The notes under the pieces were generated by a model. It was not told where the DNA came from. It did not search any database and was given only the letters and a program-made list of their open reading frames with translations. From Bacteriovorax sp. MedPE-SWde (GTDB lineage Bacteria; Bdellovibrionota; Bacteriovoracia; Bacteriovoracales; Bacteriovoracaceae): 64,000 nt of DNA. Position numbers and translations under genes: made by a program. Positions within the stretch are counted from its first letter, which is position 1, and each line of letters starts with the position of its first letter. The stretch spans positions 496,001 to 560,000 of the forward strand of contig MPCU01000002.1 in NCBI GenBank assembly GCA_001874305.1, read 5' to 3'. Below, piece after piece: positions 1 to 64,000 of the stretch.

Positions 1-164
1 GTATGTTTTGATGACTTATTTGAACTACTTACCTTCTCGTCCTGAGACGAGCTTCCCTCTTCTTCAAATAATACTTTTCTTTTACTCATCCACGAGCATG
101 ACTGCATAGATAAAGTTGCTGAAATTATTAATAAAAGAGAAATTTTCTTCCTGAAAATAATCAC
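1..164 (-). CDS. Putative lipoprotein, N-terminal part only
   Basis: The gene runs off the left edge, so only about 54 residues are visible. I chose a GTG start because GGAGGA lies about 7 bases upstream; an in-frame ATG at 177-179 would add five residues but has no ribosome-binding site. The N-terminus is basic (FRKK), followed by a hydrophobic stretch and a Cys in the context MQSC, which fits a signal peptidase II lipobox. After the Cys comes a charged, Ser-rich, low-complexity tail. The family is not recognised, and most of the protein lies outside the window. Confidence 0.6.
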   Translation of the reverse strand, partial: MIIFRKKISLLLIISATLSMQSCSWMSKRKVLFEEEGSSSQDEKVSSSNKSSKH

Positions 165-264
165 TTTTTTGTCCTCCATGACTTAAAAAGCACTGGTATT
201 AATATATATTTTAATTTACAAAGCAATTAAGTCAATGAAATTTAAGAAAATGTAGGGAAATATT

Positions 265-534
265 ATGGAAAACACTAAACAAGATAACAAACTATTACAC
301 ATGGTTATTCGTGTTCCTAAGAAAGAATCTGCCTTTACATATTTTACTCTTGAATCAAATGAAGGCCTATGCTTTTACTCAACTTTACAAGAATCTATGG
401 GTCAAGGGCACCGAGACATAGACATAACGGCGCACATAACATTTAAAGAAGAAGTAGAAGCGCTTTTAAAAAACCTTGAAAAGAGTATCCAAATCGAATA
501 TCTCCTATCAGAAATTATTGAAGATAAGTCTTAA
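265..534 (+). CDS. Hypothetical 89-aa cytoplasmic protein
   Basis: Small protein without signal peptide or membrane segment. AGGGA stands 6-7 bases before the ATG, so the start is well supported. The composition is mixed alpha/beta with an acidic C-terminal half. It resembles small DUF4911-like proteins in general shape (beta strand, short insertion, amphipathic helix), but I cannot confirm any family. Its stop codon overlaps by 4 bp the end of the convergent gene to its right. No function assigned. Confidence 0.65.
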   Translation: MENTKQDNKLLHMVIRVPKKESAFTYFTLESNEGLCFYSTLQESMGQGHRDIDITAHITFKEEVEALLKNLEKSIQIEYLLSEIIEDKS

Positions 535-1028
535 TCAAAGTTTATCCCCACCAAGAAACTAAGGTTACTAGAGATATAATTTAGTGTCGTTAATCTATAA
601 TTTACCTTTGCGATAATATCTTTATAGTAGAAGAAACTGCCTGTCTCTAATAAGAAGAACTGCTTTCTCTCTGCGTCATCACGATCACCGAACCATGGAT
701 CAGTATCTTTATTAGATCGTCCCCAACCTGCGCCAATATGAGGAGCAAATCCGTAATTCTTTAACAAGGGAAACATAACCCCTCCCTTAGCACCAAGCGC
801 AGCCGCATCACTGTGACTATTGTTCAAATCACTATTATGTAAAAAGAAAGAAATATAAGCGTCGATACTTTTCTTCTTATTTATAAAACCTAGCTCTGTT
901 TCAACGACAAGGAAGTCTGATGAATGTGAAACTCCTAATAATGTGAAAAGTTCTTTTGATAATTTCATCGATTTCGCACTAGAGCTCAATGATAGAAATA
1001 ATAAAGAAAAAGTGATTATTTTCGCCAT
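531..1028 (-). CDS. Hypothetical exported protein, possible small outer-membrane barrel
   Basis: 165 residues with a cleavable-looking signal peptide (hydrophobic residues 3-17, then Ser/Ala-rich SSSAKS). The mature part has alternating aromatic/hydrophobic strands, a Gly-Ala-Gly-Trp-Gly turn near residue 100 and a terminal Phe-Asp close to a barrel-like C-terminus, which together suggest an 8-stranded envelope protein. AAAGG precedes the ATG. Convergent with the preceding gene (4-bp overlap). Family not recognised. Confidence 0.6.
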   Translation of the reverse strand: MAKIITFSLLFLSLSSSAKSMKLSKELFTLLGVSHSSDFLVVETELGFINKKKSIDAYISFFLHNSDLNNSHSDAAALGAKGGVMFPLLKNYGFAPHIGAGWGRSNKDTDPWFGDRDDAERKQFFLLETGSFFYYKDIIAKVNYRLTTLNYISSNLSFLVGINFD

Positions 1029-1118
1029 AAAGAATTATTGCCTTTCTACTTTCATAAGACAAATCTAAAACTGTGCCAAATCATTGTTTTACTCTCTTTG
1101 AAAAGCTAAGCTCTATGC

Positions 1119-1691
1119 ATGAAAAAATATAAAGCTGTCGTATTCGATCTTGATGGAACACTTGCTGACACAAGACTAGATTTTGTAAAAATGAGAGAAG
1201 ACCTCCAATTTCCCTTAGGGGTCTCCATATTAGAGCATTTAGAAACACTGCCACTAGATAAGAAAGACAATGCGAATCGAATCATACTTGAACATGAGAT
1301 TGCCGGAGCCAAGAGCTCGACTCTAACCTCTGGTGCGAAAGAGTTACTAGACCACCTAGAAGAAAAAAATATACCAATGGCAATACAAACGAGAAATTGT
1401 AAGGACGTTACTGATTTAGTTATTGGAAAATTAAAAATACCGATTTCAAAAGTTCTAACAAGAGAAGACTCAAGGCCAAAGCCTGACCCACATGGTTTTT
1501 TCCAGATTGCAAAAGACTGGAATATTGATATTAAAGAAATTTTGTATGTTGGAGATTCTCATTACGACTTACAAACATCACTTAACGCTAAAAGTGACTT
1601 TGCTCTGTTCACTAACCTTCATAACGAATCTAAGGAAATCAACCACCCCTTCTCCGTTTCATGCCTAAGTCAGTTAATTAGCTACTTTTAA
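1119..1691 (+). CDS. HAD-superfamily hydrolase (phosphoglycolate phosphatase-like)
   Basis: 190 residues. Motif I is DLDGT with nucleophile D10 and general acid/base D12; motif II is the Thr in IQTRN; the conserved Lys is in RPKPDP; motif IV is GDSHYDL. This is the standard haloacid dehalogenase phosphatase set with a helical cap between motifs I and II. Likely a cytoplasmic phosphomonoesterase of the Gph/PGP type; the substrate cannot be told from sequence. It sits alone between two minus-strand genes. No clear Shine-Dalgarno, though AAGCT-type purines occur before the ATG. Confidence 0.85.
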   Translation: MKKYKAVVFDLDGTLADTRLDFVKMREDLQFPLGVSILEHLETLPLDKKDNANRIILEHEIAGAKSSTLTSGAKELLDHLEEKNIPMAIQTRNCKDVTDLVIGKLKIPISKVLTREDSRPKPDPHGFFQIAKDWNIDIKEILYVGDSHYDLQTSLNAKSDFALFTNLHNESKEINHPFSVSCLSQLISYF

Positions 1692-1692
1692 A

Positions 1693-1714
1693 ACCCAGGC
1701 CATAAGACCTGGGT
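1693..1714 (-). terminator. Hairpin terminator of the TorF-like gene
   Basis: ACCCAGG and CCTGGGT pair around an 8-nt loop; read on the minus strand the stem is followed by TTTTA. It lies just past the stop of the minus-strand barrel gene and just past the stop of the HAD gene, so it may serve both directions. The U-tract is short, hence moderate confidence. Confidence 0.6.
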
Positions 1715-1725
1715 CAGTATTTGAA

Positions 1726-2400
1726 TTACATATTAAAAGTAAGCATTGCACCTAGTGCAGAGTCTTTTGTGTCTGTTGAAGTCGTTCCCGATAATGTTTT
1801 TCTATCCGTATCAGTATAGAAGAATTCATAATCCATCTTTCCAACAGTTCTAGTGAAAGCTACTTTATAATCAAGGTAGTTTTCAGATCCAACTTTTTTC
1901 TCATCATCATAAGTTGTATATCCAAGAGCTAAACTTAGGCCAAGATTATGCTTTTTTGAAAGCTCAAAACCTTTATTTAGATTGAAGTACATTGAAGATG
2001 AGTCAGCATTGAAGTAATCATCAGTGTACGCAGCAAGTAGTCCGTACCCATGACAATCAAGAGTTAAGGAATACTCCATTGTGTTTTGATTAGAGTCTTT
2101 AGTATAAACATAGTTCGTAACACCAACAGAAAGTGAAGTTACTTTTGAGAAAGCATGAGTATAAGAAGCATAAATATCTACCTCTGTTCCTCTAGCGTCT
2201 CCATTTAAACTTGAAGTCCAAGCTCCAAGAGTAAACCCTTTCATTGCATATTCAAATGTACCTTGAACTGCAGCATTATGTCCTGTCTGTGATTGGCCAC
2301 GCCAAACGTAGTCTGATGTAGCAGCAACTGATGTTGTTACTTCTGAAGCATGTGCACCGATTGAAGCTAAAGCTATGGCACCGATAAATAATTTTTTCAT
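1726..2400 (-). CDS. TorF-family putative porin (Gcw_chp type)
   Basis: 224 residues with signal peptide (residues 1-18, ending AHA). The segment SDYVWRGQSQT at about 29-39, followed by repeated amphipathic strands and a C-terminal aromatic residue near the end, is characteristic of the TIGR02001/TorF family of outer-membrane proteins. Family members are thought to form small beta-barrel channels; the substrate is unknown. AAGGA precedes the ATG. The leader contains GGTATT/AATACC inverted arms just before the ribosome-binding site, which might influence translation. Monocistronic between two terminator-like sites. Confidence 0.8.
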   Translation of the reverse strand: MKKLFIGAIALASIGAHASEVTTSVAATSDYVWRGQSQTGHNAAVQGTFEYAMKGFTLGAWTSSLNGDARGTEVDIYASYTHAFSKVTSLSVGVTNYVYTKDSNQNTMEYSLTLDCHGYGLLAAYTDDYFNADSSSMYFNLNKGFELSKKHNLGLSLALGYTTYDDEKKVGSENYLDYKVAFTRTVGKMDYEFFYTDTDRKTLSGTTSTDTKDSALGAMLTFNM

Positions 2401-2472
2401 AATCCATCCTTGGTATTATCAATAACAATACCTAAATGATAGATTATGAAATCAACTAGAGCAAGAAACTAT

Positions 2473-4806
2473 TTATGCAACGTCATCAAAGCTATTCTTT
2501 AGAGAAGAATCAGAGTTATCATGAGACACCTCAGCTTCGTTTTTATCACTACTCTTATCACCGAGTACAAGCGCTCTCATCTTATTGGCCAACTCAGAAA
2601 GGTGATTAGTTTCAACTCTTAAGTCTTCAGCTCGCCCTGCAGTTTCATCTGCAACGGCAGAGTTTTGTTGTGTAACACCATCAAGCTCTTGAATTGCATT
2701 TGTTATTTCATTAACCCCAGCAGACTGCTCTTTTGAAGAACTTGATATATCTCTTACCGCATTATTGACTTCTCCAAATGAAGAAAGAATTTCATCTAAA
2801 ATCTTATCACATTCGTCTGAGCGACTTATTCCTTCAGCAACGGTCTCTTTTCCACGCTCTGTAAGAGTAGACATTTTTCCTTTTGAGTTTTCTACAATTG
2901 CCTTAACTTGCTTCGTACTTGAATCTAAGAGTTCAGAGATTTCACCAGATGCTTTTCCACTCATTTGAGCAAGAGCACCTACTTCCTCAGCTACAACGGT
3001 AAAGCCCTTCCCATGTTCACCTGCTCTAGCGGCCTCGACAGAAGCGTTGAATGAGAGAAGCTTTGTCTGAAAAACAATATCATTAATGACTTTCGTTTTA
3101 TCCGCTATTTCATTAATAACCTTAATAATTCCAGAGATCTCTTCGTTATTCTTTTCAATAGAATCTATTAGAGACTCATTGTTAACGTGAATATTCTCTA
3201 TCGCACCCTTAACCTGGGATACAGACTCTTTGCCCATTTTAGCCTTATCACTAGTTAAGTTTGAAAGCTTCAATGTTTCTGCTGCTGTATTAGAACTCTT
3301 CTCAACCATGGCAGATATCTCATTAATTGAAGAAGAGGACTCTTGTAGACTTGCCGCCTGTTCTGTAGTTGCCTCTGATAGCTGTCCAGATTGTTTAGAT
3401 ATTCCACTGGCAGTTTCTAAGAACTTCGCAACACTTACACCAAGATCCTCTGTCATTTTAATTATTGAATTTGAAATTCCTTTCGCAAGAAAGAACGATG
3501 ATATAAGAATGATAACAATTGAAGCTGCGATCAATATAAAAACAAGAGTCTCTAATGAATATAGTGAGGCCAAGGCTTCGTCCTCGTCCATTTCTGAAAG
3601 TACGTACCAATTTAGACCATTAATCTCTAGAGGTCTAAAAGCACTTAGAACATTAACTCCTCTATAGTCTGGAAATATCTGAGCTCCGCTTTGTCCTTTG
3701 GTAACAAGGTCTGCTCCTTTTGTATCAACGTAACCTTCAATAGCTGTAGTATTCTTCGCTTTCATATATTTGATTTTAGATTCAGGGGTTTTTATTTTTT
3801 TCATCAGTTCAAAGAATCCATTTTTATCATCAACAATAAATCGAGATATACTTCTCATCGATTTGTCTTTCGCAATGATATAAGTTTCCCCAGAGTCCCC
3901 TTGTCCCTGTTTTTTCCACTGATTCTTACCTGTTAAAATATCATTAATCTTTTGAACTGGAATTTGAAATACAAGGTGTCCAACTCTCTTTGCTCCATCG
4001 TAGATAGGACTTGAAATAAATTGAGCAGGAGCATCATAACTCGGATAATATTTAGTCATTTCAGTTAAAGCTGAGTCACCTTTTTTTAATTTCATCGATC
4101 TCAAATATGCCTGAGCTAAGCCTGACTTAGAGTAAGGACCAGTTTTTAAATTTGTTGCAAAGTCCAGTTCTTTAAATACCGAATAAACAACTTCTCCTGT
4201 TTCTTCACTAATTAGGAAAATATCATAAAAGCCAAACTTATAAAGATAAGTTTGAAATGTTTCATGATATCGCAAATGATCCTTATTATATGAGGATTCA
4301 CTTCCAAGATTTAATAGTTTGTCTTTTTCTCCTACTGCATGAGAGTTAGAACTAATAAAGATATCTTGAAGTAAGATCTGATTGTCTGAGAGTTTTCCAA
4401 AAGTAGAATTAAACTCCTTAAACTTTAATCCACCATTTTCAGCTTCATACTTCTTTGCAAATGTTTCTTTATAATAAGAGATGAGTTTTGCTTTAGATGA
4501 AGCAAGGTCTTTACTTTGTTCATTTTGATAAGATTCATAAGATTTGTTAAAACCCTTTATTGCCTCGACCGTAAACTTATTCTGAGCAAGAGCAGATACT
4601 TGACTACTCATCGTATGAAAAAGCTCCTCTAATTGAAATGCCTTAGCTTCTCGAATTGCAACAAGCTTGTTCTTGGCCTCTGTCCTTATTGCTGTAGCAT
4701 TATTGTTAAACGTTACAACTGATATCGTTACTGCAGGTATTATTCCCGTCAGTAGGAACGAAATTATCAGCTTTAAACTCAGAGAAAGCTTGGCCATCTT
4801 GAACAT
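2473..4806 (-). CDS. Methyl-accepting chemotaxis protein with large periplasmic sensor
   Basis: 777 residues. One transmembrane helix at about 11-31, a long periplasmic region (about 35-415) of double-Cache type judging by length and the late TYIIAKDKSMRS and LNWYVLSEMD segments, and a second transmembrane helix at about 417-440. The cytoplasmic signalling domain has the conserved hairpin tip ([20 protein letters not shown]). No typical HAMP sequence is obvious after the second helix. The C-terminus (DDVA) lacks a CheR-docking WxxF pentapeptide. It should pass ligand signals to the CheA/CheW pair encoded 34 kb away. A sigma-28-like promoter lies immediately upstream. Confidence 0.93.
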   Translation of the reverse strand: MFKMAKLSLSLKLIISFLLTGIIPAVTISVVTFNNNATAIRTEAKNKLVAIREAKAFQLEELFHTMSSQVSALAQNKFTVEAIKGFNKSYESYQNEQSKDLASSKAKLISYYKETFAKKYEAENGGLKFKEFNSTFGKLSDNQILLQDIFISSNSHAVGEKDKLLNLGSESSYNKDHLRYHETFQTYLYKFGFYDIFLISEETGEVVYSVFKELDFATNLKTGPYSKSGLAQAYLRSMKLKKGDSALTEMTKYYPSYDAPAQFISSPIYDGAKRVGHLVFQIPVQKINDILTGKNQWKKQGQGDSGETYIIAKDKSMRSISRFIVDDKNGFFELMKKIKTPESKIKYMKAKNTTAIEGYVDTKGADLVTKGQSGAQIFPDYRGVNVLSAFRPLEINGLNWYVLSEMDEDEALASLYSLETLVFILIAASIVIILISSFFLAKGISNSIIKMTEDLGVSVAKFLETASGISKQSGQLSEATTEQAASLQESSSSINEISAMVEKSSNTAAETLKLSNLTSDKAKMGKESVSQVKGAIENIHVNNESLIDSIEKNNEEISGIIKVINEIADKTKVINDIVFQTKLLSFNASVEAARAGEHGKGFTVVAEEVGALAQMSGKASGEISELLDSSTKQVKAIVENSKGKMSTLTERGKETVAEGISRSDECDKILDEILSSFGEVNNAVRDISSSSKEQSAGVNEITNAIQELDGVTQQNSAVADETAGRAEDLRVETNHLSELANKMRALVLGDKSSDKNEAEVSHDNSDSSLKNSFDDVA

Positions 4807-4838
4807 TATTTACCCCTTATTGAACATATTCTAGTCCT

Positions 4839-4865
4839 CTATCGGAGTGTAATGAGTTCTTTTGA
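4839..4865 (-). promoter_or_regulatory. Sigma-28-like promoter of the chemoreceptor gene
   Basis: Minus strand reads TCAA, 15 bp, TCCGATAG. The -10 resembles the flagellar/chemotaxis sigma consensus GCCGATAA; the -35 is weak (TAAA expected). Its -10 edge lies 33 bp from the start codon, nearly the same as for cheA, the second receptor and the GLUG lipoprotein, which raises confidence. Confidence 0.5.
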
Positions 4866-5013
4866 AGTAAAACATTCATCTCTTTTATTAACAATTGTAT
4901 AATTCCAACAACTTGAACACGTTTAAGATATAATTTATTTAGGGGGGATTGAATTGATATAATGATTTAGATGCGGAGTAATAAGTAGTTATAGCTTGAA
5001 AGTGCCAAAAATA

Positions 5014-5031
5014 AGCGACTCGAAAGTCGCT
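5014..5031 (-). terminator. Hairpin terminator after the nuclease-family gene
   Basis: AGCGACT and AGTCGCT pair around a CGAA tetraloop; on the minus strand the stem is followed by TATTTTT. It closes the minus-strand transcript carrying the peroxiredoxin and nuclease-family genes. Confidence 0.75.
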
Positions 5032-5038
5032 CTTAAAT

Positions 5039-6145
5039 TTAGAATTTCAAATTAAATACAATTGGAAAGTGATCCGAATAACCGGCCTTTTTTACTTTAG
5101 AGGCCTGATGATTATAACGAAATGGTGGAGCAGGAAGCTTAGACTTTGACTTCTTATTCTCGTGCTTTTTATCAAAAGTTTTCCTGATAAAACTTGGAGC
5201 ATAAACACTATATGAACCTAGCTCTGCCTCAAGTCCTTTACCATCAACAAGGCCTTTACTTAGAAAGAAGCGATCAAGTTGATTCCACTGATTCCCTCTT
5301 TTATAAAAATATGTACCAGGTGGAAGTTTGTCCTTTGCACTTTTAGCAACAGACTTTGATGAGTTAAAAGCAGTAAGCATATCAAACATCGGTGAATTCT
5401 TTAAAAAAACGTCATTAAGTGGATGCTTATTTCCCTTCTTCTTTAACTTTGGAATTGTATTAAAATCACCCATTGCTACGATATTATAATTTTTTACTTT
5501 CTTAGCTATCTCAGAAATTCTTCCTTTAAGAAGTGTCGCTGCAACAACTCTAGCATCATCAGGATTACCTAAACTCGGCCAATGATTTACAAATGTAAAA
5601 AGCGGGTACTTACCATCAATAAGAAACTCAACTTCGAGAATATTTCTTGTTGGTCTTTTCTTGAAGTAATCGCCCTTAACAATATGCTCTCGCTTAGCAA
5701 TAAACTTAAGTTCTTTTGATTCTTTCCAAAGAACTGCTAAGTCAACACCTCTACGATCTGGACTGTCAGATACAACAAGCTTCTTATAACCTAATACTTT
5801 AGCAAGCTTTTTAATTACATTCTTATTTTCAATTTCAACAAGGCCTAAAATTTCAGGAAGACGTCCTCTTTCTTTACTTAGAATAACTTTCTTAATTTGA
5901 GAAAGCTTCAATTGAACTTTCTTTTCAGTCCAATCTGTTCCAAGACATTCCTTACGTCTATAATTTGAAGAAACTTTCTTACAGGCCTCTTTCTTACCTT
6001 TGGCATTCTTTGCCATGTAAGTCCAATCGTTCTTGCCTTCATCGTGTTGAGCATCAAATAAATTCTCAACATTATAAGACATAACTTCTAGAGTCTTCGC
6101 TTGCACACTTGAAACTAATAATAGTATTAGAATTAAAAACTTCAT
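5039..6145 (-). CDS. Secreted endonuclease/exonuclease/phosphatase-family protein
   Basis: About 368 residues counted from the ATG at 6145, chosen because AGGGGAT stands before it and the following MKFLILILLLVSSVQA is a clean signal peptide; a longer frame starting at 6175 would bury that signal. EEP-fold motifs are visible: MSYNVENLFD at the mature N-terminus, EIEN (metal ligand Glu), NHWPS, MGDFN, and a terminal YSDHFPI. These indicate a Mg-dependent nuclease or phosphodiesterase, probably periplasmic or secreted. Very Lys-rich. It follows the peroxiredoxin gene by 8 bp, so the two are co-transcribed. The actual substrate (DNA, RNA or lipid phosphate) is not determinable. Confidence 0.85.
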   Translation of the reverse strand: MKFLILILLLVSSVQAKTLEVMSYNVENLFDAQHDEGKNDWTYMAKNAKGKKEACKKVSSNYRRKECLGTDWTEKKVQLKLSQIKKVILSKERGRLPEILGLVEIENKNVIKKLAKVLGYKKLVVSDSPDRRGVDLAVLWKESKELKFIAKREHIVKGDYFKKRPTRNILEVEFLIDGKYPLFTFVNHWPSLGNPDDARVVAATLLKGRISEIAKKVKNYNIVAMGDFNTIPKLKKKGNKHPLNDVFLKNSPMFDMLTAFNSSKSVAKSAKDKLPPGTYFYKRGNQWNQLDRFFLSKGLVDGKGLEAELGSYSVYAPSFIRKTFDKKHENKKSKSKLPAPPFRYNHQASKVKKAGYSDHFPIVFNLKF

Positions 6146-6153
6146 CGAATCCC

Positions 6154-6636
6154 CTATAGGTTTTCTCTTAACCACTCAAGTACGTCATCGTGGTGAGTTT
6201 TAGTTTTAAACTTATCCATAATATGCTTAAGTCTTCCATCCTTTCCAATGATATAAGTTGTTCGGATAAGACCCATATACTCTTTGCCCATAAACTTCTT
6301 CATCCCCCAACAACCATACTTATCAGCAATAGCATGGTCCTCATCAGATAAAAGAGTGAAGTTTAACTTCTGCTTATCAATAAACTTCTCTAATCTTACT
6401 GGAGCATCAGGACTAACACCAAGAACTACAGTGTCTAGTTTTTCAAATTCTTTTTTAAAATCTCTAATTGCACAGGCCTGAACAGTACATCCAGGAGTCA
6501 TCGCTTTCGGATAAAAGTAAAGAACGATATTCTTCTTACCTTTAAAGTCTTTCGAAGCAACTTTTTCAGAGTCTTCATTCAGTAAAGAAAACGCTGGTGC
6601 CATATTTCCAATCTTTGGATAAGTTCTATCTTTCAT
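6154..6636 (-). CDS. bcp: Thioredoxin-dependent peroxiredoxin, PrxQ/Bcp type
   Basis: 160 residues, cytoplasmic, no signal peptide. Peroxidatic Cys50 sits in TPGC and the resolving Cys55 five residues later, the hallmark spacing of atypical 2-Cys PrxQ/BCP. The N-terminal APAFSLLN and central FTLLSDEDH are typical. It reduces hydroperoxides using thioredoxin. GAGAAAAG precedes the ATG. Likely transcribed with the glyoxalase II-like gene upstream (9-bp gap) and the nuclease-family gene downstream. Confidence 0.92.
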   Translation of the reverse strand: MKDRTYPKIGNMAPAFSLLNEDSEKVASKDFKGKKNIVLYFYPKAMTPGCTVQACAIRDFKKEFEKLDTVVLGVSPDAPVRLEKFIDKQKLNFTLLSDEDHAIADKYGCWGMKKFMGKEYMGLIRTTYIIGKDGRLKHIMDKFKTKTHHDDVLEWLRENL

Positions 6637-6645
6637 CTTTTCTCC

Positions 6646-7416
6646 TTAAAAGTTATCTCGTAATTTTCTTAATTTAATAAATACATCTTCTTCACTTAAA
6701 TTCTTCTCAGACAAATTATCTATAATAGACTCAGAATTCAATCTAAAGAAGACATTAATTTCTTTTTCTTCACTTATGGTAGTTTGAATATTTAAACCAC
6801 CTTCCCTGCGAACTCGATCTAAAAGCTCGTTTGCCTTTTGATTATCAGGCTCTCTATCAAGTGTAAATTTCAAATTCTTCTCAATGTAGTCGTGCCCTGG
6901 ATGTAGTATGACATCTCCAGATAATTCTGTGGCAAGCCTCTTTATAGTCTTGTATAAAATGTTAGGATTACCACCTAACTTACAGTGTCCTACTCCAGCA
7001 TTAAACACTGTATCCATGGCAATAAAGTCAGTTTGTTTTCCATTCTTTTTAAATAGTAGGCAAATATGCGTCGGAGTATGCCCAGGAGTGTGAAGTATCT
7101 CAACTTCACCATCAGCTGTCTGTATCAGATCCCCTTCACAAAGCTCTTTAGTTATTCCAGAGATATGTGAGTTCATACTTGGATGTGCCCACACATCGGT
7201 CTGAAAGCTTTCTCTTAGCTCGTCAAGAGCGTGGATATGATCAGGATGTTCATGGGTAATTAAGATAGTAGAGAGGTTTTTACCATTCTCCTTACACCAG
7301 TCAATAATCTGTTCAGAAAAGAGCGGGTCTATTGCCACTACATCTTTCTCATTGAGATCAAAGAGATAAGCATAATTTCTTAGAGGGCTTTCTGTGTAAA
7401 ACTTATGAACTGCCAC
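6646..7416 (-). CDS. Metallo-beta-lactamase-fold hydrolase, glyoxalase II-like
   Basis: 256 residues. The zinc-binding motif THEHPDH occupies residues 54-60, a second histidine is in HTPGHT and a third region is HPGHDY. Length and the C-terminal helical part (NQKANELLDRVRREGG) fit hydroxyacylglutathione hydrolase (GloB), which hydrolyses S-lactoylglutathione, but related persulfide dioxygenases have similar motifs. Cytoplasmic. First gene of a three-gene minus-strand run with PrxQ and the nuclease-family gene. Confidence 0.82.
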   Translation of the reverse strand: MAVHKFYTESPLRNYAYLFDLNEKDVVAIDPLFSEQIIDWCKENGKNLSTILITHEHPDHIHALDELRESFQTDVWAHPSMNSHISGITKELCEGDLIQTADGEVEILHTPGHTPTHICLLFKKNGKQTDFIAMDTVFNAGVGHCKLGGNPNILYKTIKRLATELSGDVILHPGHDYIEKNLKFTLDREPDNQKANELLDRVRREGGLNIQTTISEEKEINVFFRLNSESIIDNLSEKNLSEEDVFIKLRKLRDNF

Positions 7417-7483
7417 TAGGTCTTCCTTTTATATATTTTTTAAGACATTATATAGACATTAAATTGAAACAAAAAGGAAGCAC

Positions 7484-8740
7484 ATGGTCGAAATGACATA
7501 TATGACAAAGTTTTTTATCGCATTCATCTGTTTAAAGGGACTCATTGAGTCATACCTTGATAATAGAAATAAAATGCACATCCTAAAGAATCGAAAAGAA
7601 GTTCCTGCAAAGTTCAGCGACCAGATAACTCTTGAGGATCATCAAAAAGCTGCTGATTATTCAGTCACTAAGATTAAGGCCGCACAGCTATTTAACCTTA
7701 TTGGTTACGGTGTTCTACTTGCCTGGACTCTAGGTGGTGGACTTGACTACTTAAACACACATGTGAAAACTCTTGGTCTTTCTCAACTTTGGACTGGCGT
7801 TGTTTTCTTTCTAGCTTTTAGTTTTATTAATTCAATTATAACTATGCCTGAAACACTCTATAAGACTTTCGTAATTGAAGAGAAGTTTGGCTTTAATAAA
7901 ACCACTGCTAAAACATTTATTACGGATATGATTAAAGGATTAGCTCTTGGCCTAATCATCGGTGTTCCAATTCTTGCGGGAATACTTTGGATTATGGATG
8001 CACTTGGTGAGTACTGGTGGGCATACGCCTGGGCATTCCTAAGTGTTGTACAGCTTCTCCTAATGTGGATCTACCCAACTTTCATTGCTCCTTTATTTAA
8101 CAAGTTTTCAGCGTTAGAAGATGGAGAAGTAAAGGACAAAATTCTTGAGCTACTAAAGAGAACAGGATTTGAAAGTAACGGTCTATTTGTAATGGATGCA
8201 AGCAAGAGAAGTGGACACGGAAATGCTTACTTCACAGGATTTGGAAAGAATAAGAGAATCGTATTCTTTGATACACTAATCGACACTCTTGAGCCTTCTG
8301 AGGTTGAAGCAGTTCTAGCACACGAGCTTGGACACTTTAAGAGAAAACATGTTTTAAAACTAATGATAAAGGCATTCCTTTTCAGCTTTCTTGGTCTCTT
8401 CATTCTAGGCCAACTTATGAAGGCCGACTGGTTCTTTAACGGACATGGAGTGAGCTCTAATGAAACTTATATGGCACTGATTCTTTTCACGATGGTAAGT
8501 GGAATATATACGTTTTTTATAACGCCAATATCAGCTTGGACTTCAAGGAAGTATGAGTTTGAGGCCGATGAATTTGCGGCCAACAACTCAGATGCTGCTG
8601 ACTTAATTAGCGCTCTAGTTAAAATGTACAAGGATAATGCGAGCACACTTACTCCAGATCCGGCATACAGTGCTTTTTACCACTCACACCCTCCAGCATT
8701 AATACGAGTTAACTTCTTAGAGAAATTCTTAAAGAAGTAA
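7484..8740 (+). CDS. M48-family (Ste24/CAAX protease-like) membrane zinc metallopeptidase
   Basis: 418 residues with several hydrophobic segments: about 7-17, 63-85, 96-115, 145-170, 175-205, 290-315, 325-350. The zinc site is HELGH at about 280-284, followed by the third ligand Glu in the later EFEADEFAA segment near 358; this, together with the N-terminal membrane domain, matches Ste24-type M48 proteases rather than the shorter HtpX. In eukaryotes Ste24 trims CAAX proteins; bacterial members probably do membrane protein quality control. Followed by a strong terminator and then a small secreted peptide gene. Confidence 0.9.
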   Translation: MVEMTYMTKFFIAFICLKGLIESYLDNRNKMHILKNRKEVPAKFSDQITLEDHQKAADYSVTKIKAAQLFNLIGYGVLLAWTLGGGLDYLNTHVKTLGLSQLWTGVVFFLAFSFINSIITMPETLYKTFVIEEKFGFNKTTAKTFITDMIKGLALGLIIGVPILAGILWIMDALGEYWWAYAWAFLSVVQLLLMWIYPTFIAPLFNKFSALEDGEVKDKILELLKRTGFESNGLFVMDASKRSGHGNAYFTGFGKNKRIVFFDTLIDTLEPSEVEAVLAHELGHFKRKHVLKLMIKAFLFSFLGLFILGQLMKADWFFNGHGVSSNETYMALILFTMVSGIYTFFITPISAWTSRKYEFEADEFAANNSDAADLISALVKMYKDNASTLTPDPAYSAFYHSHPPALIRVNFLEKFLKK

Positions 8741-8749
8741 ATATATGAG

Positions 8750-8773
8750 AGGGGTCAAAGAGACCCCTTTTTT
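8750..8773 (+). terminator. Intrinsic terminator of the M48 protease gene
   Basis: AGGGGTC and GACCCCT pair around AAAGA and are followed by a T6 run on the plus strand, starting about 10 bp past the stop codon. Confidence 0.88.
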
Positions 8774-8918
8774 ACTTCACTGCAAAAACATTCTGACATT
8801 TTGCACCAAAATCTTACAATGTGATGAATTTCAATTACTTACAGATATAAACTTTACCATGACATTTGACGTCTAAAAAATGGGATGCCATGTTAAAGAT
8901 ATCTTAAAGAGGTTTATT

Positions 8919-9113
8919 ATGAAGATTATTATTTTAGCTATTGCTGTTATTTCTATTTCAATTATCCCTGTATCTAAATCGGAATCACCGGTAATTAAAC
9001 TTGCAGGACTAAAGAGTATTCCTGTAGACGATGAAGGTCCAATCAAGCCACCACCAGCAGGAAAACGTGATAGAAAGAAGCCAGTTTGTGTTATGGGAAT
9101 TTGCATAGGTTAA
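8919..9113 (+). CDS. Small secreted peptide with C-terminal CxxxxC segment
   Basis: 64 residues from the ATG at 8919, chosen because AAGAGG lies about 7 bases upstream and the next residues form a strong signal peptide (MKIIILAIAVISISIIPVSKS). The mature part is about 43 residues: a Pro-rich, basic middle (KPPPAGKRDRKK) and the C-terminal PVCVMGICIG with two Cys four residues apart. A frame on the opposite strand covers the same bases but has no support. No family recognised. The layout resembles a precursor peptide cut at basic residues; that is inference only. Confidence 0.6.
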   Translation: MKIIILAIAVISISIIPVSKSESPVIKLAGLKSIPVDDEGPIKPPPAGKRDRKKPVCVMGICIG

Positions 9114-9114
9114 T

Positions 9115-9561
9115 TTATTTAACAGACTTTGCTTTTTCTAGAATTTTTTCTATATCTGCATGCATTTGCAAAAGCTTTTTCATCTTAAGAAAGTAAGGCT
9201 TCGCCTCAGGGGCCTTCGAATATGCCCCTTTAATTAATTTATTCAACTCCGCCTCAAGTAACTTCGCCTCACTACTAAATAGAGCAATTAGCTTTACTTG
9301 TGCCTCTAAAGTATCAACTTCAACATTAGAAACTGGATGAGGGCTAGCTGTTGGCAAATGATGTACTTGTGCAACTTCTGATGGTCCAGATGTATCAGAA
9401 GAAGGTGCTGCCAAAGACGCTGGATCCATATTCTCTATCTCAGCATACGCAGTAAACTGGAGCTCAACCACATTATTCTGGCCACTCTTCTGCTTAGATC
9501 CCTTAGACTTTTCGGCCTTAGTATCTTCTGATTGAATATCTTGCTTTTCAGCTGCACTCAT
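9115..9561 (-). CDS. Hypothetical 148-aa protein with coiled-coil C-terminus
   Basis: Residues 1-30 are Lys/Ser/Glu-rich and disordered-looking, 45-80 are Pro/Ser/Ala-rich, and 85-148 form a likely amphipathic helix pair (LEAQVKLIALFSSEAKLLEAELNKL, given here only as a landmark region near residues 84-108). No signal peptide. It resembles an adaptor or scaffold protein; no family recognised. It ends one base after the convergent secreted-peptide gene. Confidence 0.6.
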   Translation of the reverse strand: MSAAEKQDIQSEDTKAEKSKGSKQKSGQNNVVELQFTAYAEIENMDPASLAAPSSDTSGPSEVAQVHHLPTASPHPVSNVEVDTLEAQVKLIALFSSEAKLLEAELNKLIKGAYSKAPEAKPYFLKMKKLLQMHADIEKILEKAKSVK

Positions 9562-9660
9562 TAATTACCCATTATCTATGGTTTATTCATATCTTCAATA
9601 ACAGTTATCGGTAGAATTAGGATTAACTTGAGTGTATTAATAAGGTACCTGTAAAATTAA

Positions 9661-10128
9661 TTACTTAGAGCTCTCTATATTAAGGACTTCATTCTTCATA
9701 GTGAGACCATATGCGAAGCCACCAAGGCCAGTACTAGAGACAATTCTGTGACAAGGAATAATAAGAGGGATCGGATTCTTGTTACAAGCCCCGCCAATGG
9801 CCCTTGATGCCCCAGGTTTACCAAGTAATTTTGCAATTTCACCATAAGTCCTGACTTCACCATACGGTATTTTTAACATTTCCTTCCAAACACTCTGTTG
9901 AAACTCAGTGCCTGATTCGAAGTTTAGGGCCAAATCAAAGGAAGATCTTTGCCCAGATAAATATTCTTGGATCTGATTTTTAGCATCAGTGTATAATGGC
10001 GAAGGGACATTAATATTCTCAGAAGAATCTTGGACTTGAGACCCTTCAAGAAAATCAACCTTTCTGATATATGAACTGCATCCAGAAACTTTAATAATAC
10101 CTATTTTAGAATTGAAGGTGATATCCAT
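9661..10128 (-). CDS. ogt: Methylated-DNA--protein-cysteine methyltransferase
   Basis: 155 residues. The acceptor Cys126 is in IIPCHRIV, the DNA-binding helix includes RAIGGACNKNP, and the wing is GLGGFAYGL; all are diagnostic of O6-alkylguanine DNA alkyltransferase. The protein removes alkyl groups from O6-guanine in a suicide reaction. The N-terminal domain is short and divergent, as in Ogt-type proteins. Its ATG overlaps the ATG of the divergent amidotransferase gene within the sequence CATG. Confidence 0.93.
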   Translation of the reverse strand: MDITFNSKIGIIKVSGCSSYIRKVDFLEGSQVQDSSENINVPSPLYTDAKNQIQEYLSGQRSSFDLALNFESGTEFQQSVWKEMLKIPYGEVRTYGEIAKLLGKPGASRAIGGACNKNPIPLIIPCHRIVSSTGLGGFAYGLTMKNEVLNIESSK

Positions 10129-10801
10129 GAAAAAACCTATTGCAATAATTGACTGTGCGATTCAAGGCTCATCCTATAACTGTATGAACAAGCTTGTCGA
10201 GATCTTTAACGAGCCATTTACATATCATTGGGTATCACAAGAAGGCACAGATTCTCTCGACTTTATAGAAGATGCAAGCGGTTATATCATTTTTGGAAGT
10301 GACTCTAATGTTCATGATAGACTTCCATGGCAGATTAGCCTTCAAAAGAAAATGAAAGAAAAAATTCTTCAAGGTGTACCTGTTCTCGGTATTTGCTTTG
10401 GCCATCAACTCATGGCAGATGCATTTGGAGCAAAAATAGATTTAGTTACACCCGACAATAAATGCTTTGAAGGTACAAGAAAACAAACCTTCCTTGATAA
10501 TCATCTTGGTTTTACCCAAGGTAGTGATGTCGAAATTTTTATAACTCATCACTACGAAGTTAAAGAGCTTCCAAAGGACTTTATTCAGCTCTCGACTTCA
10601 GATGACTGTTACTATGATGGGCTTGCCCATAAGACACTTCCCTACTTTAGTGTTCAGGGGCACCCTGAAGCATCAGATCATTTCGTTACTAACCATATCG
10701 AAATCAAATTATCAGCAGATAAAATCAAGGCCGCTAAAGCAGGAGGCATATCTCTAATTCAAAAATTTATCGAAATAGTGAATAGCTACTCAGCCGGATA
10801 G
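10127..10801 (+). CDS. Class I glutamine amidotransferase (GMP synthase-like domain)
   Basis: 224 residues from the ATG at 10127 (GAAGGTG upstream); an in-frame ATG at 10112 would extend into ogt. Catalytic Cys90 is in the nucleophile elbow GICFGHQ, with His179 and Glu181 in GHPEAS, so the triad is complete. Such free-standing proteins release ammonia from glutamine or hydrolyse gamma-glutamyl compounds (for example PuuD-like or YfeJ-like). No synthetase domain is present and the true substrate is unknown. Starts overlap ogt on the other strand and its 3' end overlaps the convergent hydrolase gene by 16 bp. Confidence 0.85.
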   Translation: MKKPIAIIDCAIQGSSYNCMNKLVEIFNEPFTYHWVSQEGTDSLDFIEDASGYIIFGSDSNVHDRLPWQISLQKKMKEKILQGVPVLGICFGHQLMADAFGAKIDLVTPDNKCFEGTRKQTFLDNHLGFTQGSDVEIFITHHYEVKELPKDFIQLSTSDDCYYDGLAHKTLPYFSVQGHPEASDHFVTNHIEIKLSADKIKAAKAGGISLIQKFIEIVNSYSAG

Positions 10802-11646
10802 ACAACCGACAGAATAGTTTCTTTTAAATAGTCTAAGTATGGTTTGCGATACTTATCTAATTCATTATGAATTTCATGGTAAGCACCTTCAATAGGCTTC
10901 ATTGAAAAGTTCTTCTCCACTCTATTAAAATAGAATTCTAAAGAGTCAATATCTACTATTCCATCTTCTGTACCATAAGAACAAAATGATGGAACACCAG
11001 TATTAAGCTTACGAGAGAAAACTGTTTTTGAAGTCTTAACTAACTCTATGAGTAGTTTAGTATGAAGTTTCATATGATTAAGACTGTCTTCAACATAGTC
11101 TTCAATAACTTTTGGATTGTGAGAAAGGTACTTAAGATCAACCATGCCACCAAGAGGTATACTTGGCTTAAATGTCGAAAGCTTTTGAAAAATAGAACCT
11201 GGAACCATATCTACAATTTTTCCAAGCCCTCCAGGTATCCCAACAGGCGGAGCATTTACAATTATAGCTTCGGCCTTAAGTTCTTCTGAAAAATATTTTT
11301 GAGCAAAAGCACAAGTAATGAGTGCTCCCATTGAATGTCCAAAGAGTATGAATTTTTCCATTCCATACTTTTCTTTTAAATATTTAATACAGTCTTCTAG
11401 ATCTTCAAGGTATTTAGAGAAGTCACTAATATAGGCCTTTTCACCTGAACTTCTACCGTGGCCTCTCAGGTCATACTGAAAGATATTTACATCGTGACCA
11501 CAGAGTCCATTTAGATAAGAATGCCGACTAAGATGCTCACCTATTCCATGTGTTGCTATTATCCAATATTTTGAGCCATGTTCGATAGTTTCGGTATATA
11601 GCTTTACGCCATCTCGAGTATTTATAGTCCTTTTAACAGGCTCCAT
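10786..11646 (-). CDS. Alpha/beta hydrolase, monoacylglycerol lipase-like
   Basis: 286 residues. Nucleophile Ser105 is in FGHSMGA, the oxyanion motif is THGIGEH, RGHGRS follows strand 4, the acid is probably the Asp in GTEDGIVD, and the His is in GAYHEIHNE. This arrangement is typical of the serine aminopeptidase S33/Hydrolase_4 group, often annotated lysophospholipase or monoacylglycerol lipase. No signal peptide. AGGAGAAA precedes the ATG. Monocistronic, convergent with the amidotransferase gene. Confidence 0.88.
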   Translation of the reverse strand: MEPVKRTINTRDGVKLYTETIEHGSKYWIIATHGIGEHLSRHSYLNGLCGHDVNIFQYDLRGHGRSSGEKAYISDFSKYLEDLEDCIKYLKEKYGMEKFILFGHSMGALITCAFAQKYFSEELKAEAIIVNAPPVGIPGGLGKIVDMVPGSIFQKLSTFKPSIPLGGMVDLKYLSHNPKVIEDYVEDSLNHMKLHTKLLIELVKTSKTVFSRKLNTGVPSFCSYGTEDGIVDIDSLEFYFNRVEKNFSMKPIEGAYHEIHNELDKYRKPYLDYLKETILSVVYPAE

Positions 11647-11708
11647 TTTTTCTCCTTAAAATTCTCCCAAAATAGATTATAATATATTGAAAGAAAAAGG
11701 TTGGTAAT

Positions 11709-12080
11709 ATGTATTGTCCTAAATGTATGAATAATAGTTTACATGTAAACTCACGTGGCGTCATGAATATTCTAGTAAATGGTAAGCAGATGGATGCCGG
11801 CCGTTTCCTCTATAATATTGATAGCGGTGAAGAGAAATTCTATAAAGATCTAAAAGACAAACTTGAAGAGTTTTTTAAATGGTATTCCAATTTTCAAAAT
11901 GTTGAAAGCATCACTAAAATAGAGATAGCAACTAGTGACGTAACTTGTGATAGTAAGTGTAAGCTACCTTTAAATAATAAATTCTCTGTAATTGATGCAA
12001 TTATTCCTTCAGCTACTTTAAAAGTTATACTTTCCGAGCTCGGAGAAAAGTACGGTTTAAATATTGAATTAGTAAATTAA
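11709..12080 (+). CDS. Hypothetical 123-aa protein with zinc-type Cys pairs
   Basis: Begins MYCPKC, a CxxC knuckle at residues 3-6; a second Cys pair (CDSKC) lies near residues 80-84, so a metal site is plausible. The rest alternates short strands and helices. AAAAGGTTGG precedes the ATG. No family recognised. Its 3' end overlaps by 4 bp the end of a predicted 45-residue minus-strand ORF. Confidence 0.7.
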   Translation: MYCPKCMNNSLHVNSRGVMNILVNGKQMDAGRFLYNIDSGEEKFYKDLKDKLEEFFKWYSNFQNVESITKIEIATSDVTCDSKCKLPLNNKFSVIDAIIPSATLKVILSELGEKYGLNIELVN

Positions 12081-12214
12081 GATTCTTCTAATGGTGATTC
12101 TTTCTCTATAACTTGGATTCTTTCTTCAATTACATTCATGGCCTGTTGTCTTGTACTTTCTTCTAGAAGTCTTTCAAATGTACTCATGTCAATTTCTGTT
12201 TCCATAGTAATCAT
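12077..12214 (-). CDS. Possible 45-aa helical protein
   Basis: Short open frame with AAGGGG about 7 bases before its ATG. It encodes a Glu-rich amphipathic helix (METEIDMSTFERLLEES, then RQQAMNVIEERIQVIE), a pattern expected of a real small protein rather than random frame. An in-frame ATG at 12238 would give 53 residues but lacks a ribosome-binding site. Convergent with the gene to its left. Function unknown. Confidence 0.5.
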   Translation of the reverse strand: MITMETEIDMSTFERLLEESTRQQAMNVIEERIQVIEKESPLEES

Positions 12215-12394
12215 ATCTCGCCCCTTCTTCGCCTTCATAAAGTTTAATATCTTTTGTTATTTGATGAAAGTTAATTGAGAAACTTAAGTGAATCTTTATC
12301 AAGATTATCTTATCTATTTGAAATTACAGGAAATGCGAACTGTTACAAAATGTGAGCAAAGGTTAACATTTGCCCATATTTGTGGTCTAGCTAC

Positions 12395-12421
12395 AAAAAA
12401 AGAGGAGCTTAGGCTCCTCTT
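12395..12421 (-). terminator. Intrinsic terminator of the three-gene envelope operon
   Basis: AGAGGAGC and GCTCCTCT pair around a TTAG loop (plus strand reading); on the minus strand the stem runs into T7. Located 28-54 bp past the lipoprotein stop codon. Confidence 0.88.
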
Positions 12422-12448
12422 CTTAAGATATATATTTTAAAAATAATA

Positions 12449-13738
12449 TTAAAGACTATCGATATCGAATGGAAAAATCTCTTTATTAGTAATATCAAGC
12501 TCTAGCTTCATTACACCTCTAGTCTTGCGACCATTGCTGTAAATAAAGTTAGCGTCACCAATGAGCCTAACTCCTAAGTTCTTCATGTTGCTGAGACCTA
12601 ATTCAGTCTTAACAACAACATCTTCTCCGATAATATCAAAGCTAACAACATCTTGATTAAGAATTGTTTTTCTAAATTTAATATTCTTAATAAGTCCATT
12701 CTCAACAGAGTAAACTTTGGCACCAGAACCTAACAGGTCTAAGTTTAAAAGTAACTTATCAAAACCATTCATTTGTTCATTAAAAACGATTTGCGATATC
12801 TCTAGAGATTGATCTGCACCACCATCAAGGTAAGTTTCTTTACAATCACCTGTTGAGAGAAATTTTTGGCCAGAGAAAGTTTCTAAGTCATTTAGTAGAT
12901 TAGTGATATAGCCTTTTGCTGCGTAGAAAGGACCCTCTTGATTAATTTCTTCAAAATCAAAATCGTAGATTTTCTCACTCATATCTTCGGCGACAGTCTC
13001 CATATCATCTTCATTAAACTCTACAGAGTCACAAGACTCTACAGCAGATTCAAATGACTCTAGATTTTCTTCACTGATAAAATCAGTAAGTAAGTAGTCT
13101 TCGTCTACTTCACTAAGTCCTTCACAGTCTTCAATATCAATAGACTCTACAGAAAAATCATCATTAGGTGACATTAACATCATTCCTTCATGATCACCTT
13201 CAGTAATAACGAAGAATGAAAGTGTATCACTAACTTTCTCATTAGCTTTTTCAAACTTTGATTCAAGAGACTTATACACAAGTTGATTGTCCATAAAGTT
13301 ATTCATAACCCTATCTCTAAGGTCTCCAACTGTAACAACATGCTTAACAAGTTCTTTAACTGTATTAAAAGAGTTCGCTTCATCAATTCTTTGCTCAACT
13401 CTAGATTTATATACGAGAGTATCTTCTAATTCAGACTCTTCAAGCTCATCTCCATATGAAAATGTTTTCAGACTTGAGTTTACAGTTAGATCGTAAAGGT
13501 CTTCACCCATATCATACTTATATAGAGCACCGTTTTTTTGAACGTCAGACTCTAAAGGATATGAAATAAGAGTAATTCCTCTTACTATTGGATCTAACTC
13601 ACTCCCTCTAATTGAAAGAGATTGAGTTTTAACAGTTTGTATTAATTTATTTTCTAAGTTTATATCTTCAGCTTTCTTATTACATGACACCATGAAAAGA
13701 GCAGAAGAAATAGCTAAAACGCTTGTTATATTTTTCAT
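12449..13738 (-). CDS. Lipoprotein of unknown function (operon gene 3)
   Basis: 429 residues. A lipobox (FMVSC) near residue 19 predicts lipid attachment. The mature protein is acidic, with long Glu/Asp/Ser-rich segments between about 160 and 270, and a strand-rich C-terminus. No catalytic motif seen and no family recognised. It begins 10 bp after the stop of the barrel gene, so translation is probably coupled. With the barrel and the periplasmic helical protein it probably forms one envelope complex (inference). Confidence 0.72.
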   Translation of the reverse strand: MKNITSVLAISSALFMVSCNKKAEDINLENKLIQTVKTQSLSIRGSELDPIVRGITLISYPLESDVQKNGALYKYDMGEDLYDLTVNSSLKTFSYGDELEESELEDTLVYKSRVEQRIDEANSFNTVKELVKHVVTVGDLRDRVMNNFMDNQLVYKSLESKFEKANEKVSDTLSFFVITEGDHEGMMLMSPNDDFSVESIDIEDCEGLSEVDEDYLLTDFISEENLESFESAVESCDSVEFNEDDMETVAEDMSEKIYDFDFEEINQEGPFYAAKGYITNLLNDLETFSGQKFLSTGDCKETYLDGGADQSLEISQIVFNEQMNGFDKLLLNLDLLGSGAKVYSVENGLIKNIKFRKTILNQDVVSFDIIGEDVVVKTELGLSNMKNLGVRLIGDANFIYSNGRKTRGVMKLELDITNKEIFPFDIDSL

Positions 13739-13748
13739 TTCTACTCTC

Positions 13749-14987
13749 CTAAAAAAACAGTTTAAATTCCACAGTAGTAACTGAGTCTTTTACAACATTC
13801 TTACCGCTGATTGGTTTAGAAAAAGTACCTGTTAAAGATAATGGTGCAGCAAACTTTTTCTTCTTAAATAATGAAATTGTATCGTAACCAGCGTTTAGAG
13901 TAACACTCTCCATTCTCTGAGTTGTTTCTTTACCAATAAGGTCATACCACTCTTTCTTATAGACTGAGCCACTGTAACTATCACCGTCTTTATATTGATG
14001 AGAGTATCCAACTCCAAAGTTAACACCTTCGTAGTTAATCTTTGCCGCCATTGCTGCCATAGAGATATCACCAAGGTCACGCTCTACAGACTTATCAATG
14101 TATGGAGTCAGCTTCGATTCATTTGTAAAAGGAACTCTTTTCTCTGCAGTGTCACTCCATTGGACTGTGTGACCAGCTTGAGCTGAAAATGTTAGCCATG
14201 AGTTATAGTAGAAATCATAGTTAGCAAATAAACCAGTATCCAACTGTCCATCTCCACCAGGAAGATCAACTGCCTTATTTATATCCTCTTCACGACCTGT
14301 AGGAAGCGTAAACTCCGCAGTTAGTACAACCGCGTTCTTTGCATTACCAAATACTTTATACTTACTAACAAGCTTAATATCACCAAGTTTCGTTTCATCT
14401 TCATCTACTAATTCTTTATAACCATACTCAGAAAGTTTCTCATTCACAGGAGCTGAAAGCTTCTGAATGAACTCTTCTTTCTTTCCCGGCGCCATATTCA
14501 AGTTTTGCTTTAAAGAGTTATATAATGCTGTATTTTTTTGATTAACAGCAGTCGATACATTTAAAGAAGTCTTAATAACAGGAACTGCAATTGCTGCAGT
14601 TACTTTATTAGAAACTCCATATGCAAAGACTGCTACCGTTGCGTTAGCAGTTAGATTAACTTGTCCAGAGACATCACCGATAGAATCCGCACCATCGGCC
14701 ATAACTTTATCAAAAGCAGTTTCTACTTCAGCGGCCTTTGTAGGATCATCTTGACCTGCAACGATTTTGCTAAATGATAGAGGCTGATAAAATGGATCTG
14801 CTAAAGAAACGATCTCACCATTACTACTATATTTATCGTTACCTTCAACCATTACTCCTAATAGACTAACGTTACGAACACCCTTAGGTAGGGTCTTTGC
14901 AGCAGGTAAGCTTATTGGCCCAGATAGGTTCCCAGCCATTACTGCAGTAGTAGCTAACAAGCACGAAATACTTTTAATAAGTTTCAT
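13749..14987 (-). CDS. Outer-membrane beta-barrel protein (operon gene 2)
   Basis: 412 residues with signal peptide (residues 1-18, ending VMA). Central and C-terminal parts alternate hydrophobic and polar residues (for example VVLTAEFTLPTGRE, FNVGVGYSHQYKDG-like strands) and the last residues are VEFKLFF, a typical Bam-recognised C-terminal Phe. The TLPTGRE plus GDGQ pattern is common in MetA-pathway/phenol-degradation-like or 'transporter' barrels, but this specific family is not recognised. Second gene of a three-gene operon. Confidence 0.78.
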   Translation of the reverse strand: MKLIKSISCLLATTAVMAGNLSGPISLPAAKTLPKGVRNVSLLGVMVEGNDKYSSNGEIVSLADPFYQPLSFSKIVAGQDDPTKAAEVETAFDKVMADGADSIGDVSGQVNLTANATVAVFAYGVSNKVTAAIAVPVIKTSLNVSTAVNQKNTALYNSLKQNLNMAPGKKEEFIQKLSAPVNEKLSEYGYKELVDEDETKLGDIKLVSKYKVFGNAKNAVVLTAEFTLPTGREEDINKAVDLPGGDGQLDTGLFANYDFYYNSWLTFSAQAGHTVQWSDTAEKRVPFTNESKLTPYIDKSVERDLGDISMAAMAAKINYEGVNFGVGYSHQYKDGDSYSGSVYKKEWYDLIGKETTQRMESVTLNAGYDTISLFKKKKFAAPLSLTGTFSKPISGKNVVKDSVTTVEFKLFF

Positions 14988-15013
14988 ATGTCTCTCCCCA
15001 AATTAACTTATAA

Positions 15014-15871
15014 TTACTTACACTTTTTATTAAGAAGTTTAGCTGTTTTCTTATAATCTTTAGAAGATGCCTTAAAGAATGCAGTCATTTCTTGTTCAAC
15101 ATCAGCAACTCCTGCTTCGTCAATTTGCTTCATTGCTTCACTTCCTGCAGCGTAAATTGCTTTAGCTGTATTGAAGGCCGTGCATACTTTCTTTAGATCT
15201 ACTCCATTTTTTCCCTTAAGTTTCAGCTTAACTGCACCAAAGAGATAGAAAAGAGTGTTGTTAACTTGCTTTGAAGTCTCCATTGTCTTTCCATCAATTG
15301 TTACTGTTGTAAGGGTATTTTCATAAGCTTCTCTAACGTACTTCATACCTTCCGACTTTTCTTCACCAGGAACTTTTAAATATGCTTTACCTATTACTCT
15401 AGCGATACCATATTGTTGAACTGAGATATCTAGTTTTTCGGCAGCAAGAAGAGCTGGCTTCATTTCATTCTTCCATCTAGAAAGTGAAGAAAGAATACCT
15501 TTAGTTTCTCCCCATCTCCCTTGAGCGGCAGCGTACCAATATAGAGCGTTAGCCTTCTCTGTTCCCTCTAATTTAGATTGAGCAAAGTCTGCAGCTTTGT
15601 ATACTCTTTCAAAAGAAGCAAGAATTGAATCTTTATTCTTTAATCTGTTAGATACAAAATAGATTGCTTCTGCTTCTAAAACCTTAAGCTCTGCCTTTGC
15701 TGCATCAGAGTTAGCTTGCTCAGCTAGTGTTCTATACATATCACCTGAAGCTTGTGCAGCTTGGATACCTGCAGCAGTGTTTGATCTTTGTGAAAATAGT
15801 GCTTGTGCTTCTTCAATTGTGTTTGCACTTACTGTCGATGCAATAAGCATCCCTAAAATAAGTTTTTTCAT
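15014..15871 (-). CDS. Periplasmic helical-repeat protein, TatT-like (operon gene 1)
   Basis: 285 residues with signal peptide (residues 1-16, ending VSA). The mature protein is all-helical with Ala-rich repeats of TPR type: AEAIYFVSNRL, ALYWYAAAQGRWGE, GIARVIGKAYLKVPG, NTLFYLFGAVKLKL. The 'YW.AAA.G.W' motif and overall size recall TRAP-transporter T-component (TatT) proteins, but I rate that as a suggestion only. GAGGAGAGAGAG lies before the ATG. It leads the operon with the barrel (26-bp gap) and the lipoprotein. Confidence 0.72.
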   Translation of the reverse strand: MKKLILGMLIASTVSANTIEEAQALFSQRSNTAAGIQAAQASGDMYRTLAEQANSDAAKAELKVLEAEAIYFVSNRLKNKDSILASFERVYKAADFAQSKLEGTEKANALYWYAAAQGRWGETKGILSSLSRWKNEMKPALLAAEKLDISVQQYGIARVIGKAYLKVPGEEKSEGMKYVREAYENTLTTVTIDGKTMETSKQVNNTLFYLFGAVKLKLKGKNGVDLKKVCTAFNTAKAIYAAGSEAMKQIDEAGVADVEQEMTAFFKASSKDYKKTAKLLNKKCK

Positions 15872-16090
15872 CTCTCTCTCCTCTTTAATATGGTTTTACG
15901 CCACATCCCTATTTATAAAAAATGTTTAAGATTCGATCAGAAGTATCATACTGACGAGCAATACGTACTAAATTAAATCTTTTCATGTAACAAATTCACA
16001 GTTGAGGACACTAATAAGAAAGGCCTGGAAAATCAAGCATTATCAGGTGTTTATGTTGAATATTAAGTGCTGTAAAGGTAAGATAAAACT

Positions 16091-16342
16091 ATGAAAATAC
16101 CTGGAATGCCTACATGTAAAGAAGTCTTTGAGCACCGTTATGATATGAACGAGCTCGGGTTTATGAAGAAGATGATGATCATGATGCATATGACGATTTG
16201 TAAGAATTGTCAGCACTTCCAAGCAACAATGCACACTCTTGAGCATAAGATGAAAGACTCTATGAAGAAAAATACTTCTAGTGCAGATCAAAGTGAAATT
16301 GATTCCCTAAAAAAGAGAATCAAAGAGCAAATTAATAACTAA
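16091..16342 (+). CDS. Small zf-HC2-like (anti-sigma-type) zinc protein
   Basis: 83 residues. The segment C9-x-x-x-x-x-H, then HMTICKNCQHF, matches the anti-sigma zinc-finger pattern of an early Cys, a central helix, and H-x3-C-x2-C. Residues 55-83 are a Lys-rich helix without a membrane segment. AAAGGTAAG is upstream of the ATG. No sigma factor gene is adjacent, so its partner is unknown; it may be a soluble metal-binding protein of that fold. Overlaps by 11 bp the end of the convergent DUF2797 gene. Confidence 0.7.
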   Translation: MKIPGMPTCKEVFEHRYDMNELGFMKKMMIMMHMTICKNCQHFQATMHTLEHKMKDSMKKNTSSADQSEIDSLKKRIKEQINN

Positions 16343-17132
16343 GGTTTAAGTGGTAACCTGCATGCTTTCGCATATTTACGACACAAGTATCAAATATAAG
16401 ATACTGTCCCTTTATCCCCATTAGTGTTCCTTCAATAACAGGACTTTTATCAAACCCCACAGACTTAACTTTAGTTGGGTACTCTAGAACAGGATATTCA
16501 ATAGTCGTAATTGGATCATCTAGGTCTTCAGCATCAAAATCATCAAAGATGTCTGCAAATTCATCATAGACCTGTTCCCTCATGGCCTCGAGATCTTCAT
16601 CAGCAACTTCATTCATTAGCATTTTTCGCCAATTTGTTTTATCAGAAAAGCTCTTCGCAATTTCTATTTCAATTTCCCCAGAAGTCTTTCTATCATCTAC
16701 CTTCAATATAGGAATTGCATAGCTAGCGCCTTGATCAATCCAACGTGTAGGTATTTGAGTATGTCTCGTTATACCAACTTTAACATGTGAGGATACTGCG
16801 AGATATACATAGTGAGGAATAAAGCAATTCTTCTCCCCCCACTCTGGCTCTCTACAAGTTCCTTTACTAAAGTGGCAAAGCTCAGGCTTTATTATACAAG
16901 TGTCACACTGTGCAAGGCTTATAAATGACTTATATGAATAACCTTGCCCATAGGACTTCTTAATCTGTTCACCCGTATGGATACAGTTAATCTGCCCTTT
17001 GAACTCGAGACGGATCTTTTTCTCTAGTAACTCATTCATTGATACAAGCTGATCGTTCATAGGCAAATGATAAATTACTTTACCATCAATCAACTCTGTT
17101 TTCATTTTTCTTATATTTCCAAATGCTTCCAT
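16332..17132 (-). CDS. DUF2797-family protein
   Basis: 266 residues. Diagnostic features of DUF2797 are present: early CIHTG with several Cys (AQCDTCIIKPELCHF, GTCREPEWGEKNC) that look like zinc ligands, followed by YLAVSSHVKVGITRHTQIPTRWIDQGA. The latter half resembles a GIY-YIG-like fold (KVGIT and R.IDQGA), though no nuclease activity is established. The protein has an acidic patch at about 200-225. It starts 2 bp downstream of the esterase gene and is probably co-transcribed with it and nth. Confidence 0.85.
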   Translation of the reverse strand: MEAFGNIRKMKTELIDGKVIYHLPMNDQLVSMNELLEKKIRLEFKGQINCIHTGEQIKKSYGQGYSYKSFISLAQCDTCIIKPELCHFSKGTCREPEWGEKNCFIPHYVYLAVSSHVKVGITRHTQIPTRWIDQGASYAIPILKVDDRKTSGEIEIEIAKSFSDKTNWRKMLMNEVADEDLEAMREQVYDEFADIFDDFDAEDLDDPITTIEYPVLEYPTKVKSVGFDKSPVIEGTLMGIKGQYLIFDTCVVNMRKHAGYHLNLSY

Positions 17133-17134
17133 AA

Positions 17135-17815
17135 TTATCTCTGTAAGAAGGTCTTAAGTTTTTCAATGATAGGTAGAGGAATTTCATGTCCACCAGAAAA
17201 TGGATGATACTCATACTCTTCTACAATATCTTTTAAAACAGTATTTAGCTTATTTGCCATTGATACTGGTAGCACTGGATCGGCCGATCCGTGTGATTGA
17301 AAAGTTGGTATTGTTGAGAAGTTTTTAGCATCACTTTCAAACCTTTTTTCATCATAAATTGTACTAGATAAAAGAAAGAGTTTATCTGCACTATCTTTAT
17401 CTTTCATAACGACAGAGCTACTCACCATAGAGCCTTGAGAGAAGCCTCCAAGGAAAACCTTTGAGAAATCTTCTCTTAATGACTTTAAAAGTCCTAAGAC
17501 TTTATTTGTAATTTCATCTAGTCCTTCTGGAGAATGATCTGCAAATACTTTTTCGAAAGTTCCAGTCGCAAGAGCTGTTTGAAGTCCCATCATATCGATT
17601 GGAAACCAGGCCTTTCCCATCATCCCCATACCTACATCAACGGAGAGAGGTCCATCAATAAAGTACCAACTAAACTCTCCTGCAGGATCTAAGTATCTAT
17701 GTAAAGGAGCAAGATCTTGAAAGCTCGCACCATAACCATGGAGTACAACTATTGCTTTATCAGAAGTTCCCTTCTTAGTTATAACGTCAAAATCATTCAT
17801 TCTTTCAAAATTCAT
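17135..17815 (-). CDS. Phospholipase/carboxylesterase-family alpha/beta hydrolase
   Basis: 226 residues. LHGYGASFQDL holds the oxyanion hole, Ser126 is the nucleophile in GGFSQGS, Asp is in HGSADPVLP and His in SGGHEIP; this matches the acyl-protein thioesterase/carboxylesterase group. Cytoplasmic. The start codon overlaps the stop codon of nth (one base), indicating translational coupling. Natural ester substrate unknown. Confidence 0.87.
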   Translation of the reverse strand: MNFERMNDFDVITKKGTSDKAIVVLHGYGASFQDLAPLHRYLDPAGEFSWYFIDGPLSVDVGMGMMGKAWFPIDMMGLQTALATGTFEKVFADHSPEGLDEITNKVLGLLKSLREDFSKVFLGGFSQGSMVSSSVVMKDKDSADKLFLLSSTIYDEKRFESDAKNFSTIPTFQSHGSADPVLPVSMANKLNTVLKDIVEEYEYHPFSGGHEIPLPIIEKLKTFLQR

Positions 17816-18468
17816 TATGCCTTCTTAAATTCAAATGGTTTCTTTCTATTCGGATAGCATGTTGTACATATTGGACACTCAATCCCATGACATGACCTTG
17901 CTTTGCAATACTCTCTTCCATAGAAAATTATTTGTAAGTGGAGTTTGTTCCACTTTTCTTTTGGAAAGAGTTTTTTTAGGTCGGCCTCTGTTTGATCAAC
18001 ATTCTTGCCCTTTGTTAATCCCCATCTCTGAGCGAGACGATGAATATGTGTATCAACAGGAAATGCTGGAACACCAAAAGCTTGCGCCATAACAACGGAA
18101 GCTGTTTTATGACCAACACCAGGCATTTTTTCAAGGTGCTCAAAACTTGCAGGAACAACTCCATCATGTTCTTCAAGAATCATTTCGGAGAGACGATGAA
18201 TCGCCTTTCCTTTTCTTGGAGCAAGCCCACACGGCCTAACGATATTAGTAATTTCTTCAATTGATAACTTAACCATGTCTTGAGGGCTATTCGCCTTATC
18301 AAATAATAAGGGAGTTATCTGGTTCACGCGCTCATCTGTGCACTGTGCAGACAACAGAACCGCAATGAGAAGTGTATAGGCATCCGTGTGATCAAGTGGC
18401 ACGGGAGTTTCAGGATAAAGCTCTTCTAGCTTATCCAGGATATATTCAGCTCTTTCTTTTTTTAACAT
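17815..18468 (-). CDS. nth: Endonuclease III (DNA glycosylase/AP lyase)
   Basis: About 217 residues from MLKKER, the start that matches other Nth proteins; an upstream in-frame ATG at 18498 lacks a ribosome-binding site. The helix-hairpin-helix PGVGHKTA carries the catalytic Lys and PVDTHIHRL the catalytic Asp. It removes oxidised pyrimidines in base excision repair. The C-terminal cluster loop has five Cys at relative positions 0, 5, 10, 13 and 16 rather than the usual 0, 7, 10, 16 for the 4Fe-4S cluster, an unusual spacing. Head of an operon with the esterase and DUF2797 genes. Confidence 0.92.
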   Translation of the reverse strand: MLKKERAEYILDKLEELYPETPVPLDHTDAYTLLIAVLLSAQCTDERVNQITPLLFDKANSPQDMVKLSIEEITNIVRPCGLAPRKGKAIHRLSEMILEEHDGVVPASFEHLEKMPGVGHKTASVVMAQAFGVPAFPVDTHIHRLAQRWGLTKGKNVDQTEADLKKLFPKEKWNKLHLQIIFYGREYCKARSCHGIECPICTTCYPNRKKPFEFKKA

Positions 18469-18527
18469 ACTTCTTTCTATCAAATCTTGCCCATTCACGA
18501 AAGTAGAAGTATACCTAGTGACGCAAC

Positions 18528-18746
18528 ATGAAAAAGCTATTTATGTCCCTCATTCGCATATATCAAGTATTTATCTCCCCATTCCTTGGGAGGAATTGCC
18601 GTTTCTATCCGACTTGTTCACAATATTCTAAAGAGTGCTTTGAAAATCATCCTACTCACGTAGCATTTTGCCTCAGCGCAAAACGGATTTGTAAATGTCA
18701 CCCGTTCAGCTCAGGTGGATACGACCCAGTACCACCACATAAATAA
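18528..18746 (+). CDS. yidD: Membrane protein insertion efficiency factor YidD
   Basis: 72 residues with the full family signature: LIRIYQVFISPFLG, CRFYPTCSQYS and HPFSSGGYDPVP. YidD is a peripheral inner-membrane protein that helps YidC-dependent insertion. Here it is not next to rnpA or yidC, which is a departure from the common rpmH-rnpA-yidD-yidC layout. The start lies 30 bp from the nth region on the other strand. 8 bp before the PBP4 gene, probably co-transcribed. Confidence 0.93.
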   Translation: MKKLFMSLIRIYQVFISPFLGRNCRFYPTCSQYSKECFENHPTHVAFCLSAKRICKCHPFSSGGYDPVPPHK

Positions 18747-18754
18747 AGGCCAAT

Positions 18755-20146
18755 ATGAAGTATAAAACCCTTCTAATTCTGTGTTTTTTTAATTTCACTT
18801 ATGCATCTATTGATAAAGAAATAACCTCTTTAAAGAAAGAACTTAAGCTAACTGCGAAAGATAGAATTGGCCTTTCAATATTAGAAAATGATCATGAAGT
18901 AATAAGCAGAAATAAGGAAACAAAGTTTATCCCTGCAAGTACATTTAAAATGGTTTCAGCTTATTATATTTTAGAAACTCTCGGTGCAAACCATAAGTTT
19001 ACTACAAAGCTTGGGTACAATGGAAAACTAGAAAATGGAGTACTCCATGGAGACCTTATTTTAAGTCCATCAGGTGACCCGTATCTCTTAACAAGTGATC
19101 TTGTTAACATGGCACTCTCCGTTAGACTGGCCGGAATTACTGAAATAAAAGGAAGCCTTATTATATCAAGTGACTTTCCAAGTTTAAACAGGATTGGAAA
19201 TGTAGGACTTGACGATCAGCCTTACAATCAAGGAGTCTCTGCTTTAAACGTAAATTTTAATAGATTTAAAGCAATTAAAAGCAATGCCATATCTGAAGCT
19301 TTTCCTAAGCATGACTTCTTTAAGTACACACAAACTAAGACTAACTCACCTGGCGAAGTCTTTAAGCGTGTAGATACAAAGAATAAAGAACACTGGAAGG
19401 CATCAAGACTGTCCAAGTACTTCTATGAGGTTCCGATTAGAGATACGCTAATGTACAACGCCCACTACTTTTTAAGACTATTAGCTGATGCAAATATAGT
19501 TGTACCTAAAAATTTACTTCTCCAAAAGAAAGAGAGTTCGAAACTTCTCTATAAGAAAGAAAGTGAAAGTGTATTAAAACTAGTTAAGCTTGCTATGGAG
19601 TATTCAAACAACTTATTCATAGAAACACTCTCTTTAAAGGCCTCTGGTAAGAAGGATTTAAAAGAAGCTGCTAATTCTATGAAATTATTTTATAAAAAGA
19701 ACTTTCCGAGCTTAAATATTCATAAGCTTAACTTCTCTAATACCTCAGGGCTTAGTCTAGAATTAAAACTTAAGCCAAGAACTCTAGCTAAATTCTTAAA
19801 GAAAGTTTCTATGAAGCGCTATAATGATTCATATTTTATAAGTCTTCTCTCTCTCGCAGGTAATGGCGGCTTTCTTGCCAAGAAGTTCCTCAATGATAGA
19901 ACACATCTTAAATTCTTTGCAAAAACAGGAAGTCTAGACTTTGTGAATGGAATTTGTGGTCAATCTATTAGAACAAAGAAGTCATTTTGTTTATTCATAA
20001 ATAATTTTAACAAGAGAAATCAATTACAAGGTAAGAACTCTCAGTCACAAGAAAAACTGAGACAAGAGGCTAAGGGCTGGAAGAGAAAAACAGATAAGGC
20101 GCTTCAAAGAATTATTTCGTTAATTTATTTAAAGCAATTACTATAA
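18755..20146 (+). CDS. dacB: D-alanyl-D-alanine carboxypeptidase/endopeptidase, PBP4 (S13)
   Basis: 463 residues with signal peptide (1-18, ending YAS). The SxxK motif is ASTFK (Ser62, Lys65), the second motif is YSNN, and the third is KTGS near residue 390, all required in the S13 penicillin-binding family. The large insertion between SxxK and SxN is typical of PBP4. It trims D-Ala and cuts cross-links of peptidoglycan in the periplasm. Ends in a shared bidirectional terminator. Confidence 0.93.
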   Translation: MKYKTLLILCFFNFTYASIDKEITSLKKELKLTAKDRIGLSILENDHEVISRNKETKFIPASTFKMVSAYYILETLGANHKFTTKLGYNGKLENGVLHGDLILSPSGDPYLLTSDLVNMALSVRLAGITEIKGSLIISSDFPSLNRIGNVGLDDQPYNQGVSALNVNFNRFKAIKSNAISEAFPKHDFFKYTQTKTNSPGEVFKRVDTKNKEHWKASRLSKYFYEVPIRDTLMYNAHYFLRLLADANIVVPKNLLLQKKESSKLLYKKESESVLKLVKLAMEYSNNLFIETLSLKASGKKDLKEAANSMKLFYKKNFPSLNIHKLNFSNTSGLSLELKLKPRTLAKFLKKVSMKRYNDSYFISLLSLAGNGGFLAKKFLNDRTHLKFFAKTGSLDFVNGICGQSIRTKKSFCLFINNFNKRNQLQGKNSQSQEKLRQEAKGWKRKTDKALQRIISLIYLKQLL

Positions 20147-20174
20147 AAAAAGGGCCTAGATAACTAGGCCCTTT
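20145..20174. terminator. Bidirectional terminator between dacB and the porin
   Basis: AAAGGGCCTAG and CTAGGCCCTTT pair around ATAA. On the minus strand the stem is followed by T7 (strong end for the porin gene); on the plus strand by TTTCG (weaker end for dacB). Confidence 0.9.
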
Positions 20175-20201
20175 CGTATATTCATATCAATTAAGAATTG
20201 A

Positions 20202-21308
20202 TTAGAAAGACATTGTAATACCAGTAATGAAAGCGTTTGCACTGTTTTCTTTTACTGTAGAACCTGTAATTAAAGCAGTTCCGTTAGTCTTAACTGTTTG
20301 CTTTCTGTAGATAAGTCTAGTCTTAACATTCTTGCTAAGCTTGTAGATTGCACCAGCACCAATTTGTGTTTGCTCTCCACCTTTATTTGTTGTATCAACA
20401 CCAAGGTTTTCCTTGTCACCAAATTCAGTCTTACCGTAGTTTAGACCAAGAGTAAGGTTACCCATGTTATACCATGCAGCAGCTAGCATATGCTTTCTTT
20501 CTACATCTTCACCTTTAGTAACTTCAGCTCTACCTTCTTTAGTATAAGCAGCAGAGAATCCCATTTTTTCACAGCTAAACTTTGCACCAACAGTCATGAA
20601 ATCTTCGTCGTTATCTAAAGTTGGAGCAGCAGCATTATTTTCTACAGAACCCATAGCTTTAGTTACGTGAAGATTTAAAGTATGCTTTCCAAACTTTCTG
20701 TCATAAGTAAGCATTGCAGTTGTCCACTTCTCAGTATTTCCATCAGAATCAAGGTTCAGGTCATCTGCACTTTGATCAGCAGTAACACTTAATTGAGCTC
20801 CGTGCATTTTTGGTGATGCATAAGTAATACCGTCATTGAAATATCTTGCCTTCATACCAAAGTTACCACCTACAGCAGCTGTAACGTCACCACTTTCAAG
20901 TCCTAGAAGTTGTGCACCTGTAGCAGTAAATGGGTCAAGAGATAACATTCTTAATGTATTTGGGTTCCAGTGCTTACCAACAGTAACAGCACCAAAGTTA
21001 CCAGCTACACCAGCTTGAGCTAATCTAATTCTGATTCTTTCAGCTGATCCATTATCTCTAGCAGAGTTAATTCCAAGTTCAACTTTAGCAGTTGCTGTCA
21101 TTCCATTCTCTAGCTTTTGAGAACCTTTTGCTCCCATACGAGTTTCAAAACCGTCAACATCAGTAATACCTGTTGATGAACCTTTCTTAGCAGCGTCATC
21201 TTGAGAAAGATGTCTGTATTCTTTGTTAATTAAAATGTAAGGCGTTAGTTCTGCAGCTTGAACAGTAAGTGCAGGAACTAGTACCATCCCTAGTAGTAGT
21301 TTCTTCAT
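20202..21308 (-). CDS. Gram-negative porin-like outer-membrane protein
   Basis: 368 residues with signal peptide (1-18, ending VQA). Strand repeats of porin type: ENGMTATAKVELGI, GNFGAVTVGKHWNP, KMHGAQLSVTADQS, MGFSAAYTKEGRAEV, and a C-terminal GITMSF with final Phe. The 'FGAVTVG' segment and loop spacing are like proteobacterial general porins (porin_4). It should form a diffusion channel. A strong terminator follows. The upstream region, shared with a divergent DcaP-like gene, contains a TGCAAA/TTTGCA palindrome. Confidence 0.85.
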   Translation of the reverse strand: MKKLLLGMVLVPALTVQAAELTPYILINKEYRHLSQDDAAKKGSSTGITDVDGFETRMGAKGSQKLENGMTATAKVELGINSARDNGSAERIRIRLAQAGVAGNFGAVTVGKHWNPNTLRMLSLDPFTATGAQLLGLESGDVTAAVGGNFGMKARYFNDGITYASPKMHGAQLSVTADQSADDLNLDSDGNTEKWTTAMLTYDRKFGKHTLNLHVTKAMGSVENNAAAPTLDNDEDFMTVGAKFSCEKMGFSAAYTKEGRAEVTKGEDVERKHMLAAAWYNMGNLTLGLNYGKTEFGDKENLGVDTTNKGGEQTQIGAGAIYKLSKNVKTRLIYRKQTVKTNGTALITGSTVKENSANAFITGITMSF

Positions 21309-21372
21309 TAAAGTTTCCTTTGTTATTAATAATAAAGTTTCTTAGTAATATGGTAAGCTACTTTTTCGAAAA

Positions 21373-21387
21373 TGCAAACTTTTTGCA
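21373..21387. promoter_or_regulatory. Palindrome between the two divergent outer-membrane channel genes
   Basis: TGCAAA-CTT-TTTGCA, a perfect 6+6 inverted repeat, 65 bp before the porin ATG and 111 bp before the DcaP-like ATG. Position and symmetry suggest a dimeric repressor or activator site; no protein is identified. Confidence 0.4.
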
Positions 21388-21497
21388 CTTGCCTGACAGA
21401 TCAACTCGGTCTTTATTCTATTGCATAAAAAACATAGGCCTTATAAAATCTAAAAAAATATCATTTAATCAACTTGGAACGAAGAGGAATTTCGATC

Positions 21498-22682
21498 ATG
21501 AAGAAATCTATTAAGAATGGCTTAATGGCCATTGCCGTCTTAGCGACTGCATCATCTCAAGCTGCAACTTGGAAGGCCGGAAATACAGACCTTACTTTTA
21601 AGGGTTATATTAAACTTGACTGGGTACATGTAGAAGGTGCTGGATCTAATGCCGCCCTTAGTAAACAGATCACAACTCCTTCACAGATTTCAGAAGACTC
21701 TACAGGAGGACGAAATGGATTCCAAATACTTCAATCTCGTTTTGGCTTTGGAACATCTACACCAACAGAAATGGGTGTTGCAAAATCATATATTGAAATG
21801 GACTACTACCTTTCCCCAGGAGGAACGGAGACTATTTCAAACTCATCAAACCCTAGACTACGTCATGCCTTTTTCAATGTGGGTGAATGGACATTTGGTC
21901 AAACATGGTCAACATTTATGTTCTTACCAGGCTTCAATGAACAACTAGATTTTGGTGGTTATGCGGGAACTAACTTTGTTAGACAGTCAATGATTAGGTA
22001 CTCAAAGAAAATGGGAACGTGGAAAGTTGAAGCTGCTCTTGAAAATGCTGAAACAACTTCAGGAACAGGTACTGACTCAACAGTGGATAACCCATCAACA
22101 ACGACAAATGAAGCAACAACAATCGCGACAGATTCTGATTCATTTCCAGATATCATTGCAAGAGTTTCAAACTCTGGAGATTATGGAAGTTTTGCAGTGT
22201 CTGCAATGCTTAGAAAGCATAATTCAGATGAGGTTGGAAAAGATGACACAGGGTTAGCTCTGACAGCAGGAGCTAAGATTAATTATTCAGGAAAGAGTAA
22301 TATTAGAATGTCTGTTTCTCAAGGTAATTTAGGTCGCTATGGATCATTCACAGCATTTAAAGATGCTGTAATCGTAAACGATAGTAAGGTTGAAGCTACT
22401 AAGGCCTTTCAATTTCATGCGGGAATTCAACAGTATCTATCTCATAAACTAAGATTTAACGTTGATTATGGAATGGGAAAAATGGATACATTCACATCTC
22501 TAGGCATTGAAAACGTAAATATGATTCACGTAAATCTTATTAGACAAGCTATGAAGAACTTTCAGTACGGAGTTGAGTGGTCAAAAACAAATGTTGAAAG
22601 GTTTGGCTCACTAAAGACTGATGCAAAAGCAAAAGAAGTATCATCAAATAGATATATGTTCTCTGCACAATATAGTTTCTAA
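21498..22682 (+). CDS. DcaP-like trimeric outer-membrane channel
   Basis: 394 residues from the ATG at 21498; AGAGGA stands about 9 bases upstream and the next residues form the signal peptide, so the 8-residue longer frame is not used. DcaP-type landmarks are seen: GYIKLDWVHV near the mature start, RFGFGTSTPTEMG, EMDYYL, RLRHAFFNVGEWTFGQTWSTF and GTNFVRQSMIRYS. A Thr/Ser-rich loop occurs at about 188-215. DcaP proteins take up organic acids. Ends YSF. Followed by a terminator. Confidence 0.85.
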   Translation: MKKSIKNGLMAIAVLATASSQAATWKAGNTDLTFKGYIKLDWVHVEGAGSNAALSKQITTPSQISEDSTGGRNGFQILQSRFGFGTSTPTEMGVAKSYIEMDYYLSPGGTETISNSSNPRLRHAFFNVGEWTFGQTWSTFMFLPGFNEQLDFGGYAGTNFVRQSMIRYSKKMGTWKVEAALENAETTSGTGTDSTVDNPSTTTNEATTIATDSDSFPDIIARVSNSGDYGSFAVSAMLRKHNSDEVGKDDTGLALTAGAKINYSGKSNIRMSVSQGNLGRYGSFTAFKDAVIVNDSKVEATKAFQFHAGIQQYLSHKLRFNVDYGMGKMDTFTSLGIENVNMIHVNLIRQAMKNFQYGVEWSKTNVERFGSLKTDAKAKEVSSNRYMFSAQYSF

Positions 22683-22706
22683 TATTTAGGAAAATTGATA
22701 ATAAAG

Positions 22707-22731
22707 AGGCCTACACTAGTGGGCCTTTTTT
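22707..22731 (+). terminator. Terminator after the DcaP-like gene
   Basis: AGGCC and GGCCT pair with inner CAC/GTG pairing; a T6 run follows on the plus strand. Overlaps the end of priA. Confidence 0.82.
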
Positions 22732-24757
22732 ATATTATTGAATAAGGATCAACATCCAATTTAACAGAGAATGACTTATCTAATTGGTTGTAATTTTTAA
22801 AGACGTGTAATACTTGGTGAATTGAATTTACATCCTTACTCATGATTGCAACAGACCAAGTGAAGAGATTTGCTCTACGCTCAATCATAGCAGGTGTTGG
22901 ACCAAATATCTGAACTTCTAATCCCTTCTTAGAACAAAAGTCATTAAGTCTCTTAACTTCAAAACTTAACTGGGAAACCATTTTGTCACGATGTCTACTT
23001 GAGACATGAATACCGGCCATTTTAGCGTATGGAGGAAACATTCCAATTTCCCTTGGTGCTAATTCGTACTCGTAGAATCCACTAAAACTATGTTTTAAAA
23101 CAAAATCAAATAAAGGGTTCTCAGGTAAGAGTGTTTGAATTACAACTTTAGCTTCTTCAGAATAACGACCTGAACGTCCAAGAATTTGAACAAGCATTTG
23201 ATATGCTTTTTCCATTGATCTAAAGTCTGGAAAGTTTAACATTGAGTCAGTACCAAGAATAAGTACGAGGTTCACCCTTTTAAAGTTATGACCTTTTGAC
23301 AACATTTGGGTACCAACAAAAACGTCAATCTCTCCACTATGAAATCGGTCTAATTTATCTTCTAGTTTTTCAAGGTTTGTTATCTCATCCCGATCAAATC
23401 TTTCAATTACTTTATCAGGAAAGACTTGAGTTAGAACTTCTTGTAATCTTTCTGTACCAAAACCTTTTTGTAAGAGATTCATATTTCCACAGTCAGGACA
23501 AATCTCAGGCATAGGAATTTGATAATCGGAATGACCAGAAGAGAGTATATTCTTTCTCTTGAAATATCTTAGAGGTACACCTGTGTTAGGGTCCTCGAAT
23601 TTATAACCACAAGCACGGCACTGTAGATAATTAGCAAATCCTAGTCTATTTACAAAGACTAAGACTTGCTCTTTTCTATCTAATGCTTCCTTGAGAAGAT
23701 CAAGAGATTTTTGTTCAAAGGGCCATTGAAAGATATCTTCATTTCTTTTTTTATCACCATGTTTTCTACAATCAAGAAGCTCAACAGTTGGAAAACCTCC
23801 TGCCGCTCTCTGCTCCATTGTAAAATAATTATCTCTCTTATCTCTTGTGAATGTATAGAAGTTTTCTAGACTAGGCGTCGCTGAACCCATAACAACGGGA
23901 CAACTATGCATGTGAGCTTTCTTAATTGCCACGTCTCGACCATTGTAAGGACATCGATCATTCTGCTTAAAAGAGTTATCATGTTCTTCATCGACAATTA
24001 CAAGCCCAAGGTTTTCAATTGGTAGAAAGACAGAACTTCGAACGCCCATAACCATAACTGGTCGATCACTCTTCTTAAGATGTTTCCAAACCGCATTCTT
24101 ATGAGAAGCAGTTACTCCACTATGATATGTAAGAATTGGGCAATCTAAGAACCTTTTAAAGGTCTCTGTGAACTGAGGAGTTAAATTAATCTCCGGTAGA
24201 AGAAATAAAACACTCTTTCCTTTTTTCATTACTTCTTTTATGAGGTTAAGATAGACAAGGGTTTTCCCACTTCCCGTAACCCCATGCAGATAAAATCTAT
24301 CGAAGCCACTTTCAAGTTTAGAGTTTATTGTTTCAAAGATTGGTTTTTGCCATTCATTTAACTCAAACTCGAAGTCTTCGTTTTGACCAAATTCAAGTTG
24401 GACTTCACGAGGTCTCTTTAAAATTTTAGGAAGACTATCCCAAACGAGCATTCCTAAATTGTAATGATAGTACTTAGACATCCATTGATATAACTGAAGT
24501 TCTTTTTCACCAAGTGCAAACTCGGGATCAAAGAGGTCTGTTACGGCCTTAAGCTTATACTTGGCCTCGATCGAATCAATGTCTTCTTGTGTCAAATTAA
24601 ATGGAACGATAACACCCTTGGCCTTTCTTCTTCCAAGAGGAACCTCAACGAGAGTACCAGGTTTAAGAAACACTCCCTGAGTCTTATAAGTTAAGATATC
24701 TTCAGTTCCAGGGTAGTTTACTGCGACTTGGCAATATTGTTCATTTAATTCGATCAT
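22730..24757 (-). CDS. priA: Primosomal protein N' (replication restart helicase PriA)
   Basis: 675 residues. Helicase motifs: Walker A GVTGSGKT (159-166), DEEH (256-259), GSATPS, and late QMLSKGHNF and QILGRSGR. PriA reloads the replisome at stalled forks. The zinc-binding insert keeps the pairs Cys380/Cys383 and Cys420/Cys423 but lacks the middle two pairs, so only one of the two zinc sites known in Escherichia coli can form. N-terminal 3'BD and C-terminal parts look intact. Divergent from lgt. Confidence 0.95.
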   Translation of the reverse strand: MIELNEQYCQVAVNYPGTEDILTYKTQGVFLKPGTLVEVPLGRRKAKGVIVPFNLTQEDIDSIEAKYKLKAVTDLFDPEFALGEKELQLYQWMSKYYHYNLGMLVWDSLPKILKRPREVQLEFGQNEDFEFELNEWQKPIFETINSKLESGFDRFYLHGVTGSGKTLVYLNLIKEVMKKGKSVLFLLPEINLTPQFTETFKRFLDCPILTYHSGVTASHKNAVWKHLKKSDRPVMVMGVRSSVFLPIENLGLVIVDEEHDNSFKQNDRCPYNGRDVAIKKAHMHSCPVVMGSATPSLENFYTFTRDKRDNYFTMEQRAAGGFPTVELLDCRKHGDKKRNEDIFQWPFEQKSLDLLKEALDRKEQVLVFVNRLGFANYLQCRACGYKFEDPNTGVPLRYFKRKNILSSGHSDYQIPMPEICPDCGNMNLLQKGFGTERLQEVLTQVFPDKVIERFDRDEITNLEKLEDKLDRFHSGEIDVFVGTQMLSKGHNFKRVNLVLILGTDSMLNFPDFRSMEKAYQMLVQILGRSGRYSEEAKVVIQTLLPENPLFDFVLKHSFSGFYEYELAPREIGMFPPYAKMAGIHVSSRHRDKMVSQLSFEVKRLNDFCSKKGLEVQIFGPTPAMIERRANLFTWSVAIMSKDVNSIHQVLHVFKNYNQLDKSFSVKLDVDPYSII

Positions 24758-24832
24758 TCGTATGAATTATAGAACAGATCTTATTAAAAGTATCCGTTTA
24801 CTTTCAGCGAAACCATGCGTTAAACTTATGAA

Positions 24833-25606
24833 ATGATTACATGGAATGTAGACCCCGAATTATTTAGAATTGGCCCAGTTGCCATCCGTTATTATAGCCT
24901 TTCTTTCCTATTAGGATTCTTTCTAGCAGAAAGGTTTTGCTCAAAGTATCTTATTGAAAGAGGACTTACTAAAGATCATGTTTCCAAGTTACTAAATTAT
25001 GTAATCCTTGGAACAGTTCTTGGTGCCAGACTAGGCCATTGCTTATTCTATGAACCAGGTTATTACCTATCAAATCCATTAGAAATTCTCTTTGTATGGA
25101 AAGGTGGCCTTGCAAGTCATGGAGGCTTCATCGGTGTTGCTCTTGCGGTTTGGCTATTCAACAGAAAAGTTCACAAGCTGCCAATCATGTGGCTTCTTGA
25201 TCTTGTCGCTGCCCCTGCTCTATTTACAGGTGGGTTAATCAGACTTGGAAATTTAATGAACTCAGAAATACTTGGTCGACCAACATCATCAGCGTTCGCA
25301 TTTGTCTTTGAACGTGTTGATAATGTTCCAAGACATCCGGCGCAACTTTATGAATCAATCGGATACCTAACAATTTCTATATTAGGAATGTTTCTTTATA
25401 AGAAATTTAATAAAGAGTGGCAGGCCGGTCGCTTCATTGGATTTATTCTAACTTTTGGATTCTTGCATAGGTTCTTTGTTGAATTCGCTAAAGAGAATCA
25501 AGTAGCATTTGAGATGGCAATGTTTTGGAATATGGGACAAGTATTAAGCATCCCACTAATTCTTATCGGTATTGTACTTTTATTCTATAAAAAGCCTGTC
25601 AGCTAA
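24833..25606 (+). CDS. lgt: Prolipoprotein diacylglyceryl transferase
   Basis: 257 residues, seven hydrophobic helices. Signature GGLIRLGNLMNSEILGRPT (about 142-160) and the N-terminal VAIRYYSLSFLLGF and later VPRHPAQLYES are diagnostic. Transfers diacylglycerol from phosphatidylglycerol to the lipobox Cys of prolipoproteins, consistent with the many lipoproteins in this window. The TauE-like gene starts 1 bp after its stop codon, suggesting coupling. Confidence 0.95.
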   Translation: MITWNVDPELFRIGPVAIRYYSLSFLLGFFLAERFCSKYLIERGLTKDHVSKLLNYVILGTVLGARLGHCLFYEPGYYLSNPLEILFVWKGGLASHGGFIGVALAVWLFNRKVHKLPIMWLLDLVAAPALFTGGLIRLGNLMNSEILGRPTSSAFAFVFERVDNVPRHPAQLYESIGYLTISILGMFLYKKFNKEWQAGRFIGFILTFGFLHRFFVEFAKENQVAFEMAMFWNMGQVLSIPLILIGIVLLFYKKPVS

Positions 25607-25607
25607 A

Positions 25608-26333
25608 ATGACCCCAACCATCGGTCTTCTCGCATTCTGTGCTTTTCTAACTGCTATAATATCAGCAGTTAGCGGAATGGCCGGTGGAATAGTCCTTCTC
25701 TCAATAATGACATTCTTCTTGCCCTTATCTGTAATTATTCCTGTTCATGGACTAGTGCAATTAATTAGTAATTCAAGTAGATGTTGGTTATTAAAAGATA
25801 GTATTGAATGGAAAATTTTTCGACCATTTCTGATTGGTCTTCCCCTTGGAGGACTAGTTGCAACTTTCATTATTAAGAATATTCATAATAGAGAACACTT
25901 TTTAATACTCATCGGTTGTATGATTCTCTACACTTTATTTAAGCCAAAGAAATTACCACATTTTCAAATACCTTATTGGGGATTCTCTCTTGTCGGTATT
26001 TGTGTTGGTATTTTAGGACCATTAATTGGTGCGACAGGTCCCTTCATAGCAGTATTCTTTATTAGAGACGATCTCGATAAGAAAGGGATTGTCGCAACAA
26101 AGGCCTCGGTACAAATGCTTGGTCATATTATAAAGATACCAATCTTCATATATACCGGGTTTAATTATTTAAATCATAGCGTATTAATTGCTCTTCTTGC
26201 CATCGGAGCTCTTCTCGGGACAAAAGTAGGAGTTAAAATTTTGCACTCTATACCAGAAGAGATTTTTAGACTGGTTTATAAGAGTGCATTATTTATTGCT
26301 GCATGTAGGATCTTTTATAAAGTACTATTCTAG
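25608..26333 (+). CDS. TauE/SafE (TSUP) family membrane transporter
   Basis: About 241 residues from the ATG at 25608; an upstream in-frame start overlaps lgt and is less likely. Roughly eight hydrophobic segments, with the paired glycine-rich motifs of the family (SGMAGGIVLLSIMTFFLP near 23-40 and GILGPLIGATGPFIAVFF near 130-150). TSUP proteins export sulfite, sulfonates or related anions; substrate not known here. Ends in a 4-bp overlap with the convergent lipoprotein gene. Confidence 0.85.
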   Translation: MTPTIGLLAFCAFLTAIISAVSGMAGGIVLLSIMTFFLPLSVIIPVHGLVQLISNSSRCWLLKDSIEWKIFRPFLIGLPLGGLVATFIIKNIHNREHFLILIGCMILYTLFKPKKLPHFQIPYWGFSLVGICVGILGPLIGATGPFIAVFFIRDDLDKKGIVATKASVQMLGHIIKIPIFIYTGFNYLNHSVLIALLAIGALLGTKVGVKILHSIPEEIFRLVYKSALFIAACRIFYKVLF

Positions 26334-26890
26334 AACTCTCTACAGTCAGAGAGATAAAATTCTTCTATTTTTTTAAATTCTCGATTTCCATCATGTAGTG
26401 CATGTGAATCATGAACGACGTAATAAATACCTTTTGAAGACGATTTATCAACTCTTATAAACCACCATTCATAGTACTCGGATTCACCACAATTATACTC
26501 ATCGCTAATATAACCATCACGACTAGTATACATTTGAACACTTTTCATACCACCACATTTACTTTTTATGGCAAACAACTCTTTTTGCTTACTAACTCTA
26601 ATTTCACCTTCTATATCCTCAATTTTATTTTCGTAGGTGAAGATATATTTATTTCCACTTTCATTTTCTGCGATTATATACCTCCTATCAATTCCCTCTT
26701 CCTTACATATAAGAACAGAAGATAGCCCTCTCTTCTTAATTTCGGCTAAAGCATTTTCATCAATCAAAATTTGTTCCTGCTTATAGACTTCATCTGCACC
26801 CATTTTTGCTATCGCTCCTTCAGGATTATTCCTCCCACATGAACAAAGACTTATCATTGCTATAAAAACACACAGTATTAGTTTCTTCAT
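26330..26890 (-). CDS. Hypothetical lipoprotein, 186 aa
   Basis: Signal peptide with lipobox SLCSC at about residues 14-18. The mature protein is mixed, with conserved-looking aromatic clusters (YYEWWFIRVDK, GIYYVVHDSHALHD). AGGGAG lies about 7 bases before the ATG. Family not recognised. Monocistronic; its start faces the island promoter region. Confidence 0.68.
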   Translation of the reverse strand: MKKLILCVFIAMISLCSCGRNNPEGAIAKMGADEVYKQEQILIDENALAEIKKRGLSSVLICKEEGIDRRYIIAENESGNKYIFTYENKIEDIEGEIRVSKQKELFAIKSKCGGMKSVQMYTSRDGYISDEYNCGESEYYEWWFIRVDKSSSKGIYYVVHDSHALHDGNREFKKIEEFYLSDCREF

Positions 26891-26969
26891 TTTTCTCCCT
26901 TAATTAATTCAAGTAATTGATCTGTCATAGTTTTACCGAAAGATGGGAGAATAAAATAGATTGTAGAAG

Positions 26970-27004
26970 TTAACGAATTAGTGTGTATCTTAACTAATAG
27001 TTAA
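26970..27004. promoter_or_regulatory. Palindromic regulator site, tandem pair (left promoter)
   Basis: TTAACTAATAGTTAA at 26990-27004 is a perfect 7+1+7 palindrome. A partial copy, TTAACGAATTAG, starts at 26970, exactly 20 bp to the left (two helical turns). The centre is about 89 bp before the start expected from the sigma-54 core at 27060, the usual distance for an activator site. An almost identical pair lies before the island's minus-strand gene at 29966-30000. Confidence 0.6.
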
Positions 27005-27059
27005 TATAAATCGAATATGATTTTAAATACTTAACATACTTTTAAATAAGAAAAATTCA

Positions 27060-27075
27060 TGGCACGACTATTGCT
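27060..27075 (+). promoter_or_regulatory. Sigma-54 promoter core
   Basis: TGGCACGACTATTGCT matches the sigma-54 consensus TGGCACG-N4-TTGCW at every fixed base, with the correct spacing. Predicted start near 27086, about 94 bp before the lipoprotein ATG. Sigma-54 promoters need an AAA+ activator bound upstream. Confidence 0.72.
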
Positions 27076-27118
27076 CTATATACAGTATTAGTAGTGTAAA
27101 TAACTAAATATAGGTTGT

Positions 27119-27145
27119 GTACCAATAGATTGGTGCCCATTTTTT
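27119..27145 (+). promoter_or_regulatory. Leader hairpin with U-run (possible attenuator)
   Basis: A 7-bp stem (27119-27125 with 27130-27136, loop TAGA) followed three bases later by T6, inside the transcript leader of the lipoprotein gene. Could end a fraction of transcripts early. The stem is only moderately stable. Confidence 0.35.
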
Positions 27146-27179
27146 AGTCATCTGAACAAATCTTGTAGGAGAAAAGGTT

Positions 27180-28499
27180 ATGAAGTTTCTAAGTATAGTA
27201 GCTTTATTTTTAGTCATATCTTGTAACTCTAAAGATACACCAGTCTCTAAAGGATCTGGAGGTGTAATAGATGGCGGAGGAACAAATATAGACTATGCGA
27301 AAGTACCCTATATTGAAGAGCAGCTTGATGTCGCTATCTCCCTATTAACAACAAACAAAGAAGGAATGAATCTTCTAAGGAGCTTAAGAGATCACTTTCC
27401 CGCCCAGTACGATGAAAACCGTAGAGTGAGATATACGACAACAGAAAGATTTCTTGAAACAATATATTTAAGAGATAGCAATGAAGCCATTTTACAAAAA
27501 ATTATAGGCAATTCTTATTATGTTCAAGACAAACTTTTTAAACTCTGTAAGTGGAAGAAGAAAAGAGTTGTTAATCTTTATTCAAACAATACACTTTTTA
27601 AAACAGCTAATGATAAAGACTGTCTAAATGAAAGATTAGATAGACCAATGAAAACGTCAGGAATATTAAAAAGAGAATTATTCCACTTCAAAAATAAGTG
27701 TTTTGATTTAAATGGTGTTGAAAAAGTAGCATCAGTATCAAGCTTTGATCTAAATGCTAAAGTCTGTCTTTCCAAATCACAGTTATCACAACTCCCACAG
27801 GATGATGTTTTGAAGAACCTTACAGCAATTATTGTACATGAATTAGCACATATGTATGGAGAGGGAGAACAAACATCTAAAAAGCTCGAAAAGTTCATTA
27901 TATCAAACTTTAACAGATATAACTTGGTGATAAATAATAGAACTGAAAATATTGATGAACAAAGATATAACTACACCGAAGGTCTTCTCGGTATTTCACC
28001 AACAGAATCTCCTGTCTATCATGCTGATCCGACAGAGATAGACTTTAACTATCTTCACTTTGAGCTTTTAAACGTCATTGTTGAACTTTCAAAGCACCCT
28101 GGTTCACAGTTCTATACATTTCAAGAAATTTATCCTTTCAGATATGAGAACTTATATAACCAGTCTTATAAAGAGATTGAAGGTATTATTGAGAGATATT
28201 TTAGTATTAATGAGAAGGGCCTACTTACTCCTAAAGAGAGTTTTTTCACACAAGAAGAACTACAAATTATTGCAGGTCAACCTGACAACTACGATGAGTG
28301 GTATGATAACTGGAAAATGGCGATATCTAAATATAAAGGAATTTTTAATGAGATAAAGAACGAAATAAATAAACTCTACGAAGAACTAGATGAGTTTGAT
28401 AATCAATCACCAACAACTGAAAGAATAGATAATATGTTACGACTTGAGGAAGAATTACTTCAAAGTAATATGTATGATGATGATTTCTCTGGGCCATAA
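27180..28499 (+). CDS. Lipoprotein with HELAH zinc-peptidase-like motif
   Basis: 439 residues. Lipobox VISC near residue 15, then a Gly-rich linker GSGGVIDGGG. A HExxH motif (IIVHELAHMYGEGEQ, near residues 219-232) suggests a zinc metallopeptidase-like fold, with the third ligand possibly one of the following Glu residues. Several paired Cys before it (CKWKK, CLNERL, CFDLNG, CLSKS) could form disulfides. The C-terminal 100 residues are a helical, acidic region. TAGGAG is 7 bases before the ATG. The stop overlaps the regulator's start (TAATG), so both are coupled. No family recognised with certainty. Confidence 0.72.
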   Translation: MKFLSIVALFLVISCNSKDTPVSKGSGGVIDGGGTNIDYAKVPYIEEQLDVAISLLTTNKEGMNLLRSLRDHFPAQYDENRRVRYTTTERFLETIYLRDSNEAILQKIIGNSYYVQDKLFKLCKWKKKRVVNLYSNNTLFKTANDKDCLNERLDRPMKTSGILKRELFHFKNKCFDLNGVEKVASVSSFDLNAKVCLSKSQLSQLPQDDVLKNLTAIIVHELAHMYGEGEQTSKKLEKFIISNFNRYNLVINNRTENIDEQRYNYTEGLLGISPTESPVYHADPTEIDFNYLHFELLNVIVELSKHPGSQFYTFQEIYPFRYENLYNQSYKEIEGIIERYFSINEKGLLTPKESFFTQEELQIIAGQPDNYDEWYDNWKMAISKYKGIFNEIKNEINKLYEELDEFDNQSPTTERIDNMLRLEEELLQSNMYDDDFSGP

Positions 28500-29317
28500 T
28501 GATGAATAAATTAGAACCAATTTTTGAATATTCAGACTATAAGAAATATACCCTTGAACTTATTTCGACATATCCGAAAGAAGGTCGAGGAGTATTTTCT
28601 CAATTATCTAAATCATTAAATGTATCATCGGTACTTATCTCCAAAATTTTCAAGGGAGATAAAGATCTATCAATAGATCAAGCTGTACTTACATGCGATT
28701 TCTTTGAATTCAATGAGCTTGAGTCAGATTACTTTATAACTCTGGTAAGTAAGGCCAGAGCAGCAAGCACAGAGACAAGAAAGTACTTTGAAAAGAAACT
28801 CTACGATCTTCAACTAAAAGCTCTAGATGTTAAAAATAGAATTTCTAAACAGAATGAAATTTCTGAAGAAGCTAAATGTGAATTTTATAGTTCATGGATC
28901 TATACAGCAATTAGACAAAGCTGTGCTCTTGAAGAAATAAATACAGAAGAAGATCTCTGCGAAATATTCAAACTTCCTGCACATACAATAAGAGAAAAAG
29001 TCGAGTTCTTAAAAAATAATGGACTTTTAAAAGAAGAAAATAACACCCTCTCACTTGGAATGAACTCCACTTACCTATCTAAGGATAATCCTCTTATTCA
29101 TTCTCATCGAAAGAATTGGCGACTTAAGGCCATTGATAGCTTTACTAATAATAATGAGAACGACCTATTCTTTGTTGCTCCCATGGTTATCAGTGAAGAG
29201 ATAGCTACGAAACTAAGAGAAAAGCTCCTGTCTGTCATACAGGAACTCTATAAAGATGCACCAGAACAAGATGCAGAGGCCACATACTGTTTAAATATTG
29301 ACCTCTTTAATTTTTAA
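28499..29317 (+). CDS. TIGR02147-family regulator-like protein
   Basis: 272 residues. N-terminal YSDYKKYTLELI followed by a helix-turn-helix (QLSKSLNVSSVLISKIFKGDKDLS) and FFEFNELESDYFITLV match TIGR02147/DUF4423 proteins, common in Fibrobacter and Bdellovibrio-type genomes. The C-terminal half looks like a winged-helix segment (HTIREKVEFLKNNGLLK). It is probably a DNA-binding regulator; it has no AAA+ domain and cannot itself activate sigma-54. The start overlaps the lipoprotein stop by one base. Convergent 4-bp overlap with the next gene. Confidence 0.83.
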   Translation: MMNKLEPIFEYSDYKKYTLELISTYPKEGRGVFSQLSKSLNVSSVLISKIFKGDKDLSIDQAVLTCDFFEFNELESDYFITLVSKARAASTETRKYFEKKLYDLQLKALDVKNRISKQNEISEEAKCEFYSSWIYTAIRQSCALEEINTEEDLCEIFKLPAHTIREKVEFLKNNGLLKEENNTLSLGMNSTYLSKDNPLIHSHRKNWRLKAIDSFTNNNENDLFFVAPMVISEEIATKLREKLLSVIQELYKDAPEQDAEATYCLNIDLFNF

Positions 29318-29880
29318 TTCATAAGCTGATTATGAAAATTTAGACAGAGTGCATTGATCACTATTTTATCTTCTCTCTCGCTTACACATTTACTGTAATA
29401 TTCGATTTCAATCTTTTCATAGTCTTCTTTTGAAAAGATATATTCAGCCCCACTTCTTTCAAAACTCTCAACTCTTTGTTCAAATCGAAATGCATTTAGT
29501 TGATCAGAACCTGAATCATCTCCGTCGCTTGGATCATCACCATCGGGGTCATCTGTACCAGTATCATCATCTTTAGGATGATCATCATCGTCTTCTACAC
29601 AATAATCGTGGTAACAAACTAAAGCGTCACCACCATAGTCATTTAACATTTGCTGCAGTCGCTCCCCAGCATTACTTCCCGTTGGAACAGTTCCACCATC
29701 ATCACAATTACTTCCAAAGTCACAAAAGACCTGACGAGCAGAGATATTCCTAATTCCTATTGTTCTAACATCCTCATTGGAGTCAGTTTCAAAACAATAC
29801 TCAGAATTACAGAATTCAAACCCTGATGCATAAACATTCGCAGTAAGGACAATTAAAAATAAACTAAAATAATTTTTCAT
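29314..29880 (-). CDS. Asp-rich secreted hypothetical protein
   Basis: 188 residues, signal peptide 1-19 (ending YAS). Residues about 95-127 are an Asp/Gly/Pro/Ser low-complexity stretch (DDPDGDDPSDGDDSGSD) that could bind calcium or act as an acidic spacer. Ten Cys, several in pairs, suggest disulfides. GAGGAG lies before the ATG. Its promoter region carries the same palindrome pair as the neighbouring operon. No family recognised. Confidence 0.65.
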   Translation of the reverse strand: MKNYFSLFLIVLTANVYASGFEFCNSEYCFETDSNEDVRTIGIRNISARQVFCDFGSNCDDGGTVPTGSNAGERLQQMLNDYGGDALVCYHDYCVEDDDDHPKDDDTGTDDPDGDDPSDGDDSGSDQLNAFRFEQRVESFERSGAEYIFSKEDYEKIEIEYYSKCVSEREDKIVINALCLNFHNQLMN

Positions 29881-29965
29881 ACTAACTCCTCTAAATCATT
29901 AAGGCTTGATGCCTCTTGTGAAGCTAATATAGACGATATAGTTATATGAAAATAGATCAAACAAC

Positions 29966-30000
29966 TTAACTAATGGCCTTATTTATTAACTATTAGTTAA
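29966..30000. promoter_or_regulatory. Palindromic regulator site, tandem pair (right promoter)
   Basis: TTAACTATTAGTTAA at 29986-30000 is a palindrome differing in one central base from the copy at 26990; TTAACTAATGG begins at 29966, again exactly 20 bp to the left. It lies 86-120 bp before the start codon of the Asp-rich protein. I see no sigma-54 core here. Confidence 0.6.
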
Positions 30001-30025
30001 GTTATTTAGAGAGGTGATAATTGAA

Positions 30026-31489
30026 TTAAACTTTAACAGACCACTCAACACCATTAGCAGTATCTTGAAAATCAATTCCTAGGGCATGTAGTTCATCACG
30101 AACCTTATCAGCACTTTCCCAGTCCTTATCTTCACGAGCTTGAGATCTCTTAGCAAGAAGCTCTTCAACAAATGAAGCTTCAATATTTTTCTTTTTAAGA
30201 AGAATAGTATTTATCTCAGAAAGAACCTTTGCAGGATCTTCATCAAATAGTGCTGTTAGCTTTCCGTACTTATGTACCCATTCTTTGAATGCATTGGCTG
30301 TAGGAACAGAGTTGACATCTTTTTTCTTCTTCTCTAATCCAAGAGTATTAAATGCTCTTACTGCTTCATAGATAGAAGCGATAAGTTCACCTGTTCCAAA
30401 GTCATCGTTAACAGACTTTTCAATCTTCTTATCAAGAGACTTTAAAGACTCTGCAAACTTCTTATTAACTTTAGCCGAATCATTTGTTTCAAAGTTTGAA
30501 ACGATATCATTCGCAACCTTAAGAGCTCTATAAACTCTTACAAGTCCTGAGAATGTTTGTTCGATCTTATCATCACTAACATTAAGAACTGATCTGTAGT
30601 GAGAAGAAAGAACTAAGAATTTAAAAACTTCAGGATGATATTCGTCCATAAAAGTTCTCGCAGGAATGATATTTCCAAGGGACTTAGACATTTTCTCGCC
30701 CTTCATATTAATGAAGTTATTATGCATCCAGTAATTAACATACTTACATCCAGTACATCCCTCACCTTGCGCTCTTTCATTTTCATGATGTGGAAAAATA
30801 AGATCAATTCCACCACCGTGAATATCAATTGAATTTCCTAGAATTGATTTAATCATTGCAGAACATTCGATATGCCAACCCGGACGTCCTTCTCCCCAAG
30901 GAGAACTCCAACTAGGCTCCCCCTCTTTTGCAGGCTTCCATAGAACAAAGTCCCCAGGGTTCTTCTTTCTTTCGTCAACTTCAACTCTTTGACCAGCGTT
31001 AAGCTCATCAAGCTTCATTCCAGAAAGTTGGCCGTATGTATTGTAGCTGTCGATATCGTAGAAAACTTCTCCATCAACTTCATAAGCTTTCTTCTCAGAG
31101 ATAAGCTTTTGCACATATTCAACAATCTCATCCATATACTCTGTAACTTTTGGATTGTGATCATGAGGTCTAAGCCCTAGTCGCTTATAGTCCTCTTGAA
31201 ATGCCGCGATATATCTTTCACTGACTTCAGATGCTTCAACACCTTCGTCAATCGCCTTATTTATAATTTTGTCATCCACATCAGTGTAGTTATAAACAAA
31301 AGTCACATCGTAACCAATGTGCTCCATCCAATTTCTAGCAAAGTTAAAGAAAATTGGTCCCCTAAAATTACCGATATGCAGCAATCCATAAACTGTCGGC
31401 CCGCAGAGATATAATTTTACCTTTCCCTCTTCAATGGGTTTGAATAATTCTTTCTGCTTAGATAGAGTATTATAAATAGTGAAACTCAT
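30026..31489 (-). CDS. cysS: Cysteinyl-tRNA synthetase
   Basis: 487 residues, class I synthetase. HIGH motif is LHIGN, zinc ligands are the Cys in LYLCGPTVYG, the Cys in HIECSAM and the His pair in FPHHENE; KMSKS is intact in GEKMSKSLGN. It charges tRNA-Cys in the cytoplasm. The C-terminal DALR-like helical domain ends RDELHALGIDFQDT as usual. Divergent from the dihydroorotase gene. Confidence 0.96.
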   Translation of the reverse strand: MSFTIYNTLSKQKELFKPIEEGKVKLYLCGPTVYGLLHIGNFRGPIFFNFARNWMEHIGYDVTFVYNYTDVDDKIINKAIDEGVEASEVSERYIAAFQEDYKRLGLRPHDHNPKVTEYMDEIVEYVQKLISEKKAYEVDGEVFYDIDSYNTYGQLSGMKLDELNAGQRVEVDERKKNPGDFVLWKPAKEGEPSWSSPWGEGRPGWHIECSAMIKSILGNSIDIHGGGIDLIFPHHENERAQGEGCTGCKYVNYWMHNNFINMKGEKMSKSLGNIIPARTFMDEYHPEVFKFLVLSSHYRSVLNVSDDKIEQTFSGLVRVYRALKVANDIVSNFETNDSAKVNKKFAESLKSLDKKIEKSVNDDFGTGELIASIYEAVRAFNTLGLEKKKKDVNSVPTANAFKEWVHKYGKLTALFDEDPAKVLSEINTILLKKKNIEASFVEELLAKRSQAREDKDWESADKVRDELHALGIDFQDTANGVEWSVKV

Positions 31490-31545
31490 GCGTATTTTCT
31501 CCTGTGGATATTACGATAATCATACCTAAAAAGGACGTTACTGTC

Positions 31546-32856
31546 ATGTCATCATTCGATCTGCTTGTAAAAAATGGAACACTTACTACTTCAAAATCTC
31601 GCAATTTATTTGATATCGGGATCAAAGACGGAAAAATTGTCGAAATCGGTACTATTACTGGGGATGCTAAGAGAGTTATCGATGCCTCAGGCCTAAATAT
31701 TCTGCCCGGTTTAATTGATACACAAGTTCACTTTAGAGAACCAGGACCAACTCATAAAGAAGATCTTGAAAGTGGATCACGAGCAGCAGCACTTGGAGGA
31801 ATTTGTACATTCTTTGAAATGCCAAATACCTCTCCTACCACTACAACAGTAGAAAAGATTAATGATAAAGTAGAGCTCGCCAAATCAAAGTCTCATACTA
31901 ACTTTGGCTTCTATATTGGTGGAAGTGAAAACAATCTCGAAGAACTTTTAAAGGCCGAAGACCTAGAAGGTTGCTGTGGAGTTAAGATATTTCTAGGTAG
32001 CTCTACCGGAGACCTTCTACTCTATAAAAGAGAAGTACTAATAGAGATCTTTAAAAAAATAAAAATGCCAATTGCCGTTCACTCAGAAAGTGAGCCACGA
32101 CTTCTAGATAGAATTTCAATTAGAGACAATGCCAAATCAGTTCACGCTCACTATGAATGGAGAGATGCTCAAACAGCGCTAGAATCTACTAAAATGATAA
32201 TAGAGGTTGCGAAGGAAGCTGGCCGTAAGGTTCATATTCTCCATGTTTCTACTAAAGATGAAATGGACTACCTTGCAAAAAATAAAGAGCACTGTACAGT
32301 TGAAGCGACACCTCAACATCTAACTCTAATAGCTCCAGATGCATATGATCAACTTGGTGCCTTTGCTCAGATGAACCCTCCTATTAGAACAGCAGAACAT
32401 AAAGAAGGAATTTGGGAAGGACTAATGAACGGAACAGTTGATGTTCTCGGTTCTGATCACGCACCTCATACAATTGAGGAAAAAGAGAGGGCCTACCCAA
32501 GATCACCTTCAGGCATGCCAGGAGTTCAAACAATATTTCCAATCATGCTTAAACATATGAATGAGGGTCGAATAACGCTTGAGAAAATTATTGAGCTTTT
32601 AAGTGAAACACCTGCTAAACTATATTCCCTCAATAAGGGACGTCTTGAGGTTGGAGCAGATGCCGATTTAACAATTGTTGATCTTGATAAAGTTTGGACG
32701 ATTGAAAATGAAGATCAGGCCTCAAAATGTGGATGGACTCCTTTTGCTGGTACTGAAGTAAAAGGTAAGCCAACGGCAACAATTGTAATGGGACAAGTTG
32801 CCATGTTAAATGATGAAGTCTTTGAAATTAAGCCTTCTCCAATTAAAAGAGGATAG
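31546..32856 (+). CDS. pyrC: Dihydroorotase
   Basis: 436 residues from the ATG at 31546, preceded by AAAGGA; a frame starting at 31504 would add a non-homologous leader. Amidohydrolase metal motif is DTQVHFREPG (residues about 54-63), metal Lys is probably in GVKIFLG, later His in AVHSE and HILHVST, and the catalytic Asp in SDHAPHT. The class I layout matches the third step of pyrimidine synthesis. Followed by cytidine deaminase after a 2-bp gap, one pyrimidine operon. The symbol pyrC is used in the broad sense. Confidence 0.9.
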   Translation: MSSFDLLVKNGTLTTSKSRNLFDIGIKDGKIVEIGTITGDAKRVIDASGLNILPGLIDTQVHFREPGPTHKEDLESGSRAAALGGICTFFEMPNTSPTTTTVEKINDKVELAKSKSHTNFGFYIGGSENNLEELLKAEDLEGCCGVKIFLGSSTGDLLLYKREVLIEIFKKIKMPIAVHSESEPRLLDRISIRDNAKSVHAHYEWRDAQTALESTKMIIEVAKEAGRKVHILHVSTKDEMDYLAKNKEHCTVEATPQHLTLIAPDAYDQLGAFAQMNPPIRTAEHKEGIWEGLMNGTVDVLGSDHAPHTIEEKERAYPRSPSGMPGVQTIFPIMLKHMNEGRITLEKIIELLSETPAKLYSLNKGRLEVGADADLTIVDLDKVWTIENEDQASKCGWTPFAGTEVKGKPTATIVMGQVAMLNDEVFEIKPSPIKRG

Positions 32857-32858
32857 AA

Positions 32859-33269
32859 ATGCAAATTACGCCAAGAATTCAAAAAGCATATGAAATAGCA
32901 AGAAGTGCAAGAGAAAATGCACATGCAGTTTATTCAAACTTCTTTGTTGGTTCAGCAATTGGAATAAAAGGTTCTGAAGATATATACCCAGGCTGTAACG
33001 TAGAAAATATTAGCTATGGAGCGACAGTTTGTGCTGAAAGAAATTCAATTTTTCAAGCTGTTGCAAAGAATGGAAAAATTGAATTAGATTTCGTAGTAGT
33101 TGTCTGTGACACAGACCCAGTAACTGTTCCCTGTGCAATGTGCCTTCAGGTAATGTCTGAATTTGCCAAGGCAGACTTACCTATCTACTTAGGTGATCTT
33201 CAAAGTATCAAGAAAGAACTTAAGTTCTCTGACTTACTACCAGCACCGTTTGATACACTAGATTGTTAG
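32859..33269 (+). CDS. cdd: Cytidine deaminase
   Basis: 136 residues. Zinc ligands: Cys in the motif VCAERN (Glu is the proton shuttle) and the two Cys of PCAMC. NVENISYGATVCAERN is the family signature. Converts cytidine and deoxycytidine to uridine forms in pyrimidine salvage. Coupled to the dihydroorotase gene. Convergent 4-bp overlap with the next gene. Confidence 0.93.
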   Translation: MQITPRIQKAYEIARSARENAHAVYSNFFVGSAIGIKGSEDIYPGCNVENISYGATVCAERNSIFQAVAKNGKIELDFVVVVCDTDPVTVPCAMCLQVMSEFAKADLPIYLGDLQSIKKELKFSDLLPAPFDTLDC

Positions 33270-33475
33270 TTTAGTACGTGGAGTGTTTCCTCAGTTTCAA
33301 AGTCACACTCTAAACATCTCACTTCTTCGTGAATATAGAGATTGTCGTGATCAGCTAAGTGAGTCATTGTTAGCTTAGCTCCGCATTTCGGACATACTTC
33401 TATCTGCTGCTTTACCTCGTCAACAGTTCCATGGTATTTCTCAAATTTCTCAACTCGAAGGGATTTGTTAGACAC
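33266..33475 (-). CDS. Small zinc-ribbon protein, 69 aa
   Basis: Two Cys knuckles, CPKC (residues 28-31) and CLEC (about 54-57), with intervening strand-like residues (KLTMTHLADHDNLYIHEEVR), form a zinc ribbon. GGGGGAC is upstream. No enzymatic motif. Possibly an RNA- or DNA-binding or regulatory protein; no family recognised. Its promoter region is shared with the folE2 leader. Confidence 0.7.
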   Translation of the reverse strand: MSNKSLRVEKFEKYHGTVDEVKQQIEVCPKCGAKLTMTHLADHDNLYIHEEVRCLECDFETEETLHVLN

Positions 33476-33626
33476 CTTTGTCCCCCTTTTGTGAACCTCT
33501 TCTACTTAATATTCTAACCTAATTTAGGCCTGACACTAAATGTTTTTGTAACGCTAACAGAATTACAGTCACTTATACATAGTCATGATCTCTAATTCGC
33601 TGCTTACTACTATCCCTAGGGTCTAT

Positions 33627-33706
33627 AATAAGGGAAGACCTTATTGCCAAATAGCGGATAACAGGCTAGAAAGGAGCATAATTAATAAGGTTTTTTTTAA
33701 CCTATT
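33627..33706 (+). promoter_or_regulatory. folE2 leader with alternative hairpins
   Basis: AATAAGG (33627-33633), loop GAAGA, CCTTATT (33639-33645) form a perfect 7-bp hairpin. A second AATAAGG at 33684-33690 is followed directly by T8 and can pair with the same CCTTATT instead. The T8 run can also be bridged by AATAAGGTT/AACCTATT. Such mutually exclusive arms are typical of transcription attenuators. I cannot assign a riboswitch class. Confidence 0.45.
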
Positions 33707-33740
33707 TTATAAAATGCGTATCACTGCATAAGGTGCAAGA

Positions 33741-34673
33741 ATGAAAAATATAGAAGCTTTAAGAAACAAAAAAGAAGATATTATGAATCCAGGTATCAAA
33801 GATGCCTCAGGACTTAATGACTTTCAAAAGAAACCAAATGAAGTTCATATCACAATTCCAAAAGTAGGAATTGAGAGATTTAGAATTCCATTAAACTTCG
33901 AACATGCAGATGGATCAGTTATGTCTCACGACGCTGAAGCTTCAATGTTTATCTTTCTTGAGTCACACAAAACAGGCGCTAATATGTCTCGTTTCTGTAA
34001 TATTCTTCAAGCTCAATCAGCTGAAAAAGTTATCAATCTCCAGTTCTTCAAGGACATTCTAAGAAAGTATAGAACAGACCTTAGAGACTATGAAGATGAG
34101 CCTCTAATGCCAAAAGCTCACCTCAAACTGGACTTCAAATACCCTGTTAAGCAACAGTCACTAAAAAGTGGTAACTGGGGATGGCAGTATTATGAATGTG
34201 AATGGGAAGGTATTGAAGATAAGACTGATCAAGTCTTAATGCAACTGACTATAAGATATGAATACTCTTCGACATGCCCTTGTTCACTTTCAATGTCTAA
34301 GCAATATGAAAAAGAATTTAGAGAAGGAAAGACGACAGAAGGAAGTGGAATCGCTTCAGCTCACTCTCAAAGGTCTATAGCAACAATAAAAGTAACTCAT
34401 GATGCAAATACTGAGTTTCATATAGAAGACCTTATTGGTCTTTGTCGTCAAGCGCTTCCAACAGAAACGCAATCACTTGTTAAAAGAGTTGATGAGCAAG
34501 CATTTGCAATTCTAAACGGAGATAACCCGATGTTTGTTGAGCATGCGACAAGAAGAATAAGCACGATCTTTAACGAATGTGACAAGCTATTAGATTGGGA
34601 AGCAAAAGTAGAGCATATTGAGTCTCTACATAGCCATAACGCAGTGGCCTATATAAGAAAAGAGAAGAACTAA
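33741..34673 (+). CDS. folE2: GTP cyclohydrolase FolE2 (type IB)
   Basis: 310 residues. VGIERFRIPLNFE near residues 43-55, SMFIFLESHKTGANMSRF, and SSTCPCSLSMSKQY (the Cys in CPCS is a metal ligand) define the COG1469/FolE2 family, along with a final SLHSHNAVAYI. Converts GTP to dihydroneopterin triphosphate in folate (and often queuosine) synthesis. AAGGTG precedes the chosen ATG; a second ATG at 33783 is possible. FolE2 is independent of zinc in many bacteria, and is often controlled by zinc limitation. A complex leader precedes it. Confidence 0.93.
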   Translation: MKNIEALRNKKEDIMNPGIKDASGLNDFQKKPNEVHITIPKVGIERFRIPLNFEHADGSVMSHDAEASMFIFLESHKTGANMSRFCNILQAQSAEKVINLQFFKDILRKYRTDLRDYEDEPLMPKAHLKLDFKYPVKQQSLKSGNWGWQYYECEWEGIEDKTDQVLMQLTIRYEYSSTCPCSLSMSKQYEKEFREGKTTEGSGIASAHSQRSIATIKVTHDANTEFHIEDLIGLCRQALPTETQSLVKRVDEQAFAILNGDNPMFVEHATRRISTIFNECDKLLDWEAKVEHIESLHSHNAVAYIRKEKN

Positions 34674-34678
34674 TAACG

Positions 34679-34703
34679 AAGGCCCTTAAAGAGGGCCTTT
34701 TTT
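34679..34703 (+). terminator. Intrinsic terminator after folE2
   Basis: AGGCCCT and AGGGCCT pair around TAAAG and are followed by T6. Confidence 0.92.
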
Positions 34704-34741
34704 GTTGCCAAGTTTTAACGGACTCGACTAAGATTTTACCG

Positions 34742-35113
34742 ATGGAAACAATAGAAATCCTACTTGCAGAAGATGACCAAGATATCAGAGAACTCATTGA
34801 GTACGATATTTTAAAGATTTTTGGTAAAGAAAATTGTAAAGTTGATCTTGCCTCAAATGGAAGCCAGGCAATAGGACTTCTTAATCAGAATAAATATGAT
34901 GTTATTCTATCTGATTACCATCTACCAGACTTCTCCGGAGCACAAGTTAGAAAGTCCCTAAAGACTGAAACTCCATTTATCTATATTAGTGGTGATATTA
35001 GTATTATTGGTGACTGTGATAATAAATCAATATTTGCTTTAGAAAAACCATTTAAAACTGAAGACCTTCAAGAAATTCTAAAAAGAACAGTTCAAACGAC
35101 AAAGATACAATAA
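34742..35113 (+). CDS. Single-domain response regulator
   Basis: 123 residues forming only a receiver domain. The acid pair is in LLAEDDQD (DD at 10-11 of the mature numbering), the phospho-acceptor Asp is in VILSDYHLPDF, Thr/Ser in FIYISGD and Lys in ALEKPF. Such CheY-like or Spo0F-like proteins shuttle phosphate. It is not clearly CheY (no typical FliM-face residues), but sits next to the chemotaxis operon (convergent, ending 1 bp from cheB), so a chemotactic role is possible. Confidence 0.85.
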   Translation: METIEILLAEDDQDIRELIEYDILKIFGKENCKVDLASNGSQAIGLLNQNKYDVILSDYHLPDFSGAQVRKSLKTETPFIYISGDISIIGDCDNKSIFALEKPFKTEDLQEILKRTVQTTKIQ

Positions 35114-36523
35114 TTAACTGGCCTCGATATTTTCATTTTTTTGCCAACTCAACTCGGCCATCTTGCTTGCAATATCGTCTTTGTGTTCAGCAAACATTAC
35201 AGCACCTATTCGTGCAGCTTCTTTTGGCATACCGTATACAATACAAGAGTCTTCGTCCTGCCCAATAGTATATGAACCTGCATTTTTCAGATTCAACATT
35301 TCGGCGGCACCATCTTTTCCCATTCCAGTTAGTATAACTGAAACAACATGCCTACTTTTAGTAAAGGGCACTACGGATTTAAACAAATAATCAACAGAAG
35401 GTTTAAATCTATTTACAGGAGCATCATCAGTAATTTTAACTTTAAAAACTCCGGACTCATTAACAACCTTCATCTGCTTACCACCAGGTGCTACTAAGAT
35501 TTTATTCTTTTCAACTAATTCTCCATCTACTGCTTCTTTTACTAAGAATGGACATAGACTATTCATTCTATCTGCAAAGGCTTTAGAGAATACAGGAGGT
35601 ATATGCTGAACAATAAGCATAGGAGGTATTTCTTTTGGAAGTTTCGTTAATATGTCCTTAAGTGCATTAGTCCCACCTGTTGACGAGCCCATTACCACAA
35701 GAGAGTCTAGATTCATTTTAGAGACAGGACGAGTACCAATCTTATTTAATGTAGCTAGACTTTTTTTAGAAAGCGATGCTTCTTTAATTTTCTCAATCAA
35801 TATTGGCGCTACAACAGGAAGTTGTGACACCTCTGGCTTTTGAATATAGTCAAAAGCGCCATGTTCTAGAGCTTCAAGAACAAGAGGCCCTTCTTCCATA
35901 CTAATAGAAGTAACCATAATAGTAGGTATATTATGCTTAGGACCAATGATTTTTAAAAGTTCAACTCCAGTCATCTCTGGCATATGTATGTCTAGAGTTA
36001 GAACATCTGGTTGATGTTCAATAATGAGAGCCTCAACATCACTAGGTTTTTCTGCCATTGCACAAACAGTGATCCCGTCAGCTTTAGAAAGTACTTTATT
36101 TAATAGGTTTCGAATTGTTCTAGAGTCATCTACAATAAGAACTTTGACATCTCTTTTTTCAACAACCTTAGTTTTAACAGGCTTTAATGATTTAGATACT
36201 CTAAGCTTCCCATTATCTGGAAAAAAGAGAACCTCAAACTGATCTTCTCTTAGAACTTTCTTAACTTCATTCTTAGTATAATTTTCAAGTAATGTAGCAA
36301 TACCATTTATAGCAAAACTCGGGCCTATAACTTTATAAGTCAGATCATCTTCTTGAAAAGTATCTTGTGCGATTTGAATCAAATTTTTGACTTGATGTCT
36401 ATCTGATCCATCAAGGATTGCGGCCATTGCCTTTCCTTGAGAATTTAAAGCAGTAACAAAAACTTGATTAGTAAGTTTAAAGTACTGCTGACTTCCATCT
36501 TTTATACTAAGTGTTTTTAGCAT
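35114..36523 (-). CDS. cheB: CheB methylesterase with REC and decayed CheD-like N-terminus
   Basis: 469 residues, about 110 longer than usual. Residues about 15-112 resemble CheD in order of elements (GKAMAAIL for GxMAH, later NGIATLLENYTKNEVKKVL, then NGKLRVSK), but lack the catalytic GLGSC Cys and the His, so it is probably a pseudoenzyme. REC domain at about 125-250 with phospho-Asp178. Methylesterase domain at about 272-460 with Ser281 in GSSTGG, His307 in VQHIP and Asp in TGMGKDGA, all intact. It demethylates or deamidates receptors when phosphorylated. Last gene of the che operon. Confidence 0.9.
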   Translation of the reverse strand: MLKTLSIKDGSQQYFKLTNQVFVTALNSQGKAMAAILDGSDRHQVKNLIQIAQDTFQEDDLTYKVIGPSFAINGIATLLENYTKNEVKKVLREDQFEVLFFPDNGKLRVSKSLKPVKTKVVEKRDVKVLIVDDSRTIRNLLNKVLSKADGITVCAMAEKPSDVEALIIEHQPDVLTLDIHMPEMTGVELLKIIGPKHNIPTIMVTSISMEEGPLVLEALEHGAFDYIQKPEVSQLPVVAPILIEKIKEASLSKKSLATLNKIGTRPVSKMNLDSLVVMGSSTGGTNALKDILTKLPKEIPPMLIVQHIPPVFSKAFADRMNSLCPFLVKEAVDGELVEKNKILVAPGGKQMKVVNESGVFKVKITDDAPVNRFKPSVDYLFKSVVPFTKSRHVVSVILTGMGKDGAAEMLNLKNAGSYTIGQDEDSCIVYGMPKEAARIGAVMFAEHKDDIASKMAELSWQKNENIEAS

Positions 36524-36535
36524 TTATATATTTCC

Positions 36536-38395
36536 TTACTTCTTACTCAAATAATCACTAGACATGTATGCGAAACTTGTAATCGGGACAACATCTGTTG
36601 CCACTTCAGAAAGTTCGCATTTAACGTTGATATCCTCTACTATAAGGTGAGCATTATCCCACTCTAGCATTTTCTCTCCAGCATGCTTAGACGCCTTTCC
36701 AAAAACAAGAAACGATGATCTCTTAGTTTTGTTCTCAGAACAAATTGGATCATATAGTTTCTTAAAGTCAGCGAGATAAACTGTATCTTTTTCAAAAGAA
36801 GATGGCATATCATCTAAGAGTTCCACTTTATACTTCAACTTCCTTCCTAACTCATCTTTAAATGCCGCCAAAATATTATCTTGCCCTTCAAAGAACATTA
36901 CAGTTGGTGGTTGAGAATCATGAAGCTCACTAAAAAAGAATTCAACTTTCTTTTGATCTGATATAGAAGAATAGATTGCTCTAAACTTAGTATCCGCATT
37001 TTCAATAACAATCTTATGCTCAAACTCTTTATCAACACTTGAAACATGACTTGTCTCAAACATTCTATCCATAAAGGCCACTTTGAGCTTTGTTTTAATT
37101 TCTTCACCACGCTCTAGAATGTTATTTAAAGCTGGTTTTTCGATAAAGTCAGATGCACCTGAACGCAAGGCCTTCATAGCAGCATCGGAGTCATCCCTCG
37201 ATGCCGACGAAATCATCACAACAGGAGGGTGTCCTTTTTTATAGTGTCTTTGTAGATAAGTCACACCATCCATTTCTGGCATATGAATATCTAGAGTCAT
37301 AATATCTGGTTTTAACTTTTCAACCATCTCATTTGCTTCAATACCATTCTTAGCAACACCTACAACTTCAAAACTTTGATCAGAGCTAAAAATCTTCTTT
37401 AATAAAGTTAAAATACTTGAAGAGTCATCGACACAAAGAACCTTTAACACGCTTGGCATTTCTGGCATTTTTGATACTGGAGCTTTAACTACAGGAGTAG
37501 GAGCAGCTTTCGATGTCGTTGTGACTGCGGGAGCAATTGGCTCGACGATTTTATGTTTATATATTGATGGTCCAACATTACTTATTTCTAACTTTAAACC
37601 ACCTAAAGACTCCGAAATACCACTAAAAAAGAATGAGGTATCATGCATATGGTTAAGAAAGTCTTTCATTATCTTTTCTATTTGCTCGGGTCTAAAATAA
37701 ATAAATACATTTCTACAGAATATAATATCAAACTTTTTTCCGACCATTTGAGACTTAAAATCGAGTAGGTTTAACGGTTTGAATGAGACGTTATTAGTTA
37801 GAGTTTTCTTCGCCTTTACGTACTCTGAGATATCCCCTTTCCCTCTTGCCCAGTGATCAGCAAGATAATTCATCGGAACACTTTTAATTTCTCTTCTATG
37901 GTATACACCATTCGTTCCGACCTTAACGGACTCGGGATCAATGTCACTACCAAAGATATGATACTTCATCGATGGATCAACTTTTGGAAGATAAAAGTCT
38001 AAAAACATTGAAAGAGAATAAACTTCTTGACCACGAGAACATGCAGCAGACCAAATATTTATAGTATTCTCACCTCTTGCTTTTACATCAGCGACGATTT
38101 GGGCAAGATTAGCTTTAACATATTCAAAATGGTTAAATTCTCTAAAAAAGAATGTATGATGTGTAGTTAACAAGGAAACAAGAATTCCTGATTCCTTCTC
38201 CATATTCTTTTCTAAGAAAGAAATATACTGTTCAGGTTCTTGAAGCCCAAGTTCAAGCATTCGCTTCTTGACCCTGGTTTGAACCATTAGAGCTTGCTTT
38301 TCCTCTAAAACATTACCTGATATTTTAGCAACAATCCCAGAGACCGTTTTAATAAGCAGGTCATACCCGCCAGTACGTTGTTGTGCAGTACTCAT
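36536..38395 (-). CDS. cheR: CheR methyltransferase fused to REC and a CheB-like pseudo-domain
   Basis: 619 residues. CheR at about 1-285: TTHHTFFFRE, SAM-binding WSAACSRGQEVYS, and FCRNVFIYF. A Pro/Ala/Thr linker (287-312) leads to a REC domain (about 316-440, Asp369 in TLDIHMPEMDG) almost the same as the REC of CheB. Residues about 465-619 align in pattern with the CheB esterase (AIYSS, PPTVMFF, AFKDELGRKL, VELLDD) but the GSSTGG and QHIP catalytic sites are replaced. So it looks like CheR plus a decayed CheB. It methylates receptors. Follows cheW and precedes cheB in the operon. Confidence 0.9.
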   Translation of the reverse strand: MSTAQQRTGGYDLLIKTVSGIVAKISGNVLEEKQALMVQTRVKKRMLELGLQEPEQYISFLEKNMEKESGILVSLLTTHHTFFFREFNHFEYVKANLAQIVADVKARGENTINIWSAACSRGQEVYSLSMFLDFYLPKVDPSMKYHIFGSDIDPESVKVGTNGVYHRREIKSVPMNYLADHWARGKGDISEYVKAKKTLTNNVSFKPLNLLDFKSQMVGKKFDIIFCRNVFIYFRPEQIEKIMKDFLNHMHDTSFFFSGISESLGGLKLEISNVGPSIYKHKIVEPIAPAVTTTSKAAPTPVVKAPVSKMPEMPSVLKVLCVDDSSSILTLLKKIFSSDQSFEVVGVAKNGIEANEMVEKLKPDIMTLDIHMPEMDGVTYLQRHYKKGHPPVVMISSASRDDSDAAMKALRSGASDFIEKPALNNILERGEEIKTKLKVAFMDRMFETSHVSSVDKEFEHKIVIENADTKFRAIYSSISDQKKVEFFFSELHDSQPPTVMFFEGQDNILAAFKDELGRKLKYKVELLDDMPSSFEKDTVYLADFKKLYDPICSENKTKRSSFLVFGKASKHAGEKMLEWDNAHLIVEDINVKCELSEVATDVVPITSFAYMSSDYLSKK

Positions 38396-38419
38396 ATATC
38401 CTCTCTCATTAGATGTCTT

Positions 38420-38917
38420 TTATGCTGCTGATTTTAATCCACCAACGGCCTTTAAATCTTTAAGGTCGAGTACTTTTGCCACATCAAGAAGTACTGTTAA
38501 AGCATCTTCTTTTCTATATACGCCATTAATATATTCTGCATTTACTTGTGACTCAATTTCTGGCACATCATTTACTTCATCAGTAGTAAATGCCAATACT
38601 TTGTTAATCGAATCAACAACAATACCTAAGTTCATTCCATTAAGATCAACGATGATTACTGATTCTTCATGGTTATTCTCTTTAGGCTTAATCTTTAACT
38701 TTGTCCTCAGGTCTACAACAGATATAACCTGTCCTCTTAAGTTCATTATCCCTAAGAAGTGAGACGGCGCTTTTGGAATTGGCGTCGTTTCTGGAACTGA
38801 AATAACTTCTCTTACAGATAATAGTGGAAGTGCATAATCTTCTTCCCCCAGGCTAAACTCTAAGAAACGTTGTAATTCAGAATTTACATTTTCATTATTC
38901 AAATTTTCAATACTCAT
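38420..38917 (-). CDS. cheW: Chemotaxis adaptor CheW
   Basis: 165 residues. Typical SH3-like double-barrel fold: FSLGEEDYALPLLSVREVI at residues about 18-35, FLGIMNLRGQVISVVDLR and LGIVVDSINKVL. It couples receptors to CheA. AGGATG and other purines occur near its start. The gene begins one base after the cheA stop, so both are translationally linked. Confidence 0.93.
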   Translation of the reverse strand: MSIENLNNENVNSELQRFLEFSLGEEDYALPLLSVREVISVPETTPIPKAPSHFLGIMNLRGQVISVVDLRTKLKIKPKENNHEESVIIVDLNGMNLGIVVDSINKVLAFTTDEVNDVPEIESQVNAEYINGVYRKEDALTVLLDVAKVLDLKDLKAVGGLKSAA

Positions 38918-38918
38918 C

Positions 38919-41015
38919 CTATGCCACCCTTGCTATGTTTTCTTTAATAGAATTTTGATTCTTTTTTAGTGATCCACTATATAGTTCATTTAAATCTAGA
39001 ATAAATGACGGTTTCCCATCCCCTAAAATGGAACTTCCCATAAATCCTTTGCGACCTCTTATTTCATCACCAAGTTTCTTTATAACAACCTGCTGTTGAT
39101 GAAGAATATCGTCAACGAGAACTGCAAAATTAAAGTTCGCATTATGTATAATGATAGCGATCTTATCTATTGATTCACCATCATCCATCTTTCGACTAAG
39201 CGTTTGGCCTATATTAAAGACAGGGAGAACTTCACCTCTAAGGTTTAAACATTCTCCAAATCCAGTAATTTTATTCATCATTTCTTTTGTTGGCTTCAGT
39301 GATTCATGTACTTGAGATAGTGGAATAATATACTTCTCTCCACCAACTCTGATAACCATTCCATCGATGATTGCCATTGTTAATGGAAGACAAACTTTAA
39401 AAACACTCCCTTTACCCATTTCAGTCTTAACTTCAATAGTACCTGACATTCCCTCAATATTAGTTTTTACAACATCCATACCAACACCACGGCCAGATAC
39501 TTCAGTTACCTCTTCTTTTGTAGAGAAACCTGGGTGAAAAATGTATTGAATCATTTCATGAGGGGGAATTTCCTTATTAGGATTAATTAATCCACACTCA
39601 ATCGCTTTCGCTCTAATGATATTATGGTCAATTCCACCACCGTCGTCATTTATCTGAATTACGAGATTATTACCTTCATGGAATGCTCTGATTTCAACAT
39701 TTCCAACTTCATTCTTTCCGGCCTTAATCCTACCATCTGTCGACTCTAGACCATGATCAACAGCGTTTCTCACGATGTGAACAAGTGGATCTGAAAGATT
39801 TTCTAAAACTGTTTTATCTATCTCTGTATCTTCACCAACAAGGTGAAGCTTAACTTGCTTATTAAGAGTTTTTGATGTGTCTCTAACAATACGATTCATC
39901 TTTTGCAGAGTTGCTTTAAGAGGAACCATTCTCAATGACATAGAGATTTCTTGAATTTCTTTTGAAAGCTTTCCAAGTTGTGCTATAGACTTATTTGCCA
40001 GTCCATCTTGAATAGCAACAAATCGTCTTTGATCAAGAACCGTTTGTAAAATCACAAGTTCACCAACTACGTTATTAAGTTTTTCAACTCTAGAAAGAGC
40101 TACTCTAATACTCTCATCTTCGGATTTTTTCTTAGGTGGTTTTTCTTTTTGAACGGGTAATTTTGGTGCTGATTTTATATCTGTTACATTATTAACAGGA
40201 GCTGCCTCAGCAACTACAGGTTCAGTCTCAACGACAGTTTGAGCAACAATATCCTCGCCCTTCTTAATTGTTAAACCTTCATCTGCGTCATTTTTTGGTG
40301 CTGTCTCAATCCCAAGTTGTTTAAAGATTTCTTCGTCACTTAGGCCAATCTCTCTAAGAGACTCTATCGCACTATTTGAAATTTCTACTTCTTCATTACT
40401 TTCTTCACTTACTGTTTCTGCAATTACTTCTTCAGCTGCTTCACCATCTTCTTCAAAATCTGAATCATCAAACATGACAGCATCTGGAACTTCCTCAAAA
40501 TTTTCTGCAGCAGGAGTTACGACCTCGACAGGGTCTTCTTCAAAGTATTCTGCAGCAACTTCTTCGACTTCTGCAACAGGAGCTTCTTCTACTTGTGCTT
40601 CGGCCTGAACTTCAGCTTCTCCAACAGTGTCTCCACTGACAACAGAAATAATTTTAGCGATGATAGCGTCATTATCAAATGTCGCTTCAATATCATCACG
40701 TAGTGTATTTATCATGTGCGTAATGTGATCATTACACTCTAAAAGAATTGTGACGACAAAGTCATTAACCTGCATTTCTCCAGTTTTTAACTTAAGAATT
40801 AGGTTTTCCATTTCATGTGTAAATTCGGCCACTTCACCAAAGCCAACAGCTCTTGATGTACCCTTTAAATTATGTGCTAATCTAAAAATTTGATCGAGAA
40901 GGTCCGTGCTATCATTATCATCTTCAAGCGCTAAAAACGCCTGCTCTGAATCCTCCAGCAGTTGTAGCGACTCTTCTAAAAAGTCTTCCTTCAATTCTCT
41001 TTCAAAATCTTCCAT
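38919..41015 (-). CDS. cheA: Chemotaxis histidine kinase CheA
   Basis: 698 residues from the ATG at 41015, favoured because GAGGA is 6 bases upstream; an ATG at 41021 lies only one base from it. P1 HPt domain with phospho-His in AHNLKGTSRAVGF (near residue 48). A long Glu/Val-rich linker (about 130-290), where the CheY/CheB-binding P2 would be, appears unstructured. P3 dimerisation about 300-370, P4 ATPase with N-box HIVRNAVDHGLES and GRGVGMDVV, P5 CheW-like domain from about 545. First gene of cheA-cheW-cheR-cheB with a sigma-28-like promoter. Confidence 0.95.
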   Translation of the reverse strand: MEDFERELKEDFLEESLQLLEDSEQAFLALEDDNDSTDLLDQIFRLAHNLKGTSRAVGFGEVAEFTHEMENLILKLKTGEMQVNDFVVTILLECNDHITHMINTLRDDIEATFDNDAIIAKIISVVSGDTVGEAEVQAEAQVEEAPVAEVEEVAAEYFEEDPVEVVTPAAENFEEVPDAVMFDDSDFEEDGEAAEEVIAETVSEESNEEVEISNSAIESLREIGLSDEEIFKQLGIETAPKNDADEGLTIKKGEDIVAQTVVETEPVVAEAAPVNNVTDIKSAPKLPVQKEKPPKKKSEDESIRVALSRVEKLNNVVGELVILQTVLDQRRFVAIQDGLANKSIAQLGKLSKEIQEISMSLRMVPLKATLQKMNRIVRDTSKTLNKQVKLHLVGEDTEIDKTVLENLSDPLVHIVRNAVDHGLESTDGRIKAGKNEVGNVEIRAFHEGNNLVIQINDDGGGIDHNIIRAKAIECGLINPNKEIPPHEMIQYIFHPGFSTKEEVTEVSGRGVGMDVVKTNIEGMSGTIEVKTEMGKGSVFKVCLPLTMAIIDGMVIRVGGEKYIIPLSQVHESLKPTKEMMNKITGFGECLNLRGEVLPVFNIGQTLSRKMDDGESIDKIAIIIHNANFNFAVLVDDILHQQQVVIKKLGDEIRGRKGFMGSSILGDGKPSFILDLNELYSGSLKKNQNSIKENIARVA

Positions 41016-41051
41016 TTCCATTCCTCGGATTTTTCTTAATCTTCTAAGGAC

Positions 41052-41078
41052 ATATCGGCTAAATAAATGGCTTAATTA
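41052..41078 (-). promoter_or_regulatory. Sigma-28-like promoter of the che operon
   Basis: Minus strand reads TAAT, 15 bp, GCCGATAT. The -10 matches GCCGATAA in seven of eight bases and the -35 matches TAAA in three. The left edge lies 31-37 bp from the start codon, as in the other members. Confidence 0.62.
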
Positions 41079-41254
41079 GGTAAAATTTTAAATTAATATT
41101 CTTTGTTCACTTAGTACTTTTTTACCTATTACAATTCATGCTTAAATGGTTGAAATTATATAGGTTTTTTTGTGAAAAAGTTCATGAATCATGGTGATAT
41201 TTTGTTGATTGGGAACCTGCCATTGATTGTCGACAGATTCCCATATTGAAGTAA

Positions 41255-44200
41255 TTAAGGTTGATGATTTTTTAAGGTCTCAATCCATCTAAGGCGAGGA
41301 AAATCACCTTCTACCCAGTAGAAGTGCTCGGCCATTAAACTAAATGTTTCACAGAAAACAGGCGGATTTACAAAACAAGATACTGTTGCTGTTCTAGCGG
41401 TACTCGTGTTGTCAAAGGCATTGCCATCTCCAGAGATAACATTAGTAAATGTTCCACCTCCAGACCCATAGAAGGCCGAAGGTGTTCCAGAGAATTTCAG
41501 CATATTAGTTGCAGCATCTATATTTGACGTAGTACTAATACCTACAATACCACCACAGTTTAATGAACAAGCAGATCCATCGCCCACAGTCGATACAGTA
41601 TTTAATCCTGAAGTAACAGCTTGTCCTGCTATTCCTCCAACGGTGTCATTACCATCAACAATACCAGAGTTAACAAGAGCAGCTCCAATTATATTCGTTG
41701 CAGAACCGACAACTCCCCCCACAATATCTGAAGAGGACTGTCCTGTTACAGAAGTCGCAGAATCGACATTAATATTAAAGAGAGTCATATTTGTTGCACC
41801 ACCGGTTAGAGCGATTGACCCAGCAACACCTCCAGTCCCAGCAGAACCGGTACTAGAAATGGCCGAGCTAACTATTTTGATATCTTCTATTTCTACATTA
41901 TCATTAGTACTTGATGTTAAACTCCCTATAAGTCCACCAGCTTTACCAGGTCCAGTCCCCGTTAATGTAGAGTTCCAAAGTTGGACACCATAGACACCTA
42001 TCCAACCACCTGTGGTGTTTACATCACCAGCAAGTCCACCGACATGTCCTGATCCAGAATTAGAGAGGTTTATGTTTTTCAAATATAGAGTTCTAAATCC
42101 TGTCGGTGTTTCATGATCAATTTCAGCACCATCTGTCATATTTCTAAAAAGACCGAGGTTTGTAGAAGAAGCTTCAGCTTTAGTCACATTTAGAATTGTA
42201 TTATCATTTCCTTTAAACTTTCCCTTAAACTCTGCCCATGGCGTAAACAAGGCAGGGTTATTTTGAAAGTCCAAATCACTCAGTAGAATATAATGGGCGC
42301 CTTTTATTTTAAACGAAGGCTCAATTAATTGAAGCTTTCCAAATAGTTCCCAGTCACTAATTGAACTTAAACCAAATGGTTTAGTCACTGAGCCAATATT
42401 ATCTATATAGCGATTAAAGAACTTATCTGAGAACTGTCGGTATTTTCCATCTCCTGCTAACTCCCAATTTATATGAGCAAATGAAGGAGCGGCCGAGCCA
42501 CCTGTCGGAGTAGTATTAGTATTTAAATTCGCTAAACTTGTATATGACATACATGTGTTAGTTCCACCGTTATCTACAAGAGCACAAGAGTTTGTAGCAA
42601 TTGTGTTTGCTGTACCAATAGCTGTTTGAGATGCTCCCCCCACAGATGCATAGGAATTAGTAACATTACAAGCAGTACAATTACCCACTAAGAGACCATC
42701 AGTTGCAGCGTTTGCTCCAGAGAGGATTCCTTCAAAGTAACTATTGTCTAGCGTAGCTGCACCATAGGATCCAATTAGACCTCCTGCTCCTGCAGAACTT
42801 GTAGAGTTAACAGTCATTGAAGAGTGAACAGAACTTATATTAAAAGTTCCTCCTGAGGCAATGATTCCTCCACTGGTTCCACCGTTACAAGTTACAGCTC
42901 CCTTAGTTGACGAGTAATCAATAGATCCTGCCCCTAGACCAGTTCCTACCACTCCTCCACAACTTGTCTTTCCAGAGATTGTTCCTTCATACTTAACCAT
43001 TCTAAGGTTTCCTGAAGTCGACGCCGAGACTTTTCCAAATATACCTCCGACAGGACCAGCACCACCGGCACCAACGAAAGCGTTTATATCTACCCGAGAA
43101 TTCACAAGCTCTGCATTAAAAATAGTAGCGTGTGTTACATTACCGGCGATACCGCCAATATCTGGATGTGTAAGAGTATTCTCAGTAAGGTTAATCACGC
43201 CTTGTGCTCCAATTGAAGTGAAATCCATAGCTTCTGCTAAACTACCAACAACTCCGCCAATTGCCTGCGCAGGATGATCAATTGTTATATTTAATCCTTC
43301 AACTTCAATAGAGTTGAAACTGACATTAGTCATCGTTTTTCCTACAACTCCACCTAAGTCTCTTGTTTTTTGAAGCGTATTTCCGGCCTCAGAATAAAAA
43401 TTAAATCCGTTTACAGCAACGCCTCGAAGAGGTCCTTCTAACCTTCCAAAGACTGCTCCAACTTCTCTTATATCACTTCCGCCTGTACCATCTAAAGTTA
43501 TTGAAGAGTTAGTTATCTTTATACCTTTTACTTCACCTGTGGATGTTGAGAAGTTTCCACCAACAAGCCCTATTCTTTCTATGAAAGTCGTACCTTCATT
43601 ATTTATGATATCCATATGAATATTATCAAGCTCGATGTCCTTTATTTTGATTGTAGTATTTGCACCAATTTTTCCAAATAGGATTCCTGTTCCAAATCCA
43701 GCATTTGTTCCGTAATCAAAAACACCTGTTGCGTTGGCGATTCGCAAATTCTCGATATTTCCGTCTATCGACCCAAAGAGTGCACCATTACCAGTGTTCG
43801 ACCCAGTATAATTATGATTAAAATTTGAAACTGTCCTTCCATTTCCATCAAGTTCACCACCACTTGTAATATTCATCGGACTTGATAGCGCAAGGTCCTC
43901 ACCAAGAAAATCGATGTCTTGACCTAAAACAAACTTATTATTAGAGTTTGATATAAAGGCAGTTTTAAATTGTGTAGGATTACAAATAACGTACCATGTT
44001 CCAGACCTTAAATTTACAGTATTAGACATAACGGCATTAGTCAGATGTGCTCCCTGACAGTAATTTGATTTTACAAATACGTTATTTTTATTTTGATAGA
44101 AACTGACATTGGTTTTAGTCTTGTAGTCCGGTTTCATATTAAATACTTCAACGGGGCCTGCGCAACTGGGTTGAGCAAATGACTTAATGATAAAAGTCAA

Positions 44201-44857
44201 AGGTGCAGCAGGGTCATTAAATATTGGAATCCTTAGGTTTGTATTATGACTCTGATCAAGAACACTTCCATAGTTCTGACAAGTAGACTTAAGCCCCGTA
44301 TCGATTGAGACCGCACCTGATTCGTCAAACTCTGGAATTATAATTCTAAATGACTGAGTTGCTCCTTTTACACAATCATCTGCAGTATTTTCTGCTTCAT
44401 TTTCATTTATTGCATATTGATTATTACAACTTATTAAAGTTAACGGATTGAACTGACCAACATCTCCTTGTGAAACAGGTAGACCAAATAAGTCATCGGC
44501 CTGACATCTCTTCTTAACGAGATTGAATGCAATATCCTGATCGCCCCCTCCGAGCTCAACGTTATCAACACCTGCACACTTTACAGTCCCTTCAAGAAAA
44601 TTTGCTCCGTCCCACGCAACAGTAACAAAACTCCAAGTCCCATTTTCAAGCTCTAGTACTTCTCCTGCAGAAATAATTCTCTTAGAGATATATGTTCCTG
44701 GCCGATCCTCGTTCTTACCAAAGACCATGAGACCACCAGATGAAAATGGACCAACTGCAAAGTTCATTTTAAAGGTTGCATTAGTCTTTCCCTCTTGTCC
44801 TCCACAGGACACTAAGAAGCTAAGTAAGGCGATAAGTGTAAGTAATTTTTTCATCAA
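41255..44857 (-). CDS. Giant lipoprotein with GLUG-like repeats
   Basis: 1200 residues. Lipobox LVSC near residue 18. From about residue 340 onward there are many repeats of the form GG(I/V/L)(V/A)G followed about 15-25 residues later by N/S-rich strands (for example GGIAGNVTHA, GGVVGSLAEA, GGLAGDVN, GGIAGQAV), a pattern of beta-helix GLUG or adhesin-like passenger domains. The C-terminal 50 residues (HFYWVEGDFPRLRWI) match the end of many such proteins. Likely exposed at the cell surface and involved in attachment. GAGGA precedes the ATG, and a sigma-28-like promoter lies upstream, so it may belong to the motility regulon. Confidence 0.85.
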   Translation of the reverse strand: MMKKLLTLIALLSFLVSCGGQEGKTNATFKMNFAVGPFSSGGLMVFGKNEDRPGTYISKRIISAGEVLELENGTWSFVTVAWDGANFLEGTVKCAGVDNVELGGGDQDIAFNLVKKRCQADDLFGLPVSQGDVGQFNPLTLISCNNQYAINENEAENTADDCVKGATQSFRIIIPEFDESGAVSIDTGLKSTCQNYGSVLDQSHNTNLRIPIFNDPAAPLTFIIKSFAQPSCAGPVEVFNMKPDYKTKTNVSFYQNKNNVFVKSNYCQGAHLTNAVMSNTVNLRSGTWYVICNPTQFKTAFISNSNNKFVLGQDIDFLGEDLALSSPMNITSGGELDGNGRTVSNFNHNYTGSNTGNGALFGSIDGNIENLRIANATGVFDYGTNAGFGTGILFGKIGANTTIKIKDIELDNIHMDIINNEGTTFIERIGLVGGNFSTSTGEVKGIKITNSSITLDGTGGSDIREVGAVFGRLEGPLRGVAVNGFNFYSEAGNTLQKTRDLGGVVGKTMTNVSFNSIEVEGLNITIDHPAQAIGGVVGSLAEAMDFTSIGAQGVINLTENTLTHPDIGGIAGNVTHATIFNAELVNSRVDINAFVGAGGAGPVGGIFGKVSASTSGNLRMVKYEGTISGKTSCGGVVGTGLGAGSIDYSSTKGAVTCNGGTSGGIIASGGTFNISSVHSSMTVNSTSSAGAGGLIGSYGAATLDNSYFEGILSGANAATDGLLVGNCTACNVTNSYASVGGASQTAIGTANTIATNSCALVDNGGTNTCMSYTSLANLNTNTTPTGGSAAPSFAHINWELAGDGKYRQFSDKFFNRYIDNIGSVTKPFGLSSISDWELFGKLQLIEPSFKIKGAHYILLSDLDFQNNPALFTPWAEFKGKFKGNDNTILNVTKAEASSTNLGLFRNMTDGAEIDHETPTGFRTLYLKNINLSNSGSGHVGGLAGDVNTTGGWIGVYGVQLWNSTLTGTGPGKAGGLIGSLTSSTNDNVEIEDIKIVSSAISSTGSAGTGGVAGSIALTGGATNMTLFNINVDSATSVTGQSSSDIVGGVVGSATNIIGAALVNSGIVDGNDTVGGIAGQAVTSGLNTVSTVGDGSACSLNCGGIVGISTTSNIDAATNMLKFSGTPSAFYGSGGGTFTNVISGDGNAFDNTSTARTATVSCFVNPPVFCETFSLMAEHFYWVEGDFPRLRWIETLKNHQP

Positions 44858-44888
44858 ATCCTCTAGTGCTTTATAATACTCTTAAAGC

Positions 44889-44916
44889 TAATCGGATTTT
44901 TCTAGATACGTTTTTA
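44889..44916 (-). promoter_or_regulatory. Sigma-28-like promoter of the GLUG lipoprotein
   Basis: Minus strand reads TAAA, 16 bp, TCCGATTA. The same -10 (TCCGATTA) occurs before the second chemoreceptor. The -10 edge is 32 bp from the ATG. Confidence 0.6.
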
Positions 44917-44938
44917 AATAGAGCTATATATATGTAGT

Positions 44939-46015
44939 TTAGGGAACTTTTTGCTTATCAATTAGTCTAAGTACTTTATTTCTTAACTTAAGAAAGACTT
45001 CTTCTATCAAGTAATAAGTAATTGCTGATACTAGTAGAGAAATAAGAAAGAAAATTAGCCAGTTTACACTCCAGTGAAACTTTCCATCTAGTCTCTTTAA
45101 AAAACCTAAAATTGGTGTATTCCAAAGATATAGACCATAAGACCATAGAGCAATTTTCTGTACACAACGAAAGAGCCTACCATCACTTCCCCACCCGTAT
45201 GTCCCAACGATCAAAGCTGAATAACCAATTGAGAGTAACGGAAAAGTTAATAAATTTCCTATTCCATGGAGCTTGACTCCAGTAAGTAACATGGTTGGAA
45301 TAGAGACAGCTAAGCCAAGAAATACCAAGGCCTGTTTGAGCCTACTTCCATAGTTCTTCCAGATATCATAAGTTGCTGCCAAGAATAAGCCACACGCTAT
45401 TCCATCCATATGTGTATGGGTAAGAAAGTGAATTGACCTGGCCGCTTCAGAGATTGTTAAATCGACAAAACCATACTCTCTCCAAACTAAGAAACGATAG
45501 AAAACACTAATAAATAAAGGAAGAATCCATAGTTTTCTAAGTCTACCCAAAGGAGTTAAAAATAGGAGTAATGGAAATACAAAATAAAATTGTTCTTCAA
45601 TACTTAAGGACCAAGTGTGATCCATATCAAAGATTCCTGTATAGTTTTGTAAAAATACAAGAAAGCCCCAGTTCCATTGTTTAAAAGGTTGACCAAAAAG
45701 AGGTTTGATATAAACATAAAGAAATAACACAGCAAAGTATAGTGGGACGGTTCTAAACCATCTCTTAGTCCAAAAGAGACCTAGTTCTTTCCACTTAGAC
45801 TTTCCACTCTCCTGTGCTTTAAATGCCTGACGGCCAATAAGAAAGCCCGATAAGACAAAGAAAAGATCAACGCCTGCCCAACCAGAGGACACTAACCACT
45901 TTAAGCTCGTAGGAGTGTCATGGAATGTATGGGATGCATGGAGACACAGCACAAGAACGATAGCTATTGCTCTCAGCCAGTCTAGAGAATATATTCTTTG
46001 TCTAACATTAGTCAT
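44939..46015 (-). CDS. Acyltransferase 3-family membrane protein
   Basis: 358 residues with about ten hydrophobic segments. Starts YSLDWLRAIAIVLVLCLHASHTF and continues AGVDLFFVLSGFLIGR, the conserved N-terminus of the Acyl_transf_3 family (OafA/NodX/WecH type), with a catalytic His in the first helix. Later SLSIEEQFYFVFPLL is typical. It probably acetylates a cell-surface polysaccharide or lipid. No visible ribosome-binding site stronger than TACT-rich sequence. Monocistronic. Confidence 0.9.
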   Translation of the reverse strand: MTNVRQRIYSLDWLRAIAIVLVLCLHASHTFHDTPTSLKWLVSSGWAGVDLFFVLSGFLIGRQAFKAQESGKSKWKELGLFWTKRWFRTVPLYFAVLFLYVYIKPLFGQPFKQWNWGFLVFLQNYTGIFDMDHTWSLSIEEQFYFVFPLLLFLTPLGRLRKLWILPLFISVFYRFLVWREYGFVDLTISEAARSIHFLTHTHMDGIACGLFLAATYDIWKNYGSRLKQALVFLGLAVSIPTMLLTGVKLHGIGNLLTFPLLSIGYSALIVGTYGWGSDGRLFRCVQKIALWSYGLYLWNTPILGFLKRLDGKFHWSVNWLIFFLISLLVSAITYYLIEEVFLKLRNKVLRLIDKQKVP

Positions 46016-46125
46016 TAGTACTTATTTTAATTTGTTGCAGGATGTTTTCATAGTGGGACAATTTAGAGTCACTGCACACAGTCTAAACAATTAATAATGT
46101 ATTAAATATTTTTTTAAATTTAGTA

Positions 46126-46154
46126 TTGACAGCTTTGGTATGAAACTATATTCT
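46126..46154 (+). promoter_or_regulatory. Sigma-70 promoter of tRNA-Val
   Basis: TTGACA, 17 bp, TATTCT, a near-consensus housekeeping promoter with predicted start about 20 bp before the tRNA. Confidence 0.8.
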
Positions 46155-46180
46155 ACCGGAACTTTAAGACAACCAGAAAC

Positions 46181-46256
46181 GGGACATTAGCTCAGCTGGG
46201 AGAGCGCTACCCTTACAAGGTAGATGTCGGCAGTTCGATCCTGTCATGTCCCACCA
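46181..46256 (+). tRNA. tRNA-Val (anticodon UAC)
   Basis: Cloverleaf can be drawn: acceptor GGGACAT pairs with ATGTCCC, D arm with GCTCAGCTGGGAGAGC, anticodon stem CTACC/GGTAG with loop CTTACAA giving anticodon TAC (valine, GUA codons), T arm with GGCAG-TTCGATC-CTGTC, discriminator A and encoded CCA (46254-46256). Preceded by a strong promoter and followed by a terminator, so it is a single-gene unit. Confidence 0.96.
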
Positions 46257-46267
46257 GTTATATAGAA

Positions 46268-46296
46268 AGCCACTTATTAATTTAAGTGGCTTTTTT
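46268..46296 (+). terminator. Terminator of tRNA-Val
   Basis: AGCCACTTA and TAAGTGGCT pair around a 6-nt loop and lead into T6. Confidence 0.93.
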
Positions 46297-46314
46297 ATTT
46301 TTAGGCCTCAAAAT

Positions 46315-46340
46315 AAAAAGACCCTCTACAAGAGAGGGCC
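46315..46340 (-). terminator. Terminator of lon
   Basis: GACCCTCT and AGAGGGCC pair (one G-U) around ACAAG; on the minus strand T5 then ATTTT follows. It lies 35 bp past the lon stop codon. Confidence 0.85.
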
Positions 46341-46374
46341 TTTCAAGATCAAAATATAATACAATTAATACTTT

Positions 46375-48783
46375 CTAGTTTGCGACTTCCATTCCATTCT
46401 CGTTTCCAAGAACTTTTAGTCCTACATGTTGCATGAATTTCTCTGGCTCATTAAGATTAAGAGCAAGTTTTAGAACTTCATCAGCACCTTGAACTGGATG
46501 GATTTCAATTCCGGCCTTAATTTCTGCAGGAATCTCAGGAAGGTCTTTAGAGTTCTTCCATGGGATAATTACAGTTTTAACACCAGCTTGTTTTGCAGCA
46601 AGAAGTTTTTCTTTCAGTCCACCAATTGGAAGAACACGTCCTCTAATTGTTACTTCACCAGTCATTGCAACATTCTGAATTACAGGGATACCTGTGATTG
46701 CAGAAGTTAATGCAGTAACCATTGTAATACCTGCAGACGGTCCATCTTTTGGAGTCGCGCCTTCTGGAGCATGGATATGAATATCATTCTTGTTAAACCA
46801 TTCGTGGTCAATTCCTAGTTGTCCTGATACTGATTTCACATAGCTTAAAGCAGCTTGTGCTGATTCAGTCATTACCTCACCTAGCTTACCAGTTGTTTGG
46901 ATTTTTCCATTTCCTGGAGTTGTTACAACTTCAATATGAAGTAACTCACCACCTACTGAAGTCCAAGCAAGACCATTTACAAGACCAACTTGTGGAGTTT
47001 CCTCAATACCAGTTCCCTCAAATTTCTTAGGACCTAAGTACTTAGTAAGTTGCTTAGCTGTTACATTAAACTTCTTACCTTTTTCCACATCTTTAGTTAC
47101 AACTTCTGTTGCAATTTTTCTTGTTACTGTATGCATAAGTCTTTCACACTCACGTACACCAGCTTCTTTAGTATAACCTCTAATAAGATCAAGCATTACA
47201 GTATCAGACATATTTACAGTCCAATCAGTAAGTCCATTATTCTTAGATGCTCTTGGTAGAAGATATTCTTTACCAATTTGAAGTTTTTCTACTGGAGTGT
47301 AACCAGAAACATTAATGATTTCCATTCTGTCTCTTAGTGGTCCAGGAATACGTCCAAGATCATTTGCCGTCATGATAAACATAACTTTTGAAAGGTCATA
47401 CTCAACTTCAATATAGTGATCACCAAAGTTCTTATTTTGTTCTGGATCAAGAACCTCTAACATTGCTGAAGAAGGATCTCCTCTTTGATCAGAACTCATT
47501 TTATCAATTTCATCTAGAAGAATTACAGGGTTACTTGTTCCTGCTTTTTTAAGAGCATTAACAATCTTACCTGGCATCGCACCAACATAAGTTCTTCTGT
47601 GTCCTCTAATTTCAGATTCGTCTTTTACACCACCAAGAGATATTCTATAGAACTCTCTACCCAGTGATTCTGCAAGTGATTTTGCAATCGATGTTTTACC
47701 AACACCTGGAGGACCTGCTAGACATAGAATTGTTCCCTTACCTTCTGAACCAACAAGTGATCTTACAGCAAGATATTCTACAATTCTTTCTTTAACGTCT
47801 TTCATACCATAGTGATGATCATCAAGGATCTCACGAGCACGAGAAACACTATTATTATCTTCAGTGTACTCAAACCATGGAAGAGTTAGCATCCAGTCAA
47901 TGTAATTTCTTACTACTGTTGCTTCTGCAGACATTGGAGACATTGACTTAAGCTTCTTAATTTCTTTAGCAACTTTAGTAACGGCCTCTTCTGGCATCTT
48001 CTTAGCAGCTAGCTTTTCTTCCATCTCTTGGATTTCAGATTTTTCATCTTTTTGTCCAAGCTCTTTTTGAATCGCATTCATCTGCTCGTTTAAGTAATAT
48101 TCTTTTTGTGATTTCTCCATCTGAGACTTAACGCGAGTTCTAATTCTTCTCTCTACGTTAATGATTTCGATTTCACCTTGCATTTTCTCTAATAGAAGTT
48201 GAAGTCTTTTTTCAACGTCAACTGCTTCAAGGATTTCTTGCTTCTCAGGAATCTTCATTGATAAATGTGCAACGATGATATCCGCAAGTCTTGAAGGATC
48301 AGTAATAGATGAAATACTCATAAGTAGTTCCGGTGGAATTCTCTTATTCAATTTCACATACTGTTCAAAAACATTCTTAATGCTTCTGATTGTTGCTTCG
48401 ATTGTTACTGCATCAACAGCACCTTGAGCACATTTTTCAACGTTCGCCCAATAACCTTCAGCTCTAGAATCAAATTCATTGATTGTTGCTCTATACTTAC
48501 CTTCAATTAATACTTTTACAGTATTATCCGGTAGTCTAAGCATTTGAATGATGTTTACAACAGTTCCAACGTTATAAACGTCTTCACTATCAGGGTTTAA
48601 GATGCTGGCATCTTTTTGTGTGACTAAGAATAGTTCATTTCCATTCTTTTGAGCTTCTTCCAAAGCGTGGATTGATTTCTCTCTTCCTACGAATAAAGGC
48701 ACAACCATGTGAGGAAAGATGATCATGTCTCTCAGCGGTAGAAGAGGGAGTTTTTTTGCTTCCGCAGACCCTTTGTCTGACAT
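46375..48783 (-). CDS. lon: ATP-dependent protease Lon
   Basis: 802 residues, the normal length. N-terminal substrate domain LPLLPLRDMIIFPHMVVPLFVGR, Walker A GPPGVGKTS near residue 356, Walker B DEIDKM, and the Ser-Lys dyad with Ser in DGPSAGITM and Lys in LKEKLLAAKQAGVKTVI. Degrades unfolded and regulatory proteins in the cytoplasm. AGGAGG precedes the start. Upstream 250 bp (48784-49033) hold its promoter; no heat-shock element is obvious there. Confidence 0.97.
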   Translation of the reverse strand: MSDKGSAEAKKLPLLPLRDMIIFPHMVVPLFVGREKSIHALEEAQKNGNELFLVTQKDASILNPDSEDVYNVGTVVNIIQMLRLPDNTVKVLIEGKYRATINEFDSRAEGYWANVEKCAQGAVDAVTIEATIRSIKNVFEQYVKLNKRIPPELLMSISSITDPSRLADIIVAHLSMKIPEKQEILEAVDVEKRLQLLLEKMQGEIEIINVERRIRTRVKSQMEKSQKEYYLNEQMNAIQKELGQKDEKSEIQEMEEKLAAKKMPEEAVTKVAKEIKKLKSMSPMSAEATVVRNYIDWMLTLPWFEYTEDNNSVSRAREILDDHHYGMKDVKERIVEYLAVRSLVGSEGKGTILCLAGPPGVGKTSIAKSLAESLGREFYRISLGGVKDESEIRGHRRTYVGAMPGKIVNALKKAGTSNPVILLDEIDKMSSDQRGDPSSAMLEVLDPEQNKNFGDHYIEVEYDLSKVMFIMTANDLGRIPGPLRDRMEIINVSGYTPVEKLQIGKEYLLPRASKNNGLTDWTVNMSDTVMLDLIRGYTKEAGVRECERLMHTVTRKIATEVVTKDVEKGKKFNVTAKQLTKYLGPKKFEGTGIEETPQVGLVNGLAWTSVGGELLHIEVVTTPGNGKIQTTGKLGEVMTESAQAALSYVKSVSGQLGIDHEWFNKNDIHIHAPEGATPKDGPSAGITMVTALTSAITGIPVIQNVAMTGEVTIRGRVLPIGGLKEKLLAAKQAGVKTVIIPWKNSKDLPEIPAEIKAGIEIHPVQGADEVLKLALNLNEPEKFMQHVGLKVLGNENGMEVAN

Positions 48784-49033
48784 AGTACCTCCTGCACTAT
48801 TTTTTTGATCTTGATCCGTTATAAATTAGACATCATGTCGCGTTTGTAACGGCCTTTCTAATATTGTACTTGCTAGTCTGCGTTCGTGTCCAAAAAAAAA
48901 TTTGCCCGGTAAGCGTTTCCTAGGCCCTCTATCACTCGAATATGCTCTGTAATTTTAGACAGTTAGATGGTTATTTTTAAGGTCAATATGTTATTTTCTT
49001 ACGGCCTCTTACAGCAAATTAGTGAAATGCTAT

Positions 49034-49990
49034 TTAGAGAATATACGAGAATGGGTCCAAACTGTCCTTATACTTCTCCAAAATTCGACCAGAGAGATCA
49101 TAGAAATAACCCGAATAGGATTTCTTAGAAAAGCCTTCATTGATAAGAACCACTGCAAGGTTATGAGAGATATTAAATGTTTGGCTCAGTGGGGTTAACT
49201 TCCCTACTTCAGTCATTGGAAAACCAGTTCCATCAACATCTACATGATGATATCTCACAATTTTTGTAACATCATCTGGGACTTCATTTATTTTTGAAAG
49301 GATTTGATATTCACTTTCAGAATGTTTTGTATACTCTTCAAACAGTTTCTTTTCTTCATCAGAAGCATTCTCATCTAGTTTAGTCTTTATAAAGTTTATA
49401 TCACTTGTCTTAAAGTCATGTAAGAATGCCGCCATAGAAAGTTTATTTCTTGTAGCTTCATTATTCCAAGGTGATTTTTGAATCGCAAATATAGCGAGGT
49501 AATTTATCATTAATGCTTTCTGTAAAAAGAAGTCACCACGACCACAAATATCCCCTAAGATAGTTTTTAAAGAAGGTATTTTTTCAAATGAATAAAGCGT
49601 TGACTCCATCGCATCTTCTACCAATTCTAAAGTTGTATCATTAATACCAAGTAGTGATGCCGAGGCACGTATCATTGCAATAGAATTAAGTTCATTATCA
49701 AATCTTTGTACTCTGTTTATCCATTGCTTTTCAGAAAGTCTCTCTTTCATTATTTCTACTTTCTTCTCAATTCGCTTTTTTACAACAATAGGATAATCAT
49801 CAACATGAACAAGAACTTTTACTTCTTGTTTATCCTGATACTTCTTAATCATTTTGAGATTAATTAGATTCCCTTCCTGGCTTATGACTAATCTCTTTCC
49901 ACTTGGAAGTACAAGATATATATTACAAGGACTCTCTACTAGGTCCTCTAGGGCAGTAAGGTTTAATTCTCTATATTCCGATAGGTCCAT
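49034..49990 (-). CDS. Divergent HD-GYP-like protein
   Basis: 318 residues. N-terminal part of about 105 residues of unknown type, then an HD-type helical domain: FLHDF (His-Asp), later HSESEYQIL, and HHVDVDGTGFP, which corresponds to HHExxDGxGYP of HD-GYP phosphodiesterases. The usual first His and the GK after HD are altered, so hydrolysis of cyclic-di-GMP is uncertain; it may sense it instead. A CCGATTA -10-like element (50012-50019) lies upstream but without a good -35. Divergent from the solute-binding protein gene. Confidence 0.8.
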   Translation of the reverse strand: MDLSEYRELNLTALEDLVESPCNIYLVLPSGKRLVISQEGNLINLKMIKKYQDKQEVKVLVHVDDYPIVVKKRIEKKVEIMKERLSEKQWINRVQRFDNELNSIAMIRASASLLGINDTTLELVEDAMESTLYSFEKIPSLKTILGDICGRGDFFLQKALMINYLAIFAIQKSPWNNEATRNKLSMAAFLHDFKTSDINFIKTKLDENASDEEKKLFEEYTKHSESEYQILSKINEVPDDVTKIVRYHHVDVDGTGFPMTEVGKLTPLSQTFNISHNLAVVLINEGFSKKSYSGYFYDLSGRILEKYKDSLDPFSYIL

Positions 49991-50057
49991 ACGTTGTCTC
50001 TCTTTGATTTCTAATCGGTTAAACGAGAATAATCTAAATAAAATACTTTGGGGTATT

Positions 50058-50807
50058 ATGAAATTTAAAAGTCTTTGGATTCTTCTAATAACACTAACAA
50101 CTTTTAGTACTAGTGCTGAGAAATATGAATCAATTAAACTCGGATACTTTCAGCTACCTCCGTTTGCATATTCAGATAAAACTGGAGCACATAAAGGCAT
50201 AGCAATCGACTACATTAAAAGTATATTTAAAAAGAGATCTATTAATGTAACCTTTAAGCATTACCCATTTCATCGATTACTTATAGAACTCAAAAAAAAT
50301 AGAATTGATGGTGCAGTCCTATTAGGTAAGAATGATGAGCGCTCTAAAATTTTCAAATACCCAAAAGGTCCCTATATTAGCGATAGACCTGGATTAGTAT
50401 TTAGAAAAGGACGCTCTCCTAAAAAGCTAGAAGCACCCAAGGACTTGTCCGGATACTTAATAGGAATTCCAGAAAAGGCGTATATCTCACCTTTCATCGC
50501 CAAAAATAAAGAGAGCTTAAAACTTAATGGTATCCCATCTGGAATCGAACATCTCAAACCAATGATGTACTCCTTATCTAAAAGCCGAGGAATTGATTCG
50601 CTCTACTTACCTACGATGAGTACACTCATGTCGACAGGAAAGGATCTCGGGATAAGTAATAAACTAACCTATCTCTATACTCCAGAAAAGGCACAGAACT
50701 TTTACACAGTCTTTAAAATGAAAATAGATAAGGATATATTAAAGGCCTATAATGAAGAGAATACTAACTTCATCTCGGCAAAAAAATTAAGTGAGATTTT
50801 GAAATAA
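50058..50807 (+). CDS. Periplasmic solute-binding-like protein (SBP family 3)
   Basis: About 249 residues from the ATG at 50058, chosen because a signal peptide (MKFKSLWILLITLTTFSTSA) begins there and GGGG lies upstream; the longer frame would overlap the HD-GYP gene. Features of SBP_bac_3 proteins: LGYFQLPPFAYSD, GIAIDYIKSIF, KNRIDGAVLLGKNDERSK. No transporter genes are adjacent, so it may be a stand-alone sensor or scavenger of amino-acid-like ligands. Confidence 0.82.
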   Translation: MKFKSLWILLITLTTFSTSAEKYESIKLGYFQLPPFAYSDKTGAHKGIAIDYIKSIFKKRSINVTFKHYPFHRLLIELKKNRIDGAVLLGKNDERSKIFKYPKGPYISDRPGLVFRKGRSPKKLEAPKDLSGYLIGIPEKAYISPFIAKNKESLKLNGIPSGIEHLKPMMYSLSKSRGIDSLYLPTMSTLMSTGKDLGISNKLTYLYTPEKAQNFYTVFKMKIDKDILKAYNEENTNFISAKKLSEILK

Positions 50808-50828
50808 AAAAACCCCAGTTTCCTGGGG
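50806..50828. terminator. Shared terminator between solute-binding protein and barrel genes
   Basis: CCCCAG and CTGGGG pair around TTTC. On the minus strand T7 follows; on the plus strand GCCTTT follows. Serves both convergent genes. Confidence 0.85.
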
Positions 50829-50860
50829 CCTTTCGATATAATAAATGAATTTTTTATTTT

Positions 50861-52186
50861 CTAGAAGTTAGCAATTAGTCTTGCGTAACCTGATACTCTT
50901 TCTAGGTCTTGCTTTGTTTCTGCACCAAAAGCACCTTGTAAAGCATATGTTCTTGGAATTTCTTTTTTCATATATCCAAAAATTAACTTGATATTGTCAT
51001 CAAACTTAGAAACTACATATAGGTGATGTCCTTTTGAACCTTCTCCACCATAGAAGCTAATGATATTTCTAGTATTATCTGTTTGAAGTAAGTAATCATC
51101 AATCTTGATATACTCAGCACCAAATTTCCACTTAGAGTTTAAATTATATCCAATATTTGCAAGAATAACTTTTCCATCTTTCTTTACCTTATTAGTATCA
51201 GAACCATAGAACCCCATAGTTGCAGCAAGACCACCTTCTGTTTCTTGATCTATTGTCTTATAAGTTAAAGAAAAATCTAGACCTGTTTTAGCAATCCCTG
51301 TTAAACCTGCATAAAGAACTAAGTTCTTCTGAGTAAGTTCAACGTTCCCGTTTACAGCTGTAGTTGTACCATTAGTAACTGTCGCAGAATCAATTACAAA
51401 TTTATCAATTACAAGATATTGAGCAATTAAGTTCATTGAGTTATACCACTTTGTAGCATTCCCTTCATAATCAACCATAAAAGAAAAGATATCCTGAGTT
51501 GGAGAAATTTTTCCATTATCATCATCTTTTGAATCAAAGTCAGTTGAACCTGTTGTAGAATCTACAAATTGAGTTGGAGTATATACAAATCTTGTACTTA
51601 ATCTACCATTACCTAGCTTCATTCCGTGAGTAAGGGCCATACCATCTAAGTAATTTCCATATGCAAGCATTGGATAAGCACCTGCTCTAGCAGTTCCTTC
51701 AACTTCATGGTAACCAGGGCCATCAACAGTTGGAAGTCTACCAATTGAAAGAGTTAAACTCTTAGTGAAGTTATAGTTAATGAATGCTCTTGTTAAGAAA
51801 AGCTTAGACCCATCTCTGTCTCTACCACCTGAACCAGAATCAGAAACAACAGAAGTTCCTTTTCTTGTAGTGAAATCGTTCCAGTTTTTTGAAACTGCAA
51901 ATCTACCGTAAAATGATAATCTATCAGTTGGCTTTGCTTCAATATTCATTCTGAAGTAAGAAGCAAATCTCTTCTTATTAGCATTATTTGCTGATGTACT
52001 ACTCTTATTATCAACAGTCTGATAGTAATCAAGTCTATTCTCTAGATCACCAGAAAAAGAAAAGATATTAAGGTCACGAGATAGTTCTAGATCTTCAATT
52101 CTTGACTCTAGCTCAGAGTTTGTTGCACCCATTGCTGAAGCAACAAGTGATGTAGCGATTACCGCTTTTGATATTTTGTTAAACAT
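50861..52186 (-). CDS. Outer-membrane protein, DUF3373-like
   Basis: 441 residues with signal peptide (1-20, ending MGA), a short coiled-coil (NSELESRIEDLELSRD), then FSGDLENRLDYYQ and RFASYFRMNIEAKPTDRLSFYGRFAVSKNW, the N-terminal pattern of the DUF3373 family. Alternating strands continue to a final ARLIANF. Probably a porin with a periplasmic stalk. Substrate unknown. Follows the small secreted gene by 19 bp, so may share its transcript. Confidence 0.75.
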   Translation of the reverse strand: MFNKISKAVIATSLVASAMGATNSELESRIEDLELSRDLNIFSFSGDLENRLDYYQTVDNKSSTSANNANKKRFASYFRMNIEAKPTDRLSFYGRFAVSKNWNDFTTRKGTSVVSDSGSGGRDRDGSKLFLTRAFINYNFTKSLTLSIGRLPTVDGPGYHEVEGTARAGAYPMLAYGNYLDGMALTHGMKLGNGRLSTRFVYTPTQFVDSTTGSTDFDSKDDDNGKISPTQDIFSFMVDYEGNATKWYNSMNLIAQYLVIDKFVIDSATVTNGTTTAVNGNVELTQKNLVLYAGLTGIAKTGLDFSLTYKTIDQETEGGLAATMGFYGSDTNKVKKDGKVILANIGYNLNSKWKFGAEYIKIDDYLLQTDNTRNIISFYGGEGSKGHHLYVVSKFDDNIKLIFGYMKKEIPRTYALQGAFGAETKQDLERVSGYARLIANF

Positions 52187-52205
52187 TATTTTCTCCTAAA
52201 AAAAA

Positions 52206-52463
52206 TTAACCACCGATTGATGATGAAGCATCTTTACACTGAAGTGTACAGTCACCTATTTCAATTGTTGCACCTGAACAAGTCTTAAACTTGATAACGT
52301 TTCCAGATCTCCCTGGAGTAGCAAGAGCTTTAGCACCAGCATCGTCTTTCTTGCATTGTGTTTTTACGGCATTGATGAAATCATCTTTCGCTCCAGCCTG
52401 AACCCCTGTCGAAACAAGAGTAAGAGCGAAGATTGCTAAGACACTCAATCGTCTCATTTGCAC
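52206..52463 (-). CDS. Small secreted Cys-containing protein, 85 aa
   Basis: Signal peptide (1-23, ending VQA). The mature part is about 62 residues with four Cys (CKKDD, TCSGAT, DCTLQC), so two disulfides are likely in the periplasm. No family recognised. AGGGAG lies before the ATG. It stands directly upstream of the DUF3373-like gene and downstream of a chemoreceptor terminator, so it begins its own transcript. Confidence 0.7.
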   Translation of the reverse strand: MQMRRLSVLAIFALTLVSTGVQAGAKDDFINAVKTQCKKDDAGAKALATPGRSGNVIKFKTCSGATIEIGDCTLQCKDASSSIGG

Positions 52464-52525
52464 TCTCCCTATGTGAGTTTATAAAGTTTTAAAGATTATT
52501 TCAGATGATTTTGGTCTGTGCAAAC

Positions 52526-52552
52526 AAAAAAAACCCGACATTTAGTATCGGG
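52526..52552 (-). terminator. Terminator of the second chemoreceptor
   Basis: CCCGACA and TATCGGG pair (one G-U) around TTTAG; on the minus strand T8 follows. Confidence 0.85.
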
Positions 52553-52581
52553 CTTTCTGTTTTCATTATTTTTATTTGGTC

Positions 52582-54768
52582 TTATATCTCTTCAAATCTT
52601 GGATCATCTGCATCAGGAATTTCAGCACCGACTACAGATTGAAGGTTCTCTTTAGATTCAACTGGCTTTGCCTCTACCGGAGCTTGCTTCTTAACAGGCA
52701 GGTCAATAACATTATTTTCTTCTTTTACTTTCACAGTTTTTCTTTCTTTGAGACCTGCTGTTGGTTTACCACCGACGACTTCATTTTCTAACGTCTCAAT
52801 TACTTCTTTTAAATATTCAGTTTCTTTATCTAATTGTTCTGAACACTTTAGAGTTTGAAATGCGATATTAGAGTTTTCATTTGTAAGATCTTGTAATTGG
52901 TTCATGGCCATAGAGATATTAGATACCCCAGACTCTTGTTCTTTAGTCGCTGTTGAAATCTCATTGGACATATTACTTACGACCTTAACCCCATCAACAA
53001 TTTCTTCAAGCGCCTTATCACATTGAACTGTAATCTCAATTCCTTGTTCAATCTTATCTTTAGAAGTCACCATGATTTTTTCAATGGCAGTTTGGTTATC
53101 GGCAACGATAGTTTCTACACGAGAAATTGATTCTCCTAGAATACCACTGATTTCCTCCGCGGCCTTTCCAGACATTTGTGCGAGATTACCAACTTCTTCA
53201 GCAACAACAGCGAAGCCTTTTCCATGTTCACCTGCTCTCGCGGCTTCAACAGAAGCGTTAAAAGAAAGTAGCTTTGTCTGGAAAACAATATCGTTAATGA
53301 CTTTAGTCTTTTCAGAAATTTCATTTATTACGCTGACGATTTCATTAATTTTCTGATTACCTTCAGCAGTAGTTGTTAGGATATTTTCATTTGAATCTTT
53401 AATACCATTCATAGAGTCCACAACTTTCGCAACAATCTGCTTACCAGTATTGGCACTCTTTTCACTCTTTGATGAAATTTCAACAGAGCTTCCGGCATTT
53501 TGAGCACTCATCTTTACCATTTGAGAAACTTCGTCAAGCGTAGATGCCGTTTCCTGAATTGCAGATGCCTGAGAAGTAGACATTTCATTTACCTTTCCTG
53601 ACATTTCATTTAATTGACTTACAAATTCAAAAGTTCTACCGGCACTTGCCCTTAATCCTTCAATAACTTCAATTAACTGAGCATAAAGTCTTGAGACAAT
53701 AAATATAGATACAAAACAACAAACAATAAATGCTACCGCCAAAGTTATATAGAATACTTTTTGAAGAGCAATGATTTCACTAAAGGCGTCACTTGGATGC
53801 ATATCAACAACAAGGCTCCAACCTATCTTATCCAAGAACCTACGGTTCTTTATTGGTCCATAGGCATAGATATCTTTTTCGTCTAGGCCGTTAATGTTGT
53901 CAGAAACTTTCGTTCCTCTCTTTCCAGCCTTAAGTTCAGTAATTACTGGATTATTGCTATTGAATAAATCTTTTTTAAGATTAAATCCCCCAAAATCATG
54001 AATTATTTTTGATTCAGTTCCAAGAGAAGTTCTACCTAGAAAGGAGATTGGCTTCCCTTCTTTATTTATAAGCTCAATTTCAGCTGATTCCATTCCATTA
54101 CTTGCAAGAACTTTATAAAGTCCTTTCATTTCATTCTCAACCCACCTCATATTTGAGAAGGTACCAAGAACAGCAATAGGATCACCGTATTCATCTTCAA
54201 TAAGAGTTCCAAACATCTGTCCCATACGGTCACTACCGTACATTTTCTTCGCAACAGTATCTAGTTGAACCCTACCAACATACGCTCCAAAGATTTTCTT
54301 TTTGAAATCTTCTACATACTTACCATTCTTCGTATTTTTAAACCAAGTTTCATTATTAAAATCGACAGTCTTTAGAAAGTCAGTTTTAAGCTTCTTTCCT
54401 CCAGAATCAATTGAACTTGAAGCAACTAATTTACCTTCAAGGCTAACTAGAACAAGATAATCAAGATCTGGAAATAGTGTGATCAACTCATTTAGAATAA
54501 AGTTCGCACCTTCAACATTTTTAAGTTCTTTAAGATCTTTGTTTCGAGCGAACGCTTGGATATTATTATATTGAGCATAGAAGAGTTGAGATATAGTTGA
54601 TGAAAGATTGTCGTAGTATAAGCTAAAACTATCAATTTTCCCCTGTCTCTGATCTCTAATACCTTTTTCAAACTGTACAAAGACTACAGCAGTTAAAAGT
54701 AGAACCATCCCAATTGAAATGAAGTAGAGTTTCGTTTTAAGTTTAAAATTAAGCTTTGCTTTAGACAT
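52582..54768 (-). CDS. Methyl-accepting chemotaxis protein (second receptor)
   Basis: 728 residues. First transmembrane helix about 14-30, periplasmic Cache-type sensor about 35-330 (with [18 protein letters not shown] and [21 protein letters not shown]), second helix about 338-362, then signalling domain with [25 protein letters not shown]. After about residue 660 an acidic/Lys linker replaces a methylation tail; no CheR-docking pentapeptide. A sigma-28-like promoter precedes it and a terminator follows, so it is monocistronic. Ligand unknown. Confidence 0.93.
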
Positions 54769-54798
54769 TCGTCTCTCCTAAATATTTTCTCAAAAGAC

Positions 54799-54825
54799 TA
54801 ATCGGACTCTCATTAATTAATTTTA
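54799..54825 (-). promoter_or_regulatory. Sigma-28-like promoter of the second chemoreceptor
   Basis: Minus strand reads TAAA, 15 bp, TCCGATTA, the best match of the set. The -10 edge is 31 bp from the ATG. Confidence 0.65.
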
Positions 54826-54847
54826 GATGATTTAGGAGTTTTTTTAT

Positions 54848-54875
54848 AAAAAAAGCCCTCAGTTAAACTGAGGGC
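54848..54875 (-). terminator. Terminator of clpX
   Basis: A 10-bp stem GCCCTCAGTT/AACTGAGGGC with a minimal loop; T7 follows on the minus strand. Confidence 0.93.
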
Positions 54876-54908
54876 CCATAAGTATTTAAAATATTGGTTT
54901 TATTAACT

Positions 54909-56219
54909 TTATGCAGACTCGATGTCTTTTTTCGCTTGAAGTGTTGAGCTTGATTTTTTGCCAAAATCTTTCTTTTCTCCCTCTTCTACTCGAGGTCTTT
55001 CTTCACCTTTAATAGACTTAAGGGTTACGACAATCTTATTAACTTTCTCATTTGCAGGTACATCGTACATTACATCAAGCATTGTCTGCTCTAATATTGC
55101 TCTTAACCCTCTTGCACCAGTCTTTCTCTCCAGAGCAGTTCTGGCAACTTCACGAAGAGCATCTTCTTCAAATTCTAATTCTATTCCATCAAATTCAAAA
55201 AGCTTTTGATACTGCTTAGTGATCGCATTCTTAGGAACAGTTAAGATATTTAAAAGCGCTTCTTCATCTAGTTCTTGAAGCATAGCATTTACAGGAAGAC
55301 GTCCTACGAACTCAGGGATTAGCCCAAATCTTGCAAGGTCACCTGATTCAATTCCACCAAGTTTCTCAACAACACTTTGCTCTTGTTCAACATTATCTTG
55401 TTTAACAAGTCCCATTGGTCTCTTCGTCATTCTCTTTTCAATAATTTTATCTAGTCCAACAAAGGCACCTGCAACGATGAAGAGAATATTCTTAGTATTA
55501 ACTTGAATAAGCTCTTGTTGTGGATGCTTTCTTCCACCTTTTGGAGGTACTGCCGCAGTAGTTCCTTCAATAAGTTTTAGTAGTGCTTGCTGTACACCTT
55601 CACCTGAAACATCTCTAGTAATAGAAGCGTTTTCAGACTTTCTTGCAATCTTATCGATTTCATCGACATAGACTATTCCTCTTTCCGCTCTTTCAACGTC
55701 AAAGTCACAACTTTGAAGAAGGTTCAGAATGATATTTTCAACATCCTCACCTACGTATCCAGCTTCAGTTAAAGAAGTAGCATCACAAATTGCAAAAGGA
55801 ACATTTAAGAACTTTGCTAAAGATTGTGCAATAAGAGTCTTTCCAGAACCTGTTGGACCAGCAAGAAGAATATTTGACTTCGCTAATTCTACAGCATCAT
55901 CTTTTCTCTTAGTGTCACCATGTGCAATTCTCTTATAATGATTATGAACAGCAACAGAGATAATTTTCTTAGCTCTTTCTTGTCCAATTACATATTGGTC
56001 AAGGTGAATCTTAATTTCATGTGGCTTAGGAACATTGTCCAGAGCAGCTTTAGAAACTGATTTCACAGAGTCTTCAAAGATAATCTCATTACAAAGCTCA
56101 ATACACTCATCACAGATATAAACACCTGGGCCAGCAATCAACTTCTTAACTTCTCTTTGTGATTTCCCACAGAAGTTACAATTAAGAGAGCTGTTGTAAT
56201 TTCCCTTTTCTTTAGACAT
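54909..56219 (-). CDS. clpX: ATP-dependent Clp protease ATP-binding subunit ClpX
   Basis: About 436 residues from the ATG at 56219; AGGA lies 6-7 bases upstream. A TTG two codons earlier is not needed. N-terminal zinc domain (CNFCGKSQ and CDEC), Walker A GPTGSGKT, Walker B DEIDKI, pore loop GYVGEDVE, sensor 2 GARGLRAI. Unfolds substrates and feeds them into ClpP. Follows clpP by 35 bp, forming the usual clpP-clpX unit; no tig gene precedes it here. Confidence 0.96.
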
Positions 56220-56253
56220 TCTCAATCCTTTTTTTTAACTTTATATCAAATTA

Positions 56254-56865
56254 TTATTTCTTATTTGGTTCAATTATACTGTCGATAATACCAAGCTCAA
56301 TCGCATTACCTGGAGACATATAATTATCTCTATCAGTTTCTGTAACGATCTTATCCATCGACATTTCTTTTGCCGAGTGCTTGATATAGATACCATTAAG
56401 TTGGTTCTTTAGATCTTGAATTTCTTGTGCTTGAATCTGAATATCAGAACACTGTCCTTGCGCTCCACCAAGAGGTTGGTGAATCATAATTCTCGAGTGT
56501 GGCATAGAATGTCTATGCCCCTTCTCTCCAGCAGTCAATAGAAGTGATCCCATTGATGCCGCCATCCCAACACAGTATGTGTAAACAGGACAAGAAACAT
56601 GTTGCATAATATCGTAAATTCCAAGTCCAGCGTAAACGCTTCCACCTGGGCTATTGATATAGAAGTGAATTGGATCATCAGGATTATCTTGCTCTAAGAA
56701 AAGCATTTGAGCGATAAGTAAGTTTGCTACCGTATCATTCACCTGAGTTCCCAGGAATATAATTCTATCTAATAACAGACGTGAGTAGATATCATATTGT
56801 CTCTCACCTCTAGAAGTTTGTTCAATTACTATTGGATTAGGTATGTGCATCTTTGGCGTAGTCAT
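56254..56865 (-). CDS. clpP: ATP-dependent Clp protease proteolytic subunit ClpP
   Basis: 203 residues. Catalytic Ser104 in GMAASMGS, His129 in MIHQPLGG and Asp near 178; oxyanion GGSVYAGL loop is intact. Forms the tetradecameric chamber with ClpX. AGAGAAAG precedes the ATG. Divergent from the AhpC gene across a 302-bp region. Confidence 0.97.
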
Positions 56866-57167
56866 AACTCTTTCTCTCCCAGAAAGTTGTATTAGTAGAT
56901 TCCCTATTATTCATTTTAGCTATTCGGCTTATAGGATTAAACCTTTAGATTAATTTATGAATATTATCTGCAGGCCTAGACTTATACGGATATTCACAAG
57001 TTGCCTATATTATTAGAAAAAAAATGATTTAAAAATCACTTTTTTAACATTGCCGGTCTTGAAATTCGCCATAATTCGAACTATCGTTGTGGTGAAAATA
57101 AGACTTTTTTTAACCGGTTTTGACTAATATGGTCAACAACCCTAATCACTTACTTTAGGAGAATATA
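56866..57167. other. Divergent intergenic region between clpP and AhpC
   Basis: No open frame of note. Contains the promoters of both genes. Visible small symmetries: AACCGGTT at 57112-57119, TTGAC-N7-GTCAA overlapping it a few bases further on and close to the AhpC ribosome-binding site, and a T-rich stretch. No known peroxide-response box (PerR or OxyR) is recognised. Confidence 0.5.
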
Positions 57168-57767
57168 ATGACTGAAAAAGTTTATCCTACAACACTTGTT
57201 GGTAATACTGCTCCAGACTTCAAAGGAAACGCTGTAGTTAACGGAGAAATCAAAGAAATCTCTCTTTCTGATTATAAAGGAAAGTGGAAAGTTCTTTTCT
57301 TCTACCCACTAGACTTCACATTTGTTTGTCCAACAGAGATCGTTTCTTTCTCAGACAAAATTCAAATGTTCAAAGACCTTAACTGTGAAGTTATTGGTTG
57401 TTCAGTAGATTCTGAATTCTCTCACCTTGCTTGGACACAACAACCAAGAAACAAGGGTGGACTTGGAGAAATCGCATACCCACTACTTGCTGATCTTACT
57501 AAAGAAGTTGCAAGAAGCTATGGTGTTCTTATGGACGATGCAGTTGCTTTTAGAGGAACTTTCATTATCGATGACAACAACGTTGTACAACAATGTTCAA
57601 TCAACAACCTTTCTGTTGGTAGAAATGTTGATGAGATCGCTAGACTTGTAGAAGGATACCAGTACACAGCTAAGCACGGAGAAGTTTGTCCTGCAGGTTG
57701 GAACAAAGGTGCTGACACAATGAAGCCAGATCCTACAGGATCGCAAGAGTACTTTAACAAGCTATAA
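57168..57767 (+). CDS. ahpC: Typical 2-Cys peroxiredoxin (AhpC/Prx1 type)
   Basis: 199 residues. Peroxidatic Cys54 in [13 protein letters not shown] and resolving Cys174 in GEVCPAGW, the classic two-Cys set. Reduces peroxides; no AhpF gene is nearby, so thioredoxin is the likely donor. TTAGGAGAATATA before the ATG is a strong ribosome-binding site, and codon use looks optimised, consistent with high expression. Followed by a strong terminator. Confidence 0.95.
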
Positions 57768-57784
57768 TAAGCTTGCGAGTATAT

Positions 57785-57814
57785 ATGGGGGTCTTAATGG
57801 CCCCCATTTTTTTT
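57785..57814 (+). terminator. Terminator of ahpC
   Basis: ATGGGGG and CCCCCAT pair, with extra inner pairing, and T8 follows. Confidence 0.93.
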
Positions 57815-57839
57815 GTTAAAATCTTACCGGAGTTTTTGA

Positions 57840-58448
57840 GTGGAGTACTTTAACCAAGCAATGCAATTGATAAATAGTAATATAGATATGGCCCCTTATA
57901 TTATTTTTGGTCTACTCTTTCTTGCTGGTTTTAATATTCCTGTATCGGAAGATCTCATGCTCTTTACAACTGCAATTCTTGCAGCAAAGAATCCTGACTA
58001 CCTCTGGCCACTATTCGCAGCTGTTTTTGCAGGTGCCTATGTTAGTGATTTAATCTGCTACGGTCTCATTGGTCGCTACTTCGGTCCAAAACTATTTAAG
58101 ATAAAATTCTTTGCCAGTATGATTAGTCCAGAAAAACTAGAGAAAATAAACTTCTTCTTTAAGAAGTATGGTGTATGGACACTTATCTTTGGTCGTTTCG
58201 TTCCATTTGGGTTTAGAAATGGACTCTTTCTATCTGCTGGTCTTGGTAAGATGAATGCTGTTAAGTTCGCACTATCTGATCTTCTCGCTTGTACTATCTC
58301 ATGCGTAACATTCTTCACTATTTATTATAAGTATGGAGAAACGGCGATTGAATATGTGAAGAAGAGTAACTATGTGATTGGTGGAATTGCCGCCGTTGTC
58401 ATTATAGCTCTACTTCTAAAAAAGAGAAAAGAAGCCACAACTAACTAA
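57840..58448 (+). CDS. DedA-family membrane protein
   Basis: 202 residues starting with GTG at 57840 (CGGAG about 9 bases upstream); an ATG at 57861 is an alternative. About five hydrophobic segments with DedA/SNARE-associated landmarks: PVSEDLMLFTTAIL, GAYVSDLICYGLIGRYFG, GRFVPFGFRNGLFLSAG. DedA proteins act as lipid scramblases or in membrane homeostasis. Starts 26 bp past the ahpC terminator, so may have its own promoter. Confidence 0.88.
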   Translation: MEYFNQAMQLINSNIDMAPYIIFGLLFLAGFNIPVSEDLMLFTTAILAAKNPDYLWPLFAAVFAGAYVSDLICYGLIGRYFGPKLFKIKFFASMISPEKLEKINFFFKKYGVWTLIFGRFVPFGFRNGLFLSAGLGKMNAVKFALSDLLACTISCVTFFTIYYKYGETAIEYVKKSNYVIGGIAAVVIIALLLKKRKEATTN

Positions 58449-58460
58449 TATTACTACATT

Positions 58461-58548
58461 TTCACAAAAACTGTGCAAAGATTACACTGACCAAATGAAT
58501 TCATTGTAATATCACGGCCTCGAGTGCATTATTCACAAACATTGTGAA
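58461..58548. promoter_or_regulatory. Two inverted repeats of TTCACA type
   Basis: TTCACAAACATTGTGAA (58532-58548) is a 7+3+7 palindrome; an imperfect relative, TTCACAAAAACTGTGCAA, lies at 58461-58478. Centres are about 70 bp apart, near seven helical turns. They lie 26-113 bp before the next gene's ATG. Likely sites for a dimeric regulator. Confidence 0.45.
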
Positions 58549-58573
58549 CAGCATAAGGGTTTAGGATATATAA

Positions 58574-58903
58574 ATGAATAAATTAACAGCAGTTGAAATC
58601 AATAAAGAAAACGTACTTCCAATCGATTCTTGGAAGACTAATATAGCAGTTAAGAAAGAAGAAAAAGCACTAGCTGAGTACTACTCTCTTCTTGGTTTTC
58701 ATGATCTTGTTGTTGATGCTCATTCAATGGTTCTTGAACTTTCTAATAAAGAACTTTGTAAGGATATGGGACTTAGAGCTAAGGCCTTATTAGCAGAGTT
58801 TCAAAAGCGTACACAATCACAAGGATCTGAGCACTCAAAAGGTTTGGCACAGGTCGCACAATCACTAACTAATAATGTTCAACGCCTTTTAGCGCTGAAT
58901 TAA
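58574..58903 (+). CDS. Hypothetical 109-aa helical protein
   Basis: No signal peptide or membrane segment. Mostly helical: KKEEKALAEYYSLLGF, VVDAHSMVLEL, MGLRAKALLAEFQKRT, GLAQVAQSLTNNVQRLLAL. A weak GGTTTAGGATAT precedes the ATG. Family not recognised. The promoter region carries two inverted repeats, suggesting tight regulation. A terminator follows. Confidence 0.68.
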   Translation: MNKLTAVEINKENVLPIDSWKTNIAVKKEEKALAEYYSLLGFHDLVVDAHSMVLELSNKELCKDMGLRAKALLAEFQKRTQSQGSEHSKGLAQVAQSLTNNVQRLLALN

Positions 58904-58925
58904 TCCCTCTAAAAATGTATATATT

Positions 58926-58953
58926 AAAGGCCCATGAAAATGGGCCTTTTTTA
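58926..58953 (+). terminator. Terminator after the 109-aa gene
   Basis: AAAGGCCCAT and ATGGGCCTTT pair around GAAA and lead into a T6 run. Confidence 0.93.
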
Positions 58954-58964
58954 TTTTGAACGCC

Positions 58965-59528
58965 TTATAAAGACTCAAGTGACTGATAATCGTGCAATAC
59001 TTTCTGTCTTAGTAGAGCAAGTTTTGAACTGCCGTCGTAACCTAAAAGCTCTGCAAGCTTTCTAATATACGGTATATTTGCACCCTTGGATGACTGAGAC
59101 TCAAAGAGGGTAAGAAGATGGACGAGATTCTTAGTAAATGTCGTTACAAATGAAAGAATTAAAACTTCATCGGCCTTACCAAGGTCTACAAACTGTGCTC
59201 CGATATTCTTGATGAGGATTTTTTCAACTTCGCTCTTACCATCAAAGCTTCTCACAATATTAACTTTGACTCGAATGATTTCAATATCAAAAGATGATCT
59301 TTCAACAGAGAGAACTTTCTGAGGGCCAAGTTTTGAAAACTCTGGGTATTGAATTAGTGGAATCAATACAGAGAATTCAGAACTTGAAGGAACCTTACCT
59401 AATTCACTTAGTAAGACTCCTCCTTCTGAGATATTTGAGCACTTGCCTTTCAAAGCATATCCATCACAAAGATAGAGTATCTCATCATTAACAGGTGCTC
59501 TTAAATAGTTTCTCTGCGCTTGAGCCAA
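58965..59528 (-). CDS. PilZ-domain protein
   Basis: 187 residues. RNYLRAPV near residues 6-13 (RxxxR) and NISEGG near 32-37 (D/NxSxxG) match the two cyclic-di-GMP-binding motifs of PilZ, followed by strands. The C-terminal 70 residues form an unrelated helical segment. Probably a cyclic-di-GMP effector. It begins 9 bp after the PhoH stop and is likely co-transcribed. Confidence 0.8.
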   Translation of the reverse strand: MAQAQRNYLRAPVNDEILYLCDGYALKGKCSNISEGGVLLSELGKVPSSSEFSVLIPLIQYPEFSKLGPQKVLSVERSSFDIEIIRVKVNIVRSFDGKSEVEKILIKNIGAQFVDLGKADEVLILSFVTTFTKNLVHLLTLFESQSSKGANIPYIRKLAELLGYDGSSKLALLRQKVLHDYQSLESL

Positions 59529-59537
59529 GTTCTTTAC

Positions 59538-60860
59538 CTACAGTAGTTTAGAAGCAATTTCTGAAAGTGGAGATCTTTCACCAACAGTTAATGTTGCATG
59601 AGAGATAATCTCTTCAGTTTTTAGTCTCTCAACAACGTACGCAAGACCATTATTAACTTCATCTAAGTAAGGACTATCGATCTGTTGTGGATCCCCAGTT
59701 AGAACAATCTTTGTTCCTTCACCTGCACGAGTAACAATTGTTTTTACTTCATGAGGAGAAAGGTTTTGCGCTTCATCGACAATTAAATATTGTCCAGGAA
59801 TTGATCTACCACGAATATAAGTTAGTGGTTCAATGTGAAGTAAACCATTATCCATCAAGTCTTCGTAAGATGAGTTTGTTCCCGCTCTTCTTTGATCAAA
59901 GAGAAAGTCCATATTATCAAAGATAGGCTGCATCCAAGGACCAAGCTTATCATTAACGTCACCTGGTAAGTAACCTAGGTCCTTTCCCATTGGCTGAATT
60001 GGTCTAGAAACTAAAAGTCTTGAATATTTTTCTTGATTGATAGTCATTTCAAGACCTGCTGCAATAGCAAGTAGAGTCTTTCCTGTTCCGGCCTTACCAA
60101 CAAGTGAAACAAGTTTGATATCATCATTTAAAAGAGCATCAAGAGCAAATTGTTGCTCCATATTCTTAGGATAAATTCCCCAGATACCTTCTCTCATTGG
60201 AATGAGAGGAACGATACCAAGCTTTTGTTTATTATATCTTCCTAGAAGTCTTCTTCTCTCATTACCTTCTTCATGCACAACAAGATATTCATTTGGTTGA
60301 ATATTATCGCCTTCAGCATTTTCGATCATAAGGAATCTATTCTTCTCATACTCATCAATTTTTTCTTTCGATACTGGAAGAAATCTATAACCTGCGTAAA
60401 GCTCTTCAGGCTTAACATCAGTTAATCCATAATCTTCAGCAACCAAGCCAAGGATATCTGCTTTTAAACGAAGGTTAATATCTTTAGTGATAAGGTGAAC
60501 TTCTTCTCCAGCATCTCTAAGAGATAATGCCGATGCAAGAATCAAGTTATCATTTATAGAGAGATCAATTGATTCATGAATATTGTCGAACTTCTTATCA
60601 ACGGAAATGATAAGTGTTCCTCCATTATCAAGATCAACACCTTTCATTAGTGAGCCATTCTGTCTTAGCTCATCAACAATTCGTGAGAAATGTCTCGCGT
60701 TACGCCCATTTTCATTTTGGTCTTTCTTAAAACGATCAACTTCCTCCACTACTACAAGTGGAATGAATATATCATTCTCAGCAAATTTAAAAATGGCCAT
60801 CGGATCAAATAGAATTACGTTTGTGTCCAAAACGAATGTTTTTCTCAACATGCCCTCCAT
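59538..60860 (-). CDS. PhoH-family protein with PIN domain (PhoH2 type)
   Basis: 440 residues. N-terminal PIN nuclease domain (VLDTNVILFDP, then EVDRFKKD, and acidic IITKDINLRLKA) and a C-terminal PhoH P-loop domain with GKAGTGKTL, IVDEAQNL and TGDPQQID. PIN-PhoH fusions act as RNA helicase/nuclease in toxin-antitoxin or stress contexts; YlaK is a close type. The exact start is uncertain: GGAGGG lies within its first codons, so MLRKTF at 60851 or a TTG just after are alternatives. Monocistronic with PilZ downstream. Confidence 0.88.
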   Translation of the reverse strand: MEGMLRKTFVLDTNVILFDPMAIFKFAENDIFIPLVVVEEVDRFKKDQNENGRNARHFSRIVDELRQNGSLMKGVDLDNGGTLIISVDKKFDNIHESIDLSINDNLILASALSLRDAGEEVHLITKDINLRLKADILGLVAEDYGLTDVKPEELYAGYRFLPVSKEKIDEYEKNRFLMIENAEGDNIQPNEYLVVHEEGNERRRLLGRYNKQKLGIVPLIPMREGIWGIYPKNMEQQFALDALLNDDIKLVSLVGKAGTGKTLLAIAAGLEMTINQEKYSRLLVSRPIQPMGKDLGYLPGDVNDKLGPWMQPIFDNMDFLFDQRRAGTNSSYEDLMDNGLLHIEPLTYIRGRSIPGQYLIVDEAQNLSPHEVKTIVTRAGEGTKIVLTGDPQQIDSPYLDEVNNGLAYVVERLKTEEIISHATLTVGERSPLSEIASKLL

Positions 60861-60951
60861 GACAATTGATTATGAGAAATCTTCTCTCTTAATAATTTTA
60901 AGGTATTAAAAACGCAGCTGTCTAGTATTAAAGTGATTAAGGTAGGAAGTG

Positions 60952-62073
60952 TTAAAAGATATCAAATTCGGCGTCTAAAAGACTCAAGTATATAAGGGCC
61001 CTTTTTCCCTGCTCTTCTTTAAACTCTGTAGCAAGTTCAACATCATAGAAACCGACGACAAGCTTTATAGGAAAGAGTCTGACTTCGGCACCATAGCTGA
61101 GATAACCCTCACTCATTCCACCATAAAGAGAAATAAATGGGATATTTAGCATTGCTCCAGCATGAATCATACGCCCTACAGGAATAGGAGCATTAATAGG
61201 CTTGATATCCATCGATAGAGCATAATCGAAAAAGGTGAAGTCTTGCTTAAAAGCAACACCTGCATTTATATACATATCTTGCTTAGGAACATCTGATGTT
61301 CCACTTAATTTTCTAAATTGAATATCTCCAACATTTAAAATAGAGAGACCTGATACTATTTCTGTTGTTCCATTTCCAACAGCATACTCAACACCTAGGT
61401 CGTGCCCAAAGGCCTTACCTTCTGCAAAGCCAAATGCTTCTTTTATATCGTTTATATCTTCAAATCCTGCTTCAATCTTATTTAACAGGCCAGTTCCAAA
61501 GACATCAAATGAATCCTTAAGACCTTCTCTTCTTATATATTTAAGTCCATATCCAATTGAAAGTCTTTGACCATCTCCAATCTTCTTACCCTTTAGTCCT
61601 CTTCCTCCAATAATATTGAAGGCAAAACCAGTGGTAAATCCGCGATCGTACCTATAGTCAATTTCAAAGGATGGGTGAACTCTATTTCTTAAATTAAGAC
61701 TTAGCTTATTAGTTACAAATAAGTTAAATCCAAATCTCATCATTTTTAGACCAGGAAAGGCCGAGACTTCTGCATAAATTGGAAAACCTAAAAGTCTATC
61801 GACAACTAATGCAGGATCTTTTGGAAAGTTCTTAAACCTATCCGCCTCTGCAAGAGCATTAGTTAATCCAAACTTAGGGTTTAAAGGTGAAATTGCTATT
61901 GAATCATTACCGCCTAAACTTGCTGGATTATAAAATAAAGTCATCTCATCATTATTTGCCAATGCTGTCCAAGCATCGCCCATCAGTGCTGCACGCGCAC
62001 TTCTACCTAAGTAGACTATTTCACTAGCAAGCGTTGTAAATGTAAATAGAGACAATATTAATATCTTCTTCAT
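60952..62073 (-). CDS. Outer-membrane protein, PorV/FadL-like
   Basis: 373 residues with signal peptide (1-16, ending LAS). YLGRSARAALMGDAWTALANNDEMTLFYNPASLGG at 20-55 in outline matches the N-terminal signature of PorV/PorQ or FadL-related barrels (MGDA, NPAxL), given here in pieces. Further strand repeats end in DAEFDIF. Function could be transport of hydrophobic compounds or secretion support. It starts 6 bp after the upstream lipoprotein gene, so the two are coupled. Confidence 0.78.
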   Translation of the reverse strand: MKKILILSLFTFTTLASEIVYLGRSARAALMGDAWTALANNDEMTLFYNPASLGGNDSIAISPLNPKFGLTNALAEADRFKNFPKDPALVVDRLLGFPIYAEVSAFPGLKMMRFGFNLFVTNKLSLNLRNRVHPSFEIDYRYDRGFTTGFAFNIIGGRGLKGKKIGDGQRLSIGYGLKYIRREGLKDSFDVFGTGLLNKIEAGFEDINDIKEAFGFAEGKAFGHDLGVEYAVGNGTTEIVSGLSILNVGDIQFRKLSGTSDVPKQDMYINAGVAFKQDFTFFDYALSMDIKPINAPIPVGRMIHAGAMLNIPFISLYGGMSEGYLSYGAEVRLFPIKLVVGFYDVELATEFKEEQGKRALIYLSLLDAEFDIF

Positions 62074-62079
62074 TAAGTT

Positions 62080-63039
62080 CTATCTGCTATGTAATATTTC
62101 AAAAATATACGCAAAGTATATTTGTAGATCGTTATTATTAGTTGCGAAGTTCGCTTCACATAAAGAAACGCTTCGTACCTCTGCAATTGATGAATCAGAA
62201 ACATCTGTTAACAAAGCAGCAAAGGCCGTATTAATATCATCAATAAGGTCACTCAAATCAATCGCTGAACTACTAAAAGTTAGATTTAAAAGAACATCTT
62301 TAAAGTTATTAAAAAGAACGATTCCTTGGCACGCTCTTTCAAGATGGATATCACCACCATCATTTAGATCCGCATGTCCAGCTTGGCCAGCAGCTGTACA
62401 AGAGCCACTTGCCCCTGCTCCCAGAACAACATTGATATTCGCTATATTCGCATAGCTATGCATACAAACGGCAGCTCCAGCACCACCCTTTACACCTGTT
62501 GAATCAGTTGTACCGTAATGATAAAAATACTTACCAAGTTCAACAAAGCTTAAAAATAAAAGAAAAGAATTAATTTCATCTGCTTTCTCTGTAGTAAAAT
62601 CTTGCGCTCTAAATGCAGCGGCTGGATTTTCGGCAGTGGATACTGTCCCAGAAAATAAGAGAGTGTTTATTGCTTTAAACATGTAAATATAGTCCCTATC
62701 GAGAGGACCAGTGTTTGTTTGTGCTTGAGTAAAAGTTGTAAAGATACTGAGTAAATCAGCACCTGTTCCAAGATTGGTATTTTCAAGCTCTGTAAAAAAG
62801 CTAGTTGTTGTGTAACCTGCTTTACATGCATAAGCAGATGCTAGAAGTTTTACATACCTTGCATCATCCGGTCTCGCAGGAAAAGAGGTCATTTTAGAAA
62901 GTGCTTCATCGCACTGACCTCTTGTTAGAAGATTTTCAGCTGAAACCATACGTGCATCAGCTTCTTCTTCTTTGGATTGCCCGCAAGAAGTCGTTGCTAT
63001 AAGTATGAATGCAATGAATAAATTTCTGAGTAAAACCAT
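62080..63039 (-). CDS. Lipoprotein, TPR-like, 319 aa
   Basis: Lipobox ATTSC near residue 19. Residues 25-75 have a helical-repeat look (AENLLTRGQCDEALSKM, ARYVKLLASAYACKAGY), suggesting one or two TPR units; the rest is helical with Ser/Asp linkers. Several Cys. No family recognised. In one transcript with the PorV/FadL-like gene downstream, so the pair may form an outer-membrane complex. Confidence 0.72.
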   Translation of the reverse strand: MVLLRNLFIAFILIATTSCGQSKEEEADARMVSAENLLTRGQCDEALSKMTSFPARPDDARYVKLLASAYACKAGYTTTSFFTELENTNLGTGADLLSIFTTFTQAQTNTGPLDRDYIYMFKAINTLLFSGTVSTAENPAAAFRAQDFTTEKADEINSFLLFLSFVELGKYFYHYGTTDSTGVKGGAGAAVCMHSYANIANINVVLGAGASGSCTAAGQAGHADLNDGGDIHLERACQGIVLFNNFKDVLLNLTFSSSAIDLSDLIDDINTAFAALLTDVSDSSIAEVRSVSLCEANFATNNNDLQIYFAYIFEILHSR

Positions 63040-63112
63040 GAAATACTCCTAGATGCTGTATGCACCTAGAAGTATTATCCTATATATGATGACTTTATTT
63101 AAGACGGTAAGA

Positions 63113-64000
63113 CTAACCTATTAAGAAGTCCATGATTCTTGTCATGGCCTCATCAAAGCTATCCTTAGGAAGAACGAGACTAATTCTCGCACAGTTAGGG
63201 GTTCCAAATGCAGAACCAGGCACCATTGCTACTCCAAACTTCTCTAAAAGCTCTTCACATAACTGAGGGGAATAGTCGGTATTATCTTCATCACTTGATT
63301 TAAAACGATCCATTACTGGACACTGAGAAAAGTCGACCATGTAGTAGAAAGCAGAGTGTGTTTGATACCAGCACTTATCTAGTTTCGCTTCACGAAATTT
63401 CTCTCTTACTATTAAAGAATTATCTCTTAAGTGATTCTTAATCGGTGTTAGATATTCTTTAATTTGAGACATATCAAATTTCAAGAGAGCTTTTTGAATT
63501 AATGAGCAAGATCCTGATGCTGTATGACTTTGAAGCTTTGACATTGCCTGAATAATTTCTTTACGAGCAATAGCATAGCCAATTCTCAAACCAGTTGAAG
63601 CAAGATTTTTTGAAATCCCATCTATAACAATTGTTCTTTCTAGAAGACTACTATCATTTTGGTAAAAATATGTTGGCGCTGGATCAAAGTAACTAAGCTC
63701 AAAATAGATTTCATCACTGATGATAAATACATCAGGATACCTCTTCATTAGAGCAGCGAAGTCCTTCATCCATTCTTCACTATAGTGATTTCCTGAAGGG
63801 TTATTAGGGCTATTTATAACTATCGCTTTTGTATTCTTTGAAAGGGCCTCTTCAATTTTTTCAAGAGAAGGAACGAAGGCATCAAAGATTGTAGTTTCTA
63901 CAAGCTTAGTCTCTCCTCCATAGACACTTATCATTTCTGGATATGAGACCCAATATGGAGTGATTAGAACTACTTCGTCACCTGGGTTAATTAGTGCTGC
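63113..64000 (-). CDS. Class I/II aminotransferase, C-terminal part (aspartate aminotransferase-like)
   Basis: Runs off the right edge; the visible part is about 296 residues and continues upstream (the frame reads on through PGDEVVLITPYWVSYPE to the window end). The conserved NSPNNPSG, the PLP-binding Lys in SKNLASTGLRIGY, and the C-terminal Arg in CARISLVL are intact. Likely an aspartate or related amino acid:2-oxoacid transferase. The N-terminus lies outside the window. Confidence 0.9.
   Translation of the reverse strand, partial: AALINPGDEVVLITPYWVSYPEMISVYGGETKLVETTIFDAFVPSLEKIEEALSKNTKAIVINSPNNPSGNHYSEEWMKDFAALMKRYPDVFIISDEIYFELSYFDPAPTYFYQNDSSLLERTIVIDGISKNLASTGLRIGYAIARKEIIQAMSKLQSHTASGSCSLIQKALLKFDMSQIKEYLTPIKNHLRDNSLIVREKFREAKLDKCWYQTHSAFYYMVDFSQCPVMDRFKSSDEDNTDYSPQLCEELLEKFGVAMVPGSAFGTPNCARISLVLPKDSFDEAMTRIMDFLIG

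Follow-up and report, generated by a model that had tools for sequence, protein, structure and literature searches.

Within the window, by which we mean the whole stretch of 64,000 nucleotides of Bacteriovorax sp. MedPE-SWde DNA that was analysed, positions 36536-38395 of the minus strand were confirmed to hold one open reading frame of 619 residues. A Pfam search of the window's open reading frames gave the gene order CheA, CheW, CheR-REC-psiCheB, CheB, all in the same direction (Table 1), CheR-REC-psiCheB being the 619-residue protein, in which a CheR domain is followed by a receiver (REC) and by a C-terminal domain designated here psi-CheB. CheA is presumed to be the phosphodonor for the receivers of both this protein and the neighbouring CheB. 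The genome, whose nearest named relatives are Bacteriovorax/Halobacteriovorax, has 3 CheR genes, 2 CheB genes and 8 receptor genes with the Pfam MCP signal, and CheD is not detectable in it. A further open reading frame of the window (1200 aa, positions 41255-44857, minus strand) has a lipoprotein-like start (SFLVSCGG) and repeated glycine-rich GGVVG-like segments.

Table 1. Chemotaxis genes and domains around the CheR-REC-psiCheB gene, in window positions.
Feature	Positions	Strand	Basis and remarks
CheA kinase	38919..41021	-	Hpt, H-kinase_dim, HATPase_c and CheW domains
CheW	38420..38917	-	PF01584, E=4.8e-36; upstream of the CheR-REC-psiCheB gene, same cluster
CheR methyltransferase domain, residues 1-285	37541..38395	-	PF01739, E=2.6e-46
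CheB-type receiver (REC), residues 317-437	37085..37447	-	PF00072, E=7.2e-23 at residues 319-423
Linker and psi-CheB, residues 438-619 (fold from ~461)	36539..37084	-	AF2, Foldseek, hhalign, PDB sequence profile
psi-CheD, residues 1-122 of the neighbouring CheB	36158..36523	-	AF2 pLDDT 94.2; CheD fold; no GSC
Receiver of the neighbouring CheB	35819..36148	-	PF00072, E=7.5e-22
CheB methylesterase domain of the neighbouring gene	35162..35698	-	PF01339, E=2.9e-56; SxTGG, QHxP and GMGxDG intact

The CheR domain scores 157.9 bits with PF01739, for a cut-off of 27, and its catalytic and SAM-site motifs (FFR, GQEVYS, SDID and CRNVFIYF) vary little or not at all among 20 orthologues (alignment A1), as expected from a sequence-only reading of this DNA which had described them as intact. 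The receiver matches PF00072 with 81 bits, and the residues of its acid pocket (D323, D324), its phospho-accepting aspartate (D369), its switch serine (S397) and its lysine (K420) are invariant in 20 orthologues. The same reading had called this receiver nearly the same as that of CheB. As to its type this is correct, since two NCBIfam CheB models reach 118.9 and 100.1 bits on it versus 60.7 for the best CheY model; the alignment to one NCBIfam CheB model, PRK12555, moreover continues unbroken from the receiver into the C-terminal region (residues 318-542). Near-identity to the neighbouring CheB receiver was not found, the two sharing 37% identity and 61% positives over 110 aa. A recent copying of that adjacent receiver onto CheR was also considered and is unsupported by the REC tree, which has only 110 columns.

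Downstream of the receiver, no Pfam family, PF01339 included, matches the protein above its cut-off. The region was modelled with AlphaFold from alignment A2, which consists of 65 orthologous C-terminal stretches, yielding for residues 438-619 a mean pLDDT of 89.4 and a pTM of 0.83. When this model was compared with the PDB using Foldseek, ranks 1-8 were all CheB (best 1chd, E=7.8e-6), and VIA-align placed four CheB entries first, at Z 16.9, 16.6, 16.1 and 15.8, with the next fold following at 9.1. Profile comparisons led to the same family: hhalign matched psi-CheB to the operon CheBs at 89.5% (E=2e-6) and, in the reverse direction, at 92.9% over 156 columns, with a score of 45.2 versus a maximum of 22.1 among 100 column shuffles, and an HMM of A2 searched against all PDB sequences returned CheB at the top (1chd, E=0.0086). 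Individually, 4 of the 65 members match PF01339 at E<=1 (best 6.4e-5), which makes it the Pfam family matched by most of them. Searched against 369 genomes of the phylum, the psi-CheB profile strongly recovered its own family and then gave weak matches to frames of CheB-protein lengths, including CheD-REC-CheB frames of 523-525 aa. A CheD-like nature of the domain was rejected (hhalign probability 0.09). The sequence-only reading had noticed a likeness in outline to the CheB esterase and had staked it on the predicted structure, which proved to be CheB-like.

Despite this fold, the esterase signature is gone. The motifs SxGG, QHx and GMGxDG, each found in 50/50 operon CheBs, occur in 0/65, 2/65 and 0/65 psi-CheB orthologues, respectively. 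The column of the catalytic serine is not conserved (Ser in 21/65, Gly in 21/65) and that of the catalytic histidine is occupied by glutamate in 47 of the 65 (E503 in the present protein). The proposed absence of the Ser and His sites is therefore borne out across the family, with the nuance that the Bacteriovorax sp. MedPE-SWde protein has a serine, S477, in the unconserved Ser column. As the second half of psi-CheB aligns weakly to CheB by sequence, the exact replacement of the catalytic aspartate is uncertain; in the profile alignment, psi-CheB has nothing that corresponds to the RHKPSVDYLF-bearing stretch of CheB. The protein is thus a CheR with a true receiver, followed by a domain which is CheB by fold and not by its defining catalytic motifs, and both fold and motif loss support its identification as CheR, receiver and catalytically dead CheB esterase.

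Conversely, psi-CheB has conserved residues of its own, namely S607 (65/65), P604 (64/65), T606 (62/65), E587 (61/65), R472 (60/65) and D588 (59/65). Between close relatives, its pN is 0.18-0.21 versus a pS of 0.65-0.76 which is near saturation. Judged from these sequences, the domain is under purifying selection and is not decaying, so that the term "decayed" used in the earlier reading is appropriate for catalysis only. Its own conserved residues and low pN argue that psi-CheB is retained for a non-catalytic use and, from the alignments, we infer that the former active-site face takes part in it.

The neighbouring CheB carries a second pseudo-domain, which the sequence-only reading had not noticed. 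Its first 122 residues have no Pfam match and could have been an extension unrelated to Che proteins; this idea was discarded, since the top Foldseek match of their model is the CheD 2f9z_C (E=9.5e-4; Z 10.2) and hhalign aligns them to CheDs of the phylum at 92-94% (E 1.5e-7 to 5.4e-7; shuffles <=0.5%). A profile search of the PDB sequences with the psi-CheD alignment did not find CheD. The GSC motif, which contains the catalytic cysteine, is present in 0/58 psi-CheDs versus 30/30 CheDs, the latter set having itself been gathered by GSC. The phylum has many CheD-REC-CheB fusions that are intact, 20 of them among the loci examined. At 62 loci (57, plus 4 cut by a contig end, plus 1), the gene for CheR-REC-psiCheB is directly followed by that for psiCheD-REC-CheB, and in three relatives (L094, L102 and L161, the last with a diverged middle part) both proteins form one chain in which psi-CheB directly precedes psi-CheD. 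Exceptions include L050, where CheR-REC-psiCheB has no adjacent CheB and psiCheD-REC-CheB lies on a separate contig, and L062, where psi-CheB is kept, CheD-REC-CheB stands in place of psiCheD-REC-CheB and psi-CheD was not found in the genome. A mirror-tree comparison of psi-CheB with psi-CheD gave a weak coupling signal (partial r 0.124, a value reached in 27/2000 permutations).

The search for the same architecture in relatives showed it to be present in many, the psi-CheB family occurring in ~97 of the 369 genomes and in 14 families (profile E below 1e-10). The phylum also contains CheR-REC-CheB proteins that are single chains and whose catalytic motifs are intact (L154-L160), one of them, L154, in the same genus; the sequence-only reading had not mentioned such fusions. 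Two copies lie close together in L156 and likewise in L158, where one copy has no QHx match. In the CheR tree, every receiver-fused CheR belongs to a single group (SH-aLRT 95); a CheD-CheR protein on a long branch and the interrupted frame of L096 belong to it as well. L155, L159 and L160 branch next to the CheR-REC-psiCheB clade, directly outside it (SH-aLRT 98 for the clade), and the L154 CheR falls inside it with lower support. Similarly, the REC tree, built on few columns, places L155, L159 and L160 as the sister group (92/89) instead of the neighbouring CheB receiver. Given these intact-motif chains and their position beside CheR-REC-psiCheB in the trees, psi-CheB most likely has its origin in a bifunctional CheR-REC-CheB whose esterase was active, as far as sequence relationships can tell. 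Losses are also seen. L106 and L113, on the Bdellovibrionaceae branch, encode CheR-REC with nothing after it, showing that psi-CheB is dispensable in some genomes; L108 and L109 encode single-chain CheR-REC-REC-CheB proteins missing both pseudo-domains, a fusion which possibly arose through one deletion spanning the gene border. L096 was examined as a natural split into CheR and REC-psiCheB and set aside, the interruption being a single in-frame stop within the CheR region on a metagenome contig. L142 (G111) has a 406-aa frame with a CheD domain followed by CheR, on a long branch in the CheR tree.

CheR adds methyl groups to receptors and CheB removes them, and in the E. coli circuit kinase feedback acts on CheB only, not on CheR. 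For the protein described here, we favor, with modest confidence and largely by analogy, a role as a phospho-regulated receptor methyltransferase. An ancestral CheR-REC-CheB would have lost its esterase triad once a separate CheB, here psiCheD-REC-CheB, took over demethylation, and the receiver and psi-CheB would gate CheR under the control of CheA. CheA would phosphorylate the CheR-linked receiver as it does the CheB receiver, phosphorylation would open or close the REC/psiCheB pair in the manner of CheB, and the state of this pair would alter the access of CheR to the receptor, or its hold on it. The part of psi-CheB would then be one of docking and gating, with no catalysis of its own, and kinase feedback would reach methylation as well as demethylation. 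This proposal draws on two precedents. In CheB, the unphosphorylated receiver occludes the esterase face, phosphorylation relieves this occlusion, and the surroundings of the active site bind the receptor (PMC8609364), while in FrzF a fused TPR domain restrains CheR and limits the receptor sites that are methylated (PMC2535941). The invariant phosphorylation residues, the nearly constant adjacency of the partner genes and the three fused chains are circumstantial evidence for gating or for tethering of CheR to CheB, the two functions put forward in the sequence-only reading. A more tentative extension, to which we would give somewhat less than an even chance, is that CheR-REC-psiCheB and psiCheD-REC-CheB may form a two-protein module in which CheA controls both arms via matched receivers and the dead domains dock or gate.

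The main rival, which we regard as rather unlikely, is that psi-CheB and psi-CheD serve as a scaffold by docking either to one another or to the partner enzyme, which would hold CheR and CheB in one complex, phosphorylation being secondary. The 62 loci at which the two genes directly follow each other would fit such a function, as would the single chains in which the pseudo-domains adjoin and the direct CheR-REC/REC-CheB fusions of L108 and L109, from which both are missing. This joint loss is, however, a weak argument, because one deletion across the gene border removes both domains at once; moreover, the mirror-tree signal is weak and L062 has a psi-CheB in a genome where psi-CheD was not found.

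Two other explanations concern psi-CheB itself. It might still be an enzyme with an altered active site, for instance with E503 in place of the histidine, together with the conserved E587-D588 and T606-S607. These conserved polar residues, some of which align with or lie near the former active site, speak for this reading, but the nucleophile column is a serine in only a third of the family (21/65) and the RHKPSVDYLF-motif segment of CheB has no counterpart, and we consider this improbable. Still less credible, and in our opinion very hard to sustain, is that psi-CheB would be a neutral, functionless remnant of the old CheR-REC-CheB fusion: relatives with intact motifs do exist in the phylum and the domain has been lost in L106 and L113, but a frame kept open in so many genomes and families, invariant residues unrelated to catalysis and a pN far below pS all disfavor it.

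Regarding the receptors, many MCPs of these genomes have similar acidic-aromatic C-terminal tails such as RFEDV, RFEEI, GFEDV, EWEDL and SFDDVA, 10/38 of them when a strict pattern is applied. MCPs with such tails are encoded in the regions 2671-3267 and 52882-53481 of the window, on the minus strand (loci L152 and L148), and at loci L147, L175, L176, L180, L182, L184, L186 and L191. These tails are similar to the NWETF tether, whose usual consensus has W at position 2 and F at position 5 (PMC7390727), and differ from it by an aliphatic last residue. They are candidate docking peptides for CheR, CheB or the pseudo-domains.

In the open-licence papers searched for CheR-REC, CheB-CheR or CheD-CheB fusions and for pseudo-enzymes of the CheB type, a CheR-REC-pseudo-CheB architecture was not found described, an absence which is weak evidence; each of its three elements, a fused CheR, a fused receiver and a pseudo-enzyme, is of a kind already known. 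The presence of a receiver and a pseudo-esterase on CheR across much of a mostly predatory phylum suggests that kinase feedback acts there on both arms of adaptation. In addition, the intact-motif chains, CheR-REC-psiCheB and the relatives without pseudo-domains constitute a natural series in which an enzyme domain becomes a regulator.

Among known proteins, CheB (PF01339; 1CHD, 1A2O, 6YMZ, 3SFT) shares with the present protein the order of receiver, linker and esterase as well as the esterase fold over residues ~461-619 (Z 16-17), from which psi-CheB differs by its missing catalytic motifs and RHKPSVDYLF segment, its position behind CheR and its own invariant residues. The single-chain CheR-REC-CheB proteins (L154-L160) have the same domain order, with related CheR and REC domains, but their esterase retains the catalytic triad motifs. 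CheR-TPR fusions such as FrzF and WspC likewise join CheR to a C-terminal regulatory domain; this domain consists of TPR repeats, with no receiver or psi-CheB and no phosphorylation site of its own, whereas CheR-REC-psiCheB has no Pfam TPR match and ends in a CheB fold. On the side of the partner protein, CheD (PF03975; 2F9Z) has its fold in common with psi-CheD at the start of the adjacent CheB; psi-CheD differs by the loss of GSC and by falling below Pfam detection. Finally, CheV (CheW-REC) and other receiver-carrying chemotaxis proteins also have a phosphorylatable receiver on a chemotaxis protein that is not a kinase; their effector is different, and in CheR-REC-psiCheB the receiver is placed between two adaptation-enzyme domains.
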